32,695 nucleotides of DNA from a virus. Each line of letters opens with the position of its first letter. Position 1 is the first letter of the stretch. Location: positions 1 through 32,695 of the IMG/VR virus record IMGVR_UViG_3300020465_000060; one strand, written 5' to 3'. The notes under the pieces are model-generated. The model was not told the origin of the DNA. It was given only the letters and a program-made list of their open reading frames with translations, and did no database searches. Position numbers and translations under genes: made by a program. This document shows, one piece after another, positions 1-32,695 of this stretch.

Positions 1-83
1 ACGAGGAATTATATGATGAGTTAGTTGATAACGTAACTACAAATACTATTACTAATTCACATCGTTGGGGATTTAATCAATGA
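1..83 (+). CDS. 3' end of an unidentified gene (partial)
   Basis: The reading frame that starts at base 3 is open from the window edge to the TGA at 81-83 and ends in HRWGFNQ. The stop overlaps the ATG of the next gene as ATGA, an arrangement seen at other junctions in this window, which supports a real coding end. Only about 26 residues are visible, rich in Asn and Thr, so no function can be given. Confidence 0.55.
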   Translation, partial: EELYDELVDNVTTNTITNSHRWGFNQ

Positions 84-325
84 GAAGAAAGTTATTTAAC
101 TATCACATTCAGGACGGTTATGTATATAAACGATATAGAGATAATCAGGATTTGTTTATACAAAGTTATGAATATAAGCCCATTACGTTATCATCAAAGG
201 ATCGTAATTATCTGAAGAAGAGTACATCTTATAAGGATAATATACACATATTCTTTTCACATATCGAAGAAAACTTCACTCTCTTAATTAAAAACAATGA
301 AACGCCCATTTGCTCCACAAACTAA
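80..325 (+). CDS. Hypothetical small phage protein (81 aa)
   Basis: An 81-residue protein, rich in Tyr, Lys, Asp and Asn, with no signal peptide or membrane segment. I do not recognise a family. It starts at ATG 80, which overlaps the stop of the upstream gene by 4 bases (ATGA), so translation is probably coupled. Its end overlaps the start of the following gene by 29 bases. It sits in a run of tiny accessory genes upstream of the structural cluster, typical of the variable parts of T4-like marine phages. The role is unknown. Confidence 0.6.
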   Translation: MRRKLFNYHIQDGYVYKRYRDNQDLFIQSYEYKPITLSSKDRNYLKKSTSYKDNIHIFFSHIEENFTLLIKNNETPICSTN

Positions 326-563
326 CAACAATTGCTATGAAACTGATACTCACAATGTATCACTTACTGGCAATGAAATCTCTACGATTCTTTACATTAT
401 GGAGGGGTATATTGACCCTTCTGATGATTATGCTTATGACCCTGATTTTAGAGAGGATGTTGATAATATCTTCGTTAAATTAGAAGGAGTTACTGATGCT
501 TACTATGAGAGATTAGAGAAATTAGAGTATAATCAAAAACATGAAGAAAGGAGGATAAAATGA
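297..563 (+). CDS. Hypothetical small acidic protein (88 aa)
   Basis: An 88-residue acidic protein. The core from about residue 24 (LTGNEISTILYIMEG) to residue 76 is rich in Asp, Glu and Tyr, and the C-terminus is charged and probably helical (YERLEKLEYNQKHEERR). The family resembles small proteins I associate with cyanomyoviruses, but no function is known to me. The ATG at 297 overlaps the previous gene by 29 bases. A later start is possible but no in-frame ATG precedes the conserved-looking core. Its 3' end contains the strong ribosome binding site of the next micro-ORF. Confidence 0.65.
   Translation: MKRPFAPQTNNNCYETDTHNVSLTGNEISTILYIMEGYIDPSDDYAYDPDFREDVDNIFVKLEGVTDAYYERLEKLEYNQKHEERRIK
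548..554 (+). promoter_or_regulatory. Strong Shine-Dalgarno sequence AAGGAGG
   Basis: AAGGAGG 5 bases before the ATG at 560. Most genes here lack such a site, so its presence argues that the 33-codon ORF is translated. Confidence 0.6.
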
Positions 564-661
564 TAACAAAAGACATACAAAAGTACTCAAAAAAGTGTTA
601 TTTTAGTGATATAAGTTTTCCACAAAAAGTAATAGTTTTTCCACACAATCTCCACAATTAG
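560..661 (+). CDS. Candidate micro-ORF (33 aa) with a strong ribosome binding site
   Basis: ATG at 560 overlaps the previous stop (ATGA) and is preceded at 548-554 by AAGGAGG, a near-perfect Shine-Dalgarno sequence with a 5-base spacer, the strongest in this part of the window. The frame runs 33 codons to TAG at 659-661. Two DnaA-box-like sequences lie inside it (616-624, 637-645), so part of this DNA may instead be kept as a binding region. No family is recognised. The ribosome binding site favours a real product, but the shortness and odd composition (many Phe, Lys, His) keep confidence low. Confidence 0.4.
   Translation: MITKDIQKYSKKCYFSDISFPQKVIVFPHNLHN
616..645 (+). promoter_or_regulatory. 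Two tandem DnaA-box-like 9-mers
   Basis: TTTTCCACA occurs at 616-624 and again at 637-645, start to start 21 bases, about two helical turns, so both face the same side of the DNA. A degenerate third copy (ATCTCCACA) follows at 648-656. TTTTCCACA matches the DnaA-box form known from cyanobacterial oriC regions. Binding is inference. Confidence 0.5.
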
Positions 662-668
662 ATTAACA

Positions 669-857
669 ATGAAGTATAGACAATTAAGGGATGAGTTACT
701 GTTACTTAGTGAAGAACAGTTAGATACACAAATCCTAGTATTCTCAAAGGAAGTGAATACTTTTCGTCAGTTAATTGCATCGGTTAAATATACAACAATG
801 GAGGAAGAATTTCAGTATGGAGTTGATACTGGGCTGCCTTATATTTGCGTGGAGTAA
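669..857 (+). CDS. Hypothetical small phage protein (62 aa)
   Basis: A 62-residue protein beginning MKYRQLRDELLLLSEEQLD. The N-terminal pattern (Y-R-x-L-x-x-x-L-x-x-L-x-E-E-Q-L-D) is one I recognise from small conserved proteins of marine T4-like phages. The rest is probably a small alpha/beta fold ending ICVE. The function is unknown. It is separated by 7 bases from the preceding micro-ORF and is followed by the long region without a gene, so it closes the upstream run of small genes. Confidence 0.65.
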   Translation: MKYRQLRDELLLLSEEQLDTQILVFSKEVNTFRQLIASVKYTTMEEEFQYGVDTGLPYICVE

Positions 858-870
858 GTGTTAATTACTA

Positions 871-978
871 ATGATTAAAAAGGTATTATTAAATGTATAT
901 GAAAGGTGTATAGATACCTGTGGAAAAGTGTATAGAATCGGTGTTGAATCCTTATGCCTTAAATGTTACTTTCTTTAG
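871..978 (+). CDS. Doubtful micro-ORF (35 aa, cysteine-rich)
   Basis: A 35-codon frame beginning MIKKVLLNVYERC and ending CLKCYFL, with four cysteines as C-x3-C and C-x2-C, which could suggest a tiny metal-binding fold. There is no ribosome binding site at a proper distance (GGAG lies 16 bases upstream), and a DnaA-box-like 9-mer (919-927) lies inside. It may be chance. Confidence 0.2.
   Translation: MIKKVLLNVYERCIDTCGKVYRIGVESLCLKCYFL
919..927 (-). promoter_or_regulatory. DnaA-box-like 9-mer (minus strand)
   Basis: TGTGGAAAA, the complement of TTTTCCACA. It belongs to a 15-base exact direct repeat, TACCTGTGGAAAAGT, at 915-929 and 1144-1158. Confidence 0.45.
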
Positions 979-1056
979 TGATCTTGGCGTTCATTCTATC
1001 ATAAATCGGCAGAAAAGTCAACCCCCTTCAGTATAAGTCAGCAGACCACAGTATTT

Positions 1057-1085
1057 TTGACAGAATAACACTTTTCGTGTATAAT
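1057..1085 (+). promoter_or_regulatory. Perfect consensus sigma70 promoter (P1)
   Basis: TTGACA at 1057-1062 and TATAAT at 1080-1085 with exactly 17 bases between: a full match to the bacterial housekeeping consensus, so host RNA polymerase could read it without phage factors, as expected for an early promoter. The predicted start is near 1092. No gene follows for about 545 bases, so its transcript has a long leader or is non-coding. Confidence 0.75.
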
Positions 1086-1132
1086 AGTACTATGAAAGTA
1101 TCAACGACCTTATGAACAGTTAGTAACAACAG

Positions 1133-1156
1133 TTTTCCACAATTACCTGTGGAAAA
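1133..1156. repeat. Inverted pair of DnaA-box-like sites
   Basis: TTTTCCACA at 1133-1141 faces TGTGGAAAA at 1148-1156 across a 6-base spacer: a perfect 9-bp inverted repeat. It could be a paired protein-binding site or a hairpin. Confidence 0.6.
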
Positions 1157-1192
1157 GTATAAACAATTCGTGTATAAGTATGCAGACAGTGT

Positions 1193-1212
1193 ATTAACAA
1201 TCGGTTGTTAAT
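1193..1212. repeat. 8-bp inverted repeat, 4-base loop
   Basis: ATTAACAA (1193-1200) and TTGTTAAT (1205-1212) are perfect complements around TCGG. It is AT-rich and lacks a following T run, so it is not a terminator; more likely an operator-like or easily extruded element. Confidence 0.5.
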
Positions 1213-1219
1213 CTCTGAG

Positions 1220-1306
1220 GAGTTGTTGTTACCTTATAAGGGTACACTTAGTAGCTCATTGTAACACAAATGCATAAGGATTGCAAGCCCTCGTTAACAA
1301 CAACTC
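1220..1306. repeat. 12-bp inverted repeat enclosing a palindrome
   Basis: GAGTTGTTGTTA (1220-1231) is perfectly complementary to TAACAACAACTC (1295-1306). The left arm is followed directly by the palindrome CCTTATAAGG (1232-1241), and the 63-base interior also holds GTAACACAAA (1261-1270), the half-site repeated around promoter P2. Confidence 0.6.
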
Positions 1307-1345
1307 ACCGAACAGTTTGTGATAGTCTGAGACCTTATGTGTGGG

Positions 1346-1374
1346 TTGCAAAGTAACACAAACTATGATATAAT
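1346..1374 (+). promoter_or_regulatory. Sigma70-type promoter (P2)
   Basis: TTGCAA at 1346-1351 and TATAAT at 1369-1374, spacer 17. This is the same -35/-10/spacing combination as the promoter before the glycosyltransferase gene (1785-1813). The predicted start is near 1381. A perfect 12-bp inverted repeat lies across it: one arm fills the spacer and the other covers the first transcribed bases. Confidence 0.65.
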
Positions 1375-1395
1375 TAGAGAGTATTTGTGTTACTT
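1351..1395. promoter_or_regulatory. Perfect 12-bp inverted repeat bracketing the P2 -10 box (operator candidate)
   Basis: AAGTAACACAAA (1351-1362) and TTTGTGTTACTT (1384-1395) are exact complements 21 bases apart. Arm centres are about 33 bases apart, three helical turns. A third half-site, GTAACACAAA, lies upstream at 1261-1270. Placement around the -10 box is classic for a repressor operator; alternatively it could form a hairpin or cruciform. Confidence 0.55.
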
Positions 1396-1594
1396 CGTGT
1401 ACTTATGAGTTAGTGACATTTAGGACACGTATTTGCGCCCTTATGTTAAAAACGGTAGAGACCCTAACCTACAGAGGTGACAATTCGAGAGAGTGATATA
1501 AGGATATAGAAAAAATTCTGAGATATAAAACGCCCTTCAAATACCCACAGCACATAAAAATTCCCCTGGCTATAAAAGTAGCACAGGGGTTTTT
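1381..1594 (+). ncRNA. Candidate non-coding RNA of about 210 nt
   Basis: Bounded by promoter P2 (start near 1381) and the strong intrinsic terminator ending at 1594, with no credible ORF between; the longest visible start is a 17-codon frame at 1443 without a ribosome binding site. GTATTTG occurs at 1381-1387 and 1429-1435, and both copies can pair with CAAATAC at 1538-1544, so two alternative long-range folds are possible. The existence of the RNA is inferred from these boundaries alone. A longer form from P1 would be about 500 nt. Confidence 0.35.
1563..1594 (+). terminator. Strong intrinsic terminator
   Basis: CCCCTGGCTA (1563-1572) pairs with TAGC-A-CAGGGG (1579-1589), a 10-bp stem with one bulged A and loop TAAAAG, followed by TTTTT (1590-1594). 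The A run just upstream (AAAAA before the stem) gives weaker terminator character on the other strand. It closes the 858-1636 control region. Confidence 0.85.
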
Positions 1595-1636
1595 CATATA
1601 TAATTTTTGATGAGACAATAATTGGGACTAAGACCA

Positions 1637-1777
1637 ATGATAGATCAATACGAAAAAGATTTAATTATCGAGACCCTTCACTATCGTTTAGAGAACGACA
1701 CACACCTTACAGAAGAACCGACCCTCAAAGATAACATGGAAGAACTTATATTCAAGTTACAAGAGGAGTATATATAA
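1637..1777 (+). CDS. Hypothetical micro-protein (46 aa)
   Basis: A 46-residue acidic, probably helical protein starting MIDQYEKDLIIETLHYRLEN and ending KLQEEYI, with TAA at 1775-1777. Composition and the regular spacing of Leu/Ile in both halves look like a genuine small helical protein and unlike chance translation. It lies between the terminator at 1594 and promoter 1785-1813. No ribosome binding site of note precedes it. The function is unknown; many small helical phage proteins bind and alter host proteins, but nothing here shows that. Confidence 0.6.
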   Translation: MIDQYEKDLIIETLHYRLENDTHLTEEPTLKDNMEELIFKLQEEYI

Positions 1778-1784
1778 CTAACCA

Positions 1785-1813
1785 TTGCAATTATTGCGCT
1801 GAAGTGGTATAAT
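1785..1813 (+). promoter_or_regulatory. Sigma70-type promoter for the glycosyltransferase gene (P3)
   Basis: TTGCAA (1785-1790), 17-base spacer, TATAAT (1808-1813). The predicted start near 1820 leaves only about 17 bases before ATG 1837, so the message is nearly leaderless. GAGG at 1831-1834 is too close to the start to be a good ribosome binding site. Confidence 0.65.
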
Positions 1814-1836
1814 ATACACATAATGACTCTGAGGTT

Positions 1837-2583
1837 ATGGCAAAAGGATTTACAGTAAAAGCAGAAGCACCAAAAACAAAGATCAAAAAATTTGATGTTG
1901 CTGCTGCAAGAGAATTAGTTAGAGGGAAGACGATAGTATTTTGTCTACCTGGAAGAGGCGTTTCATATATCTTTCTGAAGAACTTTGTACAACTCTGTTT
2001 TGATCTTGTACAGAACGGTGCAGCAATTCAGATATCTCAGGATTATTCGTCGATGGTTAACTTCGCACGGTGTAAGTGTTTAGGTGCGAATGTACTCAGG
2101 GGACCTAACCAAAAACCTTGGGACGGCAACTTGAAGTACGACTACCAACTATGGATCGACTCCGATATAGTATTCGATACAGAGAAGTTTTATAAGTTAC
2201 TTGCAATGGATAAGGATATCGCAGCAGGTTGGTACTGTACCGAGGACGGACGAACGAGTTCTGTGGCTCACTGGTTAGAAGAAGGAGACTTCCGTAAGAA
2301 TGGTGGAGTCATGAATCATGAGACCTTGGAGTCTCTAAGTAAGAGAAAGAAACCATTTACAGTAGACTATACAGGTTTCGGTTGGGTTCTGATTAAGAAT
2401 GGTGTGTTCGAGAAACTCCCCTATCCTTGGTTTGCTCCCAAGATGCAAGTATTTGAGTCAGGGGAAGTACAGGATATGTGTGGGGAGGATGTCTCATTCT
2501 GCTTAGACGCAATGGAAGCAGGTTATGAGATTTGGTGTGATCCTACTATCAGAGTGGGTCATGAGAAGATGAGAGTCATCTAA
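1837..2583 (+). CDS. Glycosyltransferase, GT-A fold (family 2-like)
   Basis: A 248-residue soluble protein with the layout of a GT-A glycosyltransferase: a Rossmann-like N-terminal half (strand TIVFCLPGRG, residues 32-41), the D-x-D metal/nucleotide-sugar motif in WIDSDIVF (residues 106-113, D108 and D110), GFGWVLIKNGVF (180-191), and the C-terminal GEDVSFC (216-222) with H242, typical of the general-base and metal-ligand positions. It would transfer a sugar from a nucleotide-sugar donor; the acceptor (DNA base, virion protein, host surface or lipid) cannot be seen. It has its own host-type promoter and is followed by a hairpin, so it is a separate, probably early unit rather than part of the late wedge operon. 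Fold call is confident; substrate unknown. Confidence 0.82.
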   Translation: MAKGFTVKAEAPKTKIKKFDVAAARELVRGKTIVFCLPGRGVSYIFLKNFVQLCFDLVQNGAAIQISQDYSSMVNFARCKCLGANVLRGPNQKPWDGNLKYDYQLWIDSDIVFDTEKFYKLLAMDKDIAAGWYCTEDGRTSSVAHWLEEGDFRKNGGVMNHETLESLSKRKKPFTVDYTGFGWVLIKNGVFEKLPYPWFAPKMQVFESGEVQDMCGEDVSFCLDAMEAGYEIWCDPTIRVGHEKMRVI

Positions 2584-2586
2584 AAA

Positions 2587-2621
2587 AACCCCGTAAAAGT
2601 TGGGGCGTGAAAAATCGCCCC
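2587..2621. terminator. Two overlapping hairpins; terminator mainly for the minus strand
   Basis: AACCCC (2587-2592) pairs with TTGGGG (2600-2605), and the same GGGG plus CG (2602-2607) can pair with CGCCCC (2616-2621), so the two stems exclude each other. On the plus strand neither is followed by a T run. On the minus strand the first stem is followed directly by seven Ts (complement of 2582-2588), a good intrinsic terminator for leftward transcription. Confidence 0.6.
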
Positions 2622-2652
2622 GTTAAAGTATACATTAAAAGGAGAAAACACA

Positions 2653-2793
2653 ATGGGTATGAGAAGTCTGTCTGGTGAAGTATTAATTGAAGCCAGACCC
2701 AAGAAGACGAAACAAGGAAGAGGAAAGCATACTAAGTATGCTGCTACGAGTAGAAACAAAGCAAAGAAAATCTATCGAGGTCAAGGAAGATGA
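2653..2793 (+). CDS. Small basic protein (46 aa), conserved cyanophage-type
   Basis: A 46-residue, strongly basic protein starting MGMRSLSGEVLIEARPKKTK, with a Gly/Lys/Arg-rich middle (KQGRGKHTKYAATSRNKAKK) and ending YRGQGR. AAAAGGAG ends 8 bases before the ATG, a good ribosome binding site. I recall near-identical small proteins next to structural genes in cyanomyoviruses, but no function. The charge suggests nucleic-acid contact. It overlaps the next gene by ATGA. A 61-codon frame at 2687-2872 overlaps it in another frame and is rejected in its favour. Confidence 0.75.
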   Translation: MGMRSLSGEVLIEARPKKTKQGRGKHTKYAATSRNKAKKIYRGQGR

Positions 2794-2945
2794 AACTCTA
2801 TCGTATCGAAGAACAATTAACTTCTGGATGGACGGAAGTAATTGGTGGTCTTACAAAAGACGAAGCATCTAATAAATTGAATGCTTTAATTCAAGAAGGA
2901 TATAATCCAAATGATTTACGAGTGAGAGTCTTATTGAATGAATAA
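2790..2945 (+). CDS. Hypothetical micro-protein (51 aa)
   Basis: A 51-residue protein, MKLYRIEEQLTSGWTEV followed by LTKDEASNKLNALIQEGYNP and ending LRVRVLLNE. The pattern strand - W - strand - helix (KDEASNKLNALIQEGYNP) - strand looks like a compact alpha/beta fold, and I recognise this W-x-x-V ... LTK-E-x-x-x-x-L ... G-x-N-P arrangement from small conserved proteins of T4-like cyanophages. The function is unknown. It overlaps both neighbours by a few bases (ATGA at its start, 8 bases at its end), so the three micro-genes form one translationally coupled group. Confidence 0.75.
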   Translation: MKLYRIEEQLTSGWTEVIGGLTKDEASNKLNALIQEGYNPNDLRVRVLLNE

Positions 2946-3102
2946 TATAGAAAAGGCATTAGAACATGCTAAATGTGCTTCCGAATTAGTCGGAGGCACT
3001 TTTTCTTACCTCTATACAGGTGACCAATCACGTAATTATGGTAAGAAAATAGTCATTGAATGGAAAGATGATGACTACTCTAAGATTCCGAGTCGGTATT
3101 AA
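2938..3102 (+). CDS. Hypothetical micro-protein (54 aa)
   Basis: A 54-residue protein, MNNIEKALEHAKCASELVGG (amphipathic helix), then TFSYLYTGDQSRNYGKKIVI and EWKDDDYSKIPSRY. The ATG at 2938 lies inside the end of the previous gene, giving an 8-base overlap, and the stop is TAA at 3100-3102. It is the last of three coupled micro-genes just before gp25. No family is recognised; helix followed by beta strands is all that can be seen. Confidence 0.65.
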   Translation: MNNIEKALEHAKCASELVGGTFSYLYTGDQSRNYGKKIVIEWKDDDYSKIPSRY

Positions 3103-3105
3103 CCA

Positions 3106-3154
3106 CTAAATATAGCAGTAACCATTATAGATATACTAACGCAGTATATAAATT
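3106..3154 (+). promoter_or_regulatory. Probable T4-type late promoter(s) before gp25
   Basis: CTAAATATA at 3106-3114 and TATAAATT at 3147-3154. The second is one base off the T4 late consensus TATAAATA but lies only 3 bases before the gp25 ATG, so a transcript from it would start inside the gene. The first is better placed, and the same CTAAATATA recurs at 29721-29729 before gene 15. Confidence 0.4.
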
Positions 3155-3157
3155 TGG

Positions 3158-3559
3158 ATGGCCGTTAAAGTATCTCGTGCATTTAAGGATATCAGTTTGT
3201 CTTTCAAGAGACATCCTGTGACTAATGACGTAACTGTGCTCAAAAATGAGGACGCAATTAAGAAATCCGTTATCAATTTATGCCGAACTCGCATAAATGA
3301 ACGGTTTTTTAATGAATTGTTAGGTACATCCATTGAAGATTCGTTATTTGAGAACAATTTAAGTGATATTTCAGACTTTCTAGAGAGAGAAGTTACTACT
3401 TTAATTAAAAACTATGAGAAAAGGGTCACACTAAAGAATGTAATTGCGAGAGCTGTACCTGATTCTAACGAATTATCGATTCGTATTGAGTATGAAATCA
3501 CAGGATTACCATTTCCTCCACAAAATATAGAGTTCTTACTACAACCGACAAGGGTATAA
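3158..3559 (+). CDS. 25: Baseplate wedge subunit gp25
   Basis: A 133-residue protein, almost the same length as T4 gp25 (132 aa). It belongs to the gp25-like family of contractile tails and type VI secretion (TssE): N-terminal SRAFKDISLSFKRHPVTNDV, a conserved turn region NLCRTRINERFFNELLG (about residues 40-56), and a C-terminal beta strand that ends in a short tail. gp25 joins the wedge core with gp6 and gp53 and contacts the first sheath ring. It starts at ATG 3158, with no clear ribosome binding site. Its stop overlaps the gp6 start by one base (TAATG), and the gene order 25-6-7-8 is that of cyanomyoviruses. Confidence 0.93.
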   Translation: MAVKVSRAFKDISLSFKRHPVTNDVTVLKNEDAIKKSVINLCRTRINERFFNELLGTSIEDSLFENNLSDISDFLEREVTTLIKNYEKRVTLKNVIARAVPDSNELSIRIEYEITGLPFPPQNIEFLLQPTRV

Positions 3560-5433
3560 TGGCATTTAAGCAGTTTACAAACCTAGATTTTAACGATTTA
3601 CGTGCTCAGATTAAGGATTATCTGAGATCAAACTCCAATTTTACGGATTTTGACTTCGAGGGATCCAACTTTTCTATATTAATCGATACTTTAGCGTATA
3701 ATTCTTACATTACTGCCTATAATACTAACATGGCAGTCAATGAATCGTTCATTGATAGTGCTACTTTAAGGGAAAATGTTGTATCATTAGCACGAAATAT
3801 TGGTTTTGTACCTCGTTCTAAGAAATCTGCGGTTGCAACAGTTAGTTTTACAGTAAATGTAAGTGGAATATCAGCAAGAAGTGTTAAATTGAATGCTGGA
3901 CTTGTAGCTTTAGGTTCAGTTGAGAATGGAAATTACATATTTTCGGTTCCAGAAGACATAACAGTCACTCCAAATAGCAATGGAATTGCAACTTTCTCGA
4001 ATATTTCAATTTATGAAGGCAATTTCCTAGAAAAGAAGTGGGTAGTTAACGATTCTTTACCAAGTCAGAAGTATATTATCCCAAATGCCAACGTAGATGC
4101 ATCAACAATACGTGTTACCGTTGGAAATGAGAATTTTGAGTCTTATTCAAACATTTTTGATGTAGATGCATCATCAAGATTGTTCCTTACACAAGAAATT
4201 GAAGATGAAAAGTACCAAATTTTGTTTGGAGACAATATTTTAGGTAAAAAACCAAAAGCGTTAGACGAAATTACAGCAACTTATATCGTTAATAATGGAT
4301 CTGCTGGTAATGGAGCAGCAAATTTCACTTTTGCTGGTCGTTTAACCTATCTTTTTGGTGGTGTAGAGACAGATATTACTCAAGGTATCTCTCTTATAAC
4401 CACTACACAAGCGTCTGAAAACGGTGATGAGATAGAATCTATAGACAGTATTAAATATCTTGCTCCAAGAGTCTATGCATCCCAATATAGAGCAGTCACA
4501 TCGCATGATTACATTGGATTGATACCATTTTTATACCCAAATATTGACTCTGTGAGTGCATATGGTGGTGAAGAGTTGGATCCACCACAATTTGGAAAGG
4601 TTTATGTGACTGTAAAACCTAAAAACGGTGAAGTTTTATCGGATGTTGCTAAAGATTCGATTAAAAATGACTTGAAAAAGTATACAGTTGCAGGAATTAA
4701 ACAAGAATTTATTGATCTTAAGTATCTTTACGTTGAATATGACTCTACTGTATCGTATGATTCAGGGTTTATCTCTAATAGCCTTGATTTAAATTCAAGA
4801 ATTATATCTTCAATTCAAAAATATTCTAAATCTGCTGATATTAATTCATTTGGTGGACGTTTAAAGTATAGTAAATTACTTTCTCAGATTGATAATGTTG
4901 ACACTGGAATCACTTCTAACATTACAAAACTTATAATGAGGAGGAATATGGTTCCTGCATATAATCAACTTGCTACTTACGAGTTGTGTTATGCTAATCA
5001 ATTCCATGCTGATTTAGAAGGATTTAACATCAGATCATCTGCATTTAAGATTGATGGTGTTGATGGTGATGTTTTTATGACTGATTTACCAAATGCAGAT
5101 GGAAAAACTGGAGTTATCAAATTCTTTACTTATAATAATTCTACAATAAATTATATTAATGATAATGCTGGTACAGTTAACTATACCAAGGGTGAAATTA
5201 TAATTTTCCCACTTACAATTATATCTACAACCTTAACTGAAAGAATTGAAGTAGAAGTAACTCCTGAATCAAATGATATTGTCGCAAAAGAGAGTCTTTA
5301 TATTGTGCTAGATACTACAGGAAACAGTAAATTAACCTTATTGGAAGATGTTATTGTTTCTGGTTCTAATAAATCTGGAACCAATTATACTCCACCATCA
5401 AGTTTCATTAGCAGTAAAAAATATACAAGATAA
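3559..5433 (+). CDS. 6: Baseplate wedge subunit gp6
   Basis: A 624-residue protein, close to T4 gp6 (660 aa). The N-terminus (FTNLDFNDLRAQIKDYLRS, then SILIDTLAYNSYITAYNTNM) is the typical gp6 helical region. A baseplate-J-type core follows around residues 215-255 (YQILFGDNILGKKP and YIVNNGSAGNG), and a beta strand/helix region around 335-375. Six gp6 dimers form the inner ring that holds wedges together and triggers sheath contraction. The start overlaps the gp25 stop by one base, and gp7 follows after 3 bases. The C-terminal 130 residues are Thr/Ile/Asn rich and beta-like. Confidence 0.93.
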   Translation: MAFKQFTNLDFNDLRAQIKDYLRSNSNFTDFDFEGSNFSILIDTLAYNSYITAYNTNMAVNESFIDSATLRENVVSLARNIGFVPRSKKSAVATVSFTVNVSGISARSVKLNAGLVALGSVENGNYIFSVPEDITVTPNSNGIATFSNISIYEGNFLEKKWVVNDSLPSQKYIIPNANVDASTIRVTVGNENFESYSNIFDVDASSRLFLTQEIEDEKYQILFGDNILGKKPKALDEITATYIVNNGSAGNGAANFTFAGRLTYLFGGVETDITQGISLITTTQASENGDEIESIDSIKYLAPRVYASQYRAVTSHDYIGLIPFLYPNIDSVSAYGGEELDPPQFGKVYVTVKPKNGEVLSDVAKDSIKNDLKKYTVAGIKQEFIDLKYLYVEYDSTVSYDSGFISNSLDLNSRIISSIQKYSKSADINSFGGRLKYSKLLSQIDNVDTGITSNITKLIMRRNMVPAYNQLATYELCYANQFHADLEGFNIRSSAFKIDGVDGDVFMTDLPNADGKTGVIKFFTYNNSTINYINDNAGTVNYTKGEIIIFPLTIISTTLTERIEVEVTPESNDIVAKESLYIVLDTTGNSKLTLLEDVIVSGSNKSGTNYTPPSSFISSKKYTR

Positions 5434-5436
5434 GAA

Positions 5437-8400
5437 ATGCCTGATAAAAAAGTAAAAATCTCGAATATTCTTAATAGTCAGATTCCAGATTTTATTCTGG
5501 ATGATGGTTCTTTATTCAAAGAATTCTTGGAACAATATTATGCATCTGAAGAACATGAATATGGTACGACTTATCTTGCCGATAATTTAGAATCAATTAA
5601 AAAAATATCGACTTTATCTGATATTACTACTGTTGAAGCACAAACTATTCCTGCTCCAGGAACAGCTGTTCCTTCTTCTCCAGTGGTTGTTGCTGCTGAA
5701 GCATACGCATATGATGATGTAATTTACGTTAATCAAACCACTGGATTTCCAGATAAATGGGGTTTATTAAAAATTGATGATGAAATTATTACATATACTG
5801 GAAAAACTACTACTTCTTTTACTGGATGTAAACGTGGTTTTAGTGGTATAGATGCAATAGAAACCGCAGGTAATCCAGAATTTTTAACATTTAGTGAAAC
5901 TAATTCTTCTCTTCATGATGCAGGGACTCTTGTAGTTAATTTAAGTTTCTTATTTTTAATTGAATTTTATAAGAAACATAAGTATCAATTCTTACCAGGA
6001 TTAGAAGGAAGGAGTTTTAAACAAGGTATTGCGTTAGAAAATATACTTTCTAGAGCAAAAGATTTTTATAGTTCAAAAGGAACTGACACTGCATTGGAAA
6101 TTCTCTTCCAGGCTTTATATGGAGAGCAAGTAGAGATCGTTAAACCTTTTAATGAGACTATTATACCATCTGAAGCAGAATGGAGCGTCACAGAGGATAT
6201 GGTGGTAGAGGCCATATCAGGTAATCCATTAAAATTGGTTGGATCAAAAATATTTCAAGATTCAACTGCTAATCCTACTGCATCAGGGGCAGTTGCTAAT
6301 GTCCAACAGGTATTTTTGAATAATAAGAGATATTATCAAATTAAATTTTCTAGAGGATCTCTTAATAGTACATTTAAAGTAGGTGGAAAGACAAAAGTTA
6401 TTGGAACTGCATCTACTATATCAGTAACAACTGTTGATTCTACAGTTGGATTCTCTACTGTAGGGACATTTTACTATTTGAATGCTGATAATGTTTATAC
6501 TTCTGCATCATATGAGTCAAAATCGAGTAATCAATTCTTTGGATGTGTTGGAATTAGTACTGTATTAAAGGAAAACGATCCAATTATTGATGAAACTTTC
6601 ATTTTTGGTTACGAAGATAATGATTTGACTAAATTGTGTCAAATGAGAGTTACTGGATCAATTTCTGGTGCAGCTGATGCAGATACTAAGTTCTTTGCCA
6701 ATGATGATGCAATTACAGTAAAGCATTTGGGAGAAAAAGTTGATCCAAATGATCCTAAATTTGAAAGTTGGTTCTATAATAACATTTCATATATTGATGT
6801 AGTAGAAAATATATCAAATAATACCTTTAAAACAAATGAAAAGCATTTTCTTAAAAATGGAGATATAGTTGATGTTTTGTATAAGGATACATGGGGAACT
6901 GTAATATCAGAAGATACTGTTAGTGATGTTATAGGTGATTATCAGTTTAAAATTAGTAATAATATTGTTAATGTTAATGGAAGATATGTTATTAGAAAAA
7001 AAATAAATTATGTTAATTCCAAATATGGAATATCTTCTCTACTTTCCAATATTCAGAATACATTTGTAGATGATGATAAGAACACGTATGTAGCATTTTC
7101 TGGTTATCCTTCATTTGATGCTGAAACAACAAATGGATCACAAACTTTCACTTCTGTTGGAGTATCGACTAATACATCTACTATAAGTTTCGTAAATGAT
7201 CATAATTTTTATAATGGTGAAAAAATTTATATTGATATTGGTGCAGAAGGAGTTGTAGATAATATAAACACTACATTTCCTAGTGGATATTACTATGTTA
7301 AGATAGTTGATGTTAAAAATATCCAATTATGTGTAAATCTTTCTACTTTATATTCAGGAATTATTGAACCTATTAAATTTAGTGGAGAATCAGCAAGTGG
7401 AATTCATACTGTTACACCAGCAAACTTATATAAAAGTGGTAATTTAAAAAATCAAGATAATTTTAAGAGGATATTAAAATCACCAGAATTGGTAGACAAT
7501 AATTCAGATATTACTGGACCAATTGGAGTATCTTTAAATGGAGTAGAACTACATTCTCCAATATCTAATGATTCTGTGTATTATGGTCCTGTTACTGATG
7601 TTGATATTTTAAATAAAGGTGAAGATTATGATGTAGTAAATCCACCAAATGTGTCAATTGCTGACACTCATGGTACTGGAGCAGTAATTAACATAAATTT
7701 TTCAGGAAGGATTTCTGATGTTGTTTTAACTTCAAATGGATTTGATTATGTTGAAACTCCATCAGTTTTCATAACTGGAGGAAATGGATCTGGTGCAATA
7801 TGTGAAGCCAAGATGAGGGGGTATACTCATTCTGAGACATTTACTGATTTTGATGTACAATTAACTGATCCTGGTAGGATTGATGCATCACATAAGTTCT
7901 TAGATGGGGAGCAGGTGACCTATACTGCCTATGGAACACCAATTGGTATAGGAAACACCCAAGTTGGTTTTGCGACTGATAGATTGGCATCTGGGACAAC
8001 TTATTATATTGCCAAACATTCAACAAATTCCTTTGGATTAGCAATATCTAGAGCAGATGCTCTTAATAAGATAAATTTAATACATTTTAATGAGTATGGA
8101 AATACGACTCATGAGTTTAAGTCTACAAAGATTAGGAATATAATTGATAGAATTGTTATTAATGATCCTGGTACATTTTATTCTAATAGAAAAATTACCG
8201 TTCAATCTCAAGAATATCCACCAGTAGATGAAAAAGATTTATTCAAAACATATGTTGGAATTAATACTTTCGATAATTATGTTTATGCAAAGAATCATAA
8301 TTTCCAAAATAAAGATATTGTAAGTTATTCTAGTTCTGACACAGTAATTAGTGGATTGACTGCAGGAGATTATTATGTAACTCTTATTGATGAAAATAGA

Positions 8401-11400
8401 TTCAAATTGAGTAGTAATGAAACAAACTATGATAGAAATATTTTTATTGATTTGAATAGTTTTGGAGTTGGTACTCATACATTCAAATATCCAGATATTG
8501 TAGTTAATATTAATGGTGGAGTTGGTATTGGAACAACTACGGCAATAGAGTCTTATTATAATGCTAATGCATATGCTGAAGTAAAGGGTAGTGTTTCAAA
8601 TGTATTTGTTGAATCTGGAGGATCATCTTATGGTGTAGATAATGTCATTAATTATGCTCGTGAACCAAAAGTTAAATTATTGACAGGAAAGAATGCAAAT
8701 TTACAACCATTTGTTGATAGTACTGGTAAGATTACTAATGTTTTGATATTGAATAAGGGTAGTGAATATAGTACTCCACCTGAACTTAGAGTTAGTGGAA
8801 TAGGTAAAACTTCTGGCAATTTTGCCAAATTAAGAGCAATTGTTGCTAATGGTGAGATAACTGGTGTTGATATTATAAATGCAGGTGTGAATTATGATGT
8901 TAACGATACAATTATTACTGTTGTTCCAGCTGGAAAAGATGCTAAATTTGGTGCAAATGTATATGAATGGAAATTAAATAATGTTTCGCAGTACTCACAT
9001 CTATTAAGTAATCCAGATTATAAAGATATTATACAAATTGAAACTCAGAATATATTTAAAGAAAATAAAATTTGTTCTTTCTATCCAGGAAATTATTATA
9101 GACAACTTTTAGGTGATCATATTGAAGATATTTCTGGTATTTTAAAAGAAAAAATCCCAACTTCACACTCAAAAATTATTGGTTGGGCATATGATGGAAA
9201 TCCAATCTATGGACCAGTTGGACAAGTAGGTATTGGATTGACTTATATGCAATCCAGTTATGTTGAATATGCTGTGAGTGATAGTGGATTAAGACCAACA
9301 ACTTCTAATTATCCACCTGGATCTTTTGTTCAAGATTATGTTTATAATTCTAGTGGAGATTTGGATGAATATAATGGTAAATTTGTAAAAACTCCAGAAT
9401 ATCCAAATGGAACATATGCTTATTTTAGTACTATTGATAGAACTTTAACACCAAATAGTGTCCCAACATTCCCTTATATAACCAAAAAACATCGTAATAA
9501 AACAGATTTATTTAATTATGATGTTTTGATGAATCAATCTGATAAGTTTTTGAATAGTGGAAAGTATAAGAGAAATGTAACTCATCTTGGATTAAATGAT
9601 AAATTTAAAACATATCCATTATTAACTGATTCTTTGAATTCTGATGCAGAAATTAGAGTAGATTCTCTAAATTCTGGAAAAATTTCAAAAATTATTGTAA
9701 ATGATGGTGGAGGATCCTATAAATCTGGAGAATTGATAGGATTTAATAATAAGAGTATTTCTGCAAGTATTGATGAAGTCTATGGTAAAAATATCATATC
9801 TGTAGAGACATCTGATATCATTAATGATGACTTAAAGTTTTCTATAGTTGATGGTAAAGTTACTGGACTTTCTACTCTTCCACATGGACTTACTGATAAA
9901 GATATCATAGAGATTTCAGGTATAACATCTTCTCTTTACACAAATATAGAAGGATTTAGAACAATTGGTGTTTCTTCAGTAACATCTGGACTGTCATCAT
10001 CTATGGTAAATTCTGGAATAACCACTTTTATTTCATTACATGATTCCACTCTCAGTGGGAAATTTAATATCAATGATGTAATTCAAGTGGAAGCTGAGCA
10101 ATTGCAAGTTATTGCACATGATAATTATAATAACAGATATAGAGTTGCAAGGGGATATAATGGAACTACTGCATCTGGACATGGTTCTGGAGCAGCTGTT
10201 TATAGACTTGAAAAGGAATTTACATATAATAGTTCAGAAAAATTAGAGAATAAAAACATAGAATTTCCCAAAATTCAGTATTTTGAGGGAGCAAAATCTG
10301 TAGGAATTGGTAGTGTTTATACAGATGTTGTGGTTGGATATGCTGGTAGTGATGCTATTAAGAAATCTATACCACCAAGATCAATATATTTGCCAAATCA
10401 TAAGTTTAAAACTGGTGATCTTTTATCCTTTGTTTCGGTTGGATCTACTATATTTGTTTCAGGGACAGATGCATTAACACCAGCTGTTGATTTATCTACT
10501 TATGGAAATTTATATTGTGTGAAACTTAGTGATGAATTTATTGGTATTTCAACAGAAAAGGAAAATTATACTACAACATATAGTTGGTTCCCTGTAGTTC
10601 AAGTTACTGGTGGAGATAATAATAGTTTAGAGTTAGTTACTAACAATGTTAGGGGTCGTTTCAAGAAAGTAAGTGCAACAGTAACTACTGATTCTAATCA
10701 TTCATTGGCAGTTAATGATAATGTGAGATTAGATATTTCACCAAATAAAGCACAAATTATTGATCTTAGATTTAATAGTGATATCAGAAAATTAGTTGTA
10801 AATCCAGTTACTATTGCATCTACGGGAATTGGAACAATTACAGATGAAATTACAATTACAGATCATAATTTCAATACAGGAGATATGATTGTTTATAATT
10901 CATCAACTCCTGCTACACCATTAGTTGATGATGGAATTTATCACGTTATAGATGAATCTGATAACACTATACGTCTTGCTGAAACAAAGTATGATGTTAA
11001 TTTATTCCCATATAATTATATTGGAATAGGAAATACTGGTGGAGATCCTCACACATTTACTAAAATAAATCCAAGAATAGAATTATATGAGGGAAATACA
11101 GCTGAATTTTTAGTATCAGACAATAGTTTAAATGGGTATGATATTGCTTTTTATAGTGATGAAAACTTTAAAACTAGATATGATTCTGGTTTAATTACTA
11201 GAACGGGAACAATTGGTGATGGATTAACTGCTAAAATTAATGTTTCTCTTGGAAGTTCTATTTCAAATAAGTTGTATTATAGAATTGAGGGAAAAGATTT
11301 AAATTATACTAAAACTTACCCATCTGCTGTCGAAAGCGATGTTGTAAGATCCTCAGAAATTGAAGTAGTAGAATCCAAATTTAATAAAATTCATAGAGTT

Positions 11401-14400
11401 ACTGGAGTAGCAAATACTACTTTCACATTCAATATGGTTGGTAGTGGAGAAACTACATTATACAATAATCTTGGAATTACAAGTGCATTCTATGCAACAG
11501 ATTCTAGTTCTGTAATGGGTGGAATCTATTCAATTAAGATTATTAGTAATGGTGAAAAAGTAAATAAATTGCCAATTATAACTTCTATAGGAACAACTAC
11601 TGGTATAAATGCATTATTTACAGTTGAATCCTTTGATATAGGAAAAGTAAATGATACTAAGGTTTACAATCAAGGATTAGAATTTTCTAGAGATAAGACA
11701 ATTCCACCAAAGGCTGACAGTAATATAATATTGGAATTGAAAGATGTATTTACATTAAAATCAATTGGTGTGACAACTGGAGGAACAAATTATACTTCAG
11801 CTCCAGTAAGTATTGCTATTGATAAACCTTCTATTGTGACAAGAACCAATTTAGTTGGAAATTCAGTTGATAGTGTTGATATAATTTCAAATGAAAGTGG
11901 TTTATCTGATTCATTGAGAATTGTTCCTACTATCAATTCTAATGGTATTCAGGTTATAGGTGCTGTAACCAATTCAACTCAAATGGTTACTTTAGAAATA
12001 AGAGGACCAGTTGATGGATTTAATTCAGATAATCCATTCCCATTTGCTGTTGGTGATAGAGTTTTTGTTGAGAATGTAAAAGTAACAGAGTCTGATACTG
12101 ATGGATACAATTCTAGTGATTATGAATATAAGTATTTCACTCTTACTGGAATTAATACTACTAGTGGAGTAGAAAGTATAGCATATTCTATTGCTGGTAT
12201 TGGAAGTACTGGAGGAACTTATGATAGGAGTGTAAGTAATTTTGGTAGAGTTGTAAACGTAGAAGATTTAGCATCTTATTCTCCAACTTTTGAAAAAACT
12301 TCATTCTATGAAAATGAAATTGTTAGAGTTCCAAATAAAAATATATTTGGTTATGTTGCTAAAAATGGTTGGGATCATGAGGCTCAAACTTTAAAATTAT
12401 ACAATGTAACTGGAGAATTTAATAAAAATGATAGAATAGTTGGTGATGTAAGTAATAATAAAGCAGGTATTGATGCAGTTTTCGCATTTGATTTCAATTT
12501 AGATGTTAGTAGTACAGTTGAAAATATCAACAAATGGAAAGATGATATTGGGAAATTAAATTTAGATATACAAAGACTTCATGATAATGATTATTATCAA
12601 AGATTCTCTTATGCTATTAAAGGTGAAAATATTCCATATTTAACGTGGAGAGATCCAGTTAGTAGTTTAAGTCATACTGCTGGATTTAAAGGATTTTCCA
12701 ATTTGGGAATCACTTCAACTGGTCAATTAAGTACAAAAGTTGATTCAGATTTATATTTAAATGTAACACTTAATGGTGAGGCATCGGTATGGGAAAGATG
12801 GTATTATGATGATGTTACAGAAGAAACTAATGATCCAGGTTTATCAAAAATTGTTAAATTTGAAAATAGAATAATTACAAAGTATAATGAGTCAAGAACT
12901 AATAAAGTTTTATTAATAGATGATATTAGTTCACAATTTAATGGTATTACAACTTCTGTTGGTGGTGGAATTATTGGATTAAGTACTTTTGCTGTATATA
13001 CTGGTGGTGATAGATTATTCTATAAAGATTTCAATCCCGTAACTGGTATTGATACAACTACACATGAAGTTACTATTCTTGGACATGAGTTTAATACTGG
13101 AGAACGTTTGCGTTATACTCAACATACTGGACCAATTAGTATTGAGACAACAACTGTTCCAGGAGTTGGATCAACAGATATATTACCAACAGATGTTTAT
13201 GCAATTAAGATAACAGATGATAAGTTTCAAGTAGCGGTTGCTCGTACCTTTGCTACTGCTGGTACTGCAGTTTCATTTACTACAGTTAGTGGTATTGGAA
13301 CTATACACAATTTACAAGTTCCAACCGAAGATGCTTCAATTAGAAGTGTAATAACTGTTGATAATATTATTCAGAGTCCAATTGCAATAACTACTGCAAT
13401 TAATGTTAATCTGACAGGCCCAGTTAGTATTAATACTGATTTTGTTTATTTGAATAGTGTTGCTGACATTTCAGGTAAATCTTTAATCAATATCGATCAG
13501 GAAATATTTAAAGTTAGTTTAGTTGGTGTTGGATCTGCAAGAGAATTAGATGTCCTTAGAGGACAGATGGGAACCGTTGCTGCAGCACATACTGTTGGTG
13601 CAGCAGTAACTGTTATTAAAGGTGATTATAAGATAGAAAATGGTAATATCTATTTTTCTGATGCTCCTTATGGTCCTGCTGGTATTGGATCATTAACAAC
13701 TCAATCCACATTTGCTGGAAGATCATATTATAGATTAGATTATACTTCCAATAAGATAATGGATGATATATCTGATCGTTTTGATGGTGCAACTGATAAG
13801 TTTGATTTAACTACTAATGGTGCAGAAATGTCTGGAATAACCAGTAGTTTTGGTATGGTTTTGGTTAACAATATATTCCAAAGACCAGATGTAGATGAAC
13901 TTAGTGGAGAATCAAGTTCAGATTATTCACTAGTTGGTACTGGTAAGACAATTGATTTTACTGGAACATCTGGAAATAGGGATCTTCCTAAAGGTGGTAT
14001 AATTAATGAATTTGATGTGGGAATAGGTAGTGGATATCAATTACCTAGACAAGCTCTTTTGAGTGTTGTTGTTAATAGCAATACAGGGACAATTTCTACC
14101 GTAGGAATATTAACTGGTGGTTCTGGATATCTTAGTGCTCCAATGGTTTCTATTGCGTCTACTGATAGGCATTTCTCTCATAGTTTTGTATCTGCAGCAA
14201 ATAATGCAGTAAATGGATCATTAACACCAACAAATGCGGAATATACATCAACAACTGGTATGATGGTATTGACTATACCAGGTCATACTCTTACTACTTC
14301 AAATACAGTTCAATTTACTAATAACTCTATAACAATGAGTTGTTCTAGAGATAATTATGCTACAAATCATACTTATCCAAGAGCAACTGACCCTGTTGCT

Positions 14401-16092
14401 GGTGTTGCAACTGCTATTTTGGCAACTACTACGGATACGGTTACAGTTTTTGTTGGAGTTGGTTCTGGTGATGATGCAGTCCTTACTACTCACATAACAG
14501 ATGGATCAGTTTCTTGGGTTAATATAGCAAATGCTGGAACAGGTTACACATCAACTGGTATAGGTGGTTCTACTGGTTTTGTTGTGGTTGATCCACCAAA
14601 ACCATATAAAAATATTCCATTATCTGGCGGAAGTGGATCAGGTGCTGCTGTTGATGTTGTTGTTGGAACTGGTGGTAGTATAGTTGATTTCAAACTTTCT
14701 AATAATGGTATGGGTTATGAAATTGGTGAGAATTTAGAAATCATTAATCTTCCATTCCAAGTAGGTATTGGAACAAGTGCATTTAATATAACAATTAGAA
14801 ACAAATATCAAGATAAATTTGCTGGTTGGTGCTTTGGTGAATTAATTGAATTGGATGATTTTAGTAATTTGTTTAATGGATATAGAAAAGCTTTCTTAAT
14901 TACTCGTACAGGTGCTGTTGGTAAGGAGTATTATAGTGTTGTTGCGAAAGAAGGTTCTGGAATTATTCTTGCAAATAATTTGTTCTTATTCTTAAATGAT
15001 ATTTTACAAATACCTGACAGGGATTATGAATTTAATGGTGGAACAAGAATAACGTTCAAAGAAGCACCAAAAGCTGGAAGTAAGTTTAAATTCTATCTAT
15101 ATGCTGGTTCGGAATTGGATTATGCCGAAGTAGATGTTGATGAGAGTGTTAAACCAGGGGATGAATTGAAACTTCAAGCTGGGATTAATAGTATAACTGA
15201 TGGAAGAATTCCAGAACAAGATAATAGAATAGTTTATGAATTAATTGCTGCGGATACTGTAGAAACACAAACATATGCTGGTATTGGTATTGTTACGGAT
15301 CCTGCTGTTAGAAGACCAACAATGTGGAGAAAACAGACAAATGATATGTTTATTGATGGTGTAAAAATTTCTAAGGAAAGAAATTACCTAGAACCACAGA
15401 TATACCCAACATCTGGAATTATTAAATCAGTTTCTAGTAGCGATAATACAATATGGATTGAAGATTCTTGGTTATATGACCATGTTGATGAGTTAGATCA
15501 AGATATCAACAATGTTCGTATAGTTGGATTGGGTACAGTTGCAGTATCCGAAGTAATTGAAAAAGTTGAATATAAAGGTGACTATGGAACCGTTGTTGGT
15601 ATTGGAACAAGCGCAGTAGGAATAGGTACTACTACTTCACCTGCACTTTATTTTGATCTTAAAGTTGCTTCTGAGATATTTGCGGATTCTCCTAATGCCA
15701 ATCAACTTAAAATACCAGGAATTGGTACTGGTGGATATTTCGCAATAAGAGATACCCATATTGGACCTGGAGTAACTGGTATTGTGACACATACAAGTGA
15801 AATAGTTTCAGTTGGAAATACTTTCTTAGATAATGTATATTACGCAGCTGATGTAGTTGGTATGGGAGCAACAACTCTTAGAGTTTTTGCTAATATTACT
15901 TCTTTATCTGGTATAGATACATCTATAATATCAGATGTTGTAAGGTGTGGATCTTATAGTTGGGGTTCTTTGACTGGTAGTAGAGGATCTGGTGCAAAAT
16001 CATATACATTCCACAATCAAACTGGTTTAATTGGAATCCAAACTTCTGCTCAAGTTATACGAGATGTTCAATTAAAAGTTAAGTATACTTAA
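5437..16092 (+). CDS. 7: Giant gp7-like baseplate wedge protein (3551 aa)
   Basis: At 3551 residues this is more than three times T4 gp7 (1032 aa). The N-terminus (KISNILNSQIPDFILDDGSL) matches the gp7 start in cyanophages, and it lies between gp6 and gp8. The body is a chain of beta-rich modules: H-x-F-x-x-G-D modules near residues 470, 589, 819, 954, 1483, 1655, 1810 and 2550; G-x-G-Y modules near 728, 768, 1108, 1150, 2118, 2897, 3035 and 3092; R-G-x-x-G-T modules near 114-140, 1572 and 2708; a YHYH-like domain at about 1249-1352; and F-(D/N)-G modules near 2782 and 3146. gp7 sits on the outside of the wedge and binds gp10 and gp8 in T4. Extra modules probably decorate the baseplate rim. 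No frameshift or internal stop is present. The gp7 identity rests on position and the N-terminus. Confidence 0.8.
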   Translation: MPDKKVKISNILNSQIPDFILDDGSLFKEFLEQYYASEEHEYGTTYLADNLESIKKISTLSDITTVEAQTIPAPGTAVPSSPVVVAAEAYAYDDVIYVNQTTGFPDKWGLLKIDDEIITYTGKTTTSFTGCKRGFSGIDAIETAGNPEFLTFSETNSSLHDAGTLVVNLSFLFLIEFYKKHKYQFLPGLEGRSFKQGIALENILSRAKDFYSSKGTDTALEILFQALYGEQVEIVKPFNETIIPSEAEWSVTEDMVVEAISGNPLKLVGSKIFQDSTANPTASGAVANVQQVFLNNKRYYQIKFSRGSLNSTFKVGGKTKVIGTASTISVTTVDSTVGFSTVGTFYYLNADNVYTSASYESKSSNQFFGCVGISTVLKENDPIIDETFIFGYEDNDLTKLCQMRVTGSISGAADADTKFFANDDAITVKHLGEKVDPNDPKFESWFYNNISYIDVVENISNNTFKTNEKHFLKNGDIVDVLYKDTWGTVISEDTVSDVIGDYQFKISNNIVNVNGRYVIRKKINYVNSKYGISSLLSNIQNTFVDDDKNTYVAFSGYPSFDAETTNGSQTFTSVGVSTNTSTISFVNDHNFYNGEKIYIDIGAEGVVDNINTTFPSGYYYVKIVDVKNIQLCVNLSTLYSGIIEPIKFSGESASGIHTVTPANLYKSGNLKNQDNFKRILKSPELVDNNSDITGPIGVSLNGVELHSPISNDSVYYGPVTDVDILNKGEDYDVVNPPNVSIADTHGTGAVININFSGRISDVVLTSNGFDYVETPSVFITGGNGSGAICEAKMRGYTHSETFTDFDVQLTDPGRIDASHKFLDGEQVTYTAYGTPIGIGNTQVGFATDRLASGTTYYIAKHSTNSFGLAISRADALNKINLIHFNEYGNTTHEFKSTKIRNIIDRIVINDPGTFYSNRKITVQSQEYPPVDEKDLFKTYVGINTFDNYVYAKNHNFQNKDIVSYSSSDTVISGLTAGDYYVTLIDENRFKLSSNETNYDRNIFIDLNSFGVGTHTFKYPDIVVNINGGVGIGTTTAIESYYNANAYAEVKGSVSNVFVESGGSSYGVDNVINYAREPKVKLLTGKNANLQPFVDSTGKITNVLILNKGSEYSTPPELRVSGIGKTSGNFAKLRAIVANGEITGVDIINAGVNYDVNDTIITVVPAGKDAKFGANVYEWKLNNVSQYSHLLSNPDYKDIIQIETQNIFKENKICSFYPGNYYRQLLGDHIEDISGILKEKIPTSHSKIIGWAYDGNPIYGPVGQVGIGLTYMQSSYVEYAVSDSGLRPTTSNYPPGSFVQDYVYNSSGDLDEYNGKFVKTPEYPNGTYAYFSTIDRTLTPNSVPTFPYITKKHRNKTDLFNYDVLMNQSDKFLNSGKYKRNVTHLGLNDKFKTYPLLTDSLNSDAEIRVDSLNSGKISKIIVNDGGGSYKSGELIGFNNKSISASIDEVYGKNIISVETSDIINDDLKFSIVDGKVTGLSTLPHGLTDKDIIEISGITSSLYTNIEGFRTIGVSSVTSGLSSSMVNSGITTFISLHDSTLSGKFNINDVIQVEAEQLQVIAHDNYNNRYRVARGYNGTTASGHGSGAAVYRLEKEFTYNSSEKLENKNIEFPKIQYFEGAKSVGIGSVYTDVVVGYAGSDAIKKSIPPRSIYLPNHKFKTGDLLSFVSVGSTIFVSGTDALTPAVDLSTYGNLYCVKLSDEFIGISTEKENYTTTYSWFPVVQVTGGDNNSLELVTNNVRGRFKKVSATVTTDSNHSLAVNDNVRLDISPNKAQIIDLRFNSDIRKLVVNPVTIASTGIGTITDEITITDHNFNTGDMIVYNSSTPATPLVDDGIYHVIDESDNTIRLAETKYDVNLFPYNYIGIGNTGGDPHTFTKINPRIELYEGNTAEFLVSDNSLNGYDIAFYSDENFKTRYDSGLITRTGTIGDGLTAKINVSLGSSISNKLYYRIEGKDLNYTKTYPSAVESDVVRSSEIEVVESKFNKIHRVTGVANTTFTFNMVGSGETTLYNNLGITSAFYATDSSSVMGGIYSIKIISNGEKVNKLPIITSIGTTTGINALFTVESFDIGKVNDTKVYNQGLEFSRDKTIPPKADSNIILELKDVFTLKSIGVTTGGTNYTSAPVSIAIDKPSIVTRTNLVGNSVDSVDIISNESGLSDSLRIVPTINSNGIQVIGAVTNSTQMVTLEIRGPVDGFNSDNPFPFAVGDRVFVENVKVTESDTDGYNSSDYEYKYFTLTGINTTSGVESIAYSIAGIGSTGGTYDRSVSNFGRVVNVEDLASYSPTFEKTSFYENEIVRVPNKNIFGYVAKNGWDHEAQTLKLYNVTGEFNKNDRIVGDVSNNKAGIDAVFAFDFNLDVSSTVENINKWKDDIGKLNLDIQRLHDNDYYQRFSYAIKGENIPYLTWRDPVSSLSHTAGFKGFSNLGITSTGQLSTKVDSDLYLNVTLNGEASVWERWYYDDVTEETNDPGLSKIVKFENRIITKYNESRTNKVLLIDDISSQFNGITTSVGGGIIGLSTFAVYTGGDRLFYKDFNPVTGIDTTTHEVTILGHEFNTGERLRYTQHTGPISIETTTVPGVGSTDILPTDVYAIKITDDKFQVAVARTFATAGTAVSFTTVSGIGTIHNLQVPTEDASIRSVITVDNIIQSPIAITTAINVNLTGPVSINTDFVYLNSVADISGKSLINIDQEIFKVSLVGVGSARELDVLRGQMGTVAAAHTVGAAVTVIKGDYKIENGNIYFSDAPYGPAGIGSLTTQSTFAGRSYYRLDYTSNKIMDDISDRFDGATDKFDLTTNGAEMSGITSSFGMVLVNNIFQRPDVDELSGESSSDYSLVGTGKTIDFTGTSGNRDLPKGGIINEFDVGIGSGYQLPRQALLSVVVNSNTGTISTVGILTGGSGYLSAPMVSIASTDRHFSHSFVSAANNAVNGSLTPTNAEYTSTTGMMVLTIPGHTLTTSNTVQFTNNSITMSCSRDNYATNHTYPRATDPVAGVATAILATTTDTVTVFVGVGSGDDAVLTTHITDGSVSWVNIANAGTGYTSTGIGGSTGFVVVDPPKPYKNIPLSGGSGSGAAVDVVVGTGGSIVDFKLSNNGMGYEIGENLEIINLPFQVGIGTSAFNITIRNKYQDKFAGWCFGELIELDDFSNLFNGYRKAFLITRTGAVGKEYYSVVAKEGSGIILANNLFLFLNDILQIPDRDYEFNGGTRITFKEAPKAGSKFKFYLYAGSELDYAEVDVDESVKPGDELKLQAGINSITDGRIPEQDNRIVYELIAADTVETQTYAGIGIVTDPAVRRPTMWRKQTNDMFIDGVKISKERNYLEPQIYPTSGIIKSVSSSDNTIWIEDSWLYDHVDELDQDINNVRIVGLGTVAVSEVIEKVEYKGDYGTVVGIGTSAVGIGTTTSPALYFDLKVASEIFADSPNANQLKIPGIGTGGYFAIRDTHIGPGVTGIVTHTSEIVSVGNTFLDNVYYAADVVGMGATTLRVFANITSLSGIDTSIISDVVRCGSYSWGSLTGSRGSGAKSYTFHNQTGLIGIQTSAQVIRDVQLKVKYT
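9181..9490 (+). other. YHYH-like domain inside gp7 (residues about 1249-1352)
   Basis: The stretch shows the YHYH-domain landmarks in order: GWAYDGNPIYGP, then LDEYNGKF, then TPEYPNGTYAYF, then PTFPY. In the usual family the third block reads GTYHYH; here it reads GTYAYF, so both histidines of the name-giving motif are gone and the usual Cys after L-D-E is Tyr. The fold is probably kept but metal binding is probably lost. Confidence 0.7.
14764..15611 (+). repeat. 14-base direct repeats encoding G-I-G-T
   Basis: GGTATTGGAACAAG occurs exactly at 14764-14777 and 15598-15611, and its first 13 bases again at 8524-8536. Each encodes the V-G-I-G-T peptide found many times in gp7. Such repeats inside one gene could support module gain and loss by recombination. 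Confidence 0.7.
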
Positions 16093-16097
16093 CCTGG

Positions 16098-16105
16098 TAT
16101 AAATA
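16098..16105 (+). promoter_or_regulatory. T4-type late promoter before gp8
   Basis: TATAAATA at 16098-16105, an exact T4 late -10 consensus, in the 31-base gap between gp7 and gp8. Transcription would start near 16111, 13 bases before the gp8 ATG. Confidence 0.65.
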
Positions 16106-16123
16106 TTCAAAAAAACACTAGCA

Positions 16124-17716
16124 ATGCCAGCAATAATAACTGACCAATACAGAATACTGAATGCTGAAACGTTCGTTGACAGTTTTGTAGGTATTGGTAC
16201 CACAGGTAATAATAACTATTACACATTTTTGGGTCATCCCGATCCTACCAATATTAATGTTCCAAAATATGGAGATATGAATTGGGATACTAGGATTCCT
16301 GATCCTAAAGATAACTTCGATCAAGAAAATCTATACTATGATAGTATGCTCTTTTTGAAGAAGGTAACTGAAAATGATGTAAGAAGAGTAATTAAGAGGG
16401 TTGATTGGCAATCTGGTACAACTTATGACATGTATCGGAATAACTATGAAATTGATAATAAAACACCACAAACAAAATTTTCAACATTATATGAATCAAA
16501 TTATTATGTTGTTAATTCGGAGTATAAAGTTTATCTTTGCTTAGATAATGGAGCTAATATAGATTTTCCACTCGGACAAAAATCACAATATGAACCAAAT
16601 TTTGTAGATACCACAAGGCAACAAGCAGGAAATGGGTCTGATGGGTATTGGTGGAAATATCTTTTCACTATTGCTCCTTCAGATATAGTTAAGTTTGCTA
16701 CTAATAAGTATATTCCTCTTCCTAAAAAATGGGGTGATACGACAACGGCAACAATTAAGAATGCTGCTGTGGATGGAAAGGTTGAATCAGTTGTACTTAA
16801 AAAAATTGGTAGTGGATATGCTATTAAAGATTCTGGTACAACTGATTCAAATGGAACTATTTCAAATATACCTATTGTTGGTGATGGATCTGGTGGTCAA
16901 GTTCAAGTAAAACTTAATAGTGGTTCTATTGAGAGTGTTGAAATGGTAGCAGGTGGAAGTGGTTATACTTATGGAGTAGTTAGATTTGAAGATAAAGTAG
17001 CAGGTGGTGATAATAAACAAGTCTCAGGTGGTTCGGGTGGAGAATTTGAAATTATAATTCCACCAAAGGGTGGACACGGTGCAGACATATATCGTGAACT
17101 TGGTGGTTATAAGGTTATGATATATTCCAAGTATGATAATAATGTTGCAGATGCTCCAGATTATGTTGTTGGTAATGATTTTTCTCGTGTTGGATTAGTC
17201 AAAAATCCTCTTGTATATGGTGGAACACAGCTACTAAATAGTACGACTGCCACCAATCTTGGCGCATTGAAACTTGTACCTTCTCCTGGTACAGCGAGAA
17301 CTGATGATGTTACATTTGTCAAGAATGCTCAGATTACTCAGACAGTCGGAGTTGGTTCTACAGCAGTTGGTTATGTTGCATCTTGGAATCCAGATACTGG
17401 AATTTTAAGATACTATCAACCAGTTGGTTTTTCAACTTTATCTCAATATTCTTATAAGAAATTGGATTTTGTTGGAGTAGCAGCAACAGTTAATGGTGGT
17501 ACTGGTGGAAATCTTTGGCCTGATATTACTTTTGATAATGTAAGTTCTATCAAAGTTGGTGGAAAAGATGTTGATTTGGGACAAACATTTGTTGATGGTA
17601 AAGCACCCCCAGACGTTAAAAAATATTCTGGAGATATAATCTATATTGATAATAGGTCGTCAGTCACCAGGTCTTCCTCACAGAAAGAAGAAGTAAAAAT
17701 CGTAGTAGAGTTCTAA
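16124..17716 (+). CDS. 8: Baseplate wedge subunit gp8
   Basis: A 530-residue protein versus 334 in T4. The N-terminal 200 residues are gp8-like: MPAIITDQYRILNAETFVDS, FYYDSM-type Tyr-rich blocks, and DGYWWKYLFTIAPSDIVKF (about 168-186), the hallmark region. From about residue 205 to 320 there is an insertion-like segment with two G-x-G-Y modules (GSGYAIKD near 229, GSGYTYGV near 278), also seen in gp7 and gp14. The C-terminal third has VGVGSTAVGYVASWNPDTG and a beta-rich end. In T4, a gp8 dimer bridges gp7 and gp6 on the outside of the wedge. A late promoter lies just upstream, and the next gene begins 3 bases after the stop. Confidence 0.88.
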   Translation: MPAIITDQYRILNAETFVDSFVGIGTTGNNNYYTFLGHPDPTNINVPKYGDMNWDTRIPDPKDNFDQENLYYDSMLFLKKVTENDVRRVIKRVDWQSGTTYDMYRNNYEIDNKTPQTKFSTLYESNYYVVNSEYKVYLCLDNGANIDFPLGQKSQYEPNFVDTTRQQAGNGSDGYWWKYLFTIAPSDIVKFATNKYIPLPKKWGDTTTATIKNAAVDGKVESVVLKKIGSGYAIKDSGTTDSNGTISNIPIVGDGSGGQVQVKLNSGSIESVEMVAGGSGYTYGVVRFEDKVAGGDNKQVSGGSGGEFEIIIPPKGGHGADIYRELGGYKVMIYSKYDNNVADAPDYVVGNDFSRVGLVKNPLVYGGTQLLNSTTATNLGALKLVPSPGTARTDDVTFVKNAQITQTVGVGSTAVGYVASWNPDTGILRYYQPVGFSTLSQYSYKKLDFVGVAATVNGGTGGNLWPDITFDNVSSIKVGGKDVDLGQTFVDGKAPPDVKKYSGDIIYIDNRSSVTRSSSQKEEVKIVVEF

Positions 17717-17719
17717 AAA

Positions 17720-20700
17720 ATGACACAGAATACTAATTTAAATGTCTCTCCATATTTTGATGATTTCAATGAAGACAAGAACTATAATAAAGTTCTATTC
17801 AAACCTGGATTTCCACTTCAAGCGAGAGAATTAACAACTCTACAATCAATTCTTCAGAATCAGATAGAAAGATTTGGTCAACATTTCTTTAAGGAAGGTT
17901 CTATAGTAATTCCTGGTGGGACATTTTATGATGATAGTTATTTTGCAGTAAAGATAGATCCAAATTTCCTCAATATACCAGTCTTTAATTATACAAAATT
18001 CCTTGTAGATAATAATATAGAAATAGAAGGAGAAACTTCTGGAGTAAGAGCGACTGTAGTTAATAGACTAACTACACCTGAATCTATTGCTGGTTATGAT
18101 ACATTATATGTAAAATATTCAAAATCTGGAAGGGATGGAGTTACTAAGACATTCCAAGATGGGGAAAATTTAATTACTTTGTCAGATATTTCATTTTTGA
18201 ATACAAGTATTGGTGCTAATAGTCCATTTGCTAGATGTGTTATATCTGAAGCTTCTAAAACTGGATGCTCTTTCTCTGTTAGTGAGGGTATATTCTTTAT
18301 TAGAGGATATTTTGTTAAAGTTCCAGATTCTACTGTAATTTTAGATCAATATACCAATTTGCCTAGTTATAGGGTTGGTTTACTTATCAATGAAGAAATA
18401 GTACGTGCATCATCTGTCAATTCTGATCTTTATGATAATGCTAAAGGATTTTCTAATGAAGCTGCTCCTGGTGCTGATAGATTTAAAATCTCTGCTACTT
18501 TACACAAGAAAGCACTTACAGATAAGAATGATTTAGACTTTATTGAATTATTACGTGTCGAAAATGGAATTGTAAGGCATATTGTAACTAGAACACAATA
18601 TAATATTCTTGCAGATGAACTTGCAAGAAGAACTTATGACGAATCTGGAGATTATTACGTCAAACCTTTTTCTCTTGATGTAAGAGAGTCATTAAATGAT
18701 AGAGTTGGAAATAGGGGTATATATTATTCCAATCAACAAACTCAAAATGGAAATACACCATCAGATGATATACTATCACTTCAAGTATCCCCAGGAAAGG
18801 CGTATGTAAGGGGTTATGAGGTCGATAAAATATCTACTTCGTCTATTGATGTCGTTAAACCAAGAACGACCAAGTTAAAGGAGAATGCAAGTACTCCTAT
18901 AAGAATTGGAAATTACGTTGATCTTGAGAATGTTTGGGGTTCACCCACTATTGGATTCTCTACAAGTGTAAAATTACTTGATAGAAGATGTAAGGATAAT
19001 GGAGAAGCACATAGAGATTCTATTGTTGTTGGACAAGCAAGAGTATTTGATTTTAATCAGAAGAGTATATCTGGAGTTTCTACAACAACTCATGAGGCAC
19101 GTCTATATGACATTCAGACCCACACAAAGGTCTCATTGGGTGCAACCATAGCATCTGTGCCAAATAGCGCACAAATTAAAGGAAAATACAGTGGATCTAT
19201 TGGATTTGCAACTGATGCAAGTACGGATACTCAATTAATCGTTATGAGTGATGTTAGTGGCCAATTCCAATTAAATGAACCTATTTTAATTAATGGAAAT
19301 GACACTGGTAATAATATTACTGAAGTTACTGATTGGTCATTTGATGATATAAAGGCACTTAATAGTGAATCTGGTATTGGTGCTGGAACTTCTACTTTTG
19401 CTGCTAACTTATTATTAGATCGTAGAAAGGGTACATTCAATGAAGGAATTGAATTTAGTTTTTCAGGAAGTGCTGTCCAAAGTGGTGGTGTATCAGACTT
19501 TAGAGGACTTGTTAAAGTTGGTGATATATTAACTTATAGTCTTAGCACTGGACTTCCTGTATACAATAGAGTAACAGATGTCGATCAAACTGCTCTTACT
19601 ATCGAAGCAGTATCCAATGTTGATGGAGTATGTAGTGGAGTCTTGGCAAGTGGTACAACCCCAACTGGTGTAGATGTTCTTATCCCTTCCATTAAGCAAG
19701 GTGATAATCCTGGATTTAGAATGAAGTTACCACATAATTATGTGTCGTCGATTAATATTCTTGATAGTTCTTATATTGTAAGAAAACAATTTACTAATGT
19801 TACTATCAGTTCGGTTGCTTCTCACACTTTCCAGATAACTGCTCTTTCCGATAATGCTGATTTATATTTTGAACCATTTACAGAACAAAACTATAGTTTA
19901 AATTGGAGTACTGGAGAAAAGGAAATAGTTAGAGAGTCACAAGTTACAATTAGTGCAAATTCCAAAGAACTTGAAATTAAAACTCTTTCAAAAACAGGAA
20001 CAGCAACTCTTACTGCTTCTGTAAGAAGAAGTAAACTTTCATCTAAGGATAAAGATTTAGTAAGATGTGCTAATCTTATTATTACACGATCAAATGATAC
20101 TTCATCTGGTATTACAACTTTTACTAAAAATGATGGATTAACTGTGAATAATGTCTATGGAACGAGAGTACAAGATGATGAAATTTCATTGAATGTTCCA
20201 GATGTGAGTAGAATATTGGGAATATTTGAATCTACTGATGGAACTGATCCTGATCTACCATCTGTATCAGTATCAACACAATCTGACACATTTACCAATA
20301 ACGTACTTGTTGGTGAAGAGTTTATAGGTGCTAGTTCTGGTGCTGTTGGTCGTGTAGTGTCCATTGTCAGTGGTACACAGTTGCAATTTGTTTATGAAAA
20401 TGAAAATACATTTGAAGTTGGCGAATCATTTACATTAAAAACTGCTGGTATTTTGGCAACAATTTCTGCTTTAGTTAAAGGTGATACAAATATCACTAAT
20501 AATTATAAGTTGGATGATGGTCATAGAGAAGAATTTGCTGACTATTCTAGAATAGTAAGAAAGAGAGGTGTTACAGCACCATCAAGAAGAATGAGAATAA
20601 TTTATGATCATTATACAAATAATGAAGGTACTGGAACTTTAGAAACAGTTAATAGTTATACTGGATTAGATTATTCAACAGAATTGCCATTTGTTATTGA

Positions 20701-23700
20701 CAATTGGGCATCTGATTTTCTTGATTTAAGGCCAAGGGTTACAACATATAATACAAGTAGTGGAACTTCACCATTCTCGTTTGCAAGTAGGGATTTTTCT
20801 ACTTCCGCTTCAGAAACAGTAGTTTCTAATAAGAGTGTTGTTATTGATTATACTTATTATCAAGGAAGAATTGATAGGTTATATTTGACAAAAGATGGAT
20901 TATTTGAAGTTATAAAAGGAAGTCCTGCTGATAGACCAAAAACACCATTACCAAATGATGAAGCAATGGAAATTGCTGTGATTTCATTGGATCCATATAT
21001 TCGTAATGCTACTGCTGAAAGTGCAGTAAAAATGATTCCACATAAGAGATACACCATGAAAGATATTGGTGGTCTTGAAAGTAGAATTAAAAATCTTGAA
21101 ACATATACTACACTTTCTCTTCTTGAGACTGATACTAAGAATTTGTCAATTAAGGATCCAAATACTGGATTAGATAAATTTAAGTCTGGTTTCTTTGTAG
21201 ATAATTTTAGAAATCATGCTTCTCATAATTTGACTGGTGAGTCTAAGTTTGATATTGATATGGCAACTGGTGAAATGAGACCGAGATCAGCTGAAAGAAA
21301 TGTTAAGTTGATGTTTGAGACTGTTAGTACTTTAGCAAGTCCTACTACTGCAGATTATCGTTGGGTAGAAGATTTTGCGGATACTAATGTTACGAGGAGT
21401 GGTCCTGCGGTTACTCTTAAGTTTGATGAAGTTGAGTTCCTCAATCAACCATTAGCAACAAGAACTGAGAATTTAAATCCATTCCATATTGCATTATTTG
21501 CAGGAACAATTACACTTAATCCTGAATCTGATTTCTGGATTGAAGAAGTTCCATTGGGGTCTCCTGAAGTATTCAGAATTGACTCTCCATTTAATGCAAT
21601 TGCAGATCTTCTTGGTGTTGAGGATCGTGAAAATGGTGGAATGGGAGCATCTTATTGGAATTCTCATGAGCAAACTTGGACTGGAAGTGAAGTAGTTGGT
21701 GAAGAGATTATCAATCAAGAAGTTATTTCAAGAGATACAGAACGTCAACATGGTAATGGTATAAGAGATATCACAACAACAGTTAGAAATCATGATGTCC
21801 TTCAGACCATTAGGGAAACTGGGATTGAAAAAACATTTAATTTTGATTTAACTGTTGGTCAAGAAACCATAGATCTTGGTAAGAAAGTTATTGGAGTCGA
21901 TGTTCTGTATAATGTTAGATCAAGAAATATTGAAGTTGTTGGTAAACGATTAAAACCAAATACAAGATATTATGTCTTCATGGAAAATGTTGACATGACA
22001 ATGTACGCTATTCCTAAATTGTTACCTATAACAATGGTGAGAGGATCATTTGCACCAGCTGATATTGTAGATAGTACTACTCCTGCAGGTGCTGGAGTTG
22101 CAGGTATTAGGTTTAGAGCAGCAACAGCTAATCATAAAGAGGGTAAATTTAATGATCCAGATGACGTGGTTACTATATTACCATATCCTTTACCTGGAAC
22201 AACGCTTCCTGGAAGTTATTCAAGTACAAGTTCAGTATTGAATGTTGATACTGCTGGTCTTGCAATGCATACTAAACCTGATCATCTTGGTTGGGTTAAG
22301 CAGGGTATGTCATTAGTTAATATGCAAGGAACAGCTGAGTGTACTATTGATGAACTTAGATTAGTAAGTGACGAAAAGGGAGATCTGATTTTCTCTTTAC
22401 ATATTCCTGATCCTACTATTGCAAGTAATCCAAAGTTCCTTACAGGTACTAGTACAATTAGATTATCATCGAGTGCAACAAATGCAGCAGTTTTGGATCC
22501 AGGTGAAAGTTCTGCAGAAGCAAATTATCTTGCTAGTGGACATGTTCAAAATACAACTGAGCAAACTTTAGCTATTAAATCTGCTCATATTGAACGGAAA
22601 CAAGTAGGTTCTGATCAACCTATCAGTAAAATTACTGAAAATCTTATTGAAGATATAGTCACAACAGATGTTCATGATACTGGATGGTATGATCCACTTG
22701 CACAATCATTCCTAGTAGAAAGAGATAGATTCCAAGATGGAATATTCATAACTGGTGGAGAACTATTCTTTAAGAAGAAAGATAATACTGCACCAGTAAC
22801 AGTTCAGTTGAGAACTATGAGAAATGGAACTCCAACTACAACTATTGTTCCATTTGGTCAAACTCAAATAGATTCAGCTGATGTTAATTTATCAGATGAT
22901 GGTAGTGCTGTTACTAATTTTAAATTTGAGACACCAGTATACTTACAATCTGGATATGAGTATGCGATAGTATTAATTGCTCCTACAGAAAAATACCTAA
23001 CATTCATCACTAGAATGGGAGAAGAAGATTTAATTCTCCAATCGGTAAGTAATAGACAACCATACTTAGGATCACTATTCAAATCACAGAATAGTTCAAC
23101 ATGGACTCCAAGTCAGTATGAAGATCTTAAATTTAAACTTAATAAAGCAAAGTTTGTAACTAATACTGCTTCCAGTGTTATTTTCTATAATACTGAGTTA
23201 CCTTTAGGTAAAATTAGAAAACAAAATCCAGTTATTGCATATTCTAATAGAGCAGCAGTATCAATAGCAACAACTACTAAAACTTATACCGAAGGACATG
23301 AGTTCTTCCAAGGAACTAATACTGGAAGACTTGTTAAATCGGGTGGACCAGTAAGTCTTGGTTCAACTACTATGACACTAATGCCAAATACTGGTATTGG
23401 TTTGACTGATTTTACCTATACTGGAGTTGGATTTAGTGCTCTTACTGGAGATGGAACAGGAGCACAAGCAACAGTAACTGTTGCTTCTAATGAAATAACT
23501 CAGATTGATATAACTTCTGGTGGTAATGGATATGTTGCTGGCGACTCTCTTCTTATGAATAATCTAGGTGCCGAAGGTTCTGGTGTGAAAACAGTTGTTG
23601 CTATTTCTACTTTGACTAATTATCTTGTTATGGATGAAGTTAATAATACATTTGTAGATAATGCAGATTTAACTTATGTTGATGGTGCTGGTGCTCGTAG

Positions 23701-24994
23701 TACTATTGCTAATGCTGATATTAGTGGAGTTGCTTCTGATACATTCAGAGATGGATATACATTGAAGTTTGATCATAGAAATCATGGTATGCATTCAAGT
23801 CAAAATAAACTTAAGATTGTAGATTTTGGAAGTGATATTGCTCCAACAACTTTATCAGCAAATATCGATAATGATTCAACAACATTAACTGTTTCTGATG
23901 GTGCTGCATTTGCTACTTTTGAAGGAACTGCGGTTGGAGCAGGTCAAACAGGATACTTAAAGGTAGATAAAGAAATTATTTCTTATAATTCTATTTCTGG
24001 AAATGACATCACTATTGGTACTAGGGCAATTGATTCTAGTTTAAAATCAAATCATGCAGCAAATGCCTTTGTTAATAAGTATGAATTTAATGGAATTTCG
24101 TTGAGGAAAATTAACGGAGAACATAATATTGATCCTAGAGAAAAAACATTTGATAGTTATCATGTTAGAGTTGTTGATAATAGTAAAGCATTCAATATAA
24201 CAAAATCTGGTGGTGGTGATGTTCTTCAAGCATCTCAAAATGTTCCATTTGAAGTTATTGATCCAAGAATAAGTACGATTACTCCAACTGGTACAAGTAT
24301 TACTTCTAGGATTAAAACAACTTCTGGAACAAGTATAAGTGGTAATGAAGCTTCATTTATTGATAAGGGATATGAAAATATTGCTCTTAATAAATTAAAT
24401 TACTTAGATAGTCCACGAATTGTTGCTTCTAAGGTTAATGAATTTGGAATACTTAAAAATCAGAGATCATTTGCTCTTGAGATGACATTAAAAACTTCTA
24501 AAGAAGATGTTTCTCCTGTCGTTGATCTAGAGACAGCAAATATTATTACTATGAGTAATCTTGTCGATCAACCAATTTCTGATAATGATTGGGCAACAGA
24601 TAGTAGACCAAAAGTTTCTGGAATGGATCCAAATAATGCAATTTATGAGACCAAGAAGATTGCACTTGAATTTACATCCAATTCACTGTATGTTCAATTA
24701 GATGGGCATAGAGAGAAGGGAGCAAATATTCGTGCTTTCTATAAACTCTATAGGTTGGATGGAAATGAGACAACTTCTTACATTCCATTCAATACAAATG
24801 GTTTACCAGATAAAGAAGTAAATTCAAATAACAATAGAAGAGAATTTAGTGAGTATAAGTTTACTGCTGAAAATACTCCACAATTCAATGCATTTATGAT
24901 TAAAATTATTATGACTTCTACAAATCAAGCAACACCACCAAGAATTAAAAACTTTAGGTCTATTGCATTGAGATCGTTCAAAATTGACGGATAA
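17720..24994 (+). CDS. DUF4815-type baseplate/tail structural protein in the gp10 position (2424 aa)
   Basis: A 2424-residue protein. The N-terminus (SPYFDDFNEDKNYNKVLFKP, then QARELTTLQSILQNQIERFG and FFKEGSIVIPGG) is characteristic of the DUF4815 family, and a second landmark is GLESRIKNLETYTTLSLLE near residues 1118-1136. Its place after gp8 matches gp10 in cyanomyoviruses (T4 gp10 is 602 aa and forms the short-fibre attachment trimer at the wedge tip). Identity with gp10 is therefore positional. The second half holds a G-x-G-Y module (GNGYVAGD, about 1935) and an I-D-x-E...H module (about 2077-2124), shared with gp7. The C-terminal 170 residues look like a lectin-type beta sandwich. The stop overlaps the next ATG by one base. 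Confidence 0.8.
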   Translation: MTQNTNLNVSPYFDDFNEDKNYNKVLFKPGFPLQARELTTLQSILQNQIERFGQHFFKEGSIVIPGGTFYDDSYFAVKIDPNFLNIPVFNYTKFLVDNNIEIEGETSGVRATVVNRLTTPESIAGYDTLYVKYSKSGRDGVTKTFQDGENLITLSDISFLNTSIGANSPFARCVISEASKTGCSFSVSEGIFFIRGYFVKVPDSTVILDQYTNLPSYRVGLLINEEIVRASSVNSDLYDNAKGFSNEAAPGADRFKISATLHKKALTDKNDLDFIELLRVENGIVRHIVTRTQYNILADELARRTYDESGDYYVKPFSLDVRESLNDRVGNRGIYYSNQQTQNGNTPSDDILSLQVSPGKAYVRGYEVDKISTSSIDVVKPRTTKLKENASTPIRIGNYVDLENVWGSPTIGFSTSVKLLDRRCKDNGEAHRDSIVVGQARVFDFNQKSISGVSTTTHEARLYDIQTHTKVSLGATIASVPNSAQIKGKYSGSIGFATDASTDTQLIVMSDVSGQFQLNEPILINGNDTGNNITEVTDWSFDDIKALNSESGIGAGTSTFAANLLLDRRKGTFNEGIEFSFSGSAVQSGGVSDFRGLVKVGDILTYSLSTGLPVYNRVTDVDQTALTIEAVSNVDGVCSGVLASGTTPTGVDVLIPSIKQGDNPGFRMKLPHNYVSSINILDSSYIVRKQFTNVTISSVASHTFQITALSDNADLYFEPFTEQNYSLNWSTGEKEIVRESQVTISANSKELEIKTLSKTGTATLTASVRRSKLSSKDKDLVRCANLIITRSNDTSSGITTFTKNDGLTVNNVYGTRVQDDEISLNVPDVSRILGIFESTDGTDPDLPSVSVSTQSDTFTNNVLVGEEFIGASSGAVGRVVSIVSGTQLQFVYENENTFEVGESFTLKTAGILATISALVKGDTNITNNYKLDDGHREEFADYSRIVRKRGVTAPSRRMRIIYDHYTNNEGTGTLETVNSYTGLDYSTELPFVIDNWASDFLDLRPRVTTYNTSSGTSPFSFASRDFSTSASETVVSNKSVVIDYTYYQGRIDRLYLTKDGLFEVIKGSPADRPKTPLPNDEAMEIAVISLDPYIRNATAESAVKMIPHKRYTMKDIGGLESRIKNLETYTTLSLLETDTKNLSIKDPNTGLDKFKSGFFVDNFRNHASHNLTGESKFDIDMATGEMRPRSAERNVKLMFETVSTLASPTTADYRWVEDFADTNVTRSGPAVTLKFDEVEFLNQPLATRTENLNPFHIALFAGTITLNPESDFWIEEVPLGSPEVFRIDSPFNAIADLLGVEDRENGGMGASYWNSHEQTWTGSEVVGEEIINQEVISRDTERQHGNGIRDITTTVRNHDVLQTIRETGIEKTFNFDLTVGQETIDLGKKVIGVDVLYNVRSRNIEVVGKRLKPNTRYYVFMENVDMTMYAIPKLLPITMVRGSFAPADIVDSTTPAGAGVAGIRFRAATANHKEGKFNDPDDVVTILPYPLPGTTLPGSYSSTSSVLNVDTAGLAMHTKPDHLGWVKQGMSLVNMQGTAECTIDELRLVSDEKGDLIFSLHIPDPTIASNPKFLTGTSTIRLSSSATNAAVLDPGESSAEANYLASGHVQNTTEQTLAIKSAHIERKQVGSDQPISKITENLIEDIVTTDVHDTGWYDPLAQSFLVERDRFQDGIFITGGELFFKKKDNTAPVTVQLRTMRNGTPTTTIVPFGQTQIDSADVNLSDDGSAVTNFKFETPVYLQSGYEYAIVLIAPTEKYLTFITRMGEEDLILQSVSNRQPYLGSLFKSQNSSTWTPSQYEDLKFKLNKAKFVTNTASSVIFYNTELPLGKIRKQNPVIAYSNRAAVSIATTTKTYTEGHEFFQGTNTGRLVKSGGPVSLGSTTMTLMPNTGIGLTDFTYTGVGFSALTGDGTGAQATVTVASNEITQIDITSGGNGYVAGDSLLMNNLGAEGSGVKTVVAISTLTNYLVMDEVNNTFVDNADLTYVDGAGARSTIANADISGVASDTFRDGYTLKFDHRNHGMHSSQNKLKIVDFGSDIAPTTLSANIDNDSTTLTVSDGAAFATFEGTAVGAGQTGYLKVDKEIISYNSISGNDITIGTRAIDSSLKSNHAANAFVNKYEFNGISLRKINGEHNIDPREKTFDSYHVRVVDNSKAFNITKSGGGDVLQASQNVPFEVIDPRISTITPTGTSITSRIKTTSGTSISGNEASFIDKGYENIALNKLNYLDSPRIVASKVNEFGILKNQRSFALEMTLKTSKEDVSPVVDLETANIITMSNLVDQPISDNDWATDSRPKVSGMDPNNAIYETKKIALEFTSNSLYVQLDGHREKGANIRAFYKLYRLDGNETTSYIPFNTNGLPDKEVNSNNNRREFSEYKFTAENTPQFNAFMIKIIMTSTNQATPPRIKNFRSIALRSFKIDG

Positions 24995-25218
24995 TGAATA
25001 ATTTTGTAAAGGTAAAGTCAGATGTCTCTTTAGTAAGAGACATGGACTCTAATGCTATAGTAAATCAAAATAAAAGTGAATTTGATAAATTTATGAATTT
25101 ATCAGAGACAAAATATAAAGAAAAAAAGAGTTTAGATCAAGTAAAAACCGATTTAGACTCTCTAAAAACTGAAATGGAAGAGATAAAAACTCTTTTAAAG
25201 CAAATGGTGAGTAAATGA
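24994..25218 (+). CDS. Small coiled-coil protein (74 aa)
   Basis: A 74-residue protein. The first half carries SLVRDMDSNAIVNQNKSEFD, a pattern (L-V-R-D-x-x-S-x-A-I-x-N-x-N-x-x-E) that I recognise from a small protein found in nearly all T4-like cyanophages at this place. The second half (SLDQVKTDLDSLKTEMEEIKTLLKQM) is a clear heptad coiled coil. It begins in a one-base overlap (TAATG) with the preceding gene, so it is translationally coupled to it. A coiled-coil virion or assembly factor is likely but not shown. Confidence 0.75.
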   Translation: MNNFVKVKSDVSLVRDMDSNAIVNQNKSEFDKFMNLSETKYKEKKSLDQVKTDLDSLKTEMEEIKTLLKQMVSK

Positions 25219-25220
25219 TT

Positions 25221-25228
25221 TATAAATA
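25221..25228 (+). promoter_or_regulatory. T4-type late promoter before the fibre block
   Basis: TATAAATA at 25221-25228, an exact late consensus, 29 bases upstream of ATG 25258, in the only clear gap (39 bases) between genes in this part of the cluster. Confidence 0.7.
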
Positions 25229-25257
25229 CCTGAAGGTAGATTTTAACTGATTTAATA

Positions 25258-25596
25258 ATGGCAGCATACGTTAACAATATAGTAATTGATGCTGGGGCTG
25301 ATTTTAATCAGACTTACACACTTGAAGATAATAATAGTGCTCCTTTGGATTTAACAGGGTATACAGGTGATTCAAAGTTAAAGAAGCATCCAGCTTCTTT
25401 AAACGATACTGCAACTTTTACTGTATCATTCCCTAATAGAACACAAGGACAATTGAAGATATCATTGACAGATACCATTACCAAGACATTAAAGTCTGGT
25501 AGATATAGTTATGATATACTAGTCACTGATGCTGGTGGTACAAAAACCAGAGTTGTTGGTGGTAGTGCAATTGTGACTGCTGGAGTTACCCTATAG
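25258..25596 (+). CDS. Small beta-sandwich virion protein (112 aa)
   Basis: A 112-residue protein with the pattern of small phage Ig-like fibre/baseplate proteins: FNQTYTLEDNNSAPLDLTGYTG, then alternating beta strands, then LKSGRYSYDILVTDAGGTKTRVVGGSAIVTAGVTL. The motif strand-D-L-T-G-Y-T and strand-S-G-R-Y-x-Y-D is common in phage proteins that sit at the base of host-recognition fibres. It follows a late promoter and opens the fibre block. No enzyme motif. Exact role unknown. Confidence 0.7.
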   Translation: MAAYVNNIVIDAGADFNQTYTLEDNNSAPLDLTGYTGDSKLKKHPASLNDTATFTVSFPNRTQGQLKISLTDTITKTLKSGRYSYDILVTDAGGTKTRVVGGSAIVTAGVTL

Positions 25597-25600
25597 AAAT

Positions 25601-25828
25601 ATGGCAGACATTAAAGTTCGAGTTGGATCGAAAAACGCTACTAAAGTTGTATCTGCGATTGCAGGTAGTGGAGGTACTTTAGGGGCATTAGGTGACGTTG
25701 ACATTTCTGGTGGACTTGGTAATGGAATGGTATTAGTTTACAATACCTCCACATCTAAATGGGAAGCCACATCGGAATTGACCCCAGGAGCAACACAAAA
25801 CTTAAATATCAACGGAGGTAGCTTTTAA
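25601..25828 (+). CDS. Small tail-fibre-associated protein (75 aa)
   Basis: A 75-residue protein. The centre reads LGDVDISGGLGNGMVLVYNT followed by KWEATSEL, the common L-x-D-V-D...L-V-Y-N-x-x-x-x-K-W repeat of phage fibre proteins, and the protein ends NINGGSF. Here the repeat is carried as a single stand-alone copy. Its last codons contain GGAGGT (25814-25819), which serves as ribosome binding site for the following gene, whose ATG abuts the stop codon. Probably a virion fibre or fibre-linker subunit. Confidence 0.65.
   Translation: MADIKVRVGSKNATKVVSAIAGSGGTLGALGDVDISGGLGNGMVLVYNTSTSKWEATSELTPGATQNLNINGGSF
25814..25819 (+). promoter_or_regulatory. Ribosome binding site GGAGGT inside Gly-Gly codons
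   Basis: GGAGGT encodes the Gly-Gly of the C-terminal NGGSF and lies 9 bases before ATG 25829. Confidence 0.6.
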
Positions 25829-27274
25829 ATGGCCAGTATTATTCGAGTAAAAAGATCGACTGGTGCAGCTGCTCCGTCAACTATAAATTATGGTGAATTA
25901 GCGGTCACCATGACCAATGGAACCCAAGGAAATGGGGGTGGTAGATTATACGTAGGTAATAACGATAATCCAGATTCTAATCCAATTAGTATCGGTGGTA
26001 AGTATTACACCGATATGATGTCAAATACACCAGGAACAGTCGCTGGTGGTGCAAATGCAAATGGTAGTACACTGTCTAATGGATTTATTCCAATTCTTGA
26101 TGTATCGACTGCAGGTAGTCCTGGTTTAAATGCTACTGGACTTGGTGCAGGAACTGCTGATGCAAGTATGCCAAGAGTTGATCAGTGGAACATAGACAAT
26201 TTAACGATTGATGGAAATACAATATATTCAAATGATACTAATGGAGATATCAATTTCGTTACCAATGGTTCACCAGGATCTAATGGTCATATCGTAATCA
26301 ACGATGATACTAAACTATCATTTGGTGCCAATAAAGATTCTAGTATTGAGTATGATGAAGATGGTACAGATAAGATTCAGGTAACTGGTAAAGCGTGGGT
26401 TTATAATAATGGAGTACAGATTGTAGGTGGTCTTCAAATTGATAATATTGGAATTTCTTCTAATGTTATTTCAACTAAGACTGGTGGTGGAAATACATTA
26501 TATCTTGACCCATATCCTGATGGATTGAGTAGTGATGGTTTAGTTGTAGTTAAAGGTAGTTTGCAGGTTGATGGAACAACAACTACTGTTAACTCTACCA
26601 ATGCTACTGTAAATGATCCAGTTATGGTTATTGGTGATGTTACTAGTAAGAGAACAGTTACTGCTACTGTTGGATCTGGTACTTCTGCAATTACTCTTGA
26701 TGGTATTGTTGGTGTTAATACTGGAGATACTATTACTGGTAGTTCAGCACTTCCAGGTGCAGGAACAACAACTATAGCATATTATGGAACAGCTGCTGGA
26801 ATTTCAACAGTTTATATTGATGGTCAAACAACTGCTGGTATTACAACAACCACTCAATTGACTATTACACATGGTTATGATACTAATACTGACCGTGGTA
26901 TTGCTTATAATTATAACACTAGTTCTGGAGTATCAAATAACAAAACTGGTTTCTTTGGTATGAATGATAGTGCTGGAGAATCCAACACTAATGTTCCAGA
27001 AAGATCATGGACTTTTATCCCAGAGGCTACCGTAACAGGTAATGTTGCTGCTGGTGTAAGAGGATTCTTAGATGTTAAAGGTATCTACTACCAAGGTGCA
27101 ACTAGTGGATCAGGAGATTGGTGGTCTAGTGGTGCAGCATATTTTGATGCTAATGGTAAGTTAACTTCAACTTCAAACCCTGCTGCAGGTATCTCTACTT
27201 CCAACTATATACTAACAACGAATGCTTCTGGCATTCCAGTCTGGACGACAACAATCGATGGAGGTCAATTCTAA
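25829..27274 (+). CDS. Tail fibre/adhesin-like structural protein (481 aa)
   Basis: A 481-residue protein starting MASIIRVKRSTGAAAPSTINYGELAVTMT (shortened pattern: I-x-R-V-K-R-S-T-G...P-S-x-x-x-Y-G-E-L-A-V), the usual N-terminal attachment domain of many phage fibre proteins. The middle carries GSLQVDGTTTTVNSTNATV and DRGIAYNY...NKTGFFGMNDS blocks that I associate with cyanophage fibre proteins. An inserted segment (about 275-345) is Thr/Gly/Ile-rich with G-I-S-T/G-I-T-T repeats. It ends TTIDGGQF. In T4 the whisker gene wac sits just before gene 13, so a fibre/whisker role fits the position, but no wac similarity is evident. It is probably a trimeric host-contact protein. Confidence 0.7.
   Translation: MASIIRVKRSTGAAAPSTINYGELAVTMTNGTQGNGGGRLYVGNNDNPDSNPISIGGKYYTDMMSNTPGTVAGGANANGSTLSNGFIPILDVSTAGSPGLNATGLGAGTADASMPRVDQWNIDNLTIDGNTIYSNDTNGDINFVTNGSPGSNGHIVINDDTKLSFGANKDSSIEYDEDGTDKIQVTGKAWVYNNGVQIVGGLQIDNIGISSNVISTKTGGGNTLYLDPYPDGLSSDGLVVVKGSLQVDGTTTTVNSTNATVNDPVMVIGDVTSKRTVTATVGSGTSAITLDGIVGVNTGDTITGSSALPGAGTTTIAYYGTAAGISTVYIDGQTTAGITTTTQLTITHGYDTNTDRGIAYNYNTSSGVSNNKTGFFGMNDSAGESNTNVPERSWTFIPEATVTGNVAAGVRGFLDVKGIYYQGATSGSGDWWSSGAAYFDANGKLTSTSNPAAGISTSNYILTTNASGIPVWTTTIDGGQF
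27260..27265 (+). promoter_or_regulatory. Ribosome binding site GGAGGT inside Gly-Gly codons
   Basis: GGAGGT encodes the Gly-Gly of the C-terminal DGGQF and lies 11 bases before ATG 27277. Same arrangement as at 25814-25819. Confidence 0.55.
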
Positions 27275-27276
27275 AC

Positions 27277-27468
27277 ATGAATCGTGAACTTGATGTGAAT
27301 ATTTTGGTTAATCATTATCATAAAAAATTATCAGAATTGATTAATCAAAACGTTCTAATGGAAGCAAAAATAGCATCTATGACCAAAGACTATATGGATT
27401 TGGAAGAACAGTTTCTCAAATTACAAAATGGAGAAACAGAAGATAACGAAGAAGGATTCGACGAATGA
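27277..27468 (+). CDS. Small coiled-coil protein before gp13 (63 aa)
   Basis: A 63-residue protein: MNRELDVNILVNHYHKKLSE followed by a helix with heptad spacing (LINQNVLMEAKIASMTKDYM, then DLEEQFLKLQ) and an acidic tail (ETEDNEEGFDE). It overlaps the gp13 start by 4 bases (ATGA). Small coiled-coil proteins at this location are common in cyanomyoviruses; possible fibre-assembly or neck accessory role, not shown. Confidence 0.7.
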   Translation: MNRELDVNILVNHYHKKLSELINQNVLMEAKIASMTKDYMDLEEQFLKLQNGETEDNEEGFDE

Positions 27469-28289
27469 GCAAACCATCAACCAGACAAGGATTAATAGAT
27501 TATAGTCTACGAAGACTAGGATATCCTGTATTGGAAATTAATGTAGATGATGATCAGATTGATGATCTGGTAGATGACGCTCTACAATATTTTCAAGAAA
27601 GACATTTTGATGGTATTGAGAGAACTTTTTTAAAGCACAAAGTAACTTTAGAAGAAAAAACAATACTTGAGGGAGGTGCTTCTGGAATTACAACTAGTAC
27701 AGCAACAACTGGTGTTGGTGTAACTACATTAGGATGGCAAGAAAATTATAATTTTTTACAACTACCAGATCATGTGATTGGTGTAGAAAAAGTATTTAAG
27801 ATGGATAATAGTACCATATCTAGTGGACTATTTAATCTTAAGTACCAGTTGTTCTTGAATGATCTTTATTATTATGGAGCACTTGATTTATTAAATTATA
27901 CAATGACGAAAACCTATATGGAAGATTTGAGTAGATTAATTACTCCAGATATTCAAATTAGGTTTAATAAAAAACAACATAGATTGTATATGGATATTGA
28001 TTGGAAGGAATTTACTGAAGACCAGTATATAATTTTAGATTGTTATAGAATTGTAGATCCAGCAAATGCATCAGATATCTATAATGATTTCTGGTTAAAA
28101 CGGTATTTAACCGCAATTATTAAGAAACAGTGGGGGCAAAATCTTATTAAGTTCCAAGGAGTTATGTTACCTGGTGGAGTTCAATTAAATGGTAGACAGA
28201 TTTACGATGATGCAGTAAAAGAAATTGAGCAAATTGAATATGAACTTAGGAACGAGTACGAACTTCCTCCACTGGATATGATAGGATAA
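27465..28289 (+). CDS. 13: Neck protein gp13 (head completion)
   Basis: A 274-residue protein (T4 gp13 is 309 aa). N-terminus STRQGLIDYSLRRLGYPVLE then DDDQIDDLVDDALQYFQERH, typical of gp13; later blocks are YNFLQLPDHVIGVEKVF, QIRFNKKQHRLYMDIDW and the C-terminal FWLKRYLTAIIKKQWGQN with LPGGVQLNGRQIYDDA. gp13 binds the portal after packaging and, with gp14, forms the collar to which the tail attaches. A Thr/Gly-rich insertion with G-V-G-V-T-T (about residues 75-90) carries the same short peptide seen in gp7 and gp8. Immediately upstream of gp14, 4-base gap. Confidence 0.92.
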   Translation: MSKPSTRQGLIDYSLRRLGYPVLEINVDDDQIDDLVDDALQYFQERHFDGIERTFLKHKVTLEEKTILEGGASGITTSTATTGVGVTTLGWQENYNFLQLPDHVIGVEKVFKMDNSTISSGLFNLKYQLFLNDLYYYGALDLLNYTMTKTYMEDLSRLITPDIQIRFNKKQHRLYMDIDWKEFTEDQYIILDCYRIVDPANASDIYNDFWLKRYLTAIIKKQWGQNLIKFQGVMLPGGVQLNGRQIYDDAVKEIEQIEYELRNEYELPPLDMIG

Positions 28290-28293
28290 TGTT

Positions 28294-29724
28294 ATGCCAC
28301 TTTCTCCGTATTTCCTTCAAGGATCATCCAATGAACAAAGATTAGTTCAGGATCTAATTAATGAACAATTAAAAATTTATGGACAGGACGTAGTATATCT
28401 TCCAAGAAATGTCATAAACAAAAATACTATTATGAAAGAGGTTACTGCCTCTGTATTTGATGATGCTTATCGGATGGAAGCATATTTGTTAAATTATGAA
28501 GGATTTGAAGGTAATGGAGATATTTTATCTAAATTTGGAGTTCAAACAACTGATCAAGTTACTTTTGTAGTATCTAAAGAAAGGTATGAGGATTTTATTA
28601 GTCCATTTATGGCAGCAGATAGTCAAATTGAATTAGCAACAAGGCCAGAAGAAGGTGATTTAATATACTTACCTTTAGATAATACTATGTTTGAGATTAA
28701 GTATGTTGAAGGTAAGAAACCATTTTATCAGTTGAATAATCTCTATGTTTACACATTAAGTTGTGAAGTAATGGATTATGCTGCTGATGAACTAATTGAT
28801 ACAAGTATTGCTGAAGTTGATGAGGCTGCAGTTGAGTTTGGATTTACACAGAGACTTACTATGGTTGGTCTTGGTGCATCAACAGCATCTGCTACTGTTG
28901 TTATAGCAGAAAATACTGGATCACTTGGAACTGGACGTTATTCAGTATCTCAAGTTGATTTAATTAATGATGGAACTGGATATACAATTGCACCATTAGT
29001 TGGAATTGCTACTGCTCCAAGTGGTGGTACGAATGCAACTGCTGTTGCAATCATGACAAGTAGAACTGGACAGACGGGTCAATCGATTGATAGTATTCAA
29101 CTTACCAATCCAGGTTATGGTTACAGTGTACCACCTGTTATTACTATTAGAAGTCAGAATGCATTCGGAACTGGTGGTATTGCAACTGCTATAATTTCAC
29201 AAGGATCTTTAACTATACCAACTATAAACGATCCTGGTGCAGAATACGGAACAACACCAACTGTTCTTATTGGAGTTGCTCCAGTTGGTGGAACTAACGC
29301 AGCATCTGTTGCTATAGTTAATACTGCTGGTGGAATAAGTCAGATTAGATATACTAATGCTGGTGCTGGATATACTGTAGTACCAAATGTTATTATAGAT
29401 GCTCCTGCTTCTGGTATTAACACTGGAAATTATCTCTTTAGAGAAATGGTTAAAGGTGTTTCTACTGGAACTACTGCATATGTTGAATCTTGGGATAGTG
29501 ATGATAGAATTCTTAAGATTAACAATATTTCTGGAAGTGGATTTGCAATTGGAGAAGCAGTTGTTGGTATAGGAACTTCTAATAATGGATCTGATGCTAA
29601 GTATATTGTCCAGAGTACATCTGACCAAGATGAGTATGATCTCTACAATGAAAATATTCTTGTAGAGTCAGAAGCAGATGCCATTTTGGACTTTACTGAA
29701 GATAACCCATTCGGTGACTTCTAA
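28294..29724 (+). CDS. 14: Neck protein gp14 with a large repeat insertion
   Basis: A 476-residue protein; T4 gp14 is 256 aa. The first 190 residues are gp14-like (QGSSNEQRLVQDLINEQLKI, VYLPRNVINKNTIMKE, LIYLPLDNTMFEIKYVEGKK), and the C-terminus YNENILVESEADAILDFTED-NPFGDF is the conserved gp14 end. Between them (about 192-395) lie four G-x-G-Y...P-x-V-x-I modules, near residues 230, 274, 316 and 358, followed by a module with GVSTGTTAYVESWDSDDRIL and VGIGTSNNG. Thus the size increase is an insertion inside the protein and not an extension. gp14 caps the gp13 ring and meets the tail end. Confidence 0.9.
   Translation: MPLSPYFLQGSSNEQRLVQDLINEQLKIYGQDVVYLPRNVINKNTIMKEVTASVFDDAYRMEAYLLNYEGFEGNGDILSKFGVQTTDQVTFVVSKERYEDFISPFMAADSQIELATRPEEGDLIYLPLDNTMFEIKYVEGKKPFYQLNNLYVYTLSCEVMDYAADELIDTSIAEVDEAAVEFGFTQRLTMVGLGASTASATVVIAENTGSLGTGRYSVSQVDLINDGTGYTIAPLVGIATAPSGGTNATAVAIMTSRTGQTGQSIDSIQLTNPGYGYSVPPVITIRSQNAFGTGGIATAIISQGSLTIPTINDPGAEYGTTPTVLIGVAPVGGTNAASVAIVNTAGGISQIRYTNAGAGYTVVPNVIIDAPASGINTGNYLFREMVKGVSTGTTAYVESWDSDDRILKINNISGSGFAIGEAVVGIGTSNNGSDAKYIVQSTSDQDEYDLYNENILVESEADAILDFTEDNPFGDF
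28900..29420 (+). repeat. Four tandem G-x-G-Y modules in gp14
   Basis: Four units of about 42 residues (roughly 125 bases), each with N-x-G/P-G-x-G/E-Y followed by P-x-V-x-I. The copies differ clearly, so they are old or diversified. The same unit occurs in gp7, gp8 and the gp10-like protein. Confidence 0.75.
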
Positions 29725-29740
29725 ATATAATATAAGGAGG
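29721..29740 (+). promoter_or_regulatory. Late-promoter-like CTAAATATA and strong ribosome binding site before gp15
   Basis: CTAAATATA (29721-29729, also at 3106-3114) is followed by AAGGAGG (29734-29740), 7 bases before ATG 29748. The Shine-Dalgarno sequence is among the strongest in the window. Promoter function is uncertain because the distance to the gene is short. Confidence 0.4.
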
Positions 29741-29747
29741 ACTTGAT

Positions 29748-30800
29748 ATGCTAGGAACTTATTATTATCACGAGATTGTTAGAAGGACTATTATTGCCTT
29801 TGGTACTCTCTTTAATACCATTGATATTAAACATCAAACATCTGCAGGAGCAGCCTTTTCTACAGTAAGGGTTCCGATTGCTTATGGACCAACAGAGAAA
29901 TTTCTTGCGAGACTAGAACAAAAACCAGATTTAAGAAAGAGAGTTGCAATAACTTTACCACGATTAGCATTTGAGATGGATGGCATTTCTTACGATCCAT
30001 CAAGAAAAGTTTCAACAATGCAAACCTTTAAGGCATTTACTACAGATGGATCAAAATCTGCCAGAAAGGTATTCATGCCAGTTCCATATAATTTAAGTTT
30101 TAAGTTATATGCAATGACTCAATATAATGAAGATTCTCTACAGATTATTGAACAAATATTGCCATATTTTCAACCATCATTCAATTTAACAGTAGATTTA
30201 GTTAAATCTATTGGTGAAAAAAGAGATATACCAATGGTTTTGGAAAGTGTATCATTTGATGATAATTATGATAGTGGAATGGATGAAAAAAGAGTTATAA
30301 TCCATACTTTAGACTTTACTGCTAAAACTTATCTCTTTGGTCCTGTTGCTGATAGTTCCACTGGACTCATTAAGAAGGTTCAGGTTGATTATTCAACTGA
30401 GGCAGTTAAGACTGCACCAAGAACACAAAGATATGTTGCTCAACCAAGAGCACTCAAGGATTATAATGATGACAATACAACAGTTCTTGGAGAAGATATA
30501 ACTAAGTCTAAGACTAAGTTCTTAGTTGCAGATGCATCCGCATTACTTGTTGATACCTACATTGCAATTGGAAATGAATTAATGTTCATTAAGGCAATTG
30601 ATGGTAATAATATTACCGTTAAGAGAGGTCAAGATGGAACAACCACAGATACTCATATTAATGGAGATTCTATAGATGCTGTAAATGCTGCTGATGATGC
30701 TCTTGTTGAAATGGGAGATGACTTTGGATTTAGTGAGCAACGTTATGATTTTGGTGTTGATGGTTTAAATTATAGTCCAAGTAAGGGTACTGACGTATGA
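29748..30800 (+). CDS. 15: Proximal tail sheath terminator gp15 with a C-terminal extra module
   Basis: A 350-residue protein; T4 gp15 is 272 aa. The start MLGTYYYHEIVRRTIIAFGT and blocks VPIAYGPTEKFLARLEQKPD, LPRLAFEMDGISYDPSRK and PYNLSFKLYAMTQYNEDSLQ are diagnostic of gp15, which caps the tail tube and sheath and joins the tail to the neck. From about residue 245 to 320 there is an extra module (YIAIGNELMFIKAI, then VKRGQDGTTTDTHINGDSI), also present in gp7 and the gp10-like protein, followed by the DFGFSEQRYDFG end. A strong ribosome binding site (AAGGAGG) precedes it. The stop overlaps gp16 by ATGA. Confidence 0.93.
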   Translation: MLGTYYYHEIVRRTIIAFGTLFNTIDIKHQTSAGAAFSTVRVPIAYGPTEKFLARLEQKPDLRKRVAITLPRLAFEMDGISYDPSRKVSTMQTFKAFTTDGSKSARKVFMPVPYNLSFKLYAMTQYNEDSLQIIEQILPYFQPSFNLTVDLVKSIGEKRDIPMVLESVSFDDNYDSGMDEKRVIIHTLDFTAKTYLFGPVADSSTGLIKKVQVDYSTEAVKTAPRTQRYVAQPRALKDYNDDNTTVLGEDITKSKTKFLVADASALLVDTYIAIGNELMFIKAIDGNNITVKRGQDGTTTDTHINGDSIDAVNAADDALVEMGDDFGFSEQRYDFGVDGLNYSPSKGTDV

Positions 30801-31246
30801 GTAAATTTGATGCTATAGACAATGCTTTAGACATTGAAACTAAGGAAGTAGAAGCAATCGACACTCCAGAAGGTGGATGTGCAACAAGAAAGGATCAATT
30901 AAAAAATGTTGGGGAAAAAGAAGAAGCTACTGTTGATTACGAATACACAAGAGGTAATCTTTATTCTTTAATTGAAAAGGGGCAGGAAGCAATTAATGGC
31001 ATTTTAGAAGTTGCACAAGATGGTCAATCTGCAAGAGGTTATGAAGTTGTTGGACAACTAATTAAAAGTGTTGGTGATACTACTGATAAATTGATTGATC
31101 TTCAAACTAAGATGAAGGAATTAGGTAAAGAAGATAAGAAAGGACCAACAACTGTTAATAATGCTTTATTTGTTGGTTCTACATCAGACTTATCTAAACT
31201 TATAAAGGAAGGTGTTCTAAATAATACAGGGGAGTCTGAAGATTAA
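30797..31246 (+). CDS. 16: Small terminase subunit gp16
   Basis: A 149-residue protein (T4 gp16 is 164 aa). The central helical part YTRGNLYSLIEKGQEAINGI and ARGYEVVGQLIKSVGDTTDK forms the oligomerisation helices, and the C-terminal NALFVGSTSDLSKLIKEG is a hallmark of gp16. The small terminase forms rings that recognise the concatemeric DNA and stimulate gp17. The N-terminus is acidic. It overlaps gp15 by 4 bases (ATGA) and the next gene by one base (TAATG). Confidence 0.92.
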   Translation: MSKFDAIDNALDIETKEVEAIDTPEGGCATRKDQLKNVGEKEEATVDYEYTRGNLYSLIEKGQEAINGILEVAQDGQSARGYEVVGQLIKSVGDTTDKLIDLQTKMKELGKEDKKGPTTVNNALFVGSTSDLSKLIKEGVLNNTGESED

Positions 31247-32145
31247 TGAATTTATCTGATTTTAGGAAAAAAGCAACTTCTGCAATGAAGAATGTTGCTG
31301 GTAAAAAAGATAAAAAGAAAGAAGCACAAAAGGCAATGGATGCTGGTGCAAGGTTGAGAAGGAAGGTTGAACGAAGAGTTCATGCTAAGTATGTTTCTGG
31401 TAGTGAGGATAATGTTCCTGATGATATAAGAGATCATTATGAAATAGATGAAAGTAGTTTAAGCCGTATTAAATCTAAATCTGATAAAGGAGGGATGGCA
31501 ATCATCTCTGGAAGTCGTGGTGACAAATCTTCTAAGGAAAATAAGGCAAGAGCAAAGCAGTTAGATCGTGATATTAAGGGTAAGGGTCTTCCTGGTGCTA
31601 CTAAGGTACAAGGTAGATGGGACGAGAAAGATGACAAGACTGGTGAAGTAACTAAGGTTAAAGAACGTAGTCACGTTGTTACCTCTGGTAAAAAAGGTAA
31701 GAGAAAGTTTAAGAAAGCAGTAAAAGAACTTGGTAAAAAGTATGGACAAGATGCAGTTCTTACTCAGACGAAGAAGACTGGCACTGTTAGTGCAACGAGA
31801 AAAGGAGGACTTGGTAAAGACAGTGGTGGAAAAAACGTTAAAAGATTTACCGCAGGAACAATGAAACCAGGTAGAACTGGTGAGAATGATACTAAGATCA
31901 AGAAGAAAACATTTACTTATGAGTCATATCTTCGTCTTCAGGAAAGAGGTAAAACTTATGTGATTTTTGTAAATTGGAGAGGAAGAACTATCAAGACTCA
32001 AATGTTCTTTGGTAAATTCTCAAGACCAACCAAAGCAGAAGTAAGAGCAGAAATAGAGAAGGTATATCCAAGAGGTATGGTTCTTTATTATAACCCAGTA
32101 AGAAGAGACCCTACTGAACCTTTATTGTACGCAGGGCAAAAATAA
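31246..32145 (+). CDS. Lysine-rich protein of unknown role between the terminase genes (299 aa)
   Basis: A 299-residue basic protein. Residues 1-66: a Lys-rich helix (KKDKKKEAQKAMDAGARLRR) and KYVSGSEDNVPDDIRDHYEI, a motif I associate with small cyanophage proteins. Residues about 84-175 resemble DUF3293-like small domains of phage and plasmid proteins: ISGSRGDKSSKENKARAKQL, then a G-x-x-x-V-x-G-R-W-x-E segment, ERSHVV, and LGKKYGQDAVL. A Lys/Gly linker follows, then a C-terminal domain (YESYLRLQERGKTYVIFVNW and FSRPTKAEVRAEIEKVYPRG). In T4, genes 16 and 17 overlap directly, so this is an insertion at that junction. It shares one-base coupling with gp16 and ends 2 bases before gp17. It might aid packaging or be a passenger; the domain call is tentative. 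Confidence 0.6.
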   Translation: MNLSDFRKKATSAMKNVAGKKDKKKEAQKAMDAGARLRRKVERRVHAKYVSGSEDNVPDDIRDHYEIDESSLSRIKSKSDKGGMAIISGSRGDKSSKENKARAKQLDRDIKGKGLPGATKVQGRWDEKDDKTGEVTKVKERSHVVTSGKKGKRKFKKAVKELGKKYGQDAVLTQTKKTGTVSATRKGGLGKDSGGKNVKRFTAGTMKPGRTGENDTKIKKKTFTYESYLRLQERGKTYVIFVNWRGRTIKTQMFFGKFSRPTKAEVRAEIEKVYPRGMVLYYNPVRRDPTEPLLYAGQK

Positions 32146-32147
32146 TT

Positions 32148-32695
32148 ATGTCTTCTGATGATGTATATCTTGGTAATCCGAATTTAAAAAAAGCAAATAC
32201 TCAAATTGAGTTTACTGCTGACCAAATTGCTGAATTTATTAAATGTAAAAAGAATCCTGTATACTTTGCAAAAAAGTATGTTCAAATTGTTAATTTGGAT
32301 GAGGGTCTCGTACCTTTTGCACCTTATAAATTTCAAGAGAAGTTAATAAAGAGATTCCATAAAGAAAGATTCAATATATGTAAGATGCCTCGACAGACTG
32401 GTAAGTCTACAACTGTGGTTGCATATCTATTACATTATGCTGTTTTTAATGACAGTGTGAATATTGGTATTCTTGCAAACAAGGCTGCGACTGCAAGGGA
32501 ATTATTAGGTAGATTGCAAACTGCCTATGAAAATTTACCAAGATGGATGCAACAGGGAATTGTTGCATGGAATAAGGGTTCATTGGAGTTAGAAAATGGT
32601 AGTAAAATCTTGGCTGCGTCTACTTCTGCTAGTGCTGTTAGGGGTATGTCTTTCAATATCCTATTCTTGGATGAATTTGCTTTTGTTCCCAATCA
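32148..32695 (+). CDS. 17: Large terminase subunit gp17 (5' part, cut by window end)
   Basis: The first 182 codons of the packaging ATPase-nuclease. Visible motifs: YKFQEKLIKRFH (about 60-71; adenine-sensing Q-like region), Walker A in MPRQTGKSTT (80-89, lysine 86), and Walker B ILFLDEFAF (171-179, D175 and catalytic E176). The nuclease domain lies beyond the window. With the portal, gp17 pumps DNA into the prohead and cuts it at headful. It starts 2 bases after the preceding gene, ATG 32148, without a marked ribosome binding site. Confidence 0.95.
   Translation, partial: MSSDDVYLGNPNLKKANTQIEFTADQIAEFIKCKKNPVYFAKKYVQIVNLDEGLVPFAPYKFQEKLIKRFHKERFNICKMPRQTGKSTTVVAYLLHYAVFNDSVNIGILANKAATARELLGRLQTAYENLPRWMQQGIVAWNKGSLELENGSKILAASTSASAVRGMSFNILFLDEFAFVPN

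Follow-up and report, generated by a model that had tools for sequence, protein, structure and literature searches.

What does a tight cluster of DnaA-box-like sites do in the genome of a T4-like cyanophage? The question arises from a stretch of viral DNA of 32,695 bases (hereafter called the window), which is recognisable as a fragment of such a phage from its genes for baseplate wedge, head closure and tail sheath stabiliser proteins. The original prediction held that five copies of a single 9-mer, TTTTCCACA, lie close together near the beginning of the window and form a candidate replication origin. An exact-word count on both strands recovered these five copies, all within positions 616 to 1156 and none elsewhere in the window, and their coordinates agree with the proposed geometry of two boxes 21 bases apart on the same strand and two boxes that face each other. 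The sites and the genes beside them are as follows.

616-624, plus strand: DnaA-box-like site 1, exact match to TTTTCCACA
637-645, plus strand: DnaA-box-like site 2, exact match, 21 bases from site 1
648-656, plus strand: degenerate box ATCTCCACA with two mismatches, 11 bases from site 2, a putative member of the array
669-857, plus strand: open reading frame of 62 codons between sites 2 and 3, with a weak match to phrog_1057 (E 2e-4)
919-927, minus strand: DnaA-box-like site 3, exact match
1133-1141, plus strand: DnaA-box-like site 4, exact match, facing site 5 and kept in a relative (L015)
1148-1156, minus strand: DnaA-box-like site 5, exact match, also kept in L015
1837-2583, plus strand: gene termed GT here (phrog_1574, "glycosyltransferase" in some records), a landmark downstream of the boxes

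Comparison with shuffled sequence, which had been proposed as a check, gave an expectation of 0.82 copies per window (mean of 100 dinucleotide shuffles), with a maximum of four, and none of the shuffles reached the five copies observed. At the shuffle rate, the probability that four further sites fall within 541 bases of a given one is approximately 1.4e-9. The relaxed word TTWTCCACA with one mismatch occurs 29 times in the window compared with 29.8 expected and is not enriched, indicating that the signal of the cluster resides in the exact word. An origin of the cyanobacterial type is expected to carry three or more clustered boxes, and five are present here within 541 bases.

Other parts of the local description require adjustment. 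None of the five boxes falls within the 62-codon open reading frame, for which no Pfam match was found, but the span is not wholly intergenic as had been claimed because this reading frame separates the two box groups. Likewise, the AT-rich stretch noted between the groups is indeed the richest of the 50-base steps from 560 to 1860 (0.80 at the step beginning at 860), but the window contains richer DNA (0.88 at 5114). The neighbours of the cluster are phage genes only, and dnaN is not adjacent. In the records of P-SSM2 and S-SSM7, the GT gene family (phrog_1574) stands shortly 5' of gp25 and gp6. Sites 4 and 5, separated by 15 bases start to start, constitute a 9-bp inverted repeat with a 6-base spacer. 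The segment 1133-1156 is foldable and is listed by a terminator scan of the minus strand (two such sites versus 1.4 expected), but a DNA site is preferred over a hairpin or terminator because facing pairs occur with several spacings. No Rfam family was matched anywhere in the window.

The identity of the boxes was evaluated by comparison with host DNA. The entry for cyanobacteria in DoriC 10 gives TTTTCCACA as the DnaA box of the oriC near dnaN. Our host set comprised 50 dnaN loci (30 taken as the best dnaN matches among 194 genomes, four from genomes initially identified by triple boxes, and 16 chosen by size and position), and three or more clustered boxes are present in 29 loci of this non-random sample, or 27 after removal of copies. 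In these 27 nonredundant clusters, same-strand spacings are mostly 9, 11, 21, 32, 43 or 53 bases and back-to-back spacings are 18-19 or 29-30 bases, whereas facing pairs within 60 bases were not found. The corresponding phage set consists of 60 nonredundant clusters, mostly gathered via facing pairs among the matches listed. Their same-strand spacings are mostly 11-12, 21-22, 32-33, 42-44 or 54 bases, their facing spacings are 13-14, 23-25 or 34-35 bases, and their back-to-back spacings are 13 or 19 bases.

The strength of a 10.7-base period is 0.69 for 77 same-strand pairs, 0.85 for 77 facing pairs and a weak 0.40 for 24 back-to-back pairs in the phages, compared with 0.86 for 79 same-strand pairs in the hosts; Rayleigh values for these sets assume independent pairs, and the pairs are not independent. 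Relatives gathered by the GT protein, together with the window, involve no selection for facing pairs, and they exhibit phasing of 0.64 (33 same-strand pairs) and 0.92 (13 facing pairs), with the 10 back-to-back pairs unphased (0.21). Flanking bases are likewise similar in phage and host clusters, with G before the box at frequencies of 0.65 and 0.58, G after it at 0.61 and 0.65, and a second G at 0.43 and 0.54, respectively. Host-like helical spacing and flanks are therefore properties of the phage clusters as a family, and the window itself displays such spacing in its 21-base pair and its 11-base degenerate box alone.

In summary of this comparison, the phage clusters resemble cyanobacterial oriC in the 9-mer itself, the G-box-GG flanks, the same-strand spacings of 11, 21, 32 and 43 bases and the back-to-back spacing of 19 bases. 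They differ in having no dnaN beside them, in the commonness of facing pairs, in showing no skew minimum and in lacking the 9-base spacings of the hosts. A universal core in which one box faces two tandem boxes was suggested by S-PM2 and DSL-LC02, but is not claimed because a third box with two or fewer mismatches lies 9, 11 or 12 bases away in at most 13 of 54 facing pairs. Hosts also vary among themselves. In two small, low-GC genomes, the boxes at dnaN are either degenerate or single, and an exact tandem pair is absent from five of 11 cyanobacterial genomes (four small ones and G139). Judging by size and GC content, the small genomes are probably Prochlorococcus, and P-TIM68, a Prochlorococcus phage, has a perfect pair despite the paucity of boxes in such genomes. 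Separately, some host chromosomes carry a second pair of boxes 21-22 bases apart, away from the main cluster (G167:C1:750113, G071:C1:2252395, G160:C1:2097104, G057:C1:2089915 and G178:C2:207142), which is perhaps a DnaA-regulated promoter.

If the cluster has a function, its position might be expected to recur in related viruses. Among the 80 best IMG/VR matches by GT protein of those listed, 12 carry exact boxes, and all 54 of these boxes are located upstream of GT and none downstream, even though the sequence covered amounts to 188,637 bases upstream and 368,388 bases downstream. The word TTTTCCACA is the most often clustered of all 9-mers in these loci (three or more within 600 bases in 10 of 80). 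L015 shares with the window an identical facing pair, together with the sequence around it (TTTTCCACAATTACCTGTGGAAAAGTATAAA), and has one further box. No exact box occurs in the covered sequence of the remaining 68 relatives, and these include the two nearest by GT protein among the matches listed (L006, with 914 bases covered upstream, and L007, with 5,000).

IMG/VR was also scanned for box pairs no more than 30 bases apart in facing, direct and back-to-back arrangements, and at least 119, 88 and 102 loci were examined, respectively; the last two totals omit loci already obtained by the earlier scans. GT, gp25, gp6 or gp7 is present in 55 of 119 facing, 18 of 88 direct and 47 of 102 back-to-back loci among the matches listed, but in none of 120 loci obtained on the same basis with a reversed control motif. 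Listed loci with GT, gp25 or gp6 carry 561 boxes upstream and four downstream (in ~639 and ~519 kb, respectively). Ten proteins from seven of the remaining pair loci were scanned, and several proved to be terminases of a different phage type. Facing pairs exactly 27 bases apart occur in other phages (L131, L144, L163, L172, L184, L186 and L129) and may be coding sequence; L131, L163 and L184 carry phrog_2 terminases, and that of L163 is nearest to those of Vibrio phages.

These counts bear on the null explanation that the sites have clustered by chance and are without function. That the exact sites differ between relatives, many of which have none, would agree with it, but the shuffle counts, the phasing, the empty reversed control and the exclusively upstream placement near GT render chance clustering very unlikely.

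Because the window is only a fragment, the density of the 9-mer over a whole genome can be evaluated in relatives alone. We used 18 whole cyanophage genomes, which were chosen rather than drawn, and defined a cluster as two or more boxes within 600 bases. In seven of these isolates, a cluster is situated upstream of GT or gp25.

DSL-LC03, 80123-80579: seven of the genome's 10 boxes, upstream of gp25
P-TIM68, 58194/58208: upstream of gp25
Syn9, 52565/52589 (facing pair 52565-52597): upstream of gp25
S-PM2, 19231/19244/19256: upstream of gp25
S-SM2, 58064/58085: upstream of a GT match
DSL-LC02, 24407/24441: upstream of a GT match
Syn33, 46489/46718/46741: upstream of gp25

No cluster was found in the other 11 (P-SSM2, S-SSM7, Sf-FS3, S-SKS1, P-SSM4, P-RSM4, P-HM2, S-SCSM1, S-SRM01, S-B43 and S-CRM01), which have from zero to five scattered boxes each. 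Retention of the sites in relatives, on which the original prediction had been made to depend, is partial: the same place is used in a minority of the GT relatives and isolates sampled here, but many relatives, including the two nearest, have nothing there. The distribution is also patchy on a 43-row GT tree, in which a supported branch separates 29 rows, 14 of them with clusters, from 14 rows that have none. On this tree, the cluster label was not more clustered than in shuffles (76 of 500 as low); in a separate test it was clustered beyond shuffles (9 of 500 as low). The S-PM2 record (NC_006820, 19177-19333; L540 5177-5333) places annotations of tRNA-Asn and tRNA-Leu across its box cluster. 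A tRNA origin of these boxes was rejected, as ARAGORN finds no tRNA in 19177-19333.

Some arrays appear to have changed as a unit. L014 (3524-3631) has no exact TTTTCCACA, but instead has five copies of TTCTCCACA at offsets 0 (plus strand), 56, 77, 88 and 99 (all minus strand), whereas L016 has TTTTCCACA at 56, 77 and 88 after a box matching the first of L014. In L920, five copies of TTCTCCACA are spaced 11 bases apart, and in L960 the two words are mixed. Among the matches listed, three of 120 loci with TTCTCCACA pairs are at the same genome place, one of which is the contig of L014. The same variant is frequent in host clusters (10 near, none far), although the correlation between phage and host over single-mismatch words is weak (rho 0.32, p 0.11). 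The change of a whole array with its spacing kept points to a single binding protein. Together with the DoriC 10 entry, the spacing, the flanks and the recurrent place, this concerted change makes the assignment of the TTTTCCACA sites as DnaA boxes of the cyanobacterial kind, as had been proposed, well supported on sequence grounds.

Which protein, then, is the binder? DnaA domain IV (PF08299) was found in none of 24 phage records (18 isolates and six from IMG/VR, some of them partial), whereas positive controls were detected. This result makes host DnaA the likely binder, and we consider it probable that host DnaA binds the array. An unrelated phage protein that favours the same word might occupy the sites instead: a search with PF08299 would miss an unrelated fold, and phages often have facing pairs, which were not seen in host clusters. 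However, the word, the flanks and the same-strand spacings all match those of host clusters and no record carries domain IV, which makes a phage-encoded binder unlikely. Against DnaA-dependent initiation stands the phage's own replication machinery: the annotation of P-TIM68 includes a polymerase, clamp, clamp loader, helicase, helicase loader, primase, single-strand binding protein, UvsX, UvsY and UvsW, and a T4-type helicase loader and replisome of this kind need not use DnaA.

Additional elements lie near the boxes.

874-901, plus strand: AT-rich motif ATTAAAAAGGTATTATTAAATGTATATG, a candidate unwinding site, with a similar motif in P-TIM68 and S-SM2
982-1000, plus strand: conserved block TCTTGGCGTTCATTCTATC, scored as a pattern of 19 positions
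993-1021, minus strand: leftward promoter-like site, 10 of 12 consensus positions, of a class not above chance there
1057-1085, plus strand: perfect sigma-70 consensus promoter TTGACA-17-TATAAT, the sole 12-of-12 site in the window
1461-1478, plus strand: conserved element ACCCTAACCTACAGAGGT (ACCCTAACCTACARAGGT), downstream of the boxes

The facing pair lies at +41/+56 relative to the perfect promoter in the window, and L015 likewise has a perfect promoter with the pair at +42/+57. Perfect promoters also occur in Syn9 (52741), S-SM2 (58240) and the genome G001 (46116, between its two box groups), and those of P-TIM68 and Syn33 match at 11 of 12 positions; three of the seven cluster-bearing isolates (S-PM2, DSL-LC02 and DSL-LC03) have no promoter with 11 or more matches in the stretches checked nearby. 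Plus-strand promoters with at least 11 of 12 matches are present in 47 of the 60 cluster regions, at a density of 0.88 per kb compared with 0.06 downstream and 0.13 further upstream. Where 500 bases are available on both sides (41 loci), 30 such promoters follow the last box, 10 fall within the span and one precedes it.

This density and polarity would be expected if DnaA served as a transcription factor, with boxes upstream of a consensus promoter timing an early or leader transcript. However, the gap between box and start site ranges from tens of bases to several hundred, overlap of a box with the promoter is infrequent, and a consensus promoter requires little assistance. Box-free relatives likewise have near-consensus promoters, in 27 of 40 cases, within as much as 3 kb of sequence upstream of GT. 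We regard transcriptional control as rather improbable as the main role.

The AT-rich motif and the conserved block (TCTTRGCRYKCATYCTATC) sit between the boxes and the promoter in some phages. The block reaches a score of at least 15 of 19 in 34 of 60 cluster regions, compared with three of 60 on the other strand and none of 60 downstream, using a pattern derived from the window and isolates before scoring. In box-free GT relatives this score is attained in three of 40 (two of 40 on the other strand), which indicates that the block goes with the boxes. There are exceptions: in P-RSM4 the block and a perfect promoter accompany a single decayed box (TTTTCCGCA), and the genome of S-SSM7 has the block and the AT motif but no box. 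Near clusters, the word TAAATGTAT shows a 5.4-fold enrichment that derives from just 11 loci, and cluster regions show no general AT excess over their own loci (0.636 in both).

The element at 1461-1478 is a separate observation. In the form ACCCTAACCTACARAGGT, it was found at no fewer than 103 nonredundant places among the loci covered, 46 of which have a box in the same locus, and is often located ~100 bases before a start codon. It has no Rfam match in the window, and three papers that contain CCCTAACCTACA are unrelated. Within 1346-1594, a promoter-like site (1346-1374), this element and a hairpin followed by T residues (~1563-1594) could bound an RNA of ~210 nucleotides, whose predicted fold is mildly stable (z -1.8).

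The array may instead be a titration site, as the original prediction also raised, or a remodelling site. It would then soak up host DnaA or alter its nucleotide state while phage copies accumulate, and so halt further rounds of chromosome replication in the host, in the manner of datA and DARS. These E. coli loci are described, in the portion of the source pertinent here, as box clusters outside oriC that act on DnaA (PMC5835720), although the host is a different one. The exactness of the boxes, their patchy occurrence among relatives, the facing pairs not seen in host oriC and the want of a general AT excess would all suit such a site. Titration, however, demands no single fixed position, no helical phasing accompanied by a conserved block and no polar relation to a promoter, and some phages have as few as two boxes. 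It ranks second among the possible functions, as a less probable one.

Headful packaging of the T4 type is expected to yield permuted ends, in which case the DNA injected first would not be marked by any fixed internal site. This argues against a DNA-injection stop signal, for which the precedent is the T5 stop-signal region, reported to contain DnaA boxes in the passage concerned (PMC13250531), and we consider such a role here to be highly improbable.

Origin-type use therefore stands first in our ranking, followed by titration and then transcriptional control, but it is favoured only tentatively. Specifically, the region may serve host DnaA as a platform on the upstream flank of an origin-type control region in part of the T4-like cyanophages, and we hold this as a leading possibility rather than a probability. 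Regarding the candidate origin as first proposed, the single place and the polar promoter fit, and the oriC-like arrangement of boxes and the AT motif also speak for it. The GC skew, the AT content, the facing pairs unlike those of host oriC and the box-free relatives do not fit. In none of DSL-LC03, P-TIM68, G001 and Syn9 does the cumulative GC skew reach a minimum at the cluster, although skew is a weak marker where nearly all phage genes are on one strand.

An origin of this type might operate as follows. Upon infection, host DnaA-ATP would bind the helically phased boxes together. Transcription from the consensus host sigma-70 promoter, just downstream and directed away, would leave negative supercoils over the boxes and the AT-rich motif, and perhaps promoter RNA as well. 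The strands would then open at these elements and the first phage replication would begin, possibly with a hand-over from DnaA to the phage helicase, and the phage would later switch to its own recombination-dependent mode of the T4 type. A more ambitious formulation, that a T4-type replisome is started by the host initiator through an oriC-like module written in the host's box dialect, so that replication would be keyed to host DnaA and hence to the cell cycle and light, we consider possible but doubtful.

Known systems provide partial parallels. The R-loop origins of T4 belong to a related phage group with a T4-type replisome and likewise involve a promoter (here, the sigma-70 consensus in the window), but DnaA-box arrays are not known from T4 origins. 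Origins of lambda and of iteron plasmids resemble the phage region in their phased repeats and in a promoter close by, transcription from which may assist strand opening; the pertinent part of one source states that transcription leaves negative supercoiling upstream that may aid opening, and that plasmid origins typically have phased repeats (PMC5043065). In those systems the element's own initiator binds the repeats, whereas the repeats in the phages are host DnaA boxes, and no gene for DnaA domain IV was found in the 24 records searched. Syn9, which is of the same phage group and carries a facing pair, has been predicted to have a single theta origin, and whether other cyanomyoviruses have one is not known (PMC2984593); the section of that review on the Syn9 theta origin makes no mention of DnaA.

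DnaA boxes have been known in other phages, as in a Pseudomonas phage paper whose relevant passage has such boxes marked by Ori-Finder. Among open-licence papers we found no description of a host-DnaA-box array in T4-like phages. A short, testable site that may bear on how T4-like cyanophages begin replication can now be named in cultured phages (Syn9, S-PM2, S-SM2, Syn33, P-TIM68, DSL-LC02 and DSL-LC03). For uncultured phages, the box word might additionally give a clue to the host. If DnaA is used at this site, these phages would be tied to the replication control of their hosts, and if DnaA is trapped there, a lytic phage would have a means to stop host replication. The presence of an array at a characteristic place, in most cases shortly before a strong promoter, suggests that the replication switch of the host is either tapped or trapped by these viruses.
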